A stretch of DNA of 42,597 bases. It comes from a virus. The notes under the pieces are model-generated. The model made no database searches. It saw nothing but the letters and a program-made list of their open reading frames with translations, and was not told the DNA's origin. Where the stretch lies: positions 1-42,597 of IMG/VR virus record IMGVR_UViG_3300046471_000247, one strand, 5' to 3'. This document shows, piece after piece, positions 1 to 42,597 of this stretch. The translations under genes and the position numbers were made by a program. The number at the start of each line of letters is the position of its first letter. Position 1 is the first letter of the stretch.

Positions 1-777
1 TTACTTCTCGACGAACGCCCGCTCGATCACATAGTCACCCGGCTCGCGCGTACGCGGCGACACCGCGAAACCGCGGGCATCGAGCAAAGCGCAGGTATCT
101 TCCAGCATCGACGGGCTGCCGCACATCATCACGCGGTCGATGGCCGGATCGAGCGGCGGCAGGCCGATGGTCTGGCTCATCGCGCCATCGACGATGTTGT
201 CGGTGATGCGGCCCTGGTTGCGGAACGTCTCGCGCGTCACCGTGGGGTAGTAGATCAACTTCTCGCGCACCAGCTCGCCGAGGTATTCGTGCTGCGGCAG
301 CTCGTTCTCGAGATAGTCCTGGTAAGCCAGGTCGTTGACGTTGCGCACGCCGTGCGCGATCACGATCTTCTCGTAGCGATCGTAGGTGTCCGGGTCGCGC
401 ACCAGGCTCATGAACGGCGCCAGGCCCGTGCCCGTGCCCAGCAGGTACAGATGCTTGCCCGGCTTGAGGTCGTTGAGCACCAGCGTGCCGGTGGGCTTGC
501 GGCTGACGATCAGCGGATCGCCGGGCTGGAGGTGTTGCAGGCGCGAAGTCAGCGGACCGTTGGGCACCTTGATGCTGAAGAACTCCAGGTGTTCCTCGTA
601 GTTCGCGCTGGCGATCGAATACGCGCGCATCAGCGGACGGCCATCCACTTCCAGGCCGATCATCACGAACTGCCCGCTGTCGAAGCGGAAGCCGGGATCG
701 CGCGTGGTGCGGAAGCTGAAGAGACTGTCGTTCCAGTGGTGCACGTCGATCACGTGCTCCGTCGCCAATGCCACCAT
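1..777 (-). CDS. fpr: Ferredoxin--NADP+ reductase
   Basis: A 258-residue flavoprotein that would move electrons between NADPH and ferredoxin or flavodoxin in the cytoplasm. The FAD-binding motif RAYSIAS lies near residue 51, the nucleotide-binding GTGTGLAPF near 113, and MMCGSPSML near 217 matches the C-terminal NADP-binding strand. The length is usual for bacterial Fpr of the short subclass. It is a host gene outside the prophage. ATG at 777 is the first Met that gives a family-length protein. The stop codon is at the window edge, so the gene is complete. Confidence 0.95.
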   Translation of the reverse strand: MVALATEHVIDVHHWNDSLFSFRTTRDPGFRFDSGQFVMIGLEVDGRPLMRAYSIASANYEEHLEFFSIKVPNGPLTSRLQHLQPGDPLIVSRKPTGTLVLNDLKPGKHLYLLGTGTGLAPFMSLVRDPDTYDRYEKIVIAHGVRNVNDLAYQDYLENELPQHEYLGELVREKLIYYPTVTRETFRNQGRITDNIVDGAMSQTIGLPPLDPAIDRVMMCGSPSMLEDTCALLDARGFAVSPRTREPGDYVIERAFVEK

Positions 778-1032
778 TGCCGGTTACCGTCCTAAAAATC
801 CAAGGAAGCTGCGGGCAGGGCGCCGACCATCTCGGTACCGGACTCGTGTGGGGAAGGCGGAACCCGCTGCGCCTGACGAGTGCTGCCGTAGCTGCAGCGA
901 AGACGCCATTATGCCATGCCCGTCCGGCCCGGCAGGCGGGTGGGCGTCGCGAGGTGCGGTCTATTGCGGCATCATGCCGCAAGCGATCAGGCGGGGCGTG
1001 GGGACGCTTCGCAAACCATTGAGAGGAAGTGC

Positions 1033-1659
1033 ATGACGCAGGATCTGGAACATCCATCGCACCACCTGGGGAGGCGGCATCTCGAGCGGCTGGTGATGCT
1101 TTCCGATGGCGTGTTTGCCATCGCCATTACCCTTTCGGCGCTGGAAATCAAACCCGAGACGGGCGAAGGCGTATCGCTGTGGCAGGCCTGGTCGCTGTCA
1201 CTGCTGGTTTATTTCATGAGCTTCGTGTTGATCGGTGCGATCTGGCTGGTGCACCGGCGCATCGTGTCCTGGCTCAACCATATCGACGCCGCGGGCACCG
1301 TGATCAGCATGGTCTTGCTCAGCCTGGTGGCCTTGGTGCCGGTGGTCATCCGCTACGCCTTGACGCATCCGCAGCGGCACGATGGCTTCCTCGCGTATTC
1401 GCTGCTGTTCGTCTTGCTGTATCTCACCATGGCCGTTCTGCTGGCCTATCTGACTCATCGGGCGAAACTTGCCGTGCACGCGCCGCCGAGCGAAGCGCAG
1501 CAACTGCTGGCGAAGCTCGGTTTTGCCGTGCTCATCTTTTCCGCAGCGGCCTTGTATCTGCAGGGTTGGATCGTGGCTGCCATCGTCTGCGCGCTAGCCG
1601 CCATGCCGTTGCGATGGCTGGCCTGGCGCGGCGAGCCAAGGGCCGCGGAGTCGCGCTGA
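1033..1659 (+). CDS. TMEM175-family (DUF1211) membrane protein, putative potassium channel
   Basis: A 208-residue multi-pass membrane protein. The family hallmark, Arg-x-x-x-x-Ser-Asp-Gly-Val-Phe-Ala-Ile-Ala, is near residues 20-32 at the start of the first membrane segment, followed by several hydrophobic helices. Bacterial members are potassium-selective channels; that role is inferred from the family. The ATG is preceded by GAGAGGAAG, a good ribosome-binding site, so longer in-frame starts upstream are unlikely. It is a host gene, divergent from fpr with about 250 bases between, and is followed by a bidirectional terminator. Confidence 0.85.
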   Translation: MTQDLEHPSHHLGRRHLERLVMLSDGVFAIAITLSALEIKPETGEGVSLWQAWSLSLLVYFMSFVLIGAIWLVHRRIVSWLNHIDAAGTVISMVLLSLVALVPVVIRYALTHPQRHDGFLAYSLLFVLLYLTMAVLLAYLTHRAKLAVHAPPSEAQQLLAKLGFAVLIFSAAALYLQGWIVAAIVCALAAMPLRWLAWRGEPRAAESR

Positions 1660-1682
1660 GGAAACCGCTTGGCGCGCAAAGA

Positions 1683-1717
1683 AAAACCCTCCCCGAAGTG
1701 GACCCAGAGAGGGTTTT
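1683..1717. terminator. Bidirectional intrinsic terminator
   Basis: AAAACCCTC and GAGGGTTTT are perfect inverted arms around a 17-base loop, with A-rich and T-rich flanks. It lies between the convergent TMEM175-like gene and the lipoprotein gene and can serve both. Confidence 0.7.
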
Positions 1718-1784
1718 GCAAGGCCGTCCCGAGTCGTCCATTGGACGATTCACGGCAAAGTGCGGGACGTATTTGCCAGTGGTG

Positions 1785-2216
1785 TTACATGTCGCAGCCG
1801 AACGAGGCGTAGGTCTGCTTCGCTGCGTCGCTGGCCTGCTTGCACTGAGCGGCGAGTGCTTCCTTGCCACCCGGCTGCGCCATGGCGGCCTTCCATTGAT
1901 CGGCAGAGGTCTTCATGGCCTGATCGAACATGGCGCGCTGGGCCTCGGGGACCTTGGCGGCCAGGCAGGCCTTGACCTTGCTGATGTAGTCGTCGCACTC
2001 GGCAATGCCGATCTTGCTGTCGTCGGCATCAGCCGTTGCCGCAGGGGCTGCCTGCTCGGGAGCGGCTTGCTCAGTGGCGGCCGGTGCTGCGGTCGAGGCC
2101 GGGGTAGGCGTTGCGGCAGGCTGGTCGGCGGCCGGAGCGCCGTTGTTGCCGGTCTTGTCACACGCGGCCAGCGCAATCATCAGCAACGCGGGCAGCAGGG
2201 TCTTCTTCAAATCCAT
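1785..2216 (-). CDS. Small lipoprotein with Ala/Pro-rich linker
   Basis: A 143-residue predicted lipoprotein. A short signal peptide ends in the lipobox Ala-Leu-Ala-Ala-Cys (Cys near 18). A low-complexity Ala/Pro/Thr linker follows, then an alpha-helical domain with four cysteines (AECDD, KACLA, AAQCK, FGCDM) that could form two disulfides in the periplasm. ATG at 2216 is chosen because the signal peptide starts there. It is a host gene upstream of and divergent from the dusA fragment. No function is recognised; a lysozyme-inhibitor or anchoring role is only a guess. Confidence 0.75.
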   Translation of the reverse strand: MDLKKTLLPALLMIALAACDKTGNNGAPAADQPAATPTPASTAAPAATEQAAPEQAAPAATADADDSKIGIAECDDYISKVKACLAAKVPEAQRAMFDQAMKTSADQWKAAMAQPGGKEALAAQCKQASDAAKQTYASFGCDM

Positions 2217-2353
2217 GGGTGAACTCGTCCTGGTCAATGGTTCCCGGCATGGTGCGGATTTTTGGCCAAGGGTTCTGTAAGTCCTGAGTGGGTGCGTATG
2301 TAAGGACTTTGAACCTCCCCTCGTCGGCCTGGGCGAGCCGGTACAATGGCCCC

Positions 2354-2449
2354 ATGTCAACCTCGATTGCCCCGAAGCCGCCGCTGCACAAGCACGATTG
2401 GCGCCTCACTGTTGCCCCGATGATGGACCGGACCGACAAGGCCAAATAA
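2354..2449 (+). pseudogene. dusA: dusA 5' fragment (tRNA-dihydrouridine synthase A), cut by prophage integration
   Basis: The ATG opens a 31-codon frame whose residues 17-29 (RLTVAPMMDRTDK) match the conserved DusA N-terminus, R-L-(S/T)-V-A-P-M-(M/L)-D-W-T-D. After the Asp-Arg-Thr-Asp codons the reading leaves the family sequence and stops at a TAA inside a palindrome. DusA normally runs to about 330 residues, so this is the left remnant at the prophage junction. Known dusA-associated integrases insert at exactly this 5' region. The remainder of dusA should lie beyond the right edge of the window, where a phage-supplied start could restore a working gene. Confidence 0.85.
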
Positions 2450-2461
2450 TCCTTATTTGGC
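2414..2461. other. Probable attL junction within dusA
   Basis: The host-like sequence encoding V-A-P-M-M-D passes into non-family sequence here. The core is probably around 2418-2436 (gccccgatgatggaccgga). Immediately to the right is a perfect 9-bp palindrome, gccaaataa-tcc-ttatttggc (2441-2461), on the prophage side, which may be an integrase or excisionase arm or a short terminator. The matching attR is outside the window, so the exact core cannot be fixed. Confidence 0.65.
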
Positions 2462-2569
2462 TTTGGTTTAGAGCCGGAAAAAATAGCCGCGTAGCACTTT
2501 CGTGGCACTCAACCCCTAGAGATGTGGTGCCGACGCCTTGCCGCCCGGCCAGACGCTGGGCAAGCTTGT

Positions 2570-2596
2570 AATGTCCGCTTTCGACCCAGAGCGGAC
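2570..2596 (+). repeat. Hairpin repeat copy 1 (GTCCGCT...AGCGGAC)
   Basis: A 27-bp unit, aatgtccgcttt followed by cgacccagagcggac, with 7-bp inverted arms around the middle. It lies 33 bases upstream of the 2630 gene. Two further full copies are at 3134-3160 and 4256-4282. A broken version surrounds the 228-bp element at 3568-3795. Confidence 0.75.
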
Positions 2597-2629
2597 CTAA
2601 GCAACGACCTAAGTTCGAAGGAGACAAGG

Positions 2630-3088
2630 ATGGATCTTTCTGCGATTGTTAAACTTCTAGGCCGTCGGCTAGACGACAGTGATGCAGCCACTACGCTCTC
2701 AGGATTTAAGGCGCTTGCAGTGTCGCAGCTTGACCTCCCAGCGAACGGGAGCGACCTGAAAGAGGTCTTCATTCGGGACAAAAGCGCCGGCTTTGAGGCT
2801 CGGTTAGCGGCGTCTGGGGAGATTGCTGATGTCTTCCTACTACGGGAAGGTTATCAAGGTTTTGCTGGCTTTCCTTACTCGCTGGTCGGGGAGCTAGGTC
2901 TAGAGGCGTCCAAGAGCGATATTGAAGCGGAATTTGGGACGGCAGATTGGTCAAGGCCGCCCCGGCGTATTCCAGTGCTGGGCGAACGCGGGGAGACTCT
3001 CCGATACGAGCGCGACGCCTACATGCTCATCTTTCAATTTTCTGCAGCCGACGGGCGACTAGACCAGGTAACGGTGAGCCGACGATAA
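2630..3088 (+). CDS. Hypothetical protein, orphan accessory gene 1
   Basis: A 152-residue soluble protein with no signal peptide or membrane segment. The second half, with a hydrophobic G-F-P-Y-S-L stretch, an E-A-E-F-G-T-A-D-W segment and alternating strands near the C-terminus, recalls small immunity-like or SMI1-sized proteins, but I do not recognise the family. ATG at 2630 has AAGGAG six to seven bases upstream. It sits just inside attL, between hairpin repeat copies 1 and 2, with lower GC than the phage core, which suggests accessory DNA acquired separately. Confidence 0.6.
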   Translation: MDLSAIVKLLGRRLDDSDAATTLSGFKALAVSQLDLPANGSDLKEVFIRDKSAGFEARLAASGEIADVFLLREGYQGFAGFPYSLVGELGLEASKSDIEAEFGTADWSRPPRRIPVLGERGETLRYERDAYMLIFQFSAADGRLDQVTVSRR

Positions 3089-3133
3089 GCATCGATCCTG
3101 GTCTTGCGCCACGGCGTAAATTTGCACTGCGAC

Positions 3134-3160
3134 AATGTCCGTTTCCGACCCGGAGCGGAC
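3134..3160 (+). repeat. Hairpin repeat copy 2
   Basis: aatgtccgtttc followed by cgacccggagcggac, 24 of 27 bases identical to copy 1, between orphan genes 1 and 2. It lies within a wider pair of inverted arms, taagcatcg at 3087-3095 and cgatgctag near 3164-3172, so the whole intergenic region could fold as one long stem. Confidence 0.75.
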
Positions 3161-3209
3161 CTTACGATGCTAGGGACAAACGGCAAGATAAGGATCGAGG
3201 CGAGGGGTG

Positions 3210-3539
3210 ATGAGGAAATTCTTGCGAATTCTGGCTTGGGCTTACGCCGCCCTCGTCGGCCTGCTGATCTTCTGGTCTTGGTGCGCAGTCTTGGCGGCGT
3301 TGCACGAAACGCATGAGCTTCTAACTGCTCCAGAGTGGCTCTTGTATGTCGTGACCTTGCCCGCGTCCCATTTGGCAACATCGCTTTTCGAATGGGCTGA
3401 TTCTTCCATCTCCTGGCGCTTCGGTGGTGTTGTCGTGCTTACGGCACTCGGCACCCTTCAGGTGACTGTGCTGCAATTGCTCGCGGCGGTTATGCCAAAG
3501 CCTCGCGGCATGAAACAACTTTCTTCGACCGATCGGTAA
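3210..3539 (+). CDS. Small membrane protein, orphan accessory gene 2
   Basis: A 109-residue protein with hydrophobic segments at about residues 8-32, 42-56 and 72-94 and a positively charged C-terminal tail, so probably three membrane passes. No family is recognised. An ATG at 3210 follows a purine-rich GGCGAGGGGTG stretch; a GTG one codon earlier is possible. It lies in the same orientation as genes 1 and 3 and between the repeated hairpins. Confidence 0.55.
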   Translation: MRKFLRILAWAYAALVGLLIFWSWCAVLAALHETHELLTAPEWLLYVVTLPASHLATSLFEWADSSISWRFGGVVVLTALGTLQVTVLQLLAAVMPKPRGMKQLSSTDR

Positions 3540-3567
3540 GTGTGAGTGTCCGCTCCCGACTGCCGTT

Positions 3568-3795
3568 TCAACCGGTCAACGCAACACTTTGATCAAATCG
3601 CAATTCATCGGTATTTCAAAGGCCTAGCCTTCTTTATCTGCCCGCCAAACAATCTTGCTCGTCCATTACGTTGGTTTTCCCTGGAATCAAGGCACTTCCA
3701 GCGTTGTGGCCGTCGGGCAGCGTGATTGGGTTCCAGAGCTTGTTGTAGCGAGCGTTCCGCCGGCCCGGTATTGGGGTGTTGCGTTGACCGGTTGA
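3568..3795. mobile_element. 228-bp non-autonomous element with perfect 20-bp terminal inverted repeats
   Basis: The left end, tcaaccggtcaacgcaacac (3568-3587), is the exact reverse complement of 3776-3795. The interior has no convincing gene, which fits a MITE-like or decayed IS derivative. The ends are embedded in a second, imperfect inverted pair, agtgtccgctcccgac (3545-3560) and cccgaagtggacact (3804-3818), which resembles the hairpin repeat used elsewhere in this region. The element may therefore have inserted into a repeat copy. I cannot assign an IS family from sequence alone. Confidence 0.6.
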
Positions 3796-3865
3796 GCCCG
3801 CAACCCGAAGTGGACACTACGATATCGAAGCCAACCCAGCCAATTAATCCATTTGGTAAGGCCTC

Positions 3866-4237
3866 ATGCCAACAACTAGCGACGCGGCATCAACCTACAA
3901 ATCAATCATTGATCAACTCGCTCGAGAAACACGGGGCCAAAGTGTATTGGCGCGACGAGTGTCCCTGAATTGCCCTTTTCCGACGGAGAGCGGGAGAGTC
4001 GCATTCAATGAGCTGCTCCCTTCTCTATCTGAACGCCAGCGAGCGTTGGTTTCCGAGCTACTTCGCGAGGAGCGCGAAAGCTCGATCCATGATGTTTTGG
4101 CGGTGCTTTCGTGGTGGATTGACTGCCAAAGTGTTGGCTTGTCGTTTGAAGGTGGCCCCATGCCGGTGGATTTCAGCGGAGAGGGGCTTCATGGCGATTT
4201 CACTGGGCGTTGCACGGATTGGGCTTGGCCTAAGTGA
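3866..4237 (+). CDS. Hypothetical protein, orphan accessory gene 3 (DUF6547-like)
   Basis: A 123-residue soluble protein. A central helical stretch, L-L-P-S-L-S-E-R-Q-R-A-L-V-S-E-L-L near residues 50-66, is followed by E-R-E-S-S-I-H-D-V-L-A-V-L-S-W-W (69-84). The pattern is like a small family I associate with the name DUF6547; that assignment is tentative. ATG at 3866 follows TAAGG. It is the third gene in the hairpin-separated array at the prophage left end. Confidence 0.6.
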   Translation: MPTTSDAASTYKSIIDQLARETRGQSVLARRVSLNCPFPTESGRVAFNELLPSLSERQRALVSELLREERESSIHDVLAVLSWWIDCQSVGLSFEGGPMPVDFSGEGLHGDFTGRCTDWAWPK

Positions 4238-4255
4238 TGCTGGGGTGACATTCGT

Positions 4256-4282
4256 AATGTCCGTTTTCGACCCAGAGCAGAC
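4256..4282 (+). repeat. Hairpin repeat copy 3
   Basis: aatgtccgtttt followed by cgacccagagcagac, just after orphan gene 3. It marks the right end of the array, about 45 bases before the phage early operon ends. Confidence 0.75.
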
Positions 4283-4327
4283 GCTGGATCGACGGCGCGG
4301 GGTGAACCGCGCCGTCCTTGGCAGTTC

Positions 4328-4591
4328 CTACGACGTCGTCGCATTACCATTGATACGATGCCAATCGCGGGCGGCCTGGACTTTAAGCCCGTCCAGGTGC
4401 GACGCGAGCTTCGCTGCGTCGATCAGCCAAGGGGACTTCTGGCTACCAACGCGGAATGCCGGCACTGGCAGCGTCTGCCGATTGGCCCGCTTTGCGGCTT
4501 CTTCTGAAGACAACCCGAAGAGGTGGGCGCACTTGTCGAGCGGGATTTGGCCAGTGCCGTATTCGGCCATGAGGGCAAAGAACGTGTTCAT
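4328..4591 (-). CDS. PrtN-family (pyocin activator-like) transcriptional regulator
   Basis: An 87-residue protein with the PrtN pattern along its whole length: an N-terminal F-x-L-M-A-x-Y-G, then I-P-L-D, the helical F-G-L-S-x-x-x-A-x-x-x-A region, the core L-P-V-P-A-F-R near residues 41-47, G-S-Q-K-S-P-W near 49-55, and a final helix. PrtN activates pyocin genes in Pseudomonas. Here it is the last gene of the minus-strand early operon and overlaps the upstream gene by four bases. It may activate late or lytic genes in parallel with the Ogr-like protein. Promoter targets cannot be named from the sequence. Confidence 0.8.
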   Translation of the reverse strand: MNTFFALMAEYGTGQIPLDKCAHLFGLSSEEAAKRANRQTLPVPAFRVGSQKSPWLIDAAKLASHLDGLKVQAARDWHRINGNATTS

Positions 4592-4890
4592 CGTTGGTGC
4601 GCCCCGGCGCGCCTGAGCCGAACGATGCCAGCCCTCCTGGCCGGCGCAGGCAGATCGAGCGGGATCTGGCTGTATCGCTTACCCCAATCGGCTTCGGCGG
4701 CATCGATTGAGGGGCAGAGGCCCGTAGAACGGCCACAGCGGCATTCGAGGCTATGCCGGCAGGTGGCGACATCAGCCTGCATGGTCTCGCGCTTGGTGCG
4801 GCCGTGGTGCTCGATGTGGCGGGGCTCGGTCTTGCATTCGGTGCACACCAGGAAGCGGCCTGCAGGGTGACGGGTCTGCTTCTGCTGCAT
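4588..4890 (-). CDS. Small cysteine-rich phage protein, putative zinc-binding
   Basis: A 100-residue protein with C-x2-C near residues 18-21 (VCTEC) and C-x5-C-x-C near 46-54, consistent with a structural zinc site. It is basic in its first half. No family is recognised. ATG at 4890 lies one base after the stop of the preceding gene, and its own end overlaps the PrtN-like gene by four bases, so translation is probably coupled through the operon. Confidence 0.6.
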   Translation of the reverse strand: MQQKQTRHPAGRFLVCTECKTEPRHIEHHGRTKRETMQADVATCRHSLECRCGRSTGLCPSIDAAEADWGKRYSQIPLDLPAPARRAGIVRLRRAGAHQR

Positions 4891-4891
4891 G

Positions 4892-5389
4892 TCACACCTC
4901 CGCCGCGCGCATGGCGCAGTGACCAAAGATATCGGGCTCGCCGACGATGCGATCGGCGCGCAGGCGCTCGATCGTTTGGCGTGCGTGCGCCGTGCCCAGT
5001 TCCGCGAGTTCGGGCGGGTTGGTGATCGAGGCTCCGCCGGCGCGGCGTACCGCGACGATGATGCGGGCGTAGTTAGGGTCGATCGGCGCCGAGTCCGACG
5101 CCGGCAAGGGGTTGCCGGTCATCATCTGCCCGCATGCCTTACGCAGTTGCATGGCGCGATCCTCCGTGAGTAAGCCAAGGGAAAGCGCCATGCCGATGGC
5201 GCCATTGACGTGAGCGATGTGCGCATCCCGCGTCACGGGGTTGCGCACTGCGTCGCGGCCGAGCGTCTCGGCGAGGCGAAGGGCGACCATTTCTGCCGCG
5301 CTGCCGAGTGCCATGCGCATCGCCGTCTTGCCGGCCTTGCGCGGGTGATGGATCACCGCCTTGATGGTCGCGCTGGTGTGGCTTCGCAT
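4892..5389 (-). CDS. Hypothetical phage early protein
   Basis: A 165-residue soluble, mostly helical protein with no motif I can name. ATG at 5389 is chosen because rdgC ends at 5391, one base upstream; longer starts would run into rdgC coding sequence in another frame. The next gene begins one base after its stop. The tight spacing places it firmly in the early operon, where many such proteins modulate recombination or host functions. Confidence 0.65.
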   Translation of the reverse strand: MRSHTSATIKAVIHHPRKAGKTAMRMALGSAAEMVALRLAETLGRDAVRNPVTRDAHIAHVNGAIGMALSLGLLTEDRAMQLRKACGQMMTGNPLPASDSAPIDPNYARIIVAVRRAGGASITNPPELAELGTAHARQTIERLRADRIVGEPDIFGHCAMRAAEV

Positions 5390-5390
5390 G

Positions 5391-6308
5391 TCAGGCCTCC
5401 GCCGGCCGCGGGAGCTTGAAGCTTTCCTCGAGGAAGCCCAGCAGCCGGCGCACCTCCAGGGTGGCCAGTGCCAGGTCGCAGTCGACCTGGGCGTCATGGC
5501 TTTCGGATTCCTCGCGGGTGTCGGATACCACGTCGAAAGGCTTCAGGCGTTTGATGGCCAGGCTCTCGGTGAGCACCAGGCTCATGCGTTCGTCGTATAC
5601 GACACCGAGCTGGAGCACCTGCTTGCCGCTGCGTAGGTGTTCCTTCACTTCTTCGGCATCGAGATCCTGGTTTCGACAGCGCATGACGGCGCCGTCGCGG
5701 CTGGCCATGTCGCGCAGCTCGCATTCGTCGCCCAGCGTAATGCCGGTTGGGATGTTGTCGTTGGCCAGCCAGTCGGTCATGAGAACGCGCGGCCCTTCCT
5801 CCGGGGCCAATGGCACGGCAGGGAAGGAGCCGAAAGCCTCGCGCAGCGCGATCAGCGTGCTCTCGGCATTGCGTCGGCTTGGGGTGTCCAACACGAGCCA
5901 GCCGTCGACGGTGTCGAGCCAGCCACGAATGCGGCGGACCTTGACTGGCGCGTTCGGCAGCATGTCCGTGAGCACCTCGTCGCGGATCCGCTTGCGCTCG
6001 CGGCCACCGACCTTGCGCCCTTCCTCGTCAACGATTTTCTGCACCTTCTTGGCCACGGCCTCGTTGACCACGGACCCCGGCAACAGGCGGTCGCTCATCT
6101 GGAAAACGAAGCCCACGCAGCCATTGCTGACGACGGTCATGCGGTCGTCGCCGATCGCGTAGGGCGAGGCGAAGCCACTGGCGCCCATTTCCAGCGGGCC
6201 GGGTTCGCGTGCCGGCCGGTCGGCCAGGAGGTGACCAATGCCGCGGCCGACCAGGTCGTGTGCAACGGTGGCGCTGAAACGGAACAAAGTGAGATTGCGC
6301 GGAAGCAT
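5391..6308 (-). CDS. rdgC: Phage-encoded RdgC (recombination-associated protein)
   Basis: A 305-residue protein matching RdgC in order. It starts with N-L-T-L-F-R-F, has a conserved S-N-G-C-V-G-F-V-F stretch near residue 60, a K-V-x-x-I-x-D-E-E-G-R-K-V region near 90 and R-K-R-I-R-D-E near 103-109. T-D-W-L near 178-181 and the Q-L-G-V-V-Y-D-E-R-M-S-L-V-L segment near 231-244 follow. RdgC forms a ring around duplex DNA and limits RecA filament activity. The phage copy is probably used in replication or recombination after infection. ATG at 6308 follows GAGGT. It lies between the membrane protein gene and two small genes of the early operon. Confidence 0.9.
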   Translation of the reverse strand: MLPRNLTLFRFSATVAHDLVGRGIGHLLADRPAREPGPLEMGASGFASPYAIGDDRMTVVSNGCVGFVFQMSDRLLPGSVVNEAVAKKVQKIVDEEGRKVGGRERKRIRDEVLTDMLPNAPVKVRRIRGWLDTVDGWLVLDTPSRRNAESTLIALREAFGSFPAVPLAPEEGPRVLMTDWLANDNIPTGITLGDECELRDMASRDGAVMRCRNQDLDAEEVKEHLRSGKQVLQLGVVYDERMSLVLTESLAIKRLKPFDVVSDTREESESHDAQVDCDLALATLEVRRLLGFLEESFKLPRPAEA

Positions 6309-6316
6309 GGGTGACC

Positions 6317-6583
6317 TCAGTAGTCGAGACGGGGCAGGAAAGGGATGAACACGCAGGCGGCCAGGACCAGGCCGACGACGAACGCCAGATACAGGTCTCC
6401 CTCGGCGTACCTAGCGGCCATGGCGGCGCGTCGGCGGGCGCGCAGGGACTTCCGCAGGCGGAAGGCATGGGTGGCGAGCCAGGAGGCGCGCGGCGGCGTG
6501 TATCCGCGTGCCAGGGGAAAGGGAGGTCGCGTAGACTGTCCTCGGGGTTCGAGCGCCGCGCCGGCGCCGATAGGGAATGCCAT
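6317..6583 (-). CDS. Small phage membrane protein
   Basis: An 88-residue protein with a very basic middle (R-L-R-K-S-L-R-A-R-R-R) and one hydrophobic segment near residues 64-83. The C-terminus is short, so a single-pass inner-membrane protein with a basic cytoplasmic N-terminus is likely. ATG at 6583 is preceded by AAAGGAG at an eight-base spacing, the best ribosome site in this operon. A longer in-frame start was rejected for that reason. Function unknown. Confidence 0.6.
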   Translation of the reverse strand: MAFPIGAGAALEPRGQSTRPPFPLARGYTPPRASWLATHAFRLRKSLRARRRAAMAARYAEGDLYLAFVVGLVLAACVFIPFLPRLDY

Positions 6584-6678
6584 GTTCCGTACTCCTTTCG
6601 TTGGTGTTGGAGCGGTGCGCGGGGAGTGCTCCAACACTCCCCCGAACCCCGCCGCGGTCAGCCGGCGGTGCCGGCAAT

Positions 6679-9345
6679 TCATTGGTCGGACTTCTTTTTG
6701 AATACCCAGCAGCGCACCGACGCCGGGCCATTCATGCGAATGGCGCTGTGCACAGTGCGGCTGGCTTCGATAAAGGGATGCTTCTTGCTGGTAGGCAGGT
6801 GTTCGCGCAGCTCGGCGAGTGTCGGGATATCGCTCCAACGCTCGCGTGCCAGTTGCATCCATTCGAGGATGTTCACGGCGATCACGTCCGAGTCGCTGCT
6901 GTGGTTGAGGAACGGCCGCTGGCCGCCTCCATTCAACTCGTAGTAGCGCTCCCAGAAGTCCTGCACCACGGGGTGATCGGCGCCGATGGCCTTCTGCCGC
7001 TCTGTCGTCATCATGGTCAGGCGCTCGATCACCTGGTTGCGGAACGGCGCCACTTGGGGAATCACGATTTCCATGGCTTCGGCCATGGCCATCAGCTGGG
7101 CATGGTTCTTCGCCAGGCGCACGCTTTTCACGTGGTCGTTGTCCAGCAGCATGCGTTCGTAAACCGGCATGCGTTCGAGGAAACGCTCCATCACCTGCGT
7201 CTCGGCGCGCGCCGATGCCACGACGAAATAGCTCAATTCGTCTGCCGTGAGGCCGTTGAGGATGTCGGCCTTGCGCTTGCCTTCGTCGCTATGGCCCTCG
7301 CGGGTCATAAAAACGTGGCAGATGCGCTGCATAACTGCGTCTTCCGCGTTCACCGGGCGGTTTTGCTCGATGACGATGGATCCGCGGAAGGGCGGTTCGT
7401 AGGTTTCGTTGCCGGAGCTTTTCACACCTGTGGTGCGCGTGCTGCGACCGTTGTAGAGCGATTTCAGCTCATCAAAGTCGAAGCGCGAAGACTTCGAGGT
7501 GTTGGTGTCGCGGTCGCCTTCCATCAGCACGACCGGCATGTTGGCCACCTGCACGAACGTACGCGCGCGGCCCGCCGCGGTGGACTTGGCCGGGTCGAAG
7601 CCTTCGTAGGTGGGGCGGCCTAGCAGGCGGTTGAGCAGCATCACCAGCGATGTCTTGCCGGATCCGGCCTCACCGACCAGCTCGAAAAACGGGAAGCTCT
7701 CCTGCTTGGCACGCACCTGTTCGGCGAACAGCGAGGCAAACCAAAACACCAGCGCCACCATGCCCTTGCTGCCGTAGACCTCGAATAGCAGCGTCGGCCA
7801 TGCCTGGTTGAACTCGGCAGCGACGTGGTTGATGCGGTGGTCGATTGAGCTGGTGGTTTTCACGTTGGTCTTGCGATCGAGTTCGAAATAGTCCTCGTCG
7901 TTGATCTCGATCACGCGGCCCTCTTTGATCGCCACGTCGCCGAACACGTAGGCGCCGTGCTCCTTCGAGTAGCCGATGAAATCGATGGCCTCCACGTGCT
8001 TGAGGCGCATCAAGCGGTGGCCGTATACCCGCGACAGCTGATCCTTGGTCCCGTTCCACGACGCGCCGGCCATGATGGACAACAGACGCACGTCGAACTG
8101 CGCCGGCGTGGCGACGTGGTCGGGCTTGAAAGCGGCTTTCACCGTTTTCTGGTGCGGTGCGGTGATGCGGAAGAAGTAGTGCGAGTCGTCGGTCACTGCG
8201 TTGCGCTGGAAATACAGGGCCACCGGGTGACAGGTGGAAATGCGCTCGATCGCGCCGGCCTGTTTGATGGCCTCGTCGCGGCGTTCTTCCTCCGTCATTT
8301 CCTCGGCCTTGTCGGCGAGCGCTTGCCACGCCTTGTCGAAGCGCGCCTCGTTGAGCGCAAACCAGTAGAGCTGTTCGCCGAACTCGATGGGGAAGCTCTT
8401 GTAGGCCTTGTGCTTGTAGATCAGCCGCGCTTTCTCCGCGACGCTCTCGGCCACTACCAGGGCACCTTCGTGGCGGTACTCGTCCAAGTTGGCAGGTTCG
8501 AGCCGGAAGCGCTGGAATGCTTCGTTCCAGTCGATTTTGCGGTCTTCGTACGCCTGGGGAATTACCGCGGCGCTGGACTTCCAGCCGTCTTGTTTTGCGC
8601 GGGTATGCCAGCGTCCGATGTACTCGATTCCGGCAGCATCGCCGTCCAGTGCCCACACCAGCTTCGGGCGCCTAGTCCCTTCGGGATAGAGCCGTTCGAG
8701 CGTGGTGTTCGGGTAGTTGTTGCACGACATGGCGGCGATCGCGGGAATGCCGGCGAGGCATAGTGCAATCGCGTCGAAGATGCCCTCCGCTATCCACAGC
8801 TCGGTGACGGCGCTGATATCGATCAGCGTCACCGGCGGGAGCCAGGCATACCCACGGTAGGACGTGCCCGGAAGCATGCGAGCCTTCTTCTTGCCGAAGC
8901 GCGCGGGGCGATCGATCAGGCGCTCCCATTGGCCGCCTCCATCGATGGTAAAGCGCACCGTGGCGGTGCCGGCATTCAGATCCCTATCGTGATACCACTC
9001 CTGCCGGTAGCAGCTCTGGAAGCGGCCAATCTCAAGGCCGCGCGAGTTCACCAGATAAGCGTCAGCGGCCGCAGTGGGCGAGTTCTCGGTGGCCGGATAG
9101 CGGTCCGACCAAGACTGGAAAAGATCGTCGTAGAGATCCTTGACGAAACCCTCCCAGCCGCACTTGTTCTTGCGGCCGCACTGCACGCGCCACGGCGAAT
9201 CGGCGCTACCGAACACTTCCTTCTTGCCGCAACCAGGGCATCGGCCTTCCTGCAACCACTTACCGTCGTGGCTGACCTTGAGGTCGAAATCGCCCTTGAG
9301 CCGCTCCAGGATGTCCCTGCGCAGCTCTTCGTCCATGTTCGCCAT
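6679..9345 (-). CDS. Bifunctional primase-helicase (zinc finger, Toprim, P-loop ATPase)
   Basis: An 888-residue replication protein. Near the N-terminus C-P-G-C and C-G-R-K-N-K-C-G-W form a primase-type zinc site. A Toprim region near 200-260 contains W-I-A-E-G-I-F-D-A and then W-A-L-D-G-D-A-A-G. A helicase domain has the Walker A motif G-E-A-G-S-G-K-T near residue 560, followed by hydrophobic V-V-L-M-E-G-D. This layout is like P4 alpha and other primase-helicases, not the P2 gpA nicking enzyme. GAGGAA precedes ATG 9345. It is the largest gene of the early operon and probably drives phage DNA replication. Confidence 0.88.
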   Translation of the reverse strand: MANMDEELRRDILERLKGDFDLKVSHDGKWLQEGRCPGCGKKEVFGSADSPWRVQCGRKNKCGWEGFVKDLYDDLFQSWSDRYPATENSPTAAADAYLVNSRGLEIGRFQSCYRQEWYHDRDLNAGTATVRFTIDGGGQWERLIDRPARFGKKKARMLPGTSYRGYAWLPPVTLIDISAVTELWIAEGIFDAIALCLAGIPAIAAMSCNNYPNTTLERLYPEGTRRPKLVWALDGDAAGIEYIGRWHTRAKQDGWKSSAAVIPQAYEDRKIDWNEAFQRFRLEPANLDEYRHEGALVVAESVAEKARLIYKHKAYKSFPIEFGEQLYWFALNEARFDKAWQALADKAEEMTEEERRDEAIKQAGAIERISTCHPVALYFQRNAVTDDSHYFFRITAPHQKTVKAAFKPDHVATPAQFDVRLLSIMAGASWNGTKDQLSRVYGHRLMRLKHVEAIDFIGYSKEHGAYVFGDVAIKEGRVIEINDEDYFELDRKTNVKTTSSIDHRINHVAAEFNQAWPTLLFEVYGSKGMVALVFWFASLFAEQVRAKQESFPFFELVGEAGSGKTSLVMLLNRLLGRPTYEGFDPAKSTAAGRARTFVQVANMPVVLMEGDRDTNTSKSSRFDFDELKSLYNGRSTRTTGVKSSGNETYEPPFRGSIVIEQNRPVNAEDAVMQRICHVFMTREGHSDEGKRKADILNGLTADELSYFVVASARAETQVMERFLERMPVYERMLLDNDHVKSVRLAKNHAQLMAMAEAMEIVIPQVAPFRNQVIERLTMMTTERQKAIGADHPVVQDFWERYYELNGGGQRPFLNHSSDSDVIAVNILEWMQLARERWSDIPTLAELREHLPTSKKHPFIEASRTVHSAIRMNGPASVRCWVFKKKSDQ

Positions 9346-9608
9346 CAGACCGATTCCTCGCGGCCGGTCCACATCGCGCCATGCGGGCCGCACTTGGCGC
9401 CCATACGACGCATGCGGTCGCAGTCGGTGCCTATGTACGTGACGCCGCGATCTTCCATCGAGCGCAGATCGTCGAAGAACTCGTCCATTTCCTCGGTGGT
9501 CGCCGGCGGCGGCGCGCACTCGGGCGGAAGTGTGCAGAGCAGCCACTTGGAACTATCCACCTGCGTGTGGAACCCGCAGGTGGCGCAGTGCGGATAGGCG
9601 AACTTCAT
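9345..9608 (-). CDS. Small cysteine-rich phage protein
   Basis: An 87-residue protein with C-A-T-C-G near residues 8-12 and further cysteines at about 25, 31, 63 and 73, suggesting metal binding. An acidic stretch, E-E-M-D-E-F-F-D-D-L, follows near 39-48. No family is recognised. It overlaps the primase-helicase start by an ATGA junction and the upstream gene by four bases, so it is translationally coupled to both. Confidence 0.6.
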   Translation of the reverse strand: MKFAYPHCATCGFHTQVDSSKWLLCTLPPECAPPPATTEEMDEFFDDLRSMEDRGVTYIGTDCDRMRRMGAKCGPHGAMWTGREESV

Positions 9609-9862
9609 GCCGTAACCCCGCGCACGCTCATGCCCAGCGTTGCGGCCGCCCATTTGAGGTGCGTGAACGCCAGAGGGAAGTGGGCGCCGCCCACAGCAAG
9701 GCACGGCGCGCCGTCGGCAAGCACATGCACCTGGTCACGCGACGCGCTGGCGATCGCGATCTGCATGCCGCGCAAAACCATGGCCGCGGTGACGTAGCCG
9801 GTTGTGCTATTGGTGACGGAAAGGTCGAGGCCGATGTCCTCGCGGAGCGTGAGCGTGCTCAT
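9605..9862 (-). CDS. Hypothetical phage early protein
   Basis: An 85-residue soluble protein, predicted alpha/beta, with no recognised motif. It overlaps its neighbours on both sides by four bases (ATGA junctions), which supports both ends. It stands between the gene that follows the RNA leader and the cysteine-rich protein in the replication operon. Confidence 0.6.
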   Translation of the reverse strand: MSTLTLREDIGLDLSVTNSTTGYVTAAMVLRGMQIAIASASRDQVHVLADGAPCLAVGGAHFPLAFTHLKWAAATLGMSVRGVTA

Positions 9863-10122
9863 GCGGCACCGCCGTGATCTTGCACGGCCGCCTCGACGTC
9901 CTGAATGGTTTGGCGCAGGCGAAAGTGCAGCGCGCGGATCAGCTCGTAGACGTCGTCGGGCTCGATCATGCCTTCGCGCAGCGAGAGGGGCAGGCCAGTG
10001 GCCGCGGTGAGCAGCGCGTCGTTCGCGCAGTGCAACTCGAAGAAGGTGGTCTTGATGCGCTGCCGGCGATCGGCGAGACGGGCGCGCAGGCGTGCACGAA
10101 CAACACGGTGACGTGAGGTCAT
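9859..10122 (-). CDS. Small helical protein, first gene behind RNA immunity leader 1
   Basis: An 87-residue helical protein, basic at the N-terminus. Its C-terminal part, with D-D-V-Y-E-L-I-R-A-L-H-F-R-L, resembles the same region of the proteins at 40231 and 41181 (x-x-V-Y-x-L-(I/L/V)). ATG 10122 is only seven bases beyond a nine-base segment complementary to the CI-like RNA. Translation of this gene is therefore likely the direct target of the antisense RNA. In P4 and P1 the equivalent position holds small genes such as icd or kil; no toxin activity is visible here. Confidence 0.65.
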   Translation of the reverse strand: MTSRHRVVRARLRARLADRRQRIKTTFFELHCANDALLTAATGLPLSLREGMIEPDDVYELIRALHFRLRQTIQDVEAAVQDHGGAA

Positions 10123-10128
10123 GAGGCA

Positions 10129-10168
10129 GTTCCTAAGCCAGGTTATGCCCGGCACCCCGCTGCTAAAC
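10129..10168 (-). promoter_or_regulatory. seqC of leader 1: downstream target of the CI-like RNA
   Basis: In the minus-strand transcript GTTTAGCAG (10168-10160) and CTTAGGAAC (10137-10129) are complementary to CTGCTAA and GTTCCTAAG in the RNA just upstream. The second segment ends seven bases before the start codon of the 10122 gene, so pairing could block ribosome access or alter folding and termination, as seqC does in P4. Confidence 0.7.
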
Positions 10169-10179
10169 AGGGTGACGAA

Positions 10180-10255
10180 CGACGCAGGGTTAGCAGACCG
10201 GGGACTTAGGAACCCGGCAGGCCCGAAGGCCTCCCTGCGCCGCCCGCCATAAAGC
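10180..10255 (-). ncRNA. P4 CI-/P1 C4-type antisense immunity RNA, locus 1
   Basis: The minus-strand RNA carries a conserved start (TTATGGCGGGCGGCGC), a stem AGGCC-UUCG-GGCCU (10219-10232) with a UUCG tetraloop, and then the pairing segments GTTCCTAAGTCC (10213-10202) and CTGCTAACCC (10196-10187). Both segments have complements upstream (seqA) and downstream (seqC) in the same transcript. That seqA-seqB-seqC order is the defining layout of P4 CI RNA. The RNA should be processed from the leader of the replication operon and shut it off in the lysogen. Exact ends are approximate. Confidence 0.8.
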
Positions 10256-10293
10256 GAACTGCGCTGCGTGCAAGCGTACGCTGACGACAGACG

Positions 10294-10325
10294 AAAAAAA
10301 GGCGCCTTCATCGGTCGATGGGCGC
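10294..10325 (-). terminator. Intrinsic terminator inside leader 1
   Basis: On the minus strand GCGCC-CATC-gacc-GATG-aa-GGCGC is followed by a run of T (10306-10294 region). It lies between seqA and the CI-like RNA. Locus 2 has the same structure at 40649-40677. It is the likely point where leader transcription is stopped or controlled. Confidence 0.75.
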
Positions 10326-10332
10326 TTGCGCA

Positions 10333-10383
10333 CCTAAGTCCATTGATCGGGCTGCTAAACCCGGTCGCCGATTTGGCGGCGAC
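10333..10383 (-). promoter_or_regulatory. seqA of leader 1 with conserved upstream hairpin
   Basis: The minus-strand RNA has a hairpin GTCGCCG-CCAAAT-CGGCGAC (10383-10364). Next comes GGGTTTAGCAGCCC, which shows TTTAGCAG in a GGG/CCC-closed loop, and then GGACTTAGG (10341-10333). The two unpaired segments complement CTGCTAACCC and CCTAAGTCC of the CI-like RNA. A weak -35 candidate, TTGACA, is at 10419-10414, but no good -10 follows. Confidence 0.7.
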
Positions 10384-10526
10384 GGCCGAAGCATCCCTCC
10401 GGCGGAGGGCGTGTGTCAACGGTTGTTCGCGCTTTTTCGTGGTCATGAGGCAAGCCGTGTCCATTCCGGCCGCCAGAGGCAGCCGGTCAGGGTGGAAAAG
10501 GAGGGTGGTGGGCTACGTCGCCGGCG

Positions 10527-10919
10527 TTAGATCGCGGCGCTGCGCCCGCACTGGTGGATGCTGTGCGTGTGATCCGGTGGACCGTCGTTGTGGGCCTGGG
10601 CGAGCTGCAACACGTCGCTCGCGGTCAGCTGATACACATTGCCGGTGCGCGGATCCACGACCCGAACCACATAGGAGGTGCTGTGGTTCATGTCGATGTA
10701 CGCGGGCAGGTGCCTCGCCTGGATATCCGCCAACGCGTGCATCGTGCAGCTGGCCGCTGCCGATTCGGTGATGCCGGTGGTGGCCACCAGGTGGGCGCAG
10801 CAGCGCTTCACCAGGTGATCGTTGTCTAGGTGCTGCGCCTGATGCTGTTCAAGGAACTGCGTCGCGCGGAGCGTGAGCAGCGCGGCGTGACCTGGCTCTT
10901 TCATCGTTGCTGGTGACAC
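10527..10919 (-). CDS. Hypothetical phage protein
   Basis: A 130-residue soluble protein. The second half (Y-V-V-R-V-V-D-P-R-T-G-N-V-Y-Q-L near residues 83-98) looks like a small beta-rich domain; the N-terminal half is helical with three cysteines. No family is recognised. The start is uncertain: a GTG at 10919 has AGGGGG close upstream, and ATG at 10904 is the alternative. It lies directly after the Ogr-like gene and before leader 1. Confidence 0.55.
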   Translation of the reverse strand: MSPATMKEPGHAALLTLRATQFLEQHQAQHLDNDHLVKRCCAHLVATTGITESAAASCTMHALADIQARHLPAYIDMNHSTSYVVRVVDPRTGNVYQLTASDVLQLAQAHNDGPPDHTHSIHQCGRSAAI

Positions 10920-10937
10920 GAGACCCCCTGTGGTCAG

Positions 10938-11273
10938 TCAGTTGAGTGCCATGGGCACGTAGCGAGTGGATCCGGCCTCGGCGCTGGGCGGCGAGCTCGA
11001 GGACGGTGACGAAGTGCCTGCGGCGTCAGGCTTTGCCACCGGCACGATGATGTCGTTGGCGCGGCGCTCCACGATCGGGAGCAAGACGGACCGGGAAGGG
11101 ATGAGGCTGGGAACCAGGGTGCGAACGATGCCCAGGTGCGCCACGCAACGGTGGCCACAATCGACATTCATGCAATCGAGATAGATCTCCTTCACCAGGT
11201 CGCTGAGCTGCCGGGAGGTGATCGTTCGCATGCGAGCTTTGCAGTGCGGGCATGTATATCGAATGGCGGTCAT
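10938..11273 (-). CDS. Ogr/Delta-like zinc-finger late-gene activator
   Basis: A 111-residue protein. Residues 7-44 have C-P-H-C, then T-S-R-Q-L-S-D-L, then C-M-N-V-D-C-G-H, the spacing and order of P2 Ogr and P4 Delta (CxxC ... T-S-R ... C-x-N-x-x-C). These proteins bind upstream of the P2 late promoters and recruit RNA polymerase. The C-terminus is longer than in Ogr, with a Ser/Pro-rich tail. The paired palindromes at 25929-25952 and 32872-32899 are candidate binding sites. In P2 ogr is a late gene near int; here it lies in the early or regulatory block. Confidence 0.8.
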   Translation of the reverse strand: MTAIRYTCPHCKARMRTITSRQLSDLVKEIYLDCMNVDCGHRCVAHLGIVRTLVPSLIPSRSVLLPIVERRANDIIVPVAKPDAAGTSSPSSSSPPSAEAGSTRYVPMALN

Positions 11274-11305
11274 AAACGTTTAGTCCTCGTACACCGGTTC
11301 TACGC

Positions 11306-11518
11306 TTACTTAGCTTCAAGGCCGCCGTTGGCGGCCTTGTTGTTGAGGCGAGCCGCTTGCCCTTCGAGGTACACCGTCAGCACGTACCCTGCGACGCTGA
11401 TCTGTTCCTCGACGGCACAACGCTCCGCCTCTTTCAACTGAGGGGAAGAGAGGGAAACGCCGACGCGCTTGCCCTTGTCCGGGTTTCTCGGGGCGTATGA
11501 CCGACGGCTGCGCCGCAC
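11306..11518 (-). CDS. Small DNA-binding-like protein, ribbon-helix-helix type
   Basis: A 70-residue basic protein. An N-terminal R/K-rich arm leads to a strand-like K-R-V-G-V-S-L-S (17-24), then two helices (P-Q-L-K-E-A-E-R-C-A-V and V-A-G-Y-V-L-T-V-Y-L). This is the usual ribbon-helix-helix order. It is divergent from the CI repressor and is the first gene after the operators, the place of Cox or Apl in P2-like phages, so a regulator or excisionase role is inferred. The GTG start at 11518 lacks a clear ribosome site. A 9-bp perfect inverted repeat lies in its 3' end (11318-11338). Confidence 0.55.
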   Translation of the reverse strand: MRRSRRSYAPRNPDKGKRVGVSLSSPQLKEAERCAVEEQISVAGYVLTVYLEGQAARLNNKAANGGLEAK

Positions 11519-11573
11519 ATAGGAGAGTTATTCATGGCGACGGGTTACACTGCCAAAGTGTCACACAAAACGA

Positions 11574-11602
11574 ATGCTATCCCACGTAATGTGGGATTAC
11601 AA
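11574..11602 (-). promoter_or_regulatory. Candidate early promoter with operator in its spacer
   Basis: On the minus strand TTGTAA (11602-11597) and TAGCAT (11579-11574) are separated by 17 bases. The spacer is filled by the perfect palindrome ATCCCAC-GTAAT-GTGGGAT. Repressor bound there would block RNA polymerase, fitting control of the early operon starting at 11518. Confidence 0.6.
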
Positions 11603-11617
11603 CCCACGTTCAGTGGG
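11579..11617. promoter_or_regulatory. Tandem CI operators
   Basis: ATCCCAC-GTAAT-GTGGGAT (11579-11597) and CCCAC-GTTCA-GTGGG (11603-11617) share the half-site CCCAC. Their centres are 22 bp apart, two helical turns, good for cooperative binding. A separate small inverted repeat, ACACT-gccaa-AGTGT, is at 11547-11561. Confidence 0.7.
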
Positions 11618-11641
11618 ATCATTTCAATGCAGGGACAGAGC

Positions 11642-12052
11642 ATGGAAGTGAACGCCGCCGATGTGGTCGACCGCTTGCAGCAGGTGTATGGCGTCACCAC
11701 CGACGTCGCCATTGCCGCGGCCCTTGGGCTTTCGAAAAATGCGCCAGGAAACTGGCGCAATCGTAATGCCGCGCCTTACGAGATATGCGCAAACGTCGCG
11801 GCCCGGCGGGGCATCTCGCTGGACTGGCTATTGTTTGGCGTAGGCCGCATGGAGCGCGCCGTTGGCAGCGGCGATAGCTCGAATCCGCCGCTGCTGTCCG
11901 CTCCAGCCGAAAGAATCACACAATTTGTGTGTTACTGGGATGCCCATCGATCAGTAGACGAAGTCGTTTGGCTGGAGCAGCAACTGAAGCGAGCCGTGTC
12001 GGAATACGGGGAGTGGCTAGCATCGCCTGCAGCTACGCAGCCGCCGAAGTAG
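11642..12052 (+). CDS. Phage CI-type repressor
   Basis: A 136-residue regulator. The first 65 residues are a CI-family helix-turn-helix domain: V-D-R-L-Q-Q-V-Y-G-V-x-x-D, A-A-A-L-G-L-S-K-N-A-P-G-N-W-R-N-R, P-Y-E-I, and I-S-L-D-W-L-L-F-G. The remaining C-terminus has W-L-E-Q-Q-L and is probably for dimerisation; no LexA-type cleavage motif is seen. It is divergent from the early genes across two operators. ATG 11642 starts right before the domain and leaves the operators non-coding. ATG 11627 and ATG 11534 (with a strong AGGAG) are in-frame alternatives, but the latter would translate the operators. Confidence 0.8.
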   Translation: MEVNAADVVDRLQQVYGVTTDVAIAAALGLSKNAPGNWRNRNAAPYEICANVAARRGISLDWLLFGVGRMERAVGSGDSSNPPLLSAPAERITQFVCYWDAHRSVDEVVWLEQQLKRAVSEYGEWLASPAATQPPK

Positions 12053-12069
12053 CGCGCGCCCAGGAGGAG

Positions 12070-12098
12070 AAAAGAGACCCGCGTTTGCGGGTCTCTTT
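12070..12098. terminator. Bidirectional terminator between repressor and protease genes
   Basis: A perfect 10-bp stem, AGAGACCCGC-gttt-GCGGGTCTCT, is flanked by A on the left and T on the right. It separates the convergent repressor and M35 protease genes. Confidence 0.9.
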
Positions 12099-12109
12099 GC
12101 ATCTGGAAT

Positions 12110-13333
12110 TCACTGGAGCCCTGTCGGGTTCTCGTAAAAGTACTCCCAATTATCCGCATTCAATCGCGCCTGACCTATGTTCGATCCCGCCAGCTGATGG
12201 GCCCCGGATTGGCCGTAAACGTAGTCGGCCGTCGCTGGCACATGCGTCACGCCGGCGAGCGCAAAGGGGAAGTGCGAAATCTCATGCATGATGATGCCGG
12301 CCATGGAGTCGGTCCCGGTGATCGGCCGGGAGAAGAAGGCAGGGCAAACGTAAATGAGATACGACGTAGATGTCTCCGCATGTGCCGCCGTATTGGCGTC
12401 CCAACCATCGCAGATAGAACACACAAGATTCACTTGACCACTGGACGCCTTTAGTTGGTTGGCGAACATCTGCATTGGCGCCTCCGTATGCGTGGTGAGT
12501 GCATCGCCGTTGACCGCAGCGTCTTCCTCAACCCCATCGATAACGCCGTCGTCGCCTAACCAATACTTAAAACGGTCAGATGGCCTCCAGGTAGACACCC
12601 ACTCTTTCACCGGGTCAGGGATCCACTCGTTGTCCCAATGGTTATATTCGTAGTCGAAACCCTCGCTGGCCATGCTTTGCGCTGCCGCCAAAGCGGGCGG
12701 TATCTGGTCGAGCAGATCCTGTCCGCACTCGTCATTCCCGAGTAAGGCTGACTTCGCAATAGGAAGTGCCAAATGTTGGGCGCTTGTCGTTGGCTTCTGA
12801 ATCAGACGGCTATTCACCCAGAGCTTGAGAGTATTGCTCGTGATGGCATCGCGGACTGTTCCACTTGCTGCTGCCCGCATAGTAGAAGCAGCAGCACTTG
12901 GAGAGGCAGCGACAAGAGTGGATGGGTCCTGCGTGTAAGCGACAGAGTAAGAACCATCAGACATTGCGTAGTCTTGGGCAATATCGATGGTTTTGGTGAT
13001 GGACTGTCCCGGCCGAAGTTCAATGAAGCTATCCGCGTTCATATTTACGAACTTCACGTTGCGACCAATGTAGCTAACTGGCTTGCCGGCGCTGTCGGAC
13101 ACGACAAAGATATTGCTCGCCAGCCTGCCCCCGGCCTCAACAAACGGCGTTTTCCACTTCAAAACAGAGATCGGCTGATCGCCGACGTTCTGCATGGAAA
13201 AAACTATCTTGCCAACTTCTTTGTCTTGCTGTGCTGCGGGAACTGCGAGGACGATCTGCAATTTGCCGGACGCATGGACGGCCGATGCAAATAAAAATGC
13301 GAGCACAAGTAGGCGTTGCACGAAGCGTTTCAT
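12110..13333 (-). CDS. Secreted M35-type (aspzincin) metalloprotease
   Basis: A 407-residue protein with a signal peptide (basic start, hydrophobic core near 5-17, cleavage near A-V-H-A-S). Near residue 360 H-E-I-S-H is the zinc-binding HExxH, followed by A-T-A-D-Y-V-Y-G, the aspzincin GTxDxxYG signature with Asp as third ligand (Gly-Thr is Ala-Thr here). The N-terminal half resembles the beta-sandwich propeptide of peptidyl-Lys metalloendopeptidases. ATG 13333 has GGGAG upstream. Not needed for virion or lysogeny, it sits alone behind the late operon and is probably a lysogenic-conversion gene whose product is exported from the host. Confidence 0.88.
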   Translation of the reverse strand: MKRFVQRLLVLAFLFASAVHASGKLQIVLAVPAAQQDKEVGKIVFSMQNVGDQPISVLKWKTPFVEAGGRLASNIFVVSDSAGKPVSYIGRNVKFVNMNADSFIELRPGQSITKTIDIAQDYAMSDGSYSVAYTQDPSTLVAASPSAAASTMRAAASGTVRDAITSNTLKLWVNSRLIQKPTTSAQHLALPIAKSALLGNDECGQDLLDQIPPALAAAQSMASEGFDYEYNHWDNEWIPDPVKEWVSTWRPSDRFKYWLGDDGVIDGVEEDAAVNGDALTTHTEAPMQMFANQLKASSGQVNLVCSICDGWDANTAAHAETSTSYLIYVCPAFFSRPITGTDSMAGIIMHEISHFPFALAGVTHVPATADYVYGQSGAHQLAGSNIGQARLNADNWEYFYENPTGLQ

Positions 13334-13433
13334 GGTGTAACTCCCTGTAAGCACCGAATTGAAATTAAAGCGTTCGCCGTATTGGCGCCGGCTAGCATAA
13401 GTGTGGGGCGCCAAAGAACCGTGAAGGCAGTAC

Positions 13434-13643
13434 CTAAGTATCAAATTGGGCGACGCCGTCGCTGGTACAGGCGTGAACGGTATCGAAGGGGCCTGGCGAC
13501 GAGGACCGCCGACGGTACTCATCCAAGAGTACTTTCACCGTGCTCAAGAGCGAACGTGGGATGCGCACGGGCGTCGTAGGCTCCCGGTAAGGGCCGCGTG
13601 GTCGTGTAACGGCCGCGGGTGGCTTGCGTGCGGGATTACTCAT
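13434..13643 (-). CDS. Small protein downstream of gene D
   Basis: A 69-residue basic protein. The central R-I-P-R-S-L-L-S-T-V-K-V-L-L-D-E-Y-R-R near residues 28-46 is a strand-helix pattern seen in small phage or plasmid regulatory proteins. It overlaps the end of gene D by an ATGA junction, which fixes its start and places it last in the D operon. No function is assigned. It is followed by about 100 bases without a gene before the protease. Confidence 0.55.
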   Translation of the reverse strand: MSNPARKPPAAVTRPRGPYREPTTPVRIPRSLLSTVKVLLDEYRRRSSSPGPFDTVHACTSDGVAQFDT

Positions 13644-14713
13644 GTGCCATCGCCCTCGCTCTCGTCCGCTTCGTCGTCGTTGCTCTCGGTGACCGCAGCG
13701 TGGTCCGATGCCGACGCTTTGTTTTCCAAGTGCAGCGTGGTGATGTAACCGCCGTTGCCATCGAGCTGATGCGTGGCAGTGGCGATGATCCACTCGATCG
13801 CGCAGATCTCATCCTTCCAGCCCTTCAACAGCACCGGCATTTCGGGATAGACGTCCGGGCGACCGAGGGCAAGCTTCAGCTCGAAGGTCGCCGCGCCGCG
13901 CTTCACGCGGGCAAGCTCGGCCTCGGCTGCGCGTTTGGCATCTTCCTCGCTGGCGTAGTCGCCGCGCAGAATCTTCACGTGCCCGTTCTTTCCTGCCAGA
14001 GCGGTATGGCCTCGCGCGGCGCCGACGTCGTGCCAGCGCGCGCGGATGCCGGTGTATGCGGTGCGATCAATGGCTTGGTAATGGTGTTCATCGCCATCGG
14101 CACGGGTGATCGTCAGCGTGGCCAGCGGCTTTCCGGTCGCGGTCTGCGTCTGTCCGATCGGTGCGAACAGCAAGCAACCGTGTTTGACCGTGGCCACCGC
14201 GTCCCACTGCTTGCCAAGCCGGCGCAGCAACGCCATGTCGCTTTCGGTCTGATCGATCTGCTGCACGGTTTGGCCAGCCAGCGACGCCGACACGCGCGGC
14301 GTCAGCCCGTGCTCGCCAGCGATGATGTTCACGATGTGCCCGATGGTGGTGTTGCTCCAGCTGCGTTCCTTGCGCGTGGCCAGGCCTGACGAGACGGGCG
14401 CGCTGCGGCCGCGCACGCTGATCTTGTCGGGCGGCCCCTGGTGCTGAACCTCGTCAATGATGTAACTGCCTTGCAGGCTGATGCCCGAACCTTCAAAGCC
14501 GATCATCGCCTCCGCTGTGGCGCCCTTTCGTGGCAGTACGATCTTGCCATCCGTGTCCTCAAATTCCAGATCGAGCTGATCGGCGTGATCCTGCCGGCTG
14601 GCCGTAAGCGAGAGCGACGACAAACGCGGGCGCAGGCGATCGGTGACGTCGGTCCCGTCGATGGTGACCTTGAACGTCGGCCGCGCCATGGTGGTCTTCG
14701 GCGACGTGCTCAC
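13640..14713 (-). CDS. D: Tail protein D (baseplate hub, gpD family)
   Basis: A 357-residue homologue of P2 gpD, the hub or tail protein that links the spike and tube. It begins with a beta-rich domain containing V-T-I-D-G-T-D-V-T-D-R-L and R-L-S-S-L-S-L-T, and later has Y-Q-A-I-D-R and A-K-R-A-A-E-A-E-L, as in the late control D/GPD family. It overlaps U by four bases with a GTG start; ATG at 14689 (MARPTF) is a possible alternative. In P2 the order is also T-U-D. Confidence 0.92.
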   Translation of the reverse strand: MSTSPKTTMARPTFKVTIDGTDVTDRLRPRLSSLSLTASRQDHADQLDLEFEDTDGKIVLPRKGATAEAMIGFEGSGISLQGSYIIDEVQHQGPPDKISVRGRSAPVSSGLATRKERSWSNTTIGHIVNIIAGEHGLTPRVSASLAGQTVQQIDQTESDMALLRRLGKQWDAVATVKHGCLLFAPIGQTQTATGKPLATLTITRADGDEHHYQAIDRTAYTGIRARWHDVGAARGHTALAGKNGHVKILRGDYASEEDAKRAAEAELARVKRGAATFELKLALGRPDVYPEMPVLLKGWKDEICAIEWIIATATHQLDGNGGYITTLHLENKASASDHAAVTESNDDEADESEGDGT

Positions 14714-15153
14714 GGCGTTGTCCCGCTGGTGCTGCTATCGCTGTTGATCGGAGTGTCGGTGGGCAGGTTGTCACTGCGCTCGAGCGTAATCGAGAAATCC
14801 ACTTTTCGCGGCGTGCCGTCAGCGAGGTGGTAGCGATGCGTGGTCTCCATGGAACCAATGAAATAGGTGCCGTAGACATACCCGGTGCCGTCGACCAGGA
14901 CGTACGCGTTGCCGGTGCGTCCCATCTGCTCGAGCTGTGTGATTGATGCGAGCTGACCGGTGATTTCGGGCGCCACGGTGCCCGATAGCGTGAGCGATTC
15001 CGAGCCAGGTCCGAGGTACTGGTACGCATCGCGCGCGCCTACGCGCACGGCTGCGCCGTGCTTGAACTGCATCTGCCGCCGCAGCTCGTTGAACGCTGCT
15101 GTGTTCATGCCGAAAGCAAACGGGCCGAGGGCCATTAGGGTATAGGACATCAT
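14710..15153 (-). CDS. U: Tail protein U (tail terminator-like gpU)
   Basis: A 147-residue gpU homologue. The start M-M-S-Y-T-L-M-A-L-G-P-F-A-F and W/H-like positions, then G-R-T-G-N-A-Y-V-L-V-D-G-T-G-Y-V-Y-G and D-F-S-I-T-L-E-R near the C-terminus, are typical. gpU is needed for tail completion. It lies two bases after T and overlaps D by four bases. Confidence 0.92.
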   Translation of the reverse strand: MMSYTLMALGPFAFGMNTAAFNELRRQMQFKHGAAVRVGARDAYQYLGPGSESLTLSGTVAPEITGQLASITQLEQMGRTGNAYVLVDGTGYVYGTYFIGSMETTHRYHLADGTPRKVDFSITLERSDNLPTDTPINSDSSTSGTTP

Positions 15154-15155
15154 GC

Positions 15156-17945
15156 TCAGTCGTCCGAGTAAGCGGAGCGGCCGCGCGCCTGCGTCTGGCG
15201 ATCGCGTTCGTTGAGGGCATCGTTGACCGCCTTCTTCACCTGAGTCGGATCCGAGCCGCGGGCATCGATGTGGATGACGGTCGGCGAGCCGGCCGCTGTG
15301 GATCCGCCGGCGCCAGGCGTGGCCACCGGCGAGTTCGGCGCGATCGCGCTGTTACCCGCGGCGGTCGGTTGGTTGCCCGGCAGCGGCGTGCGACCGATTA
15401 GCTCGGCCACCTGGCGCGCGTACTCCGTGTCGCCCGGCATGATCCAACGCAGCGGCGTGCCGCCCGCAGCGGCGGCCGGCGGCGTCTGGCCAAAGTTTCG
15501 GATCTTCATGATCAGATCCGACACGCCTTGCAACTTGGTCGAGATCCAGTCGAGCGCACTGCGCGCCGCACCTTCCACGCTCGCCCACATGTCGGTGAAC
15601 CAGGTCTTGACCGGCTCCCAGTGCGTGACGACGAAGCCAGCCGCGTTGCCGATCGCTTCGCCCAGGCCGACGAACATGCGCACGCCGAACGAGACCGCCT
15701 GGATCACGCCATTGAGCACGACGCCGATCACCTGGCCAAAGCTGACGCCGCTCTCGCGTGCGCCATCGAGCTGGGCCTGCGTCGCCTGCATCGGCTCGAG
15801 CAGCTGGACGAACCAGCGCCACGCTGCACCGATCGCCGAACCGATCAGATCGAACGCCGGCTTCAAAGGCGCCAGGGCATTCATCAGGTCGTTCAGCGCG
15901 GGGCGCACCGTACCGGCGATGCCCTGGCCAACGCCCTGGAACCACGCAGCGATCACCTGCCAGTAGTGACGCACCGCAACGACCGCCACGGTGATCGCGG
16001 CCACCAGGGCGAGCACGGGCCAGCCGACGCCGGCGATCGCCGTGGCGGCCATCCGGGCGCCCGTGGCGATCATCGGGAAGAGTCGTGCGAGGGACAGCGT
16101 GCCGCCAGCGCCGAACAGGCGCATGACGCCGCCGAAAACGAAGCGGAGAAGATTGAGCTGGGATAGCAAACCGCCCAGGGCAATCATCGTGCCGCCGCCG
16201 GCGGTGGCCAGGATGCCAAAAGCGCCGGCCGTGACCAGGGCGCCCTTGGCCATTGCGGGGTGCCGTTCCGACCAGGCGGACAGCGTGCGCATCACGCCGA
16301 CCAGCTTTTGCAGTCCGGAGACGTAGAGCGGCAGCAGCTGCGTGCCCAATTCGCGATAGAGGTCGCGCTTGCGCGCCTGCAGCTCCGCTTCCTGGCCAGC
16401 GGCCGTGCCTTGCGCCTCGGAGTAGAGCGCGTCAACACCGTAGGCGCGCGGCGCATTGGCCAGCTGCTTGGCGATGTTGGCGCGCTCGAGGAACAGCGAG
16501 GCGAACAGATCGCCGCCCTTACGTCCCGAGAACAGCGCGTTGATCTTGCTGATCACCTGCTGGTCGTTGAGCTTGCCGTCGGGGTTGAGCTTCGGAATCA
16601 CCCGCGTCATCAAGAACTCGAACGGGTTGGAGCGATACAGGTCGCCGTCCTTGAGCGCATCGGGAAGCAGCTTCTTGACGTGACCCGTGGTGCCGTACTT
16701 CACCGAGCCCTTATTGAGCAAGCCCAGTTGGGCGAGTTCCTCGGCCGCCTGCTGCGTCGAGCGCCCCGCCGCCCAGTTCTGGTACGCGGTGGCCAGGCCG
16801 GTACCGGTGCGATGGCCGCCCATTTCCTGCATGGTGTGCAGCAAGCCGAAGAAGAACGAGGTGTCGTTCAATTGCTTCGCCGCGATGCCACCCGTCTTGA
16901 TCATGTTGAGCATGTCTTCGGGCTTCACCAAGCCGCCTGATGACACGTAGGCCTGCGTGGCGAAATCCAGCACGCGCTTCAACTTCTCCGGATCCTTGGC
17001 TGCGCCGCGCAGCTCGGCCACTTTCAGCAGATCCATAAACATGGCCTCGGCGTTTTCGCCGTGACCTTCCCCGTGACCGCCCTGCGACATCACCGTCTCG
17101 ATGCCGAACTTCATGCGCGCCAGGTAGGGCGTCACCTGCTCGGCCTCGTGCATGTCGCGCAGCACGCTGTAGGACTCTTTGAGCAGCTTGAGGTTGTCCG
17201 TCGCGCTGGTGCCCATCACGTCCATGCCGCGTGCGAACTTCGTAGCGTCGTTGACCATGCTGTCGCCGATGCCCAATGCGCGCAGCTGTGCAGTTTGCGT
17301 CGCGAAAGCTTTGGCTTCATCGATCGTGGGACTGAGCGCACCGAGCACGTGGCGGCCGGTCTCCATGGCGGCATAGCCGCCGACGGTCAGGTGCGCCGCC
17401 GTAGCCTGGCCACGCTCGAACGTTTGCCGCGCGGCCGCGGCCCGTTGCTGCTGCTGGGAAAGCTTCTGCAGCTGCGCTTGCTGACCGGCCATCTGTTGCG
17501 TGGTGGCCGCGATGTTGTTGCGCAGCTGCACCTCGTGCGCCGCGAGATTGCGCGTATTGATGCCCGCTGCGCCGAGCGCCTGGCGCATCGTCCCGAGGCG
17601 CTGCACGTTCTGGTTGTATTGGCGCTCGAGCGTGGAGGCTTCGCGCTTGGCGGCGGCAAATTCGCGCTGCTGCGCACGCGTGGGCGCGATGGTGGAGGCA
17701 ATCGCCTTGCCCAACGCGGTGGCGCGCTGCTGCGCCGTGTTCATTTCGCCGTGCAGCTTGGCGGTGCCGGCTTTGAGGTCGCGGAAGCCCTTGAGGTCTT
17801 CCTGCGCCTTTTGCAGTTCCTTCAGGCGCTGGCGAGTCTCGCGCAGCGCCTTGGAAGTGGCCGACGAACTGCCGGTGATGGAACGCAGCGGGGCGGTGGC
17901 CTTGTCGATCATCCCCAGCAGCACACTCAACTTCAGATCCATCAT
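15156..17945 (-). CDS. T: Tape measure protein T
   Basis: A 929-residue tape measure protein, the length ruler for the contractile tail. It has long Gln/Ala-rich coiled-coil helices in the first 180 residues, a middle region of phage tail tape measure type, and hydrophobic segments near 565-680, followed by a Gly/Ala/Pro-rich stretch near the C-terminus. Its start overlaps the E' end (ATG 17945; a second ATG one codon later). Position after E/E' and before U is the P2 order. Confidence 0.95.
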   Translation of the reverse strand: MMDLKLSVLLGMIDKATAPLRSITGSSSATSKALRETRQRLKELQKAQEDLKGFRDLKAGTAKLHGEMNTAQQRATALGKAIASTIAPTRAQQREFAAAKREASTLERQYNQNVQRLGTMRQALGAAGINTRNLAAHEVQLRNNIAATTQQMAGQQAQLQKLSQQQQRAAAARQTFERGQATAAHLTVGGYAAMETGRHVLGALSPTIDEAKAFATQTAQLRALGIGDSMVNDATKFARGMDVMGTSATDNLKLLKESYSVLRDMHEAEQVTPYLARMKFGIETVMSQGGHGEGHGENAEAMFMDLLKVAELRGAAKDPEKLKRVLDFATQAYVSSGGLVKPEDMLNMIKTGGIAAKQLNDTSFFFGLLHTMQEMGGHRTGTGLATAYQNWAAGRSTQQAAEELAQLGLLNKGSVKYGTTGHVKKLLPDALKDGDLYRSNPFEFLMTRVIPKLNPDGKLNDQQVISKINALFSGRKGGDLFASLFLERANIAKQLANAPRAYGVDALYSEAQGTAAGQEAELQARKRDLYRELGTQLLPLYVSGLQKLVGVMRTLSAWSERHPAMAKGALVTAGAFGILATAGGGTMIALGGLLSQLNLLRFVFGGVMRLFGAGGTLSLARLFPMIATGARMAATAIAGVGWPVLALVAAITVAVVAVRHYWQVIAAWFQGVGQGIAGTVRPALNDLMNALAPLKPAFDLIGSAIGAAWRWFVQLLEPMQATQAQLDGARESGVSFGQVIGVVLNGVIQAVSFGVRMFVGLGEAIGNAAGFVVTHWEPVKTWFTDMWASVEGAARSALDWISTKLQGVSDLIMKIRNFGQTPPAAAAGGTPLRWIMPGDTEYARQVAELIGRTPLPGNQPTAAGNSAIAPNSPVATPGAGGSTAAGSPTVIHIDARGSDPTQVKKAVNDALNERDRQTQARGRSAYSDD

Positions 17946-18058
17946 TCCTCTCCGCCGTTACGAATGCGCGCCTGTTCGCGCCACTCCATCAATTCCGTCA
18001 GCCCCATCTCGTCCATCACGGGTGGTGCCCAGTGGAACACCACCGCGATGTCGGCCAT
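17942..18058 (-). CDS. E': Tail assembly E' (gpE extension, GpE family)
   Basis: The 38 residues from ATG 18058 carry a short GpE-type sequence (F-H-W-x-P-x-x-x-D-x-M-x-L-T-E-L-M-E-W-R-E). In P2 this part is made as the tail of an E+E' fusion by -1 frameshifting. Here the -1 frame is open from the slippery site at 18112-18106 through this segment, adding F-V-D-E-S-E-P-R-G-L-P-A-R-V-E-D-A before it. It may also be translated on its own. Confidence 0.8.
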   Translation of the reverse strand: MADIAVVFHWAPPVMDEMGLTELMEWREQARIRNGGEE

Positions 18059-18066
18059 GGCGTCCT

Positions 18067-18372
18067 CTACGCGGGCTGGAAGCCCTCGCGGTTCGCTTTC
18101 GTCAACAAAAAACCGGCCACCTCCATGCCGAACTGGGTCATGTCGGCCGGATCGAGGTTGGACACTTCCGGCTTGGTGAGCGTCGGCTGGGTGATGCGCG
18201 GAAGCACCACTTCCAGCGCGGCGACGTCCATGTGCAGCAGGTTGATCAGTTGCGTGCCGCGCAATTCGCCCGACTTGGGCTTGCGCACACTGACCTGGGT
18301 GATCGTGGTGTCGCCGCGGACGATCGGCTCTTCGAGGGTGACGATGGCGACGGTGTGGTTGCGTTCGGACAT
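18067..18372 (-). CDS. E: Tail assembly protein E
   Basis: A 101-residue gpE homologue with T-L-E-E-P-I-V-R-G, the R-K-P-K-S-G-E-L-R-G-T segment and S-N-L-D-P-A-D near residue 70, typical of the phage tail assembly chaperone family in P2-like phages. It lies after FII and before the tape measure gene. A TTTTTTG slippery heptamer near its 3' end allows a fused E+E' product. Confidence 0.9.
   Translation of the reverse strand: MSERNHTVAIVTLEEPIVRGDTTITQVSVRKPKSGELRGTQLINLLHMDVAALEVVLPRITQPTLTKPEVSNLDPADMTQFGMEVAGFLLTKANREGFQPA
18106..18112 (-). promoter_or_regulatory. -1 ribosomal frameshift site (TTTTTTG) between E and E'
   Basis: The minus-strand heptamer T-TTT-TTG is in the zero-frame register needed for a -1 slip (the codons encode G-F-L in A-G-F-L-L-T). 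The -1 frame continues open into E'. P2 uses the same heptamer at the same place. Confidence 0.85.
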
Positions 18373-18448
18373 GACGCGGATCCTTGGATACGAGGTGAGA
18401 AAGGCGCCCCGAGTGATCGGGGCGCACCTGGTCAGAGGGGGAAGGGGT

Positions 18449-18961
18449 TTACCAGTGGCCGATGGCGGCGCGCTGAGCAGCGAGGATGTCGAAGCCGTCG
18501 ACGATGAACAGGTTGTTCGGCACATCGATCTCGATGAGCGTCGCACCGTTGACGGTTTCCTTGTAGTAGGACACCTGCATGGTGAACTTGTGCTCGGTCG
18601 TGTCGCCGGGCTTGGCATCGCCGCGGTCGATTTCGCTGTAGCGGCCGCGGGCGACAACCTCTACCGCGTCGTAGGCGCCGGTGTCTTCGGCCTGGTAGGC
18701 GCCGGCCCAGCGCAGCATGACGGCGCCCACGGTGGTGGCGCCGAACTTACGCAGCGCCTCGCGCAGGTAACCGCCTGCGGAGAAGTTCATCTCCATCGCG
18801 TCGGCACCGACGTCGAGCTTGAGCGTGCCGTCCATACCGCCGGCGCGGTAGTCCTCCATCTTGCGCGCCAGTTTGGGCAGCGTGACCGAGCGCGTTTGGC
18901 CCATGAAGGACACGCCGTCCTGGAAGATGTCGAAATTCTTGAGGGTCTTGGGGAGTGCCAT
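18449..18961 (-). CDS. FII: Major tail tube protein FII
   Basis: A 170-residue tail tube protein. It starts with M-A-L-P-K-T-L-K-N-F-D-I-F-x-D-G, followed by L-P-K-L and the E-x-Y-R-A-G-G-M-D segment, all conserved in P2 gpFII. It polymerises as the inner tube of the contractile tail. A perfect GC-rich hairpin separates it from FI. Confidence 0.95.
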   Translation of the reverse strand: MALPKTLKNFDIFQDGVSFMGQTRSVTLPKLARKMEDYRAGGMDGTLKLDVGADAMEMNFSAGGYLREALRKFGATTVGAVMLRWAGAYQAEDTGAYDAVEVVARGRYSEIDRGDAKPGDTTEHKFTMQVSYYKETVNGATLIEIDVPNNLFIVDGFDILAAQRAAIGHW

Positions 18962-18992
18962 TGGCTAGGTTCCTCGAGCGAAAGGCGGAGAA

Positions 18993-19014
18993 GCCGGCGG
19001 CCGAAGCCGCCGGC
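18993..19014. repeat. GC-rich hairpin between FI and FII
   Basis: GCCGGCGG-ccgaag-CCGCCGGC is a perfect 8-bp stem in the 58-base gap between FI and FII. With no T-run it is more likely an mRNA stability or processing element that sets sheath-to-tube ratios than a terminator. Confidence 0.5.
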
Positions 19015-19019
19015 GGGGA

Positions 19020-20204
19020 TCAGGCGTTATTGGTGCTGGTCACCGCGGCGACCAGGTTGGCCACGTACGTGTCCGTGAAGGTCTGGCGCAGGGTCAGATC
19101 CTCGAGCGGCGGTACCGGCGTGTAGTCGTAGGACAGCGTCAGGCCGCCGGCCTTGAGCGTGTCGGTGCTGTTGAGCGATGGATCGAACCAGCACTTGCCG
19201 CCGAGCAGGAAGCCCTGGGCAGTGAGGTCGCGCAGCTTGGCGTTGATCGACTCGATGATGTCGCGCGCCAGGCTGGCATGCATGGGCTTGTCGGTGTACT
19301 CGAACACGCCGTCGCCGATCGTCGCCGCGACCACCTGCGCAGTGCGCGTATAGCTCTCGAATACGAAGGTGCCGTCGTCGCAGGTGCGCGAGCCCCAGAA
19401 ACGGAAGCCGTTGCGGTTGATGAGCGTGGTCACGCTGGCCTGGTTCAGGAGGTCGGCATCGGTGCCCTCGGTGAGGTAGTCGAAGAACACGTCCGCGCTG
19501 ATGCCGGTGACATTGTTCACCGGTACGTTCGACAGCACCTTGTGCCAGCCGGTGGTCTGGTCGATCTGCGCACGCAGGCCGAGCGCGATCGCGATGGTCA
19601 TCGCCTTCGCGGCTGCGTTGGCGGTGGTGTCCCAGGCGGTGAAGTCGGGCCAGATCAGCATCAGTTCGCGGCCGCTGAACTGCTCGCGATACGCAAGCGC
19701 TTCCGTGACGCTGGAGCAATCATCACACGTGGCATAAGCGAAGGCCCCCAGCTGCTTGGCGATCGCCGCCAGCGCGGTGGTCACTGCATCGCTGTCGTGG
19801 CCCGGCACACCCAGGATGCGCGGACGCACGCCCACGCGCTGCTCGGCCGTGAGAAGGGCTTTCAGGCCGGTATAGCGGCCATTGGCGTCGGTAGTGCCTA
19901 CGATATTGGACGTGGTGGCGGCTTCGTCCACACCCTCGGTCACACGAATGACCACCACCGGACAGTTGACCTGGTCGGCTATCGCCTGGAGCGTCTTGGC
20001 CAGCGTGCCGGCGGTGCCAGCTTTGGCAATGCCGTCCTGCGGACGCGTCACCAGCACCGGTGTATCGAGCGGGTAGGCCGTCGCGTCGGCATCCGCGGCG
20101 GTGACGACAACGCCGATCACGGCGGTGGAGATGGTCTGCAGGGCGAGCGGGGCATCGGTCTCTTCGTCGATGCGTGCGCCGTGGTGATAGGCAGTGCTGG
20201 TCAT
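19020..20204 (-). CDS. FI: Tail sheath protein FI
   Basis: A 394-residue contractile tail sheath. The start Y-H-H-G-A-R-I-D-E, I-S-T-A-V-I-G-V-V-V-T-A, L-x-V-P-G-H-D, a W-P-D-F-T-A-W-D segment, and R-F-W-G-S-R-T-C near 275-282 are P2 gpFI features. It is the first gene of the FI-FII-E-T-U-D group. No clear late activator site was found upstream. Confidence 0.95.
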   Translation of the reverse strand: MTSTAYHHGARIDEETDAPLALQTISTAVIGVVVTAADADATAYPLDTPVLVTRPQDGIAKAGTAGTLAKTLQAIADQVNCPVVVIRVTEGVDEAATTSNIVGTTDANGRYTGLKALLTAEQRVGVRPRILGVPGHDSDAVTTALAAIAKQLGAFAYATCDDCSSVTEALAYREQFSGRELMLIWPDFTAWDTTANAAAKAMTIAIALGLRAQIDQTTGWHKVLSNVPVNNVTGISADVFFDYLTEGTDADLLNQASVTTLINRNGFRFWGSRTCDDGTFVFESYTRTAQVVAATIGDGVFEYTDKPMHASLARDIIESINAKLRDLTAQGFLLGGKCWFDPSLNSTDTLKAGGLTLSYDYTPVPPLEDLTLRQTFTDTYVANLVAAVTSTNNA

Positions 20205-20260
20205 GTGGGCCTCGCTATGTGGGAGTTGGCTTTAGACGGTTGGAACGAGCGCAAGAGGCA

Positions 20261-20923
20261 TCAGGTGAAGCCCGTCGCGGTGACTTGCGCGGTGAAGGTG
20301 GTGGTGGAAACAATCGAGCCGTTGCGACGCAGCCAAATCGTCACGGTGACGGTCGCCGAGACAGTGGCCGAACTCCTGGATGGCGTGCTGGCTTGAAGCG
20401 TTAGCACCTGGGAGCTGGTGCAAGGTTGGAAGCCCGGAGCGGAATTGGTCACAACCGCCGGGGCAGTATTCGACGCACCGAACTGCACTTGGTATTCCGC
20501 GACACTCTGACCGCTGCGCAACCAGGTGCCGGTTGCCACGGTCTGCGATCCGCCATTGCCTCCCCCGCTGATACGCTCGACGATCTGATAGGTGCCGTCG
20601 TTGTTGATGCGGACGTCGATGAAGGCGTACGTCGTATCGGCAGATGACGTCTTGGCCGTGTTGACGGCGAGGTAATGGGCGCCGTTGATCGGCAAGGCGT
20701 AGTTAGCGGTGCCAATCTTTGCCCACTTGGGGCCGACGTCCGTTCCGTCTGCGTATCGCATGCCAAGGGTGGGTCCCGGCTGACCGTACTGGGCCGCGGC
20801 GTACCGCAACGGCGTGCCATCCTGCTTACGCAGGAAGCTGGCGACGGGGCCATCTCCGACGACATCGGGGTCGTAGAGGTTGTCCGTATCGCCAATGGCG
20901 ACGTTGCTGTACTTGCTGGTCAT
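20261..20923 (-). CDS. Tail-associated hypothetical protein in the Z/fun position
   Basis: A 220-residue, beta-rich, Ser/Thr-rich protein without signal or membrane segments. It contains Y-D-P-D-V-V-G-D-G near the start and Gly-rich G-G-G-N-G-G-S near residue 130. It overlaps the 120-residue gene by four bases and lies between the fibre and sheath, where P2 carries G and the accessory gene fun(Z). A tail tip or fibre-related role is likely, but no family is recognised. Confidence 0.6.
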   Translation of the reverse strand: MTSKYSNVAIGDTDNLYDPDVVGDGPVASFLRKQDGTPLRYAAAQYGQPGPTLGMRYADGTDVGPKWAKIGTANYALPINGAHYLAVNTAKTSSADTTYAFIDVRINNDGTYQIVERISGGGNGGSQTVATGTWLRSGQSVAEYQVQFGASNTAPAVVTNSAPGFQPCTSSQVLTLQASTPSRSSATVSATVTVTIWLRRNGSIVSTTTFTAQVTATGFT

Positions 20924-21282
20924 GCGGGGACGGTCGCCGGATCAGCAGCGATTGCGCGCTCGTTGTACAGGACGTCGTAGGCCGCCTTCAGCACGACCAT
21001 CATGCCCGCCGCCGAGATCTTGCTCAGATCCGCGCCTGTCACTGGGTCGACGCTTCCTTCGGGTGTAAGACATCGTGACGCGATGTTGCTGATCTGCACC
21101 GGGAGGACGTCGAAATCGCCCATAGGCGACTGCGGCACGCCATTGACGAAGAGGTACTTGCGCGCCTGGAATGAAACGTTCGCCCTGCCCGTATTCACGT
21201 CATAGAAAAGATGCGTCTGCTCCGCGATGACTTCCGAGTTGACGCCATTCGCAATTTGCTGAATGCGTGCGTTGTCGCTCAC
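20920..21282 (-). CDS. Conserved phage tail-fibre region protein
   Basis: A 120-residue protein overlapping its neighbours at both ends by four bases. It contains V-I-A-E-Q-T-H-L-F-Y-D near residue 18 and G-V-P-Q-S-P-M-G near 48-55. Its place immediately after the tail fibre suggests the role of a fibre assembly protein like P2 gpG, but the sequence does not match gpG. Confidence 0.55.
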   Translation of the reverse strand: MSDNARIQQIANGVNSEVIAEQTHLFYDVNTGRANVSFQARKYLFVNGVPQSPMGDFDVLPVQISNIASRCLTPEGSVDPVTGADLSKISAAGMMVVLKAAYDVLYNERAIAADPATVPA

Positions 21283-23414
21283 TTTCGCTTCTCCAATTTA
21301 GCGATCCGTTTCATGATTTCGTCGATGGCCAACGCGTTGTCCATGCTGCACTCCAATGCAATGCCGGCCTTGTCCACTGAGAGCATGCGAGGGCCGCTCT
21401 TGCCATTAGCGAAGTTGCCTGGTCGGACGTACCAGGGCGCGAAACGCCTCAACGTCTGCGCGATCAGGCCAACGTCGTGAACGTCGGTCAGCTTCAATTC
21501 CCATTCGCTGAAGGCCTTTGCGCAACGCAACGCAATACCGCGGAGCACTTCGCGTTTCCGGATATTTTTCTTGAGTCGCTTGTCGGACCCAACCTGAAAG
21601 CCACCGTTGGCAACGATGGCGCCGATAGCGTTGACCTGATATCCACCTGCCGCCTGGAATACGGAGAGCGCGGACGCCTGATAGCCACCGCTGCTGTTCT
21701 TCATCGCAATGGTGAAGCCGGTGCCGTTCGCGGAAAGGTAATATCCGTTTGCGCCCTGGCCGCCGTTGGGGTTGAAATGAACATCAACCTCGCCTTGACC
21801 CTGGAACGTTCCACCTGGCACCAGCAATCCGTTGCCGTTGAACACGCCCAGCCCAGTAATCCACGCCAGCAGCGTGTAGTTCGCACCGTCGCCCGTATCC
21901 CAGAACGTCCAACCACCGCTGCCGCCGCCGTGGTGGTTGATGAACGACATGTCGCCCCAACCGTTCTGCTTGTTCCAACTCAAGTAGGAGCCCTGCGCGT
22001 TCGGGATCACTCCGCCGCCAGATACGCCAAGGCCCGCGCCCATCGCAACGCGGCCACTAAACGATGCAGGACCGCCACCCATGAATGTGTATTGGGACGC
22101 GTAGAAACCCATCGGAGCAAACGCCGATGCGTCGTACTTGATCGAATCAATTCGCGTTGAGCCGCCGCCGTCCGTAACGAACCGGATACGGTTGTCGGTG
22201 TGGCCCACGCCGCCGCCGAAATACGAATCGGCATACATCGAAACGCTGTTGCCGTACAGCGTACCCGTCATGGTATCGCCCGCCTTCGCTACCTTGCCTG
22301 CGAGAGCGTTTGTGACCGTGGCAGAGAAATGAGCGTCATCGCCCATCGCGTCTGCGAGTTCCTTCAGCGTATCCAACGCACCAGGCGCACCGTTGATCAG
22401 TCCGTTGACCGCTGCGGTGATCTGCGCCGTCACAGCCGCCGGCGTAGTCTTTGCGTCCAATGCCGCTTGTAGGCCGTTGATGTCGCTGATCGGATGCGAA
22501 TGCTGTTTGGCCGCCGCGCCGATATCCGTGAGTACGTCCGCCGGCGCCTTGCTCTGCAGAGGGCCATTGCCCCCACCGATCACGTAGTTGCCCGCCGGTA
22601 TGGTCGCCACGCCCGTACCGCCGCGCGCCACGGGCAGGGTGCCGCTGGTGATGTCGTCGGCCGAATGCGTGTGCGGGGCGGGTGCAAACACCGACGGCAC
22701 GCCGCTGAGGTTGGCCCATTGCAGGTAATAAGAGCCGTCCTTGCCGTCGAGCAGATCCGCATCAAGGCCATTACCCGATCCGGTGTCGTACTGGGCTGCG
22801 CCGCGAATGCCCAGAGCCGTGCAGAACGCAAGCACGCTGGCCTTGGTAAGCAAGGTCTTGACGAAGGCCGACGGTGCGCCGGCACCAAGGCGGTCGTTGA
22901 ATGCCGCCAGGAGGTTCTTTGCCGTGAGCGCTTTCTGCGTATCCGCGCCGGCGATCGCTTCGGCGTCGGTGGCCAAGCGCACCACACCCAGGGTGTCAGT
23001 GGTCGCCGCGGGATTGCTGAAATTGGAGTCGCCGAAGGTGATTTGCGTGGCGTCGATTGCCGTGAACTTCACATCGACGGCCAGCAGCATCGTGGCCTGC
23101 GCCGACTTCTCCACGATCACATCGGCTTGGCCATACGAGGCGAACAGTGTGCCGTCGGCCAGGTAGAAGCCGTAGCCGCGGACACTGTAGACGTCGGTGC
23201 CCGTGTCGCTGATGGTCACGTGGATCGTATCAAGCGAGGTCGCACCGCCGGCGATGGTGGCCAGACGTTTGATCTCGGCGGGCACCGGGGAGCCCGAGGC
23301 AAACGCCGTCGCAGTGACGCCGACGGTAGCGATGCGCACCGCGTTGGTGCCATCGCCCTGGGCGTTGCGTAGCGCGGCACGGCCGGCATCGGTGACGGTG
23401 AGGGTTAGAGCCAT
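21279..23414 (-). CDS. H: Tail fibre protein H with C-terminal S74 chaperone domain
   Basis: A 711-residue fibre. The N-terminus (T-V-T-D-A-G-R-A-A-L and the following strands) is the P2 gpH-type baseplate-attachment domain. Repeated Gly/Ala-rich segments with H-T-H-S and H-S-H-P metal-binding-type motifs near 240-300 are fibre shaft features. The C-terminus has S-D-K-R-L-K-K-N-I near 612, the intramolecular chaperone/auto-protease S74 signature, followed by a coiled coil. The S74 domain would cut itself off after trimer folding. ATG 23414 is chosen over 23471 because the domain starts there. Confidence 0.9.
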   Translation of the reverse strand: MALTLTVTDAGRAALRNAQGDGTNAVRIATVGVTATAFASGSPVPAEIKRLATIAGGATSLDTIHVTISDTGTDVYSVRGYGFYLADGTLFASYGQADVIVEKSAQATMLLAVDVKFTAIDATQITFGDSNFSNPAATTDTLGVVRLATDAEAIAGADTQKALTAKNLLAAFNDRLGAGAPSAFVKTLLTKASVLAFCTALGIRGAAQYDTGSGNGLDADLLDGKDGSYYLQWANLSGVPSVFAPAPHTHSADDITSGTLPVARGGTGVATIPAGNYVIGGGNGPLQSKAPADVLTDIGAAAKQHSHPISDINGLQAALDAKTTPAAVTAQITAAVNGLINGAPGALDTLKELADAMGDDAHFSATVTNALAGKVAKAGDTMTGTLYGNSVSMYADSYFGGGVGHTDNRIRFVTDGGGSTRIDSIKYDASAFAPMGFYASQYTFMGGGPASFSGRVAMGAGLGVSGGGVIPNAQGSYLSWNKQNGWGDMSFINHHGGGSGGWTFWDTGDGANYTLLAWITGLGVFNGNGLLVPGGTFQGQGEVDVHFNPNGGQGANGYYLSANGTGFTIAMKNSSGGYQASALSVFQAAGGYQVNAIGAIVANGGFQVGSDKRLKKNIRKREVLRGIALRCAKAFSEWELKLTDVHDVGLIAQTLRRFAPWYVRPGNFANGKSGPRMLSVDKAGIALECSMDNALAIDEIMKRIAKLEKRK

Positions 23415-23415
23415 G

Positions 23416-23961
23416 TCAGGCGGCCTCGAGAAGCTGTTGGCGTGCGTAAGCGAGCGGGCGGGCCACGGCAATCACGCCGACGCCTCCCAGCGCCTGCGCA
23501 CCTTGAGTGAAAGTGAAATGCGTGCGCACGGGCTTCGTGCGATTAACCTCGGCGATCACGTCGTCGAAGAATTGCGCGGTAGCTTCCGAGCCGCCCTGGC
23601 CGGACAGCGTCAGCACGACGCTTGCCGTATGGGGAACACCGCGCGGGACCATCTGCCACCACTCGCGGATATCGATGTGGCCACCGAAAGCATCCACGAC
23701 GTCACGCACCGACTTGGCGGTGCCCTGGTGACGTGCGATGTCGATCGACGCCTGCACGCGGTTGCGCTTGACCGTGTCGGACCAGTACGACTTCCAGCTC
23801 GACACGGACAGCGACCAGGCCAGCCAGGCGAGCAACTTGTCGTCGATCAGCGAGGGATTCCACAGCGTGGCCAGCGGCGTGGGGATATCGAGCAGGGACA
23901 GGCCAACCTGCTCGAGCGCGCGTTCCAGGCGGGTGCTGTTGGGTGGGAGCAGGCTAGGCAC
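23416..23961 (-). CDS. I: Baseplate/tail protein I
   Basis: A 181-residue gpI homologue with the conserved S-W-K-S-Y-W-S-D near 53-60 and an R-H-Q-G-T-A-K-S-V-R-D-V-V-D-A-F-G stretch near 77-93. gpI connects baseplate wedges to the fibres. It overlaps J by eight bases and precedes H by one base, as in P2. Confidence 0.92.
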   Translation of the reverse strand: MPSLLPPNSTRLERALEQVGLSLLDIPTPLATLWNPSLIDDKLLAWLAWSLSVSSWKSYWSDTVKRNRVQASIDIARHQGTAKSVRDVVDAFGGHIDIREWWQMVPRGVPHTASVVLTLSGQGGSEATAQFFDDVIAEVNRTKPVRTHFTFTQGAQALGGVGVIAVARPLAYARQQLLEAA

Positions 23962-24940
23962 CGATGCCCCCGTAGTTGAGCGTCACGCTGCGGCAGTAGG
24001 CGGCCTGCGTGTCGCCGATGACGATGGTGGCCGTCGGCGAGACCAGCTCGACGTTCTGGATGCCAGCGACCTGCAGGGCGGCGTAGATCGCCGAAAGCGT
24101 GATGTCGCGACCCAGGCGGCGAGAAGCGGCCAGGTAGGCGTCCAGGCTGGTTTGCGCTGCGGCCAGCACGATGTCCGAGTCGGGTCCGGCGAACGTGTAC
24201 AGCGTTGCATCGATATCGAAGTCGATGATCTCGGCCGATTGCACCATCACGTGATCGGTCAGCGGGCGCACGTTGTCGGCGCTCACGGTGGCGGCAACCG
24301 TATCGAGCAGCGTCTGCGGCGCGGTGCCGTCGCCGTTGCGCGAGAGCACGGCCACCGACACATCGCCTGGCCAATCGGCGGCATCCAGGGCGGACGACAT
24401 GGCATCGACCAGGTCTTGCTCGGCGCCATGCGCAGCCAGTATGGAAGCGACCAGCGCCTTGATGTCATCGGGTGTGGGACTGGTTGCGCTCGCGTCCAGC
24501 ACGTCACCCGAGGCGCTGCGTGCATGGAAAATGTAAGCATCGGCTGGGCCTGCGACCGAGAACGATGCGGGGGCGAGCGTGATGCGGTCGCGGTAGTCGT
24601 CGTCGCTTTCCATGACCGCGTCGATGTCCAGCTCGGGCTGCGCCGCCACGATCGTTAGGCGCTGCACGCCGAGCAGCGCGCCCAGGTTATCCAGGTCGTT
24701 CTTCTGTGCCGTGGCGAGAAAGCAGGCGCGGGCCGCATCATTGACGCGCTGTCGCAGGCCCATGGCGATGTAGGCCAACACCTGAAGGATCGCGTTGGCT
24801 CCCTCCGATTCCACATCGGCATTGAAGGTCGGCCACACTGCGACCAGCTTGGCCTGGGCTTCCTGATAGAGCGCCTCAAAATCGATCGTTTCGACGACAT
24901 CGGGCGGCGGTAGCTTGCTGAGTTGGATCGCGGAGGTCAT
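23954..24940 (-). CDS. J: Baseplate assembly protein J
   Basis: A 328-residue gpJ homologue of the baseplate J-like family. Early L-P-P-P-D-V-V-E-T-I-D-F-E-A-L and a later L-D-N-L-G-A-L-L-G-V-x-R are typical, as is D-A-x-x-x-x-D-D-D-Y-R-D-R-I-x-L-A near 106-122. It forms the baseplate wedge with W and I. It overlaps W by four bases and I by eight. Confidence 0.95.
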   Translation of the reverse strand: MTSAIQLSKLPPPDVVETIDFEALYQEAQAKLVAVWPTFNADVESEGANAILQVLAYIAMGLRQRVNDAARACFLATAQKNDLDNLGALLGVQRLTIVAAQPELDIDAVMESDDDYRDRITLAPASFSVAGPADAYIFHARSASGDVLDASATSPTPDDIKALVASILAAHGAEQDLVDAMSSALDAADWPGDVSVAVLSRNGDGTAPQTLLDTVAATVSADNVRPLTDHVMVQSAEIIDFDIDATLYTFAGPDSDIVLAAAQTSLDAYLAASRRLGRDITLSAIYAALQVAGIQNVELVSPTATIVIGDTQAAYCRSVTLNYGGIGA

Positions 24941-25293
24941 GCGGGCACCCCCGTGCGCACATCGACGCTCAGCGACGCAACGGCATCGGTGTCGACGATC
25001 CGACCTGTGACTGTGAGGATCCAGCGACCGGCGAGGGCATCGGCGGCCGACAGAGAGACGCGTTGCACGTCGATGCGTGGTTCCCAGCGGATCAGGGCGG
25101 CCGCAGCCGCGGCGTAAAGCAACACCAGCGTGGCGGGATTGGCGGGCGCGTCGATGAGGTCAGGCAACTGACTGCCGAATTCGCGGCGTGCGATGCGGCT
25201 GCCGAGCGGTGTGGAGAGAATCACGCCGATGGATTGCGCCAGGTGCGCATTGCCGGACAGCGCGGCGCCCGTATTGCGATTCATGCCGATCAT
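24937..25293 (-). CDS. W: Baseplate wedge protein W (gp25-like)
   Basis: A 118-residue gp25-like wedge protein. The sequence M-N-R-N-T-G then S-I-G-V-I-L-S-T-P-L-G-S-R-I-A-R-R-E-F-G-S near 21-41 is the family hallmark. Overlaps at both ends couple it to V and J. ATG 25293 and ATG 25284 are both possible; the second gives the usual N-terminus. Confidence 0.95.
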   Translation of the reverse strand: MIGMNRNTGAALSGNAHLAQSIGVILSTPLGSRIARREFGSQLPDLIDAPANPATLVLLYAAAAAALIRWEPRIDVQRVSLSAADALAGRWILTVTGRIVDTDAVASLSVDVRTGVPA

Positions 25294-25883
25294 GACGCCA
25301 CCGGCTTGCCGCTGATGCCCGTGCCCGGCTGTACCTTGTCGTGTGGGTGATTGGTCAGGCTGATGCCGCTTGCTTTGACATCGCCATCGCTGGTGATGTC
25401 CTGGTCCGCGTGCAGCGTGTTGTCCAGCGTCACCGCGTCCGACACGTGCAACTTGCCATCGATATCCACGTCGCCCGTGAGCTTGAATCCGCCCGGCGCG
25501 ATCGCTTCCACGCGGCCACCGGCGGGCAGCGATGCTTTCAGGAGGTGGGTGGCCATGTCGTACAGCAGAACGGCGCCATCCTCGAAGGCCACCAGGACGT
25601 TGTCGGCGGTGGCACCGTCCGGCTTGGGGAGTGCGTTGGAGAACAGCGCCGGAAAGGCCACGCCGGCGGCAAGGTCACCGTTGGGCGACAACACCATCAC
25701 CTGCTCGCCGAGCGACGGCGGATTCCAGGCGCGTACACGGCCCGCGCGGGTCGATACCCAGGGCAGGGGCTTGGTCACCACGCCGCCCGTCTTCACCGTG
25801 ACGCGCGCGGCGTCGGCGTCAACGCTCGCCACGGTGCCGTAGCGGATCAGATTCGCGAGGATGCGCAGTGTGTCGTCATGCAT
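25290..25883 (-). CDS. V: Baseplate spike protein V
   Basis: A 197-residue spike homologue. An OB-fold N-terminus with V-S-T-R-A-G-R-x-R-x-W-x-P-P-S-L-G-E-Q-V-M matches P2 gpV, followed by F-E-D-G-A-V-L-L-Y-D and beta repeats. H-P-H-D near the C-terminus is the metal-binding tip motif. Met at 25883 is preferred because the following L-R-I-L-A-N-L-I-R aligns with gpV; Met at 25892 and 25910 are alternatives. A palindromic late activator-site candidate lies 57 bases upstream. Confidence 0.92.
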   Translation of the reverse strand: MHDDTLRILANLIRYGTVASVDADAARVTVKTGGVVTKPLPWVSTRAGRVRAWNPPSLGEQVMVLSPNGDLAAGVAFPALFSNALPKPDGATADNVLVAFEDGAVLLYDMATHLLKASLPAGGRVEAIAPGGFKLTGDVDIDGKLHVSDAVTLDNTLHADQDITSDGDVKASGISLTNHPHDKVQPGTGISGKPVAS

Positions 25884-25928
25884 GCCCGCCATGCTGCGGA
25901 CGCCGCGCACGCGGCGCAGCTTCGGGCC

Positions 25929-25952
25929 GTTCTGTACACGGTTCAGTAGAAC
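25929..25952. promoter_or_regulatory. Late activator-site candidate upstream of V
   Basis: GTTCT-GTACAC-N8-AGAAC, a dyad nearly identical in layout to the site at 32874-32897. It is the only gap of its size in the tail operon. It lies where P2 has the V promoter. The likely binder is the Ogr/Delta-like protein at 10938-11273. Confidence 0.6.
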
Positions 25953-25955
25953 AAG

Positions 25956-26429
25956 CTATGTCGCGAGCTGCTCGAGCAGCAGATCCCGAATCAGCGCGCG
26001 ATCGCGTTCGCTAAAGCCGAGCAGCGGTCGGGCGGGATAGCGGATCATCTTGCCGCCGAGTGAGGCGCGATCGGCGAGACCTTCCTGATGCACGCGCGCC
26101 AGGCGCGCCACGCGCCCCACGAACCCCACTTCGGCGCCTTCGGCGGTGGCGTTGGCTTTCAGCCAACGTGCGGTGCGCAGCTTGACGAACATGGCGCCCT
26201 GCTTGCGCCGGATCTGCCCTCGCTTATCGCGAAGGCGATCGCCTTGGCTCTTGCGCGCCGCATAGGGCGTGCCGTCCGGTGCTATTTGTTTAGCGATGCG
26301 TTCTTGCTGCGACCCGCGCAGCGCACGCGCAATCGAGGTGGCCAGCTTCCGGCGTGCCGGCGGTGCGATCTTGACCAGGAGCGAGGCCGCCCAGGTCTCA
26401 AGCTGGATCAAGTCGTCGGCCATACCCAC
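25956..26429 (-). CDS. S: Tail completion protein S
   Basis: A 157-residue gpS homologue (phage virion morphogenesis family). The R-R-K-L-A-T-S-I-A-R-A-L-R start, D-G-T-P-Y-A-A-R-K near 51-59, and the G-x-V-G-R-V-A-R-L-A-R-V-H-Q-E-G-L near 102-118 are conserved. It completes the tail with R. It overlaps R by 22 bases. ATG 26423 (MADDL) is an alternative start. Confidence 0.92.
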   Translation of the reverse strand: MGMADDLIQLETWAASLLVKIAPPARRKLATSIARALRGSQQERIAKQIAPDGTPYAARKSQGDRLRDKRGQIRRKQGAMFVKLRTARWLKANATAEGAEVGFVGRVARLARVHQEGLADRASLGGKMIRYPARPLLGFSERDRALIRDLLLEQLAT

Positions 26430-26836
26430 GCCGCGGTCGGGTCGGCAGGTGGCTCGGCCGGGTGGTCGAACGTCGTGCCGTCGGCATTCGCGTACACCGC
26501 TTCAGTGAGATCGATTTCGATGGCCACGTCCGCGAGTTCATTGGACATCATCTCGCACTCGAAACGGATGCCGCGCTTGTTGTTGGTGTCGTTCTTGAGT
26601 AGATCCGGCTGCTCCAGCTCCACCCATTGCGTGACCGCTGACGCCAATTGATCCATATCGCCCGCGAAGTCTTGCAGGACGGCGGTGAGCTGGTAGGTGT
26701 AGAGCCAGCCGCGGCCAGGCGCGCCGGTGGCCACCAGGTGGCCACGCTCCACGTAGATCGAGAGGCGTTGCGGATCCTGCGCGACATCGGGTAGCGCGGC
26801 GAGCAACGCCGTGCGGAAGCGTCCGGGCTTGTTCAT
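26408..26836 (-). CDS. R: Tail completion protein R
   Basis: A 142-residue gpR homologue with the opening M-N-K-P-G-R-F-R-T-A-L-L-A-A-L-P and R-L-S-I-Y-V-E-R-G near 24-32. It functions in the tail-to-head connection with S. It overlaps the spanin gene by four bases and S by 22. Confidence 0.92.
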   Translation of the reverse strand: MNKPGRFRTALLAALPDVAQDPQRLSIYVERGHLVATGAPGRGWLYTYQLTAVLQDFAGDMDQLASAVTQWVELEQPDLLKNDTNNKRGIRFECEMMSNELADVAIEIDLTEAVYANADGTTFDHPAEPPADPTAAWVWPTT

Positions 26837-27381
26837 GGCGAGGCGGCTTGCATGCCCTGGTAGTGGTCCGTCAGCTGTTGCTGGAAGGCGGCGTCCTGCA
26901 ATTGGCGCTGCCGCTCCCAGTCCTGCAGGCCGCTTAGCTGCTCGGCGATTTCGTGGCAGGTGCCGTAGTTGCCGACGATGACGCCGGCGGCCTCAGAGGC
27001 TTTAACGTCGGAGGCTTGCGCATCAGCGGCTCCGGCGCTTGGTAGCTCGGACAAGTCAACCGCGGCGTCGTGCACGCGCACAAAGCCAACAGGGAGAGGG
27101 AAATCACGATCAACGCTCGGCGGGACATAATCGGGCACCTTCACTTGGAGGTTGGTGGTGGTGTCGTGCACGTAAATGATGCGATCGACAAAGTTGGTGA
27201 CGGCCACGACGTTGAGGCTCGCGGCCTGGGCGTCGAACTGCGCGGTGATGGCTTGCGCTTGCGCGGTGGCCAGCTTGCCGCCCAGTGAATCGAGCTTCAG
27301 ATGCTGCACGCCGATCACGCAGGCGGCGGCGATCAGCAGGGCGGCCAATGCATACAACAAACCCTTGAGCACGATGGTCAT
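26833..27381 (-). CDS. Inner-membrane spanin (LysB/Rz-like)
   Basis: A 182-residue protein with one N-terminal membrane anchor near residues 5-24 and a long periplasmic helical part with Gln/Ala-rich coiled-coil sequence. C-H-E-I-A-E-Q-L and W-E-R-Q-R near 142-157 are typical of LysB-type i-spanins. It acts with the nested lipoprotein to fuse inner and outer membranes at lysis. It overlaps the methyltransferase gene by four bases and R by four. Confidence 0.82.
   Translation of the reverse strand: MTIVLKGLLYALAALLIAAACVIGVQHLKLDSLGGKLATAQAQAITAQFDAQAASLNVVAVTNFVDRIIYVHDTTTNLQVKVPDYVPPSVDRDFPLPVGFVRVHDAAVDLSELPSAGAADAQASDVKASEAAGVIVGNYGTCHEIAEQLSGLQDWERQRQLQDAAFQQQLTDHYQGMQAASP
26934..27128 (-). 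CDS. Nested outer-membrane spanin (LysC/Rz1-like lipoprotein)
   Basis: A 64-residue protein encoded inside the i-spanin in another frame. The signal peptide ends in the lipobox Leu-Cys-Ala-Cys (Cys near 19). The mature part is Pro/Ser/Thr-rich, as in Rz1. Length, lipobox and nesting all match the embedded o-spanin of P2-like phages. It should be anchored to the outer membrane and bind the i-spanin coiled coil. Confidence 0.8.
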   Translation of the reverse strand: MSRRALIVISLSLLALCACTTPRLTCPSYQAPEPLMRKPPTLKPLRPPASSSATTAPATKSPSS

Positions 27382-28139
27382 GCGGCTTGTTCCTTGTCGG
27401 GGGTGGTGGCGTCGCTCATGCGGCGGCGCGCGATGTCGGCGTTGACCTGGTCAAGCTCGGCGCCAATGAAGCGCCGGCCCTCGAGCACGGCGGCGACGCC
27501 GGTGGTGCCGGAGCCTGCGAAGGGGTCGAGCACGACGCCACCGGGCGGGCAGCACTGCACGATGGCGCGCATGAGGTTTGTTGGCTTGCCGGTGACGTGA
27601 TGCTTGTCGGCCTGTCGGATCGATTCGACGTGGTGTCCAGCCAGATAGCCGACGTCTTCACGCGCGGGCATGGGGCCATTGCTACCCCACACTGCATACT
27701 CGGCCGAATTACGGAATCGGCCGGGACCACTGGGACGGCCCGCGGGTTTGATCCACGGGAAAATCCCTCGCCAGACGGCGCCCGCGGTCTGCAACGCGTC
27801 GGATGTGCTGGGGAGCTGCCGCCAGTCGGTGAACAGCACGATCGGTGCGCCGGGCTTGGCGATGCGCAGGCATTCGGACAGCCACAGTGTCACCCAAAGC
27901 GTCCAGCTGCGTTGGTCGCGATTGTCGCCGCTGAAGTCGTGGTAGTGACGCTTGACGTCCGAACTAACGTATTTTGCGACCGGCGTCTGATTCATACGCG
28001 CGGCTGAATGCGTACCACCGGAACTGTAAGGCGGATCGGTGATGACCGCATCGACGGAGGCGGCGGGAAGGGTGCGCAAGAAGGCCAGGCATTCGCCTTG
28101 GTGCAGGTGAAACGGTGTCACTTCAGTGGATCTCCACAC
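27378..28139 (-). CDS. DNA methyltransferase (N6-adenine/N4-cytosine type)
   Basis: A 253-residue methyltransferase. D-P-P-Y near residues 37-40 is the catalytic motif; D-P-F-A-G-S-G-T-T near 206-214 binds S-adenosylmethionine. With DPPY before the SAM motif, the order is of the beta class. It has no nuclease partner nearby, so it is an orphan methylase that may protect phage DNA from restriction. It lies inside the lysis cassette, overlapping the endolysin by 17 bases and the spanin by four, so it is expressed late. Confidence 0.92.
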   Translation of the reverse strand: MWRSTEVTPFHLHQGECLAFLRTLPAASVDAVITDPPYSSGGTHSAARMNQTPVAKYVSSDVKRHYHDFSGDNRDQRSWTLWVTLWLSECLRIAKPGAPIVLFTDWRQLPSTSDALQTAGAVWRGIFPWIKPAGRPSGPGRFRNSAEYAVWGSNGPMPAREDVGYLAGHHVESIRQADKHHVTGKPTNLMRAIVQCCPPGGVVLDPFAGSGTTGVAAVLEGRRFIGAELDQVNADIARRRMSDATTPDKEQAA

Positions 28140-28695
28140 GGTTGAGCACCCAGCCGAAGAGATACTTCCGCTGGGAGGGTTTGGCTTCGGTAATTTCGAG
28201 ATAGCGGGTGGCTTGCACGCCGTTGAGGCCGCGCATCAAGGCGGTGATGCCCTGCGGACCGCGCCAGGCCAGGAAGGCCCGCAGCGCGTCCAGCGTGACG
28301 CTGCCGATGCGCCCATCGACATGCAGGTCGCCGTAGCGACTGCCGGAGTCGTTGAAGCCGTTGAGCCAGCGCTGCAGGAAGGTCGCTGCGACCGGCGTGC
28401 CCATGTTGACGCCGGTATCGATCAGCTCGGCGCCGATGTTGGGCTCGATGTTAAACACCGCGCCGAACTGCGGTTCGTCGATATAGCGCTTGCGATAGAT
28501 CGCCCGCGCTACATCTTCGGGCAGATCCTTCATGGTGCCGGTGTAGCCGTAGGCACGCGCCGAGGCAATCGTGATGCCCCAGCGCGTTTCCTTGCCGGCG
28601 TCGTTCGGATCGTTCGTGTAGGCGTCCCAGCCCTCGCTCTTCATCACGCCGGTGATGATCTGATCGAGGCGTTGCTCCGGCAGCGTGATCACCAT
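28123..28695 (-). CDS. Endolysin, glycoside hydrolase family 108-like
   Basis: A 190-residue muramidase. S-E-G-W-D near residue 19 holds the likely catalytic Glu, followed by N-D-P-N-D-A-G-K-E-T-R-W-G-I-T near 25-39, the GH108 hallmark. The C-terminal half fits the peptidoglycan-binding domain that accompanies it. No signal peptide or membrane anchor is seen, so release needs a holin. ATG 28695 overlaps the upstream holin-like gene by seven bases. Confidence 0.92.
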   Translation of the reverse strand: MVITLPEQRLDQIITGVMKSEGWDAYTNDPNDAGKETRWGITIASARAYGYTGTMKDLPEDVARAIYRKRYIDEPQFGAVFNIEPNIGAELIDTGVNMGTPVAATFLQRWLNGFNDSGSRYGDLHVDGRIGSVTLDALRAFLAWRGPQGITALMRGLNGVQATRYLEITEAKPSQRKYLFGWVLNRVEIH

Positions 28696-29042
28696 GTCCG
28701 GCCCCGGATCCGCATGATCAGGTGCTGGGTGGCACGCGTCAGCAAGGCCAGCACCGCGCGCACCAGGTGCGCGGTGTTGCCGCGGTGATAGAGGAACAGC
28801 CACGCCACCGCGAAGGTGCAAAGCGCTTCCAGCGGACCCGGTGGCGGCTTGATGCCGAACAGCAGTTTGACCGCGGTTCCGGTGCAAGCGCTGACGTAGA
28901 GCCATGCCATCCACGCATACACGTGCCGATGACGCGATTCGCCGCGGCGAAAGGTCAGGATGCTGAGAACGATGGCCAGGCAAGAGACCAGTTGAACGAA
29001 CGGCCACAGTCCGAGCGTGGCGAGGTGCGCAAAGAGGTGCAT
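28689..29042 (-). CDS. Holin-like membrane protein
   Basis: A 117-residue protein with three hydrophobic segments (about 9-27, 42-61 and 72-88) and a basic C-terminal tail. The R-R-G-E-S-R-H-R stretch between the first two segments fits 3-TM phage holins or antiholins. It lies between the other holin-like gene and the endolysin. Whether it is the holin or antiholin of the pair is unclear. Confidence 0.7.
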   Translation of the reverse strand: MHLFAHLATLGLWPFVQLVSCLAIVLSILTFRRGESRHRHVYAWMAWLYVSACTGTAVKLLFGIKPPPGPLEALCTFAVAWLFLYHRGNTAHLVRAVLALLTRATQHLIMRIRGRTW

Positions 29043-29044
29043 GG

Positions 29045-29395
29045 TTAGGCTCCGCTCTTGGTGAAGGTGGAGAAATCGCCGTTTTTGACGCGCTCAATCA
29101 CCTGCGTGGCGATGGTGATGATCGTGGCGCCGCCGAGAAAGGCAGCGAGGCCAATGCTTTGCAGCGGCAGGTGTGCCAGGACATCGGGCGCGGCCACGTA
29201 GCCGCCGCCGGCGCTCACGGCCAGGTAGACGGCGCGGCGCCACAGCGGCAGATCCTTCGCGATCGTGACGAAGAGGGCGCCGCCGGCGAGGGCGCCGATC
29301 AGGGCGTTGCCATCGACGCCGGGAATCAGCGCGGTGGCGGTGGCGGCCGTAGCGACGGCGGCGGACGCGGCAGTGGCGGTTGCAGGTTCAGCCAT
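29045..29395 (-). CDS. Putative holin
   Basis: A 116-residue protein. An Ala/Thr-rich N-terminus is followed by two or three hydrophobic segments (about 31-48, 57-74, 83-97) and a charged tail, like putative holins of the type next to tail gene X in Xanthomonadales and Pseudomonas P2-like phages. It probably sets lysis timing. Two bases separate it from X and two from the next holin-like gene. Confidence 0.75.
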   Translation of the reverse strand: MAEPATATAASAAVATAATATALIPGVDGNALIGALAGGALFVTIAKDLPLWRRAVYLAVSAGGGYVAAPDVLAHLPLQSIGLAAFLGGATIITIATQVIERVKNGDFSTFTKSGA

Positions 29396-29397
29396 GA

Positions 29398-29610
29398 TCA
29401 GTCCCAGAGTTTTATGTTGGAAAGAATGGGTGCGCTGACGCTGGTGCGATCGGGCAGAACGACCGGTGTCCCTTCCGGCAGGATCGGGCCGATATCGGCG
29501 ATCCCGCGATTGAGTTCGAGCACTTGCTCGACCACGCCCGTGGTCGCGCCCAGCTCACGCCAGCAGATGCCGTCGACGGTGTCGCCCTGGCGTGCCAGCA
29601 CGGTGGCCAT
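29398..29610 (-). CDS. X: Tail protein X (LysM-like)
   Basis: A 70-residue gpX homologue with the single LysM-type pattern A-R-Q-G-D-T-V-D-G-I-C-W near 6-17 and L-P-E-G-T-P-V-V-L-P near 44-53. It is part of the tail in P2-like phages. It overlaps L by one base. Confidence 0.92.
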   Translation of the reverse strand: MATVLARQGDTVDGICWRELGATTGVVEQVLELNRGIADIGPILPEGTPVVLPDRTSVSAPILSNIKLWD

Positions 29611-30089
29611 TACAGAAGCTCCACCACGTTGCGCGGCCGGCCGAGAATGTCAGCGACGGCCCAGCGCGCGTTGCGACGGAAGTCATCCGCGCTGGTGTCC
29701 TCGCCAAGGGCGCGGTAGTTGCCGGCCTGCGTGTTGTCCCAGTCGCGCGATTTCTCGGCAACGTCGGCCTGCACAGTGGACGCCACGGCGCGCAGGTAGC
29801 GGTGCACGATGGCCGAGTGATTGGCGATGGTTTCGCCGATGTCTTCGGCGGTGGTCCAACCCGCTGAGATCTGCGCCGCCTTGAACAGCGCGAGCTGCCC
29901 GTTGACGTCCAGCATCGCCTCGATCGCGCTGACCTTCAGGCGATCGTCGGTGACGTTGCCGGTGAGGCGCGTGCTCGCACGCAGCTGCGCGAGATCCACG
30001 TCCGGCCAAAAGCCGTCGTTGGCGATGATCGCGGGAGTGGTGGCCGGCGGTGAGGCTTGCGTTCCGCCGTTGGCAATCAATGCGCCCAT
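29610..30089 (-). CDS. L: Head completion protein L
   Basis: A 159-residue gpL homologue. F-W-P-D-V-D-L-A-Q-L-R near 27-37 and L-G-R-P-R-N-V-V-E-L-L at the C-terminus are family landmarks. It completes the packaged head and connects it to the tail. It follows M with a 94-base gap and touches X at its stop. Confidence 0.92.
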   Translation of the reverse strand: MGALIANGGTQASPPATTPAIIANDGFWPDVDLAQLRASTRLTGNVTDDRLKVSAIEAMLDVNGQLALFKAAQISAGWTTAEDIGETIANHSAIVHRYLRAVASTVQADVAEKSRDWDNTQAGNYRALGEDTSADDFRRNARWAVADILGRPRNVVELL

Positions 30090-30183
30090 GGGTTCCTCGA
30101 ATAAATCCGGCGGTGGACGGGTGGATCACGGCAAGCCTGTCGGCTTCGTTCACCATCCGTGCCGCCGGGCGCGTGGGGGTCGC

Positions 30184-30891
30184 TCAGGTGCCGCCGGTGG
30201 GCGGCTGCTTGTTGCCGGCTTGGCCGGATGCGTTTCGCAGCTTGCGTTCCAGCTGCTCGATGTCTTTCTTGGCGCCGACCTTGTCGTACAGCTCCACCGC
30301 GCGGCGCAGGTATTCCAGTGCCGCGCCGTCGTCGGTACCAGCCTTGGCCAGGTGACGTCCAATGGCGAAATGCAGCTTGGCGCGCACCTGGTCGGGCATG
30401 TCGCGCGACTCGGTCAGTTCGAACACCTGGCGCAGCACGTCCAGATCGAACGGCTTGTCGGCGTCGTAGGCCTTCAACGCTTGCACCGCCGGTTCCTCGG
30501 CGATGAGCGTGGCGGGCGTGCGCGCGAAGCGATCGGGCAGGGCGAGGTTGTTGTCCAGGACGTAGCGGGCGATATCGAGCGCGCCGGCAAAGTCGCCGAC
30601 GTCGATGCGCCAGGTCAGCACATAGCCGATCACATCGTCCTGCACGCCGTTGCCCGATGCGATCACGCCGGCGACGTAATCGGCGTAGTCCGGCAGCACC
30701 TCGCGCTTGACGTCGATCTTGCGCTCGATCGATTGCACTTCCTTGAGCCGGCGCCGATCGGTGTCGAGCTTCGCGCGCATCAGGGCGTGCGCCTGAGAAG
30801 TGGAGCGGGTGACGGCCGCGCCGGGCGCCGCGTTAGCGGTCGCCCGGCCAGCTTCAACACGCATCCGGTGGCGGTATGCGGGGCTGGTCAT
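30184..30891 (-). CDS. M: Small terminase subunit M
   Basis: A 235-residue gpM homologue. The start M-T-S-P-A-x-R-H, then L-P-D-Y-A-D-Y-V-A-G-V-I-A-S-G near 66-80 and D-V-I-G-Y-V-L-T-W-R-I-D-V-G-D near 85-99, is typical. It recognises cos DNA and recruits P. It lies five bases after N. Confidence 0.93.
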   Translation of the reverse strand: MTSPAYRHRMRVEAGRATANAAPGAAVTRSTSQAHALMRAKLDTDRRRLKEVQSIERKIDVKREVLPDYADYVAGVIASGNGVQDDVIGYVLTWRIDVGDFAGALDIARYVLDNNLALPDRFARTPATLIAEEPAVQALKAYDADKPFDLDVLRQVFELTESRDMPDQVRAKLHFAIGRHLAKAGTDDGAALEYLRRAVELYDKVGAKKDIEQLERKLRNASGQAGNKQPPTGGT

Positions 30892-30896
30892 GGCGA

Positions 30897-31925
30897 TCAG
30901 CCGCCGGCGCCGCCGGACCAGTCGCCCAGCTCGATGTTCTCGATGAGCACGGCGAGCTGGTTGTCTTCGATCACGTACGCGTCGTTGCTCGACTCGTAGT
31001 TGGCCACGCGATCGCGCTTGGGCTCGTCGATCAACTGACGACGACGGGCGCCGTTCTGGTAATAGATCGAGAGGTTGTCCGGGATCGTGATCAGCACCGC
31101 GTTCTGGATGAAGAACGGAACGACCAGGCCAGTGATGCCGCCGATGGTCTTCTGCGTGACCAGCACCTGCGAGGCTAGCTCGTCGGTGGCGTCCTGTTTC
31201 TGGTTGATCTTTGGGAAATACTTGTCGTGCAGCAGTTTGCGGCTGACGATCGCGCGCAGGCCGGTGTTTTCCTGGTACCAGGGAGCCAGCAGCGTGATGG
31301 CGTCGTACACCAACGCGTCGAGGTTCTCGTAGTCACCGCCGGGGCCGACGCGGACCTTGCCGGAGGCGGCCACGACTTCATGCATCACCTGGCCCGGCGC
31401 CTGCTCGCGCAGGTTTTGCAGCCAGCCCTTGTTGACGTCCTGCAGCAGCGGGTTCGCGCCCAGGTCGGTCTGTGCGGCAGCGCTCGTGCCGTTCCAGCCG
31501 ATCATGATGCGATCGAGTGCCTGCTGGTTGACGATCTGCCCGGCCAGCAGGGGCTGGAAGTTCGGGAATTTCGCCCAGGCATCCAGCTTCACGTACGGGT
31601 AGGACGTGTCGAAGTTGGTCTGCAGGCACTTGTATTCCTGGTCGCCCAGGACGCCGACGTCGCGCGGGTTGCGGTCGGTGTTGCTGGTGTTGGTGCGGCT
31701 GGCTACCGGTCCGCTGGTGCCCAACTTGAGCTTTGCGCCCGACTGCTCATCGACGCCGACCATGTTGATCATCTTGAGGAAGTCGGTGGACTCCTGGATG
31801 GCCGCCTCCAGCTTCTGCTGGATGGTGGGATCGACGCTGAATTTATCGGTGGCCAGCGGCACGCCGTTGAGCTGCGCGATATGCGCGGCCAGTTTGTTGA
31901 ACTTGAGGCGGGTTTCGTTCTTCAT
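30897..31925 (-). CDS. N: Major capsid protein N
   Basis: A 342-residue gpN homologue (HK97-like fold). The N-terminus T-R-x-K-F-N-x-L, then S-T-D-F-L-K-M-I-N-M-V-G-V-D-E-Q, and L-P-x-like Y-P-Y-V-K-L-D-A-W-A-K-F, are conserved. The length is close to P2 gpN (357). In P2 the capsid is processed by O; the N-terminal region before about residue 30 would be removed here. Confidence 0.95.
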   Translation of the reverse strand: MKNETRLKFNKLAAHIAQLNGVPLATDKFSVDPTIQQKLEAAIQESTDFLKMINMVGVDEQSGAKLKLGTSGPVASRTNTSNTDRNPRDVGVLGDQEYKCLQTNFDTSYPYVKLDAWAKFPNFQPLLAGQIVNQQALDRIMIGWNGTSAAAQTDLGANPLLQDVNKGWLQNLREQAPGQVMHEVVAASGKVRVGPGGDYENLDALVYDAITLLAPWYQENTGLRAIVSRKLLHDKYFPKINQKQDATDELASQVLVTQKTIGGITGLVVPFFIQNAVLITIPDNLSIYYQNGARRRQLIDEPKRDRVANYESSNDAYVIEDNQLAVLIENIELGDWSGGAGG

Positions 31926-31976
31926 GGTGCCCTCGGGGTTTGGGTTCGGGGTGGCGGCTCGTTCGCAGCGGCGGCG

Positions 31977-32792
31977 TCAGAAATCGGTGAGCACTTCGCC
32001 GCCGCCGGTGGCGACCTGGCGCGTGGTGGAAACGGCCGGGGTCTTGGCGAAGGCCTCTTCCAGCGTCTTCAGTCGGGCGTCGATCGACTCCGCCTGCTGC
32101 TTGGCGGCGTTCACCGTCTGCTCTACCTGCTGAAGCGCCTGGGCGCTCTGCGTGGTCTGCGCCTGGCCGTGCTCGGCCACCTCGGTCAGCGCCTGCTCGA
32201 TGTCGCTGAAGCGCTTGTTGTCATCCGATTCCTTGCGGGCGAAGAGCTTCTTGACCCGTTCCAGAATGTTGGGCGTTTCGGTGACGTCGACGAACTCCAT
32301 AGCGGTTTCGACCGCGGCACTGAAGTGGTTGTTGGCGTGCAGTTTGCGTTTGGTCAGCGGGCTGCCTTCGGGCTTGCTGGCCGTGAACTCCAACATGTCG
32401 GTGCCCAGGCTGGCCGGCGTATCGGTCACGGCCAGGCCCTGCAGGTACGCCTTGCCGGTGTCGGCGAACTTGGGGTTCACCTCGATGGAGGTGAAAGTCT
32501 TCTGGTAGCCGTTCACGAGCTTGACCAGGTCATCGGACGGATTGATTTCGGCGAGCAGCTGCACCTTGCCGTCGTCGTTTTGCTGCGTGCTGAGCGATTC
32601 GACGTAGCCGTAGTTCTTGAAGGGGCTGTCGGGCGTGACACCGCGGATATGCTCGATGTTGATGCCGGCCTTGTAGACGGACGGGCTGTAGCTCGCCGCC
32701 ATCTGCTCGATCCAGGAACGGTCGATCGTGCGGCCGTCGACGGTGGCGCCTTCGGTGGCGATGACGAACTTCTTGGATTTCTTGCCGGCCAT
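31977..32792 (-). CDS. O: Capsid scaffold and protease O
   Basis: A 271-residue scaffold-protease. Motifs near the P2 catalytic triad are visible: D-G-R near residues 18-20, I-E-H near 46-48 and T-S-I-E-V near 99-103 for the Ser. The C-terminal half is a long coiled coil (the scaffold part), with Gln/Ala-rich heptads near 200-255. It initiates the leftward head-gene operon O-N-M-L. It is divergent from P across a 150-base promoter region. Confidence 0.93.
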   Translation of the reverse strand: MAGKKSKKFVIATEGATVDGRTIDRSWIEQMAASYSPSVYKAGINIEHIRGVTPDSPFKNYGYVESLSTQQNDDGKVQLLAEINPSDDLVKLVNGYQKTFTSIEVNPKFADTGKAYLQGLAVTDTPASLGTDMLEFTASKPEGSPLTKRKLHANNHFSAAVETAMEFVDVTETPNILERVKKLFARKESDDNKRFSDIEQALTEVAEHGQAQTTQSAQALQQVEQTVNAAKQQAESIDARLKTLEEAFAKTPAVSTTRQVATGGGEVLTDF

Positions 32793-32871
32793 GGTCTGCC
32801 TCGATGCTGGTGGGTGTCAGGACGTGTAGGTCGCCAGCATCGAGAGGGAGCCGCGTAGCGTCCATGCGGCG

Positions 32872-32899
32872 CTGTTCTGTACACCCGCACAAAGAACAG
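32872..32899. promoter_or_regulatory. Late activator-site candidate between O and P
   Basis: CTGTTCT and AGAACAG are inverted arms around 14 bases, with the shared GTTCT-GTACAC-N8-AGAAC core at 32874-32897. It lies between the divergent operons O-N-M-L and P-Q, so one palindrome could serve both late promoters. The rest of 32793-32942 holds no other recognisable signal. Confidence 0.6.
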
Positions 32900-32942
32900 G
32901 CAGCGGGAGAGGCGCGCGGGTGCGGTCCCTACGCTGTTGGGC

Positions 32943-34718
32943 ATGTTGATCCCGCCTGTTGCCACCGACCCTCGCACGCTTGCCCGCAGCCTCTTCTTTC
33001 AGGGATGGAGCGTCACCGCCATCGCCGAGCAAATCAGCCAGGCGCGATCGACCGTGGAGTCGTGGAAACAGCGCGACGGCTGGGCGAGCGCTAAACCGAT
33101 CGACCGCGTAGACGCGGTCCTGGAAGCGCGCCTATGCCAACTGATCGCGAAGGATCGAAAAGACGCGCATGACTTCAAGGAGATCGACCTGCTGATGCGC
33201 CAGGTCGCGCAGATCGCACGCGTGCACCGTTATGAGTCGCCCGGCGGTCACGAAGGCCACTTGAATGAGAAGGTGGCCAACCGTAACGCGGGACCGAAAA
33301 AGCCGCCGGCGCGCAACGAGTTCAGTCCCGAGCAGGCTAAGCGCCTGGTCGAGGCGTACATGGACAGCATGTTCGGCTACCAGCGCCACTGGCATAACGC
33401 GCTTTCGCACCGCATCCGCAACATTCTCAAGTCGCGCCAGATCGGCGCAACTTTCCATTTCGCGCGCGAAGCGTTGGTTGATGCGATCAGTAAGGAAGGC
33501 AACAACCAGATCTTCCTGTCGGCAAGCCGCGCGCAGGCGAATGTGTTCCGGCAGTACATGCAGGCCTTTGCGCGCGACGCGGCCGACATCGAGCTGAAGG
33601 GCGGGCGCGACTCGCCGATTGTGCTGCCCAACGGATCCGAGCTGATCTTCCTGGGCACGAATGCGCGTACCGCGCAGAGCTACCACGGCAACCTCTATTT
33701 CGACGAGTACTTCTGGGTCCATAGCTTCCAGGCGCTGCGCAAGGTCGCCTCGGGCATGGCTATCCATAAGCGGTGGCGGCAGACCTATTTCTCCACGCCG
33801 TCCGCGCTGAGCCATGACGCCTATCCGTTCTGGTCGGGCGCACTGTTCAACAAGGGCCGCGCCAAGGCCGACCGGGTCGATGTCGATACCAGCCACGCCG
33901 CGCTGGTCGCAGGGCTGCCGTGCGCGGATGGCCAATGGCGGCAGATCGTCACCGTGCTCGATGCGTTGGCCGGCGGCTGCGACCTGTTCGACATCGACCA
34001 GCTGCGCATGGAGTACAGCGAGGACGAGTTCCGGCAGCTGCTTATGTGTGAGTTCATCGACGACGGCGCGTCGGTGTTTCCGTTCGCCCTGGTCAAGTGC
34101 TGCATGGTCGATAGCTGGGATCTGTGGGAGGACTTCCGCGCGGATGCGCCGCGGCCGATCGGTAACGCCGAGGTGTCCATCGGCTTTGACCCGTCGAAGG
34201 GCGCGACCGGTGGCGATCCGTCGGGTTGCACGGTGAACGCGCTGCCCACGTCCATCTATGACCGTTTCCGAGTGCTCGAAAAGCACCAGTGGGCTGGGCA
34301 GAACTTCAACGAGCAGGCCGGTAAGATCAAGGCGCTCTGCGGCGCGTACAACGTCGCCGATATCGCCATCGATACCACCGGCATGGGCATCGGCGTCTAC
34401 GAGCTGGTGAAGCAGTTTTTCCCCGGCGTCCGCTCGATCCAATACTCGCCCGAGGTGAAGCAGCGCATGGTGATGAAGGCGCACGACGTCATGACCAACG
34501 GCCGCCTCGAGTGGGATGCCGGATGGACCGATCTCGCCGCCGCCTTCATGGCCATTCGCAAGACCGTGACGGCCAGCGGCCGGCACGTGACCTATGACGC
34601 CAGCCGATCCGCAGACGTCGGCCATGCCGATCTCGCCTGGTCGGTCATGCACAGCCTTATTCACGAACCGCTGGAAGGCCGCCTGGCCTACGGCTCCAAC
34701 GTCCTGGAGATTTACTGA
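32943..34718 (+). CDS. P: Terminase large subunit P (ATPase and nuclease)
   Basis: A 591-residue packaging ATPase. An N-terminal helix-turn-helix (W-S-V-T-A-I-A-E-Q-I near 24-33) precedes K-S-R-Q-I-G-A-T near 159-166, the terminase Walker A variant. Walker B is L-Y-F-D-E-Y-F-W near 247-254. The nuclease domain starts with S-I-G-F-D-P-S-K-G-A near 408-417. It moves DNA into the head together with M. ATG 32943 is favoured over a TTG two codons earlier; the last base of its stop overlaps the Q start. Confidence 0.95.
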   Translation: MLIPPVATDPRTLARSLFFQGWSVTAIAEQISQARSTVESWKQRDGWASAKPIDRVDAVLEARLCQLIAKDRKDAHDFKEIDLLMRQVAQIARVHRYESPGGHEGHLNEKVANRNAGPKKPPARNEFSPEQAKRLVEAYMDSMFGYQRHWHNALSHRIRNILKSRQIGATFHFAREALVDAISKEGNNQIFLSASRAQANVFRQYMQAFARDAADIELKGGRDSPIVLPNGSELIFLGTNARTAQSYHGNLYFDEYFWVHSFQALRKVASGMAIHKRWRQTYFSTPSALSHDAYPFWSGALFNKGRAKADRVDVDTSHAALVAGLPCADGQWRQIVTVLDALAGGCDLFDIDQLRMEYSEDEFRQLLMCEFIDDGASVFPFALVKCCMVDSWDLWEDFRADAPRPIGNAEVSIGFDPSKGATGGDPSGCTVNALPTSIYDRFRVLEKHQWAGQNFNEQAGKIKALCGAYNVADIAIDTTGMGIGVYELVKQFFPGVRSIQYSPEVKQRMVMKAHDVMTNGRLEWDAGWTDLAAAFMAIRKTVTASGRHVTYDASRSADVGHADLAWSVMHSLIHEPLEGRLAYGSNVLEIY

Positions 34719-35752
34719 TGAACAAGCGCACGCGAGCCGCTCGATTCGCCGCAAGCCAAGCCACCGCGGGAGCGCCTACCACCACACCGGCGGCTATCGA
34801 GGCTTTTTCGTTCGGCGATGCCGAATCCGTGGATCGTCTTTCCCTTTTTGATTATGCGCAGGTGACGCGCAATGGCCGGTGGTATGAGCCGCCGGTGTCG
34901 GTGCATGGTCTTGCCAACATGTCGCGATTGTCGCCGCATCACGCGTCGGCGATTCGCGTCCGGCGCAATCTGCTGGTGGCGTCGTTCGAGGCCACACGAT
35001 ACCTATCCGTCGGCGAGTTCTCGGCCTTTGCCAATGATTACATCACGTTCGGCAATGGCTACTTTGAAGAGGTGCGCTCTATCACCGGCCAGCTGATCGG
35101 CGTGAAGCGATCGCCTGCCATGTACACGCGCGTGGGGATGACGCCTGGTGATTTCTGGTTCGTCACGGACGACAGCCAGCCCTATCAGTTCGCTAATGGC
35201 ACGGTGCGGCAATTGATGGACGCAGATGTCGTGCAGGAGATCTACGGCGTGCCCGAATACCTGGCCGCGCTGCATGCTGCGATGCTCAACCGCTCGGCGA
35301 CGCTGTTCCGCCGGCGCTACTACGATAATGGCAGCCATGCGGGCTTCATTCTCTACGTGTCGGATCCAGCGCAGAGTCAGTCGGATGTCGATGCCATGCG
35401 CGAGGCCCTGAAGAAGTCGAAAGGGCCGGGCAACTTCCGCAACCTGTTCATGTATTCGCCGAACGGCAAGAAAGATGGCATCCAGCTGATTCCGATCAGC
35501 GAGGTCGCAGCAAAGGACGACTTCGCGGCGATCAAGAACACCAGCCGCGATGACATCCTCGCCGCGCATCGCGTGCCGCCGCAGCTGCTGGGCGTGGTCC
35601 CCGTCAACGCGGGTGGCTTCGGCGACATTGCCACCGCGTCCAATGTGTTCATCGCGAACGAGATCGCTCCGCTGCAGGCCATCATGCTGGGTTTGAACAA
35701 TCTGTTCGACGCCGAGGTGGTGAAGTTCAGGCCGTCCATGCTTCCCGTCTGA
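34718..35752 (+). CDS. Q: Portal protein Q
   Basis: A 344-residue phage portal of P2 gpQ type. An E-P-P-V-S/Y-E-P-P-V segment near residues 51-54, I-T-F-G-N-G-Y-F near 108-115, R-Y-Y-D-N-G-S-H-A-G-F-I-L-Y near 199-212, and A-H-R-V-P-P-Q-L-L-G near 283-292 are conserved. It is the DNA entry channel of the head. It shares a base with the end of P and is followed by small genes and the cos candidate, as in P2. Confidence 0.95.
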   Translation: MNKRTRAARFAASQATAGAPTTTPAAIEAFSFGDAESVDRLSLFDYAQVTRNGRWYEPPVSVHGLANMSRLSPHHASAIRVRRNLLVASFEATRYLSVGEFSAFANDYITFGNGYFEEVRSITGQLIGVKRSPAMYTRVGMTPGDFWFVTDDSQPYQFANGTVRQLMDADVVQEIYGVPEYLAALHAAMLNRSATLFRRRYYDNGSHAGFILYVSDPAQSQSDVDAMREALKKSKGPGNFRNLFMYSPNGKKDGIQLIPISEVAAKDDFAAIKNTSRDDILAAHRVPPQLLGVVPVNAGGFGDIATASNVFIANEIAPLQAIMLGLNNLFDAEVVKFRPSMLPV

Positions 35753-35868
35753 GGCACAGGAAGTTACGTTTTTCGCGGGTGTTATCACTACGTTGGGACG
35801 ATCTTCACGATTTCATGCTCGCCGCGAGGCTACGGTACAAAGGCCAAGTCAGGCGAGAGGACAGAACG

Positions 35869-36153
35869 ATGACCGACGTCGAGGGCGTACATCGCAAAAT
35901 CCAATACACCGCGACTTATCAGATCGCAGGCGAAGAAACCATCTGGCGTGGAACGTTCCGCCGCGGAGACGCAGTGTTTGAGCGTGAGGGAAGGATTATC
36001 CATGGCTGGTTGGTGCAAGCTGCCGTGCACGGCCAGGTGCAGGTAGCGATCCAGCTCTATATCGAGCGCCTCCTGCTCGACGAGGCGTTTGAAGAGGCAG
36101 CACGCTGGAAGGAACCGCCGGGTGGCCAAATTGTACCCGGCAACGCGACGTAA
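35869..36153 (+). CDS. Small hypothetical protein downstream of Q
   Basis: A 94-residue soluble alpha/beta protein. It has an amphipathic strand region (K-I-Q-Y-T-A-T-Y-Q-I near 10-19) and a helical C-terminal part with L-L-L-D-E-A-F-E-E-A-A-R-W. No family is recognised. ATG 35869 follows GAGAGGAC. It lies between the portal gene and the cos candidate, an accessory position in P2. Confidence 0.5.
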   Translation: MTDVEGVHRKIQYTATYQIAGEETIWRGTFRRGDAVFEREGRIIHGWLVQAAVHGQVQVAIQLYIERLLLDEAFEEAARWKEPPGGQIVPGNAT

Positions 36154-36200
36154 GAGGTCGATCCTGGAGATGGTGCTCGCGCTTCGTGCTGGATCCGCTC

Positions 36201-36464
36201 ATGGCTAAAGTCTCGCTACACGAATACGCGGGGATTGAGTACTTCGTGCCGGTGTACGCCGATCAGGTTCTCATGCCTAACGTAGATGGGTGGGTTGGTG
36301 CGTGGGCGATTTACAAGTTGCCTCGCTGTGCAGGTGATGAGCCGGTACGTTTCGGTGACACGGGATTCGTGGCCAGTCAGTCCGCTGCCCTCAATAGGGC
36401 TCGCGCTGTCGCCTGCATTGTGGCGTCGTCTCTTAAGAAGGCGCCGCCGCGTCGAGCTGGATAG
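36201..36464 (+). CDS. Small hypothetical protein downstream of Q
   Basis: An 87-residue protein, alpha/beta in appearance, with E-Y-F-V-P-V-Y-A near residues 13-20 and W-V-G-A-W-A-I-Y near 35-42. The start is uncertain; GTG 36186 is in frame but lacks a nearby ribosome site. No function is recognised. It is the last gene before the terminator and the cos candidate. Confidence 0.4.
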   Translation: MAKVSLHEYAGIEYFVPVYADQVLMPNVDGWVGAWAIYKLPRCAGDEPVRFGDTGFVASQSAALNRARAVACIVASSLKKAPPRRAG

Positions 36465-36710
36465 TGCCCGCTGTCCGCGTCGGCTTGCCGTAAGACGAAA
36501 ATCTTGATCGGGTGGTGCGGGATCAGTGCCGACACGACGTCGCGCATGGCGCGCTAGTTTGGCAGTGCCGTGCAGCATTGCCTGACCTTGCAGCAACACC
36601 GTGAGTTGGAGTGCGCGCAGCGGCGTCTCGTGGGTGGGTCTCAGAGTTGAGCCTGCGGACCGTCTGAGCAACGCGCTTGACGGCATAACCACGGCCCGCC
36701 CCACCCGACG

Positions 36711-36735
36711 AAAAGCCCCGCGAGTGCGGGATTTT
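36711..36735. terminator. Intrinsic terminator after the P-Q region
   Basis: CCCGC-gagt-GCGGG is flanked by AAAAGC on the left and ATTTT on the right, so it works in both directions. It separates the Q operon from the cos region and the leftward accessory operon. The 36465-36710 stretch upstream holds no gene I can support. Confidence 0.75.
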
Positions 36736-36933
36736 GGTGCCTGCGTGCCTGGCAGACGCCAGAGGGGGTGACTTGTAGCCGCCAAGCACGCGAGGCACGG
36801 CCATTGTGCCCGACCGTCGGCGAACGCAAGTCGGTGAGGCATGCGGGCACGCAGCGCGTGGAAGGTCGTGGGCGAGGCCTGCGACCTGGTCAAGAAATGA
36901 ACAGTCCGGGCCTTCCGTACCTCGGCGCGCGCG

Positions 36934-36952
36934 GTCGTCCCCCCTCCTCGCC
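36934..36952 (-). other. cos: Candidate P2-type cos site
   Basis: The minus strand reads GGCGAGGAGGGGGGACGAC. The known P2 cohesive end is GGCGAGGCGGGGAAAGCAC; 14 of 19 positions agree, including the first seven. In P2 this strand leads away from cos toward the complement of Q, and the orientation here is the same (Q lies at 34718-35752). The surrounding 36740-37099 holds no supportable gene, as expected for the packaging site. Confidence 0.6.
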
Positions 36953-37099
36953 TGCGCTCTTCTCCCCCTGCTTTTGATGCAGTTGATGCGCGGCGATCGA
37001 ACCGCGCCACACAACGCGCCACCGGGGGAGGGCAGCATCCCAGGTTTGACGCAGTTTGATGCACTCGTGCAAGCAGCGCGGTCGGCACCTGCGCACCTA

Positions 37100-37804
37100 C
37101 TACGGCCCGGAAGTTTGGCGCCTGTATGCAGGTTCGAGGTGATTTATGTTTACGGCAATGGCCAAGGGAAGCATAAATTTCGTCGTCTCATGGATCTGAT
37201 TTTTCTGGTCGACGACAATTTCGATTTGGTGGGGGAGCAGCTCACTCGAAACGTTCGCTACGATTACACCCCATACTCCGTTTGTTCCTGATTGAACTAT
37301 TGGTGCCCCGCTGGCACCCCGTAATGCGGGAAAGGAAAGCTCCAAGGCGTCAACGCCGGAGCCATCTCTGCTGAGCGGGAGGGCGCGGTGCTGCCTGGTC
37401 ATATTTCCTAGCCGCGTCGCAGGGTTGATCGAAATGCGATCGCCGAGCGTTTGGGTGGTCCCGTACTCAAAGGTCATTACTTGTGCATTCGGATAGAAAG
37501 GCTGGTCGAACATCGGCACAAGATGGCGGCTAGGGCTGTAATCAGCGACTTTTAGTAGGGCCAGGTCGTGGCGCTGGTCACGCTCTACAACTCTCGCCGA
37601 AAAAAGACCGAGTGCACCAAGGGATGGGGCGATCAGATAGTCGTCATCGTCGGTAAGCACATGCTCCGCTGTCGCCAGCAGTCCATTAGGTCCGGCAAAA
37701 AATGCGGTTCCTAGAAAAGCTGGTGCACTGGCCGGCCCGGCCAGCAGCGGAACAATCGCCTCACTAGGTTGAAACGGGGACGATGGACCGATTTTGAAAG
37801 TCAT
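37100..37804 (-). CDS. Trypsin-like serine protease, accessory
   Basis: A 234-residue protease of the trypsin-2 type. The catalytic triad is visible: His in A-T-A-E-H-V-L near 50-56, Asp in Q-R-H-D-L-A-L-L-K-V near 82-91, and Ser in R-G-A-S-G-A-P-I-V near 163-171. No signal peptide or membrane segment is seen, so it is likely cytoplasmic. It is the last gene of a three-gene operon next to cos, in the P2 old/tin accessory locus. Cytoplasmic trypsin-like proteases in such loci are often effectors of antiphage systems; that role is inferred. Confidence 0.8.
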   Translation of the reverse strand: MTFKIGPSSPFQPSEAIVPLLAGPASAPAFLGTAFFAGPNGLLATAEHVLTDDDDYLIAPSLGALGLFSARVVERDQRHDLALLKVADYSPSRHLVPMFDQPFYPNAQVMTFEYGTTQTLGDRISINPATRLGNMTRQHRALPLSRDGSGVDALELSFPALRGASGAPIVQSGTNGVWGVIVANVSSELLPHQIEIVVDQKNQIHETTKFMLPLAIAVNINHLEPAYRRQTSGP

Positions 37805-37825
37805 ATTTAACTTCAGTGTTGTCCG

Positions 37826-38572
37826 TCAGGGGATTTCGTCTAGTGTTTGTCGCGTCGCTTCCAACTCCGCATCGTTTTCTCGAAGCCACGTTTCCAGGCT
37901 TTCTATAGCATCTATCCAACGGCAGTTATAGGCATCGAAGAAACACGCAAACACGTAGGCGGTACCCGGCGCGTGCTGGTGGCCAAAATTTGTTGTCCAG
38001 TAGTTGCCAAAGTGCGTCTCTTTTGCCTCGGGCACTGGCTTCGAGTAGGCGTAGATCACCCCGTCATAGTTAGGGTGGACCGATTCGCTGAGCTTTTGGT
38101 GCATGTTTTCGAGCGCGCCGTATGTCCTGTTTGCACGCTTCAAGACGCTGAGGATATTAAAAGCCTCGTATCCGTCGACTACTAGCGAGCTTTTGCTTCC
38201 GACAAGGATCCTCATGGTGTCGTTTTCAAAGTCGAACCAAGAAAGCTTTCCTGTGACCACGTCGTCAATCTTCTGACAAAGAAATTCCATCAGGGCGGAT
38301 GCTTCCACTGCGCAGCGCAGAAGTATGCGCACGCCGAGGATTTGTTCTTGGTCTGTCAGTACGTCGATGGCAGTGCCGAGATCAACCATGCGCCACAGCA
38401 GGGCTTCGCGAATCACTAGGCATCGATACGGCGCCTTCCACTTGTGAGCGATCGGGCATCTAGATACGAGGTCGTTTACAGCCACCTTTTCGACCAAGTC
38501 GTTTTTCCATGCCTGCAGCGTTGCCTTAATATCGAACTCTTCCAGTGTGGAGAAATCGGCGCCGGCCGTCAT
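37826..38572 (-). CDS. All-helical hypothetical protein, accessory operon gene 2
   Basis: A 248-residue protein rich in helices, without membrane segments. R-I-L-L-R-C-A-V-E-A-S-A-L-M-E-F near residues 77-92 and L-S-E-S-V-H-P-N-Y near 155-163 resemble the DUF5677/HEPN-like type of helical proteins, but the exact R-x4-6-H of HEPN ribonucleases is not present. ATG 38572 is chosen because the preceding in-frame stretch has other-frame composition. It lies 21 bases before the protease gene and 58 after the membrane protein gene. Function unknown; a sensor or adaptor is one option. Confidence 0.6.
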   Translation of the reverse strand: MTAGADFSTLEEFDIKATLQAWKNDLVEKVAVNDLVSRCPIAHKWKAPYRCLVIREALLWRMVDLGTAIDVLTDQEQILGVRILLRCAVEASALMEFLCQKIDDVVTGKLSWFDFENDTMRILVGSKSSLVVDGYEAFNILSVLKRANRTYGALENMHQKLSESVHPNYDGVIYAYSKPVPEAKETHFGNYWTTNFGHQHAPGTAYVFACFFDAYNCRWIDAIESLETWLRENDAELEATRQTLDEIP

Positions 38573-38630
38573 ATCAGGTGCTCGTGTAGAGTTGGATCGC
38601 CATGCCCAAGCGTGGTCGGAACGAATTGGA

Positions 38631-39368
38631 TTAGTCCTTGCGATTGGTAGGAGCAATCTGCGCGACTTGTGAAAACTCGACCACTTTGAACGCGACGTCG
38701 CCATCGTTGGAGGCGCCGACCAAAGCGAGTTTGTCGCCAACCGCGCACAAGATCCGCCAGGCTTGGCCATCAGGATCCTTGAGCTTTACAACGGCAAAGC
38801 TATCCAAGTTTGCCGGTCTATGCCGAAGTGCTTGTGCCGTACCGTCAGCCGCTGGCGCAATTAAGATGCTCAAGACAAATATCAAGGTGATGGTCGCAAG
38901 CCAGCCGGTGCTGACTTGCTCTTGGGACAGCTGCAATACCCCTTCGCCTATCGAAAAAGCTGCGCCAAGCGCTGCCGAAATCGACGATATTGTCAACAAG
39001 GCAGTCTTTACAGCGAGCGGCAAGAACGGCACGGCTTGTGCGATGTAAAAGAGACCGATTCCGATCACCGCGAGGATCATCATTCCTGTAGTGATGAACC
39101 TTGGTCTGGCTTCCGATTGGAATATTTTTCCCACCACAGAGATCGATCCGAAAAAGAAGATCACCATGACCAGCGCTCCCCTTTGCATTATTTGGGGCGC
39201 GCTGAGCAACCCGAGCATCCATGGTGCTCGAAAAGAGCTGAAGTAGGCGCCGGCATCGAGATATCCAAGCACGTACAGAAACGCGGTCAAGCCCAAGACA
39301 GCGCCCGCCAACTTCGTGAAACTGCCCGCGATCGAGGCAAGTGCAATCACTCGCGATTCTTGATCCAT
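38631..39368 (-). CDS. Multi-pass membrane protein, accessory operon gene 1
   Basis: A 245-residue protein with hydrophobic segments near 17-37, 62-84, 93-112, 118-140 and 155-171, and then a soluble C-terminal domain of about 70 residues (V-K-L-K-D-P-D-G-Q-A-W-R-I-L near 196-209) that ends with a charged tail. The first membrane segment continues into G-Y-L-D-A-G-A-Y-F. No family is recognised. It heads the operon with the helical protein and the trypsin-like protease and could be the membrane partner of a defence or exclusion system. Confidence 0.65.
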   Translation of the reverse strand: MDQESRVIALASIAGSFTKLAGAVLGLTAFLYVLGYLDAGAYFSSFRAPWMLGLLSAPQIMQRGALVMVIFFFGSISVVGKIFQSEARPRFITTGMMILAVIGIGLFYIAQAVPFLPLAVKTALLTISSISAALGAAFSIGEGVLQLSQEQVSTGWLATITLIFVLSILIAPAADGTAQALRHRPANLDSFAVVKLKDPDGQAWRILCAVGDKLALVGASNDGDVAFKVVEFSQVAQIAPTNRKD

Positions 39369-39400
39369 TTTTCATCCTTGTGGCTTGTGCGTGGCGGTAC

Positions 39401-40234
39401 CTATACGTGCTCCAAGCTTGCCGCGTCCAGAGCTTCTTGCGCCGAGTGAGAGCGGAAGCAATAGCAGCGAACGGTGGCTTTACGATGCCGGCTGTTTACG
39501 CCGGTGTATTGAATAAAGCGGTGATCGCCGGATAGGGCTTTAGCAAGTTCCGACGCGGATGCCAGTGGCATGCCGTGTTGGATCGCCAGCTTCGACACTT
39601 CGGGAACATTGTAGGCGCAGATCAATTCCTTGACGTGGTGATCTAGATCGGCGCCATACGCGCTTTCCAGCACGGTGACGGCCTGCCAGAAATCCTGGCG
39701 CACTCGGTCGAAAGGATCGGGTAGTGGTTTGGGTTCGAATGCATCGAGCGGCGGCGCTTGAAAGCCCGCCTCGGGTGCGACAGTCAGCAGCATCGCATGC
39801 AGGCTTCGGCGCTGTTCCTTGCTCTTGGCCTCTACGAGTTGATCGAGCAGCTTAGACGCCCGTGCCATGGCGCGATCCTGGGCGACAGATATACCGGCGG
39901 CGTGCTTGGTGTAGCCACCTGTTCGCCGAATGGTCGGCAGTACGTCCTCGAAGATCCACCGCTCGATGCGCTTGGCCTCGGGAAGGTGGCTCCCAACGAT
40001 CAGGCGCCAGACGTCTGGTTCTTCAATGACGCGGACTTCTTGGCGGCGTCCAAGGGCGTCAACGATGGGGTGCAGTTTCTGCACCCCATCGCAGTGCGAT
40101 CGAATGGCGGTGGTCGGGTCGGCATAGCCGAGCAACTCCGCCACATCCTTGCCGACGAACCAGGGGGCACCGTCGATGTTGAGGGTGCGCACTTCGCGGG
40201 TGCCGAAGTGAAAGGGCATGACATCCGTGGTCAT
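39401..40234 (-). CDS. BRO-N family antirepressor
   Basis: A 277-residue protein. The first 105 residues form a BRO N-terminal domain: F-G-T-R-E-V-R-T-L-N, G-A-P-W-F-V-G-K-D-V-A-E-L-L-G-Y, and R-W-I-F-E-D-V-L-P-T-I-R-R-T-G-G-Y near 92-108. The C-terminal domain has no clear match. BRO-N proteins with different C-termini often act as Ant antirepressors. It overlaps the small gene in front by four bases and lies downstream of a CI/C4-type RNA, the same layout as icd-ant behind c4 in P1. Confidence 0.88.
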   Translation of the reverse strand: MTTDVMPFHFGTREVRTLNIDGAPWFVGKDVAELLGYADPTTAIRSHCDGVQKLHPIVDALGRRQEVRVIEEPDVWRLIVGSHLPEAKRIERWIFEDVLPTIRRTGGYTKHAAGISVAQDRAMARASKLLDQLVEAKSKEQRRSLHAMLLTVAPEAGFQAPPLDAFEPKPLPDPFDRVRQDFWQAVTVLESAYGADLDHHVKELICAYNVPEVSKLAIQHGMPLASASELAKALSGDHRFIQYTGVNSRHRKATVRCYCFRSHSAQEALDAASLEHV

Positions 40235-40461
40235 TGGCGCGTTCCGGTCAGGGCTTCGAGCTGTGCGATGGCGTGGTCGAGCTGGCCCGCGACCGCCTGC
40301 AGCAGATGGTAGACGCCGTTGTCATCGGCGGTGCCGGCATGCATGCCGGCTGTGATGCCAGCCGCGGCCATCTGCAAGGCGTGATAGGGCGCGCGGAGAT
40401 CTTCGACAGCGCGGGAAAGGGTGCGGAAATCGGGTCCGAACGGGCGAGCGGATGCATTCAT
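40231..40461 (-). CDS. Small helical protein, first gene behind RNA immunity leader 2
   Basis: A 76-residue helical protein. D-N-G-V-Y-H-L-L-Q-A-V near residues 48-58 matches the corresponding region of the 9859 and 41181 proteins. The nine-base seqC segment GCAAATGAA (minus strand, 40465-40457) contains this gene's start codon ATG, so RNA pairing would directly hide it. It occupies the place of icd in the P1 c4-icd-ant operon. Confidence 0.65.
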   Translation of the reverse strand: MNASARPFGPDFRTLSRAVEDLRAPYHALQMAAAGITAGMHAGTADDNGVYHLLQAVAGQLDHAIAQLEALTGTRQ

Positions 40462-40511
40462 TTGCTTGATTCCTAGGTATTTCCTTGGGAATCCGCCGCT
40501 CCGAGACCAAA
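40457..40511 (-). promoter_or_regulatory. seqC of leader 2: downstream target of the RNA
   Basis: On the minus strand TTTGGTCT (40511-40504) complements AGACCAA, and GCAAATGAA (40465-40457) exactly complements TTCATTTGC of the upstream RNA. The second segment includes the ATG of the 40461 gene. Confidence 0.72.
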
Positions 40512-40529
40512 CGGGGCGACGGACGACGC

Positions 40530-40600
40530 GCGGTTGGTCTACCGGGCAAATGAACCGGCGAGCCCGAAGGCTCCCGCGCGCCGCCCGCCATAAAACTGGG
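40530..40600 (-). ncRNA. P4 CI-/P1 C4-type antisense immunity RNA, locus 2
   Basis: The minus-strand RNA has the same conserved TTATGGCGGGCGGCGC opening as locus 1 and a stem GAGCC-UUCG-GGCUC (40560-40573). The pairing segments differ from locus 1: TTCATTTGC (40554-40546) and AGACCAACC (40540-40532). Complements lie in seqA (upstream) and seqC (downstream). It precedes a small gene and a BRO antirepressor, so it should hold the antirepressor off in the lysogen. Ends are approximate. Confidence 0.8.
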
Positions 40601-40648
40601 CAAGGAGGTGGCGTTTAACCACCCCCTTCGCGCCATACCGAGGGCAAC

Positions 40649-40677
40649 AAAAAAGCGCCGTCATCGGTGATGGGCGC
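40649..40677 (-). terminator. Intrinsic terminator inside leader 2
   Basis: On the minus strand GCGCC-CATC-acc-GATG-ac-GGCGC is followed by six T. It is nearly the same as the terminator of leader 1 and lies in the same place, between seqA and the RNA. Confidence 0.75.
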
Positions 40678-40684
40678 TGAGCGC

Positions 40685-40729
40685 CATTTACTTCGGGAGA
40701 CCAATCCCGGTGGCCGATTTGGCGGCCAC
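40685..40729 (-). promoter_or_regulatory. seqA of leader 2 with conserved upstream hairpin
   Basis: The hairpin GTGGCCG-CCAAAT-CGGCCAC (40729-40710) has the same loop as in leader 1 and compensatory changes in the stem. Then CGGG-ATTGGTCT-CCCG displays ATTGGTCT, complementary to AGACCAA of the RNA, and GTAAATG complements CATTT. A weak promoter candidate, TTGCAA-18-TAACGT, lies just upstream (about 40765-40736). Confidence 0.7.
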
Positions 40730-40826
40730 GGCGCGACGTTACTTGGAAGCGCAACGGTTTTGCAACCGCGGTTTAGCAGTCCAGGCCGTCTCACGGTTCG
40801 TGTGAAAAGAAGCGGCCCTCGGAAAA

Positions 40827-41083
40827 GTGTAAGCCGGTAAAAAGGACCCCGAAAATCGGCCCTAACGAACTGATCGGACTAGGAAAATCGCACTGTAAGA
40901 ATTGCGTATTTCGACGTATTTCTGACTGTAAGCCTTTGATTTGCCGTGGTGCGACCTTACAGTCCAGTAGTGTAAGAAAGTTACAGTTAAATACAGTAAA
41001 CCTTACAGTCGGCCGCACCAAGTTTCATAAGCAAAAACAACGAATTAGGACAGGCTTGCCGTTCACCTTACACTTCTTACAGT
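40827..41083. repeat. Cluster of CTTACAGT/ACTGTAAG repeats
   Basis: Full copies are at 40892-40899 and 40925-40932 (ACTGTAAG) and 40956-40963, 41002-41009 and 41076-41083 (CTTACAGT). Partial copies are at 40827-40833, 40970-40976, 40981-40987 and 41067-41073. They fill an AT-richer 260-bp region without a gene, between the integrase operon and the leader of the BRO operon. They could be operators, integrase or excisionase arm sites, or replication iterons. Confidence 0.65.
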
Positions 41084-41092
41084 TTTCCGATG

Positions 41093-41124
41093 ATGCCTCT
41101 TCTTTTGAAATAAAAGAGAGGCAT
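41093..41124 (-). terminator. Hairpin after the integrase operon
   Basis: ATGCCTCTtCTTTT and AAAAGAGAGGCAT are inverted arms with a one-base bulge and a short AT loop. It lies 57 bases after the stop of the 41181 gene and probably ends the integrase operon. Confidence 0.55.
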
Positions 41125-41180
41125 ACAGGCAAAGGCATCCACTCTGGTGCCCTGATCGTGTTGTCGAATCGGGTAGGTTG

Positions 41181-41411
41181 TCAGCCGGCTGCGCTGGCGG
41201 ACTCGAGGATGCCTTCGTGGCGTTGGCGCATGTCGCTGGCCAGCGCGACCAGGCGCAGGCGTATCGCCTCCGCCTGGGTGGCCACCAGCGTGTAGACGTG
41301 GGCTGGATCCACGACGCCGGCGCGCAATCCCTCTGACATGCCACTGGCGAGGCTCTCGAAGGCCTCCATGTCGGCGGCGATGCGGTGAATGGCGGCGATC
41401 GTGTTTTTCAT
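41181..41411 (-). CDS. Small helical protein downstream of the integrase
   Basis: A 76-residue helical protein. V-D-P-A-H-V-Y-T-L-V near residues 34-43 resembles the proteins at 9859 and 40231. ATG 41411 follows AGGGAG at eight bases; a longer start at 41507 is possible but has a poorer ribosome site. It is not an obvious excisionase, as it lacks a winged-helix pattern. It might be a regulator exchanged between phage modules. Confidence 0.55.
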   Translation of the reverse strand: MKNTIAAIHRIAADMEAFESLASGMSEGLRAGVVDPAHVYTLVATQAEAIRLRLVALASDMRQRHEGILESASAAG

Positions 41412-41511
41412 GCTGCTAGCTCCCTGCTGATGCTCGTTGGAAGCCACCGGTATCGGCACGCGCGAAAGGGTTGGAGTGGCGACATTCGTCGCAGTGGCGG
41501 CGGTCATGACG

Positions 41512-42597
41512 TCACGCCTGGCCAGTGAGTGGATCGGCCGCGACCGAACGGTCTTTAACGTGCTCGGGGCGCAGGTGGGTGTAGCGCTGCAGCGTGGCCC
41601 ACGAGTCGTGCAAGGTGAATTGCGCGACCTCTTGGATGGCATAACCGGCCTCAAAAAGGCGAGAGGTCGCCTCGTGGCGCAGATCGTGGAAGTGCAGATC
41701 CTCGATGCCCAGCAGTTTGCAGGCGCGTGTGAACGCGGAGCTGACCGATCGATGGTTGTACGGGAATACGCGATCGTCGCCCGCGACCTCGGGCTGTCGT
41801 TCCACGATCGCCCACGCGTCGGGCAGCATGCGGAACGCACGGCGGTTCCCGATCTTCTGTCGGGGATGCTTCACGTCGTCGAGCCACGCGATGCCCTTCG
41901 CCTTATCCAGGTCGGGCCGTTTCAACCGGCAGATTTCCTCTTGGCGCCGGGTGCTGGCCAGCGCATAGAGCATGATGTCGACCATAGGCAGCTCGGCACG
42001 ACCGTCGCGCTTGCCGAAATGCGCGAGCAATAACTTTTCTTCCGCTGGCGTCAGTCGCCGGGCACGACTTCGCGGACGCTGCAGCAGCTTTCGCGCACGC
42101 AACTCGTGGCGCGCATCGTTGATGATGTCGAGGTTGGCATAGATGCCTAGCGACGGCCGCGCCGAGCGCAACACCTGCACGAACCAAATCAGGTCATTGC
42201 CGATCGTGGCGGGTCCGGCACCTTCCGCGCGCCGATCCGAGGCATGCTGCAGGTAGTCGGCCACCGTCAGTGCATGCACCTGGCGCGCGGCGATCGGGTA
42301 GTTCTCCAGTCGCTTGAGATCGGCTTCTTTGGTGCGACCCCAAGCAGCCGTTTTGCCGACTTCGCGCCGATACCAGACAATAACCTCTTTCAATGTGTGC
42401 TTGACGCCGACCAGCTCGCCGCGCGCGCGGCTGATGTCGAGTTCCGACTCCCGGCGGCGCATCCATTCGGCGGCTAACGCCTTGCGGTCGAAGGTCTCAG
42501 CCTCATTGTGTATAACGACGCCGGCGCGTTTGAGCCGGATCTGCGCGGTATAGCCGATCGAGCCGTCCTTACGCCGGCGCGCGGTGATGGTGCCCAC
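41512..42597 (-). CDS. int: Tyrosine integrase of the dusA-targeting type
   Basis: A 361-residue tyrosine recombinase whose GTG start is the last codon of the window. The N-terminus G-T-I-T-A-R-R-R-K-D-G-S-I-G-Y-T-A-Q-I-R is typical of integrases associated with dusA. The catalytic Arg is in R-R-Q-E-E-I-C-R, H-D-L-R-H-E is the second box, and Y in L-Q-R-Y-T-H is the nucleophile. It would integrate and excise the prophage at dusA. The attR site should lie just beyond the edge, so it is transcribed inward from it. Confidence 0.92.
   Translation of the reverse strand: MGTITARRRKDGSIGYTAQIRLKRAGVVIHNEAETFDRKALAAEWMRRRESELDISRARGELVGVKHTLKEVIVWYRREVGKTAAWGRTKEADLKRLENYPIAARQVHALTVADYLQHASDRRAEGAGPATIGNDLIWFVQVLRSARPSLGIYANLDIINDARHELRARKLLQRPRSRARRLTPAEEKLLLAHFGKRDGRAELPMVDIMLYALASTRRQEEICRLKRPDLDKAKGIAWLDDVKHPRQKIGNRRAFRMLPDAWAIVERQPEVAGDDRVFPYNHRSVSSAFTRACKLLGIEDLHFHDLRHEATSRLFEAGYAIQEVAQFTLHDSWATLQRYTHLRPEHVKDRSVAADPLTGQA

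Follow-up and report, generated by a model that had tools for sequence, protein, structure and literature searches.

A second C4-type RNA locus with its own pairing code ahead of a Bro-N antirepressor gene in a P2-like phage

Organization of locus 2

The analysed window is the whole stretch of 42,597 nt. Between its integrase gene (41512-42597) and a gene for an antirepressor, the minus strand carries a locus (locus 2) in which an a1-b1 leader, an intrinsic terminator, a C4 antisense RNA, an a2-b2 segment, a 76-aa ORF and the Bro-N antirepressor gene follow one another in this order. The individual features are as follows.

40690-40742, minus strand: leader target a1-b1 (c4-a1b1, RF03163, 46.3 bits, E 2.4e-10, gathering cut-off 46.7)
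40698-40704, minus strand: a1, TTGGTCT, 7-bp complement of a' AGACCAA
40684-40691, minus strand: b1, GTAAATGG, two G-U pairs with b'
40649-40685, minus strand: leader attenuator, a three-segment arrangement read from the sequence
40512-40595, minus strand: C4 antisense RNA (RF01695, 73.3 bits, E 1.4e-12, gathering score 45), with loops b' TTCATTTGC (40546-40554) and a' AGACCAACC (40532-40540)
40504-40510, minus strand: a2, TTGGTCT, 7-bp complement of a', placed as in other C4 loci
40456-40465, minus strand: b2, GCAAATGAAT, 10-bp complement of b' GTTCATTTGC
40231-40461, minus strand: 76-aa leader ORF in an icd-like position
39401-40234, minus strand: Bro-N antirepressor, 277 aa (PF02498, 1.8e-20; phrog_130, anti-repressor Ant, 1.8e-45)

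The C4 RNA of locus 2 folds with a z-score of -3.7, and none of 200 shuffled sequences was equally stable. Its minimum-energy fold consists of three stems that leave a' and b' exposed, as does that of the C4 RNA in locus 1 (z -4.3). The sequence TATGGCGGG is present where the C4 stem starts, making RNase P cleavage at the GG a candidate processing step. Segment b2 encloses the start codon of the 76-aa ORF (ATG, 40459-40461), and the Shine-Dalgarno sequence AGGA (40471-40474) lies outside b2. An ATGA overlap (40231-40234) joins the stop of this ORF to the start of the antirepressor gene. No Pfam family above cut-off was found for the 76-aa ORF; its homologues include the first ORF of locus 1 (phmmer, about 1e-4) and those of other C4 loci (down to 4e-10).

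In the leader, the c4-a1b1 score falls 0.4 bits under the gathering cut-off, and the isrK model (RF01394, cut-off 50) gives 49.5 bits here and 50.7 bits for the leader of locus 1. The terminator is formed by AGCGCC (40673-40678) and GGCGCT (40654-40659) followed by six T, and it shares an arm with a competing hairpin, GGCGC (40681-40685) with GCGCC (40673-40677). In single-sequence folding without C4, the terminator is the most stable fold of the locus-2 leader, which is not so in the leader of locus 1. Promoter scans upstream of both loci returned no sigma-70-type promoter.

Some neighbouring features deserve mention. A third homologue of the C4 leader ORFs lies upstream of locus 2 (41181-41411), with no C4 match of its own. 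Nine copies of ACTGTAAG or its one-mismatch form, on both strands, fall within 258 bp (40826-41083) on the integrase side of locus 2 (18 such sites against 10 expected in the whole window); they may be arm sites for the integrase or form an operator array. Residues 178-266 of the antirepressor resemble residues 860-955 of the phage primase described below (BLASTP, E 4e-5; both match phrog_20645), so that these two C4-gated proteins may share a domain.

Locus 1 and the remaining phage genes

The same parts recur at a second place in the window, referred to as locus 1, within the early operon of the phage; they are listed here together with the primase, the CI repressor and a CI-like site.

10344-10396, minus strand: leader target a1-b1 (RF03163, 52.6 bits), with a1 TTAGCAG at 10352-10358
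10168-10254, minus strand: C4 antisense RNA (RF01695, 85.7 bits), with a' CTGCTAA at 10190-10196
10160-10166, minus strand: a2
10128-10139, minus strand: b2, GGCTTAGGAACT, 12-bp complement of b', covering the Shine-Dalgarno sequence
9859-10122, minus strand: leader ORF, 87 aa, ATGA-coupled to an 85-aa ORF (9605-9862), itself followed by an ATGA-coupled ORF from 9608
6679-9546, minus strand: Toprim primase (phrog_1139, 1.2e-303)
11534-12052, plus strand: CI-type repressor (PF07022, 6.6e-13)
40789-40805, strand not assigned: TCTCACGGTTCGTGTGA, a third site resembling the CI palindromes (two mismatches), just upstream of the locus-2 leader

As the match to phrog_1139 begins at residue 73, the true start of the primase is probably inside the ORF. 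The C4 RNA of locus 1 lies ahead of a replication primase, as expected of P4-type CI immunity. The CI gene is divergent from the early operon, which comprises an Ogr/Delta-type zinc finger, locus 1, ATGA-coupled small ORFs and the primase. Two palindromes, TCCCACGTAATGTGGGA (11580-11596) and ACCCACGTTCAGTGGGA (11602-11618), fall in the first 28 codons of the CI ORF, the conserved domain of which starts at residue 43. Direct control of ant by CI through the third site is possible, and with 1.7 sites of two mismatches expected by chance in the whole window the match is suggestive only.

An earlier note, made from the DNA alone, had described locus 2 as a repeat of the parts of locus 1 in the same order with different pairing sequences, placed in front of a BRO antirepressor in the layout of P1 c4-icd-ant, with the start codon of the small ORF inside the target segment that it called seqC. 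This description is borne out: both loci have an Rfam C4 match, leader target, terminator, a2-b2 and coupled ORF, the a' loops differ (AGACCAA in locus 2, CTGCTAA in locus 1), and the presence of a second C4-type locus with P1-like layout and a specificity of its own is supported. The note further spoke of one P4-like and one P1-like switch. That distinction applies to the gene downstream (primase or antirepressor) and not to the cassettes, both of which combine a leader terminator with pairing at the translation start.

A cargo gene between the tail genes and CI encodes a 470-aa protein with an M35-type metallo-endopeptidase domain (12110-13522; PF14521, 1.5e-20). Downstream of ant lies the gene of a trypsin-like peptidase (37100-37804, PF13365), and near the left end that of a TMEM175-like channel protein (916-1659, PF06736); these two are cargo or host genes.

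Pairing energies and specificity

Pairing was measured as loop duplex energies against 500 shuffles of each target; plain cofolding was avoided, since the C4 loop-target interaction is a pseudoknot for that method. In locus 2, the real energy was matched by 1 of 500 shuffles for a1, 7 for b2 and 16 for a2. Pairing of b1 is weak and no better than chance (237/500). The corresponding counts in locus 1 are 3 (a1), 2 (b1) and 1 (b2); the energy of a2 is unremarkable (210/500), yet its 7-bp exact match is in place. For a1, a2 and b2 of locus 2, pairing with the own RNA exceeded both cross and shuffled pairing. Energies between the loci were at chance level with one exception, in which b' of the locus-1 RNA (C4-1) can form 8 bp with the Shine-Dalgarno region of the 76-aa ORF (GGTTCCTA/TAGGAATC). 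The best b' duplex at this site reaches -12.2 kcal/mol, and 31/500 shuffles were as good.

This exception would fit an arrangement in which the RNAs are not insulated, b' of C4-1 being an anti-Shine-Dalgarno that also represses the locus-2 ORF; the result would be a one-way hierarchy, with the replication lock holding the antirepressor too. Of the alternatives considered this one survives best, and still we regard it as unlikely. The pairing of C4-1 b' with its own b2 is far stronger (-18.2), and there is no a'-a2 match between C4-1 and locus 2, a' being the loop reported to set specificity in the account given in PMC5320573. According to the same account, citing Citron and Schuster 1990, a 4-nt difference in a' reportedly prevents cross-reaction between P1 and P7. 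The sequences predict that either RNA targets chiefly the mRNA of its own locus and that the two are orthogonal. The stricter claim of the earlier note, that target segments match only their own RNA, has to be relaxed for the Shine-Dalgarno match and for the weak b1 of locus 2.

Conservation and origin of the cassette

For comparison, 75 distinct C4 loci were parsed, and C4 RNAs paired with loci of different a' served as mismatched control. Complementarity to the own RNA was found for a2 in 93%, b2 in 81%, a1 in 97% and b1 in 85% of the loci, compared with 2%, 4%, 9% and 16% in the mismatched pairs. As the swapped pairs keep the common sequence of the family, composition does not account for the difference. 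Long ORFs lying no more than 1.5 kb downstream were surveyed for 67 C4 loci, and domains of primases and antirepressors turn up more often than any other family.

C4 RNAs usually cover the Shine-Dalgarno site, and b2 does so in 42 of 58 loci; locus 2 is an exception, with b2 on the start codon. One could see locus 2 as a relic, inactive or in decay, that accompanies the antirepressor, in line with the leader models 0.4-0.5 bits under cut-off and the chance-level b1. Still, a b2 that sits on the start codon and has a matching b' would not be expected from decay. The C4 fold is intact, a1, a2 and b2 are exact, and terminator, Shine-Dalgarno sequence, ORF coupling and Ant frame are all preserved, which leaves the relic quite unlikely.

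In 63 of the 75 leaders an intrinsic terminator can be recognised in the stretch from b1 to C4. A hairpin of 4-6 bp that shares the 5' arm of the terminator occurs in 50 of these 63 (24% in shuffles), and in 44 leaders the 5' arm of this competing hairpin overlaps b1, in most cases by 1-2 nt. Covariation is seen among all three segments (GGCGC/GCGCC/GGCGC, GCGG/CCGC/GCGG, AGCGC/GCGCT/AGCGC, CGCGG/CCGCG/CGCGG). Because the hairpin overlaps b1 with one arm and shares the other with the terminator, C4 pairing at b1 is predicted to free the terminator; single-sequence folding does not settle which of the hairpins wins. No earlier description of the competing hairpin was found in the literature covered, in which P4 is represented by papers that cite the original work.

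Locus 1 has its closest relative (L171), with 92% identity across leader and C4, in a related phage (identity to the window phage: portal 85%, sheath 86-88%, CI 68%, primase 47%). Between the two, a' changes from CTGCTAA to ACGCCAA and both a1 and a2 change from TTTAGCAG to ATTGGCGT, with b' unchanged. Read from the sequences, this is a natural compensatory triple change and the best evidence that a-pairing is under selection.

The earlier note had called the two loci paralogous, which is correct in the wide sense of homology. A recent duplication of locus 1 inside the phage was considered as the source of locus 2 and rejected: placing the loci as sisters costs 31.75 log-likelihood units (p-AU 0.000245). 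Homology of the first ORFs across C4 loci, together with the third copy at 41181-41411, suggests that the cassette moves as a unit made up of leader, C4 and small ORF. The cassette is also accessory, as relatives with 71% identical primase lack a detectable C4. Searches with locus-2 DNA against phage records gave only short matches in the C4 region.

Proposed mechanism and relation to known systems

Locus 2 is best read as a C4-type immunity cassette that would silence the antirepressor in the lysogen; for this explanation as a whole we estimate a probability of about 0.8. Starting from the C4 fold, complementarity, part order, ORF coupling, gene families and conserved architecture seen in the DNA, we infer transcription, processing, repression, action of Ant on CI and mutual insulation of the RNAs along the following lines. 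A minus-strand transcript from upstream of about 40742 would be processed into the C4 RNA, whose a' and b' loops would pair, in trans or in cis, with a1 and b1 of the leader. This pairing would deprive the competing hairpin of its GGCGC arm, so that termination ahead of the C4 gene is favoured, by analogy with CI RNA in P4. The loops would likewise pair with a2 and b2 at the start codon and stop translation of the 76-aa ORF, and Ant would be switched off with it through translational coupling and polarity, as in P1. When C4 is short, for example upon infection of a naive cell or through titration by leader RNA, the 76-aa product and Ant would be synthesised; inactivation of the CI repressor, the likely target of Ant, would then start lytic growth. 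Locus 1, of the same family with other codes, would gate the primase operon downstream of the divergent CI/early region. In this division of labour CI would repress early transcription, C4-1 restrain replication and C4-2 restrain Ant.

The mechanism draws on the C4 matches, the energies at own targets, the anatomy of the 75 loci, the switch in L171, the attenuator, and the joint presence of a Bro-N Ant and CI in one phage. Counting against it are the promoter scans, the Rfam scores of the locus-2 leader, its weak b1, the C4-1 cross-match and a terminator that is already stable without C4.

C4 RNAs have been described in P1/P7, as an Rfam motif, among the group 1 sRNAs of Acinetobacter baumannii and in Bro zones of satellites (PMC5320573, PMC2864571, PMC10111431). 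Locus 2 is close to P1/P7 c4-icd-ant (immI), which shares the processed antisense RNA with a'/b' loops, the target where a small ORF preceding ant begins, the translational coupling and the specificity set by a'. It differs in having b2 on the start codon instead of the Shine-Dalgarno site, and the phage differs in its Bro-N type of Ant, its P2-like character and its second C4. The CI RNA of satellite phage P4, with seqA-seqC, belongs to the same Rfam family, and its promoter and RNA gene are likewise separated by a leader target and a terminator; locus 1 resembles it further in that it would gate a replication primase. CI-RNA-dependent termination in P4 is treated as known where PMC4825925 and PMC10111431 cite it. 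However, P4 is a satellite with one such RNA, whereas the window phage is of helper type and has two, besides a CI protein repressor. In A. baumannii, several C4-like RNAs with different a'/b' loops occur in one genome, and processing as in P1/P7 C4 was inferred from RNA-seq (PMC5320573); these are spread over the bacterial genome, unlike the two in one phage with adjoining targets found here.

A further close system, Gifsy-1 isrK-orf45-anrP of Salmonella, has a terminated leader RNA of the isrK family and a small ORF overlapping the antirepressor gene by AUGA, and coupling through this overlap has been tested (PMC4825925). There the leader RNA is described as an activator, and for the processed RNA STnc1160 a CI-like action was no more than a suggestion (PMC4825925); in locus 2, leader and ORF are separated by a strong C4 match. 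By analogy, the isrK-like leader RNA could be the main regulator of ant, activating it by sequestering C4 or by opening the ORF start, a trigger more than a lock. The leader scores near the isrK cut-off, and the over 100-fold rise in anrP translation caused by IsrK in trans in Gifsy-1 (PMC4825925), are consistent with this. Such a role is compatible with a C4 lock, the C4 match is stronger than the isrK match, and we consider the trigger as main regulator less likely still. An origin of the two loci from neighbouring prophages or a chimeric record is very improbable: the window is a whole IMG/VR virus record with ends not shown, but only one each of terminase, portal, sheath, tape-measure, CI and integrase were found, in a single P2-like order between the loci, and a single contig of a relative (G812) combines locus 1 with portal, sheath, CI and primase. 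No antirepressor match was found in G812.

Systems of the kind to which locus 2 belongs are known, but their layering as seen here appears not to have been described. In a literature search that took in few subscription papers, no phage was found described with two non-matching C4 cassettes, one on replication and one on an antirepressor; two C4 hits 11 kb apart appear in a Xylella annotation, which does not comment on them (PMC12189769). The few systems from which RNA-based phage immunity is known so far have one RNA each. If the reading is right, a phage that adds two non-matching C4 locks, one for each of two lytic decisions, to a protein repressor would show that RNA immunity can be layered, with a handful of bases for insulation. 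A more general proposition, to which we give slightly less than even odds, is that C4 cassettes are interchangeable, barcoded locks that a phage can stack, with non-matching codes, on different genes (here primase and antirepressor). A change of code would involve a', a1 and a2 switching together, and each lock would act at two levels, the leader attenuator (with an antiterminator overlapping b1) and the start region of the cassette-borne ORF. The loci of the window offer ready-made pairs for asking how many bases orthogonality needs, and the switch between locus 1 and L171 a ready comparison for how heteroimmunity arises. Conservation of the attenuator would account for the retention of the leader target, and IsrK may be recast as the terminated leader of a C4 locus.

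Elements with several C4 RNAs

The same pair of loci was sought in 21 virus records and three genomes retrieved by primase or Ant and in 48 virus records retrieved by cassette DNA patterns. No virus record had more than one C4, with the exception of G796, where the second match is cut by the contig end. Among ten named phages chosen by primase or C4 similarity, three have one C4 and seven have none.

Several C4 RNAs per element are not unique to this phage. Two to four are present in each of eight other genome regions examined, not all of which are certain to be one element; the most distant pairs are some 47 kb apart. Over these regions and the window, a2+b2 energies average -25.2 kcal/mol for own and -15.5 kcal/mol for cross pairing, and not every locus separates cleanly (G391, for one, does not). 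In G256, a Rha protein follows one C4, and the next C4 lies ahead of a P22-type antirepressor and a Prim-Pol primase.

At least ten C4 matches each, from about ten scored candidates per genome, are found in six genomes (G506, G611, G659, G683, G522 and G675). Tandem cassettes with different codes occur at L077 (G256:C239, two), L117 (G434:C237, three) and L118 (G659:C1, two), the ORFs behind the two C4s of L118 being near-identical. The densest case is L078 (G285:C9, 1700-3092), with four C4 RNAs in 1.4 kb and downstream ORFs that include a KilA-N and a DUF927 protein; three of the four have a common b' and different a', each matching its own a2.
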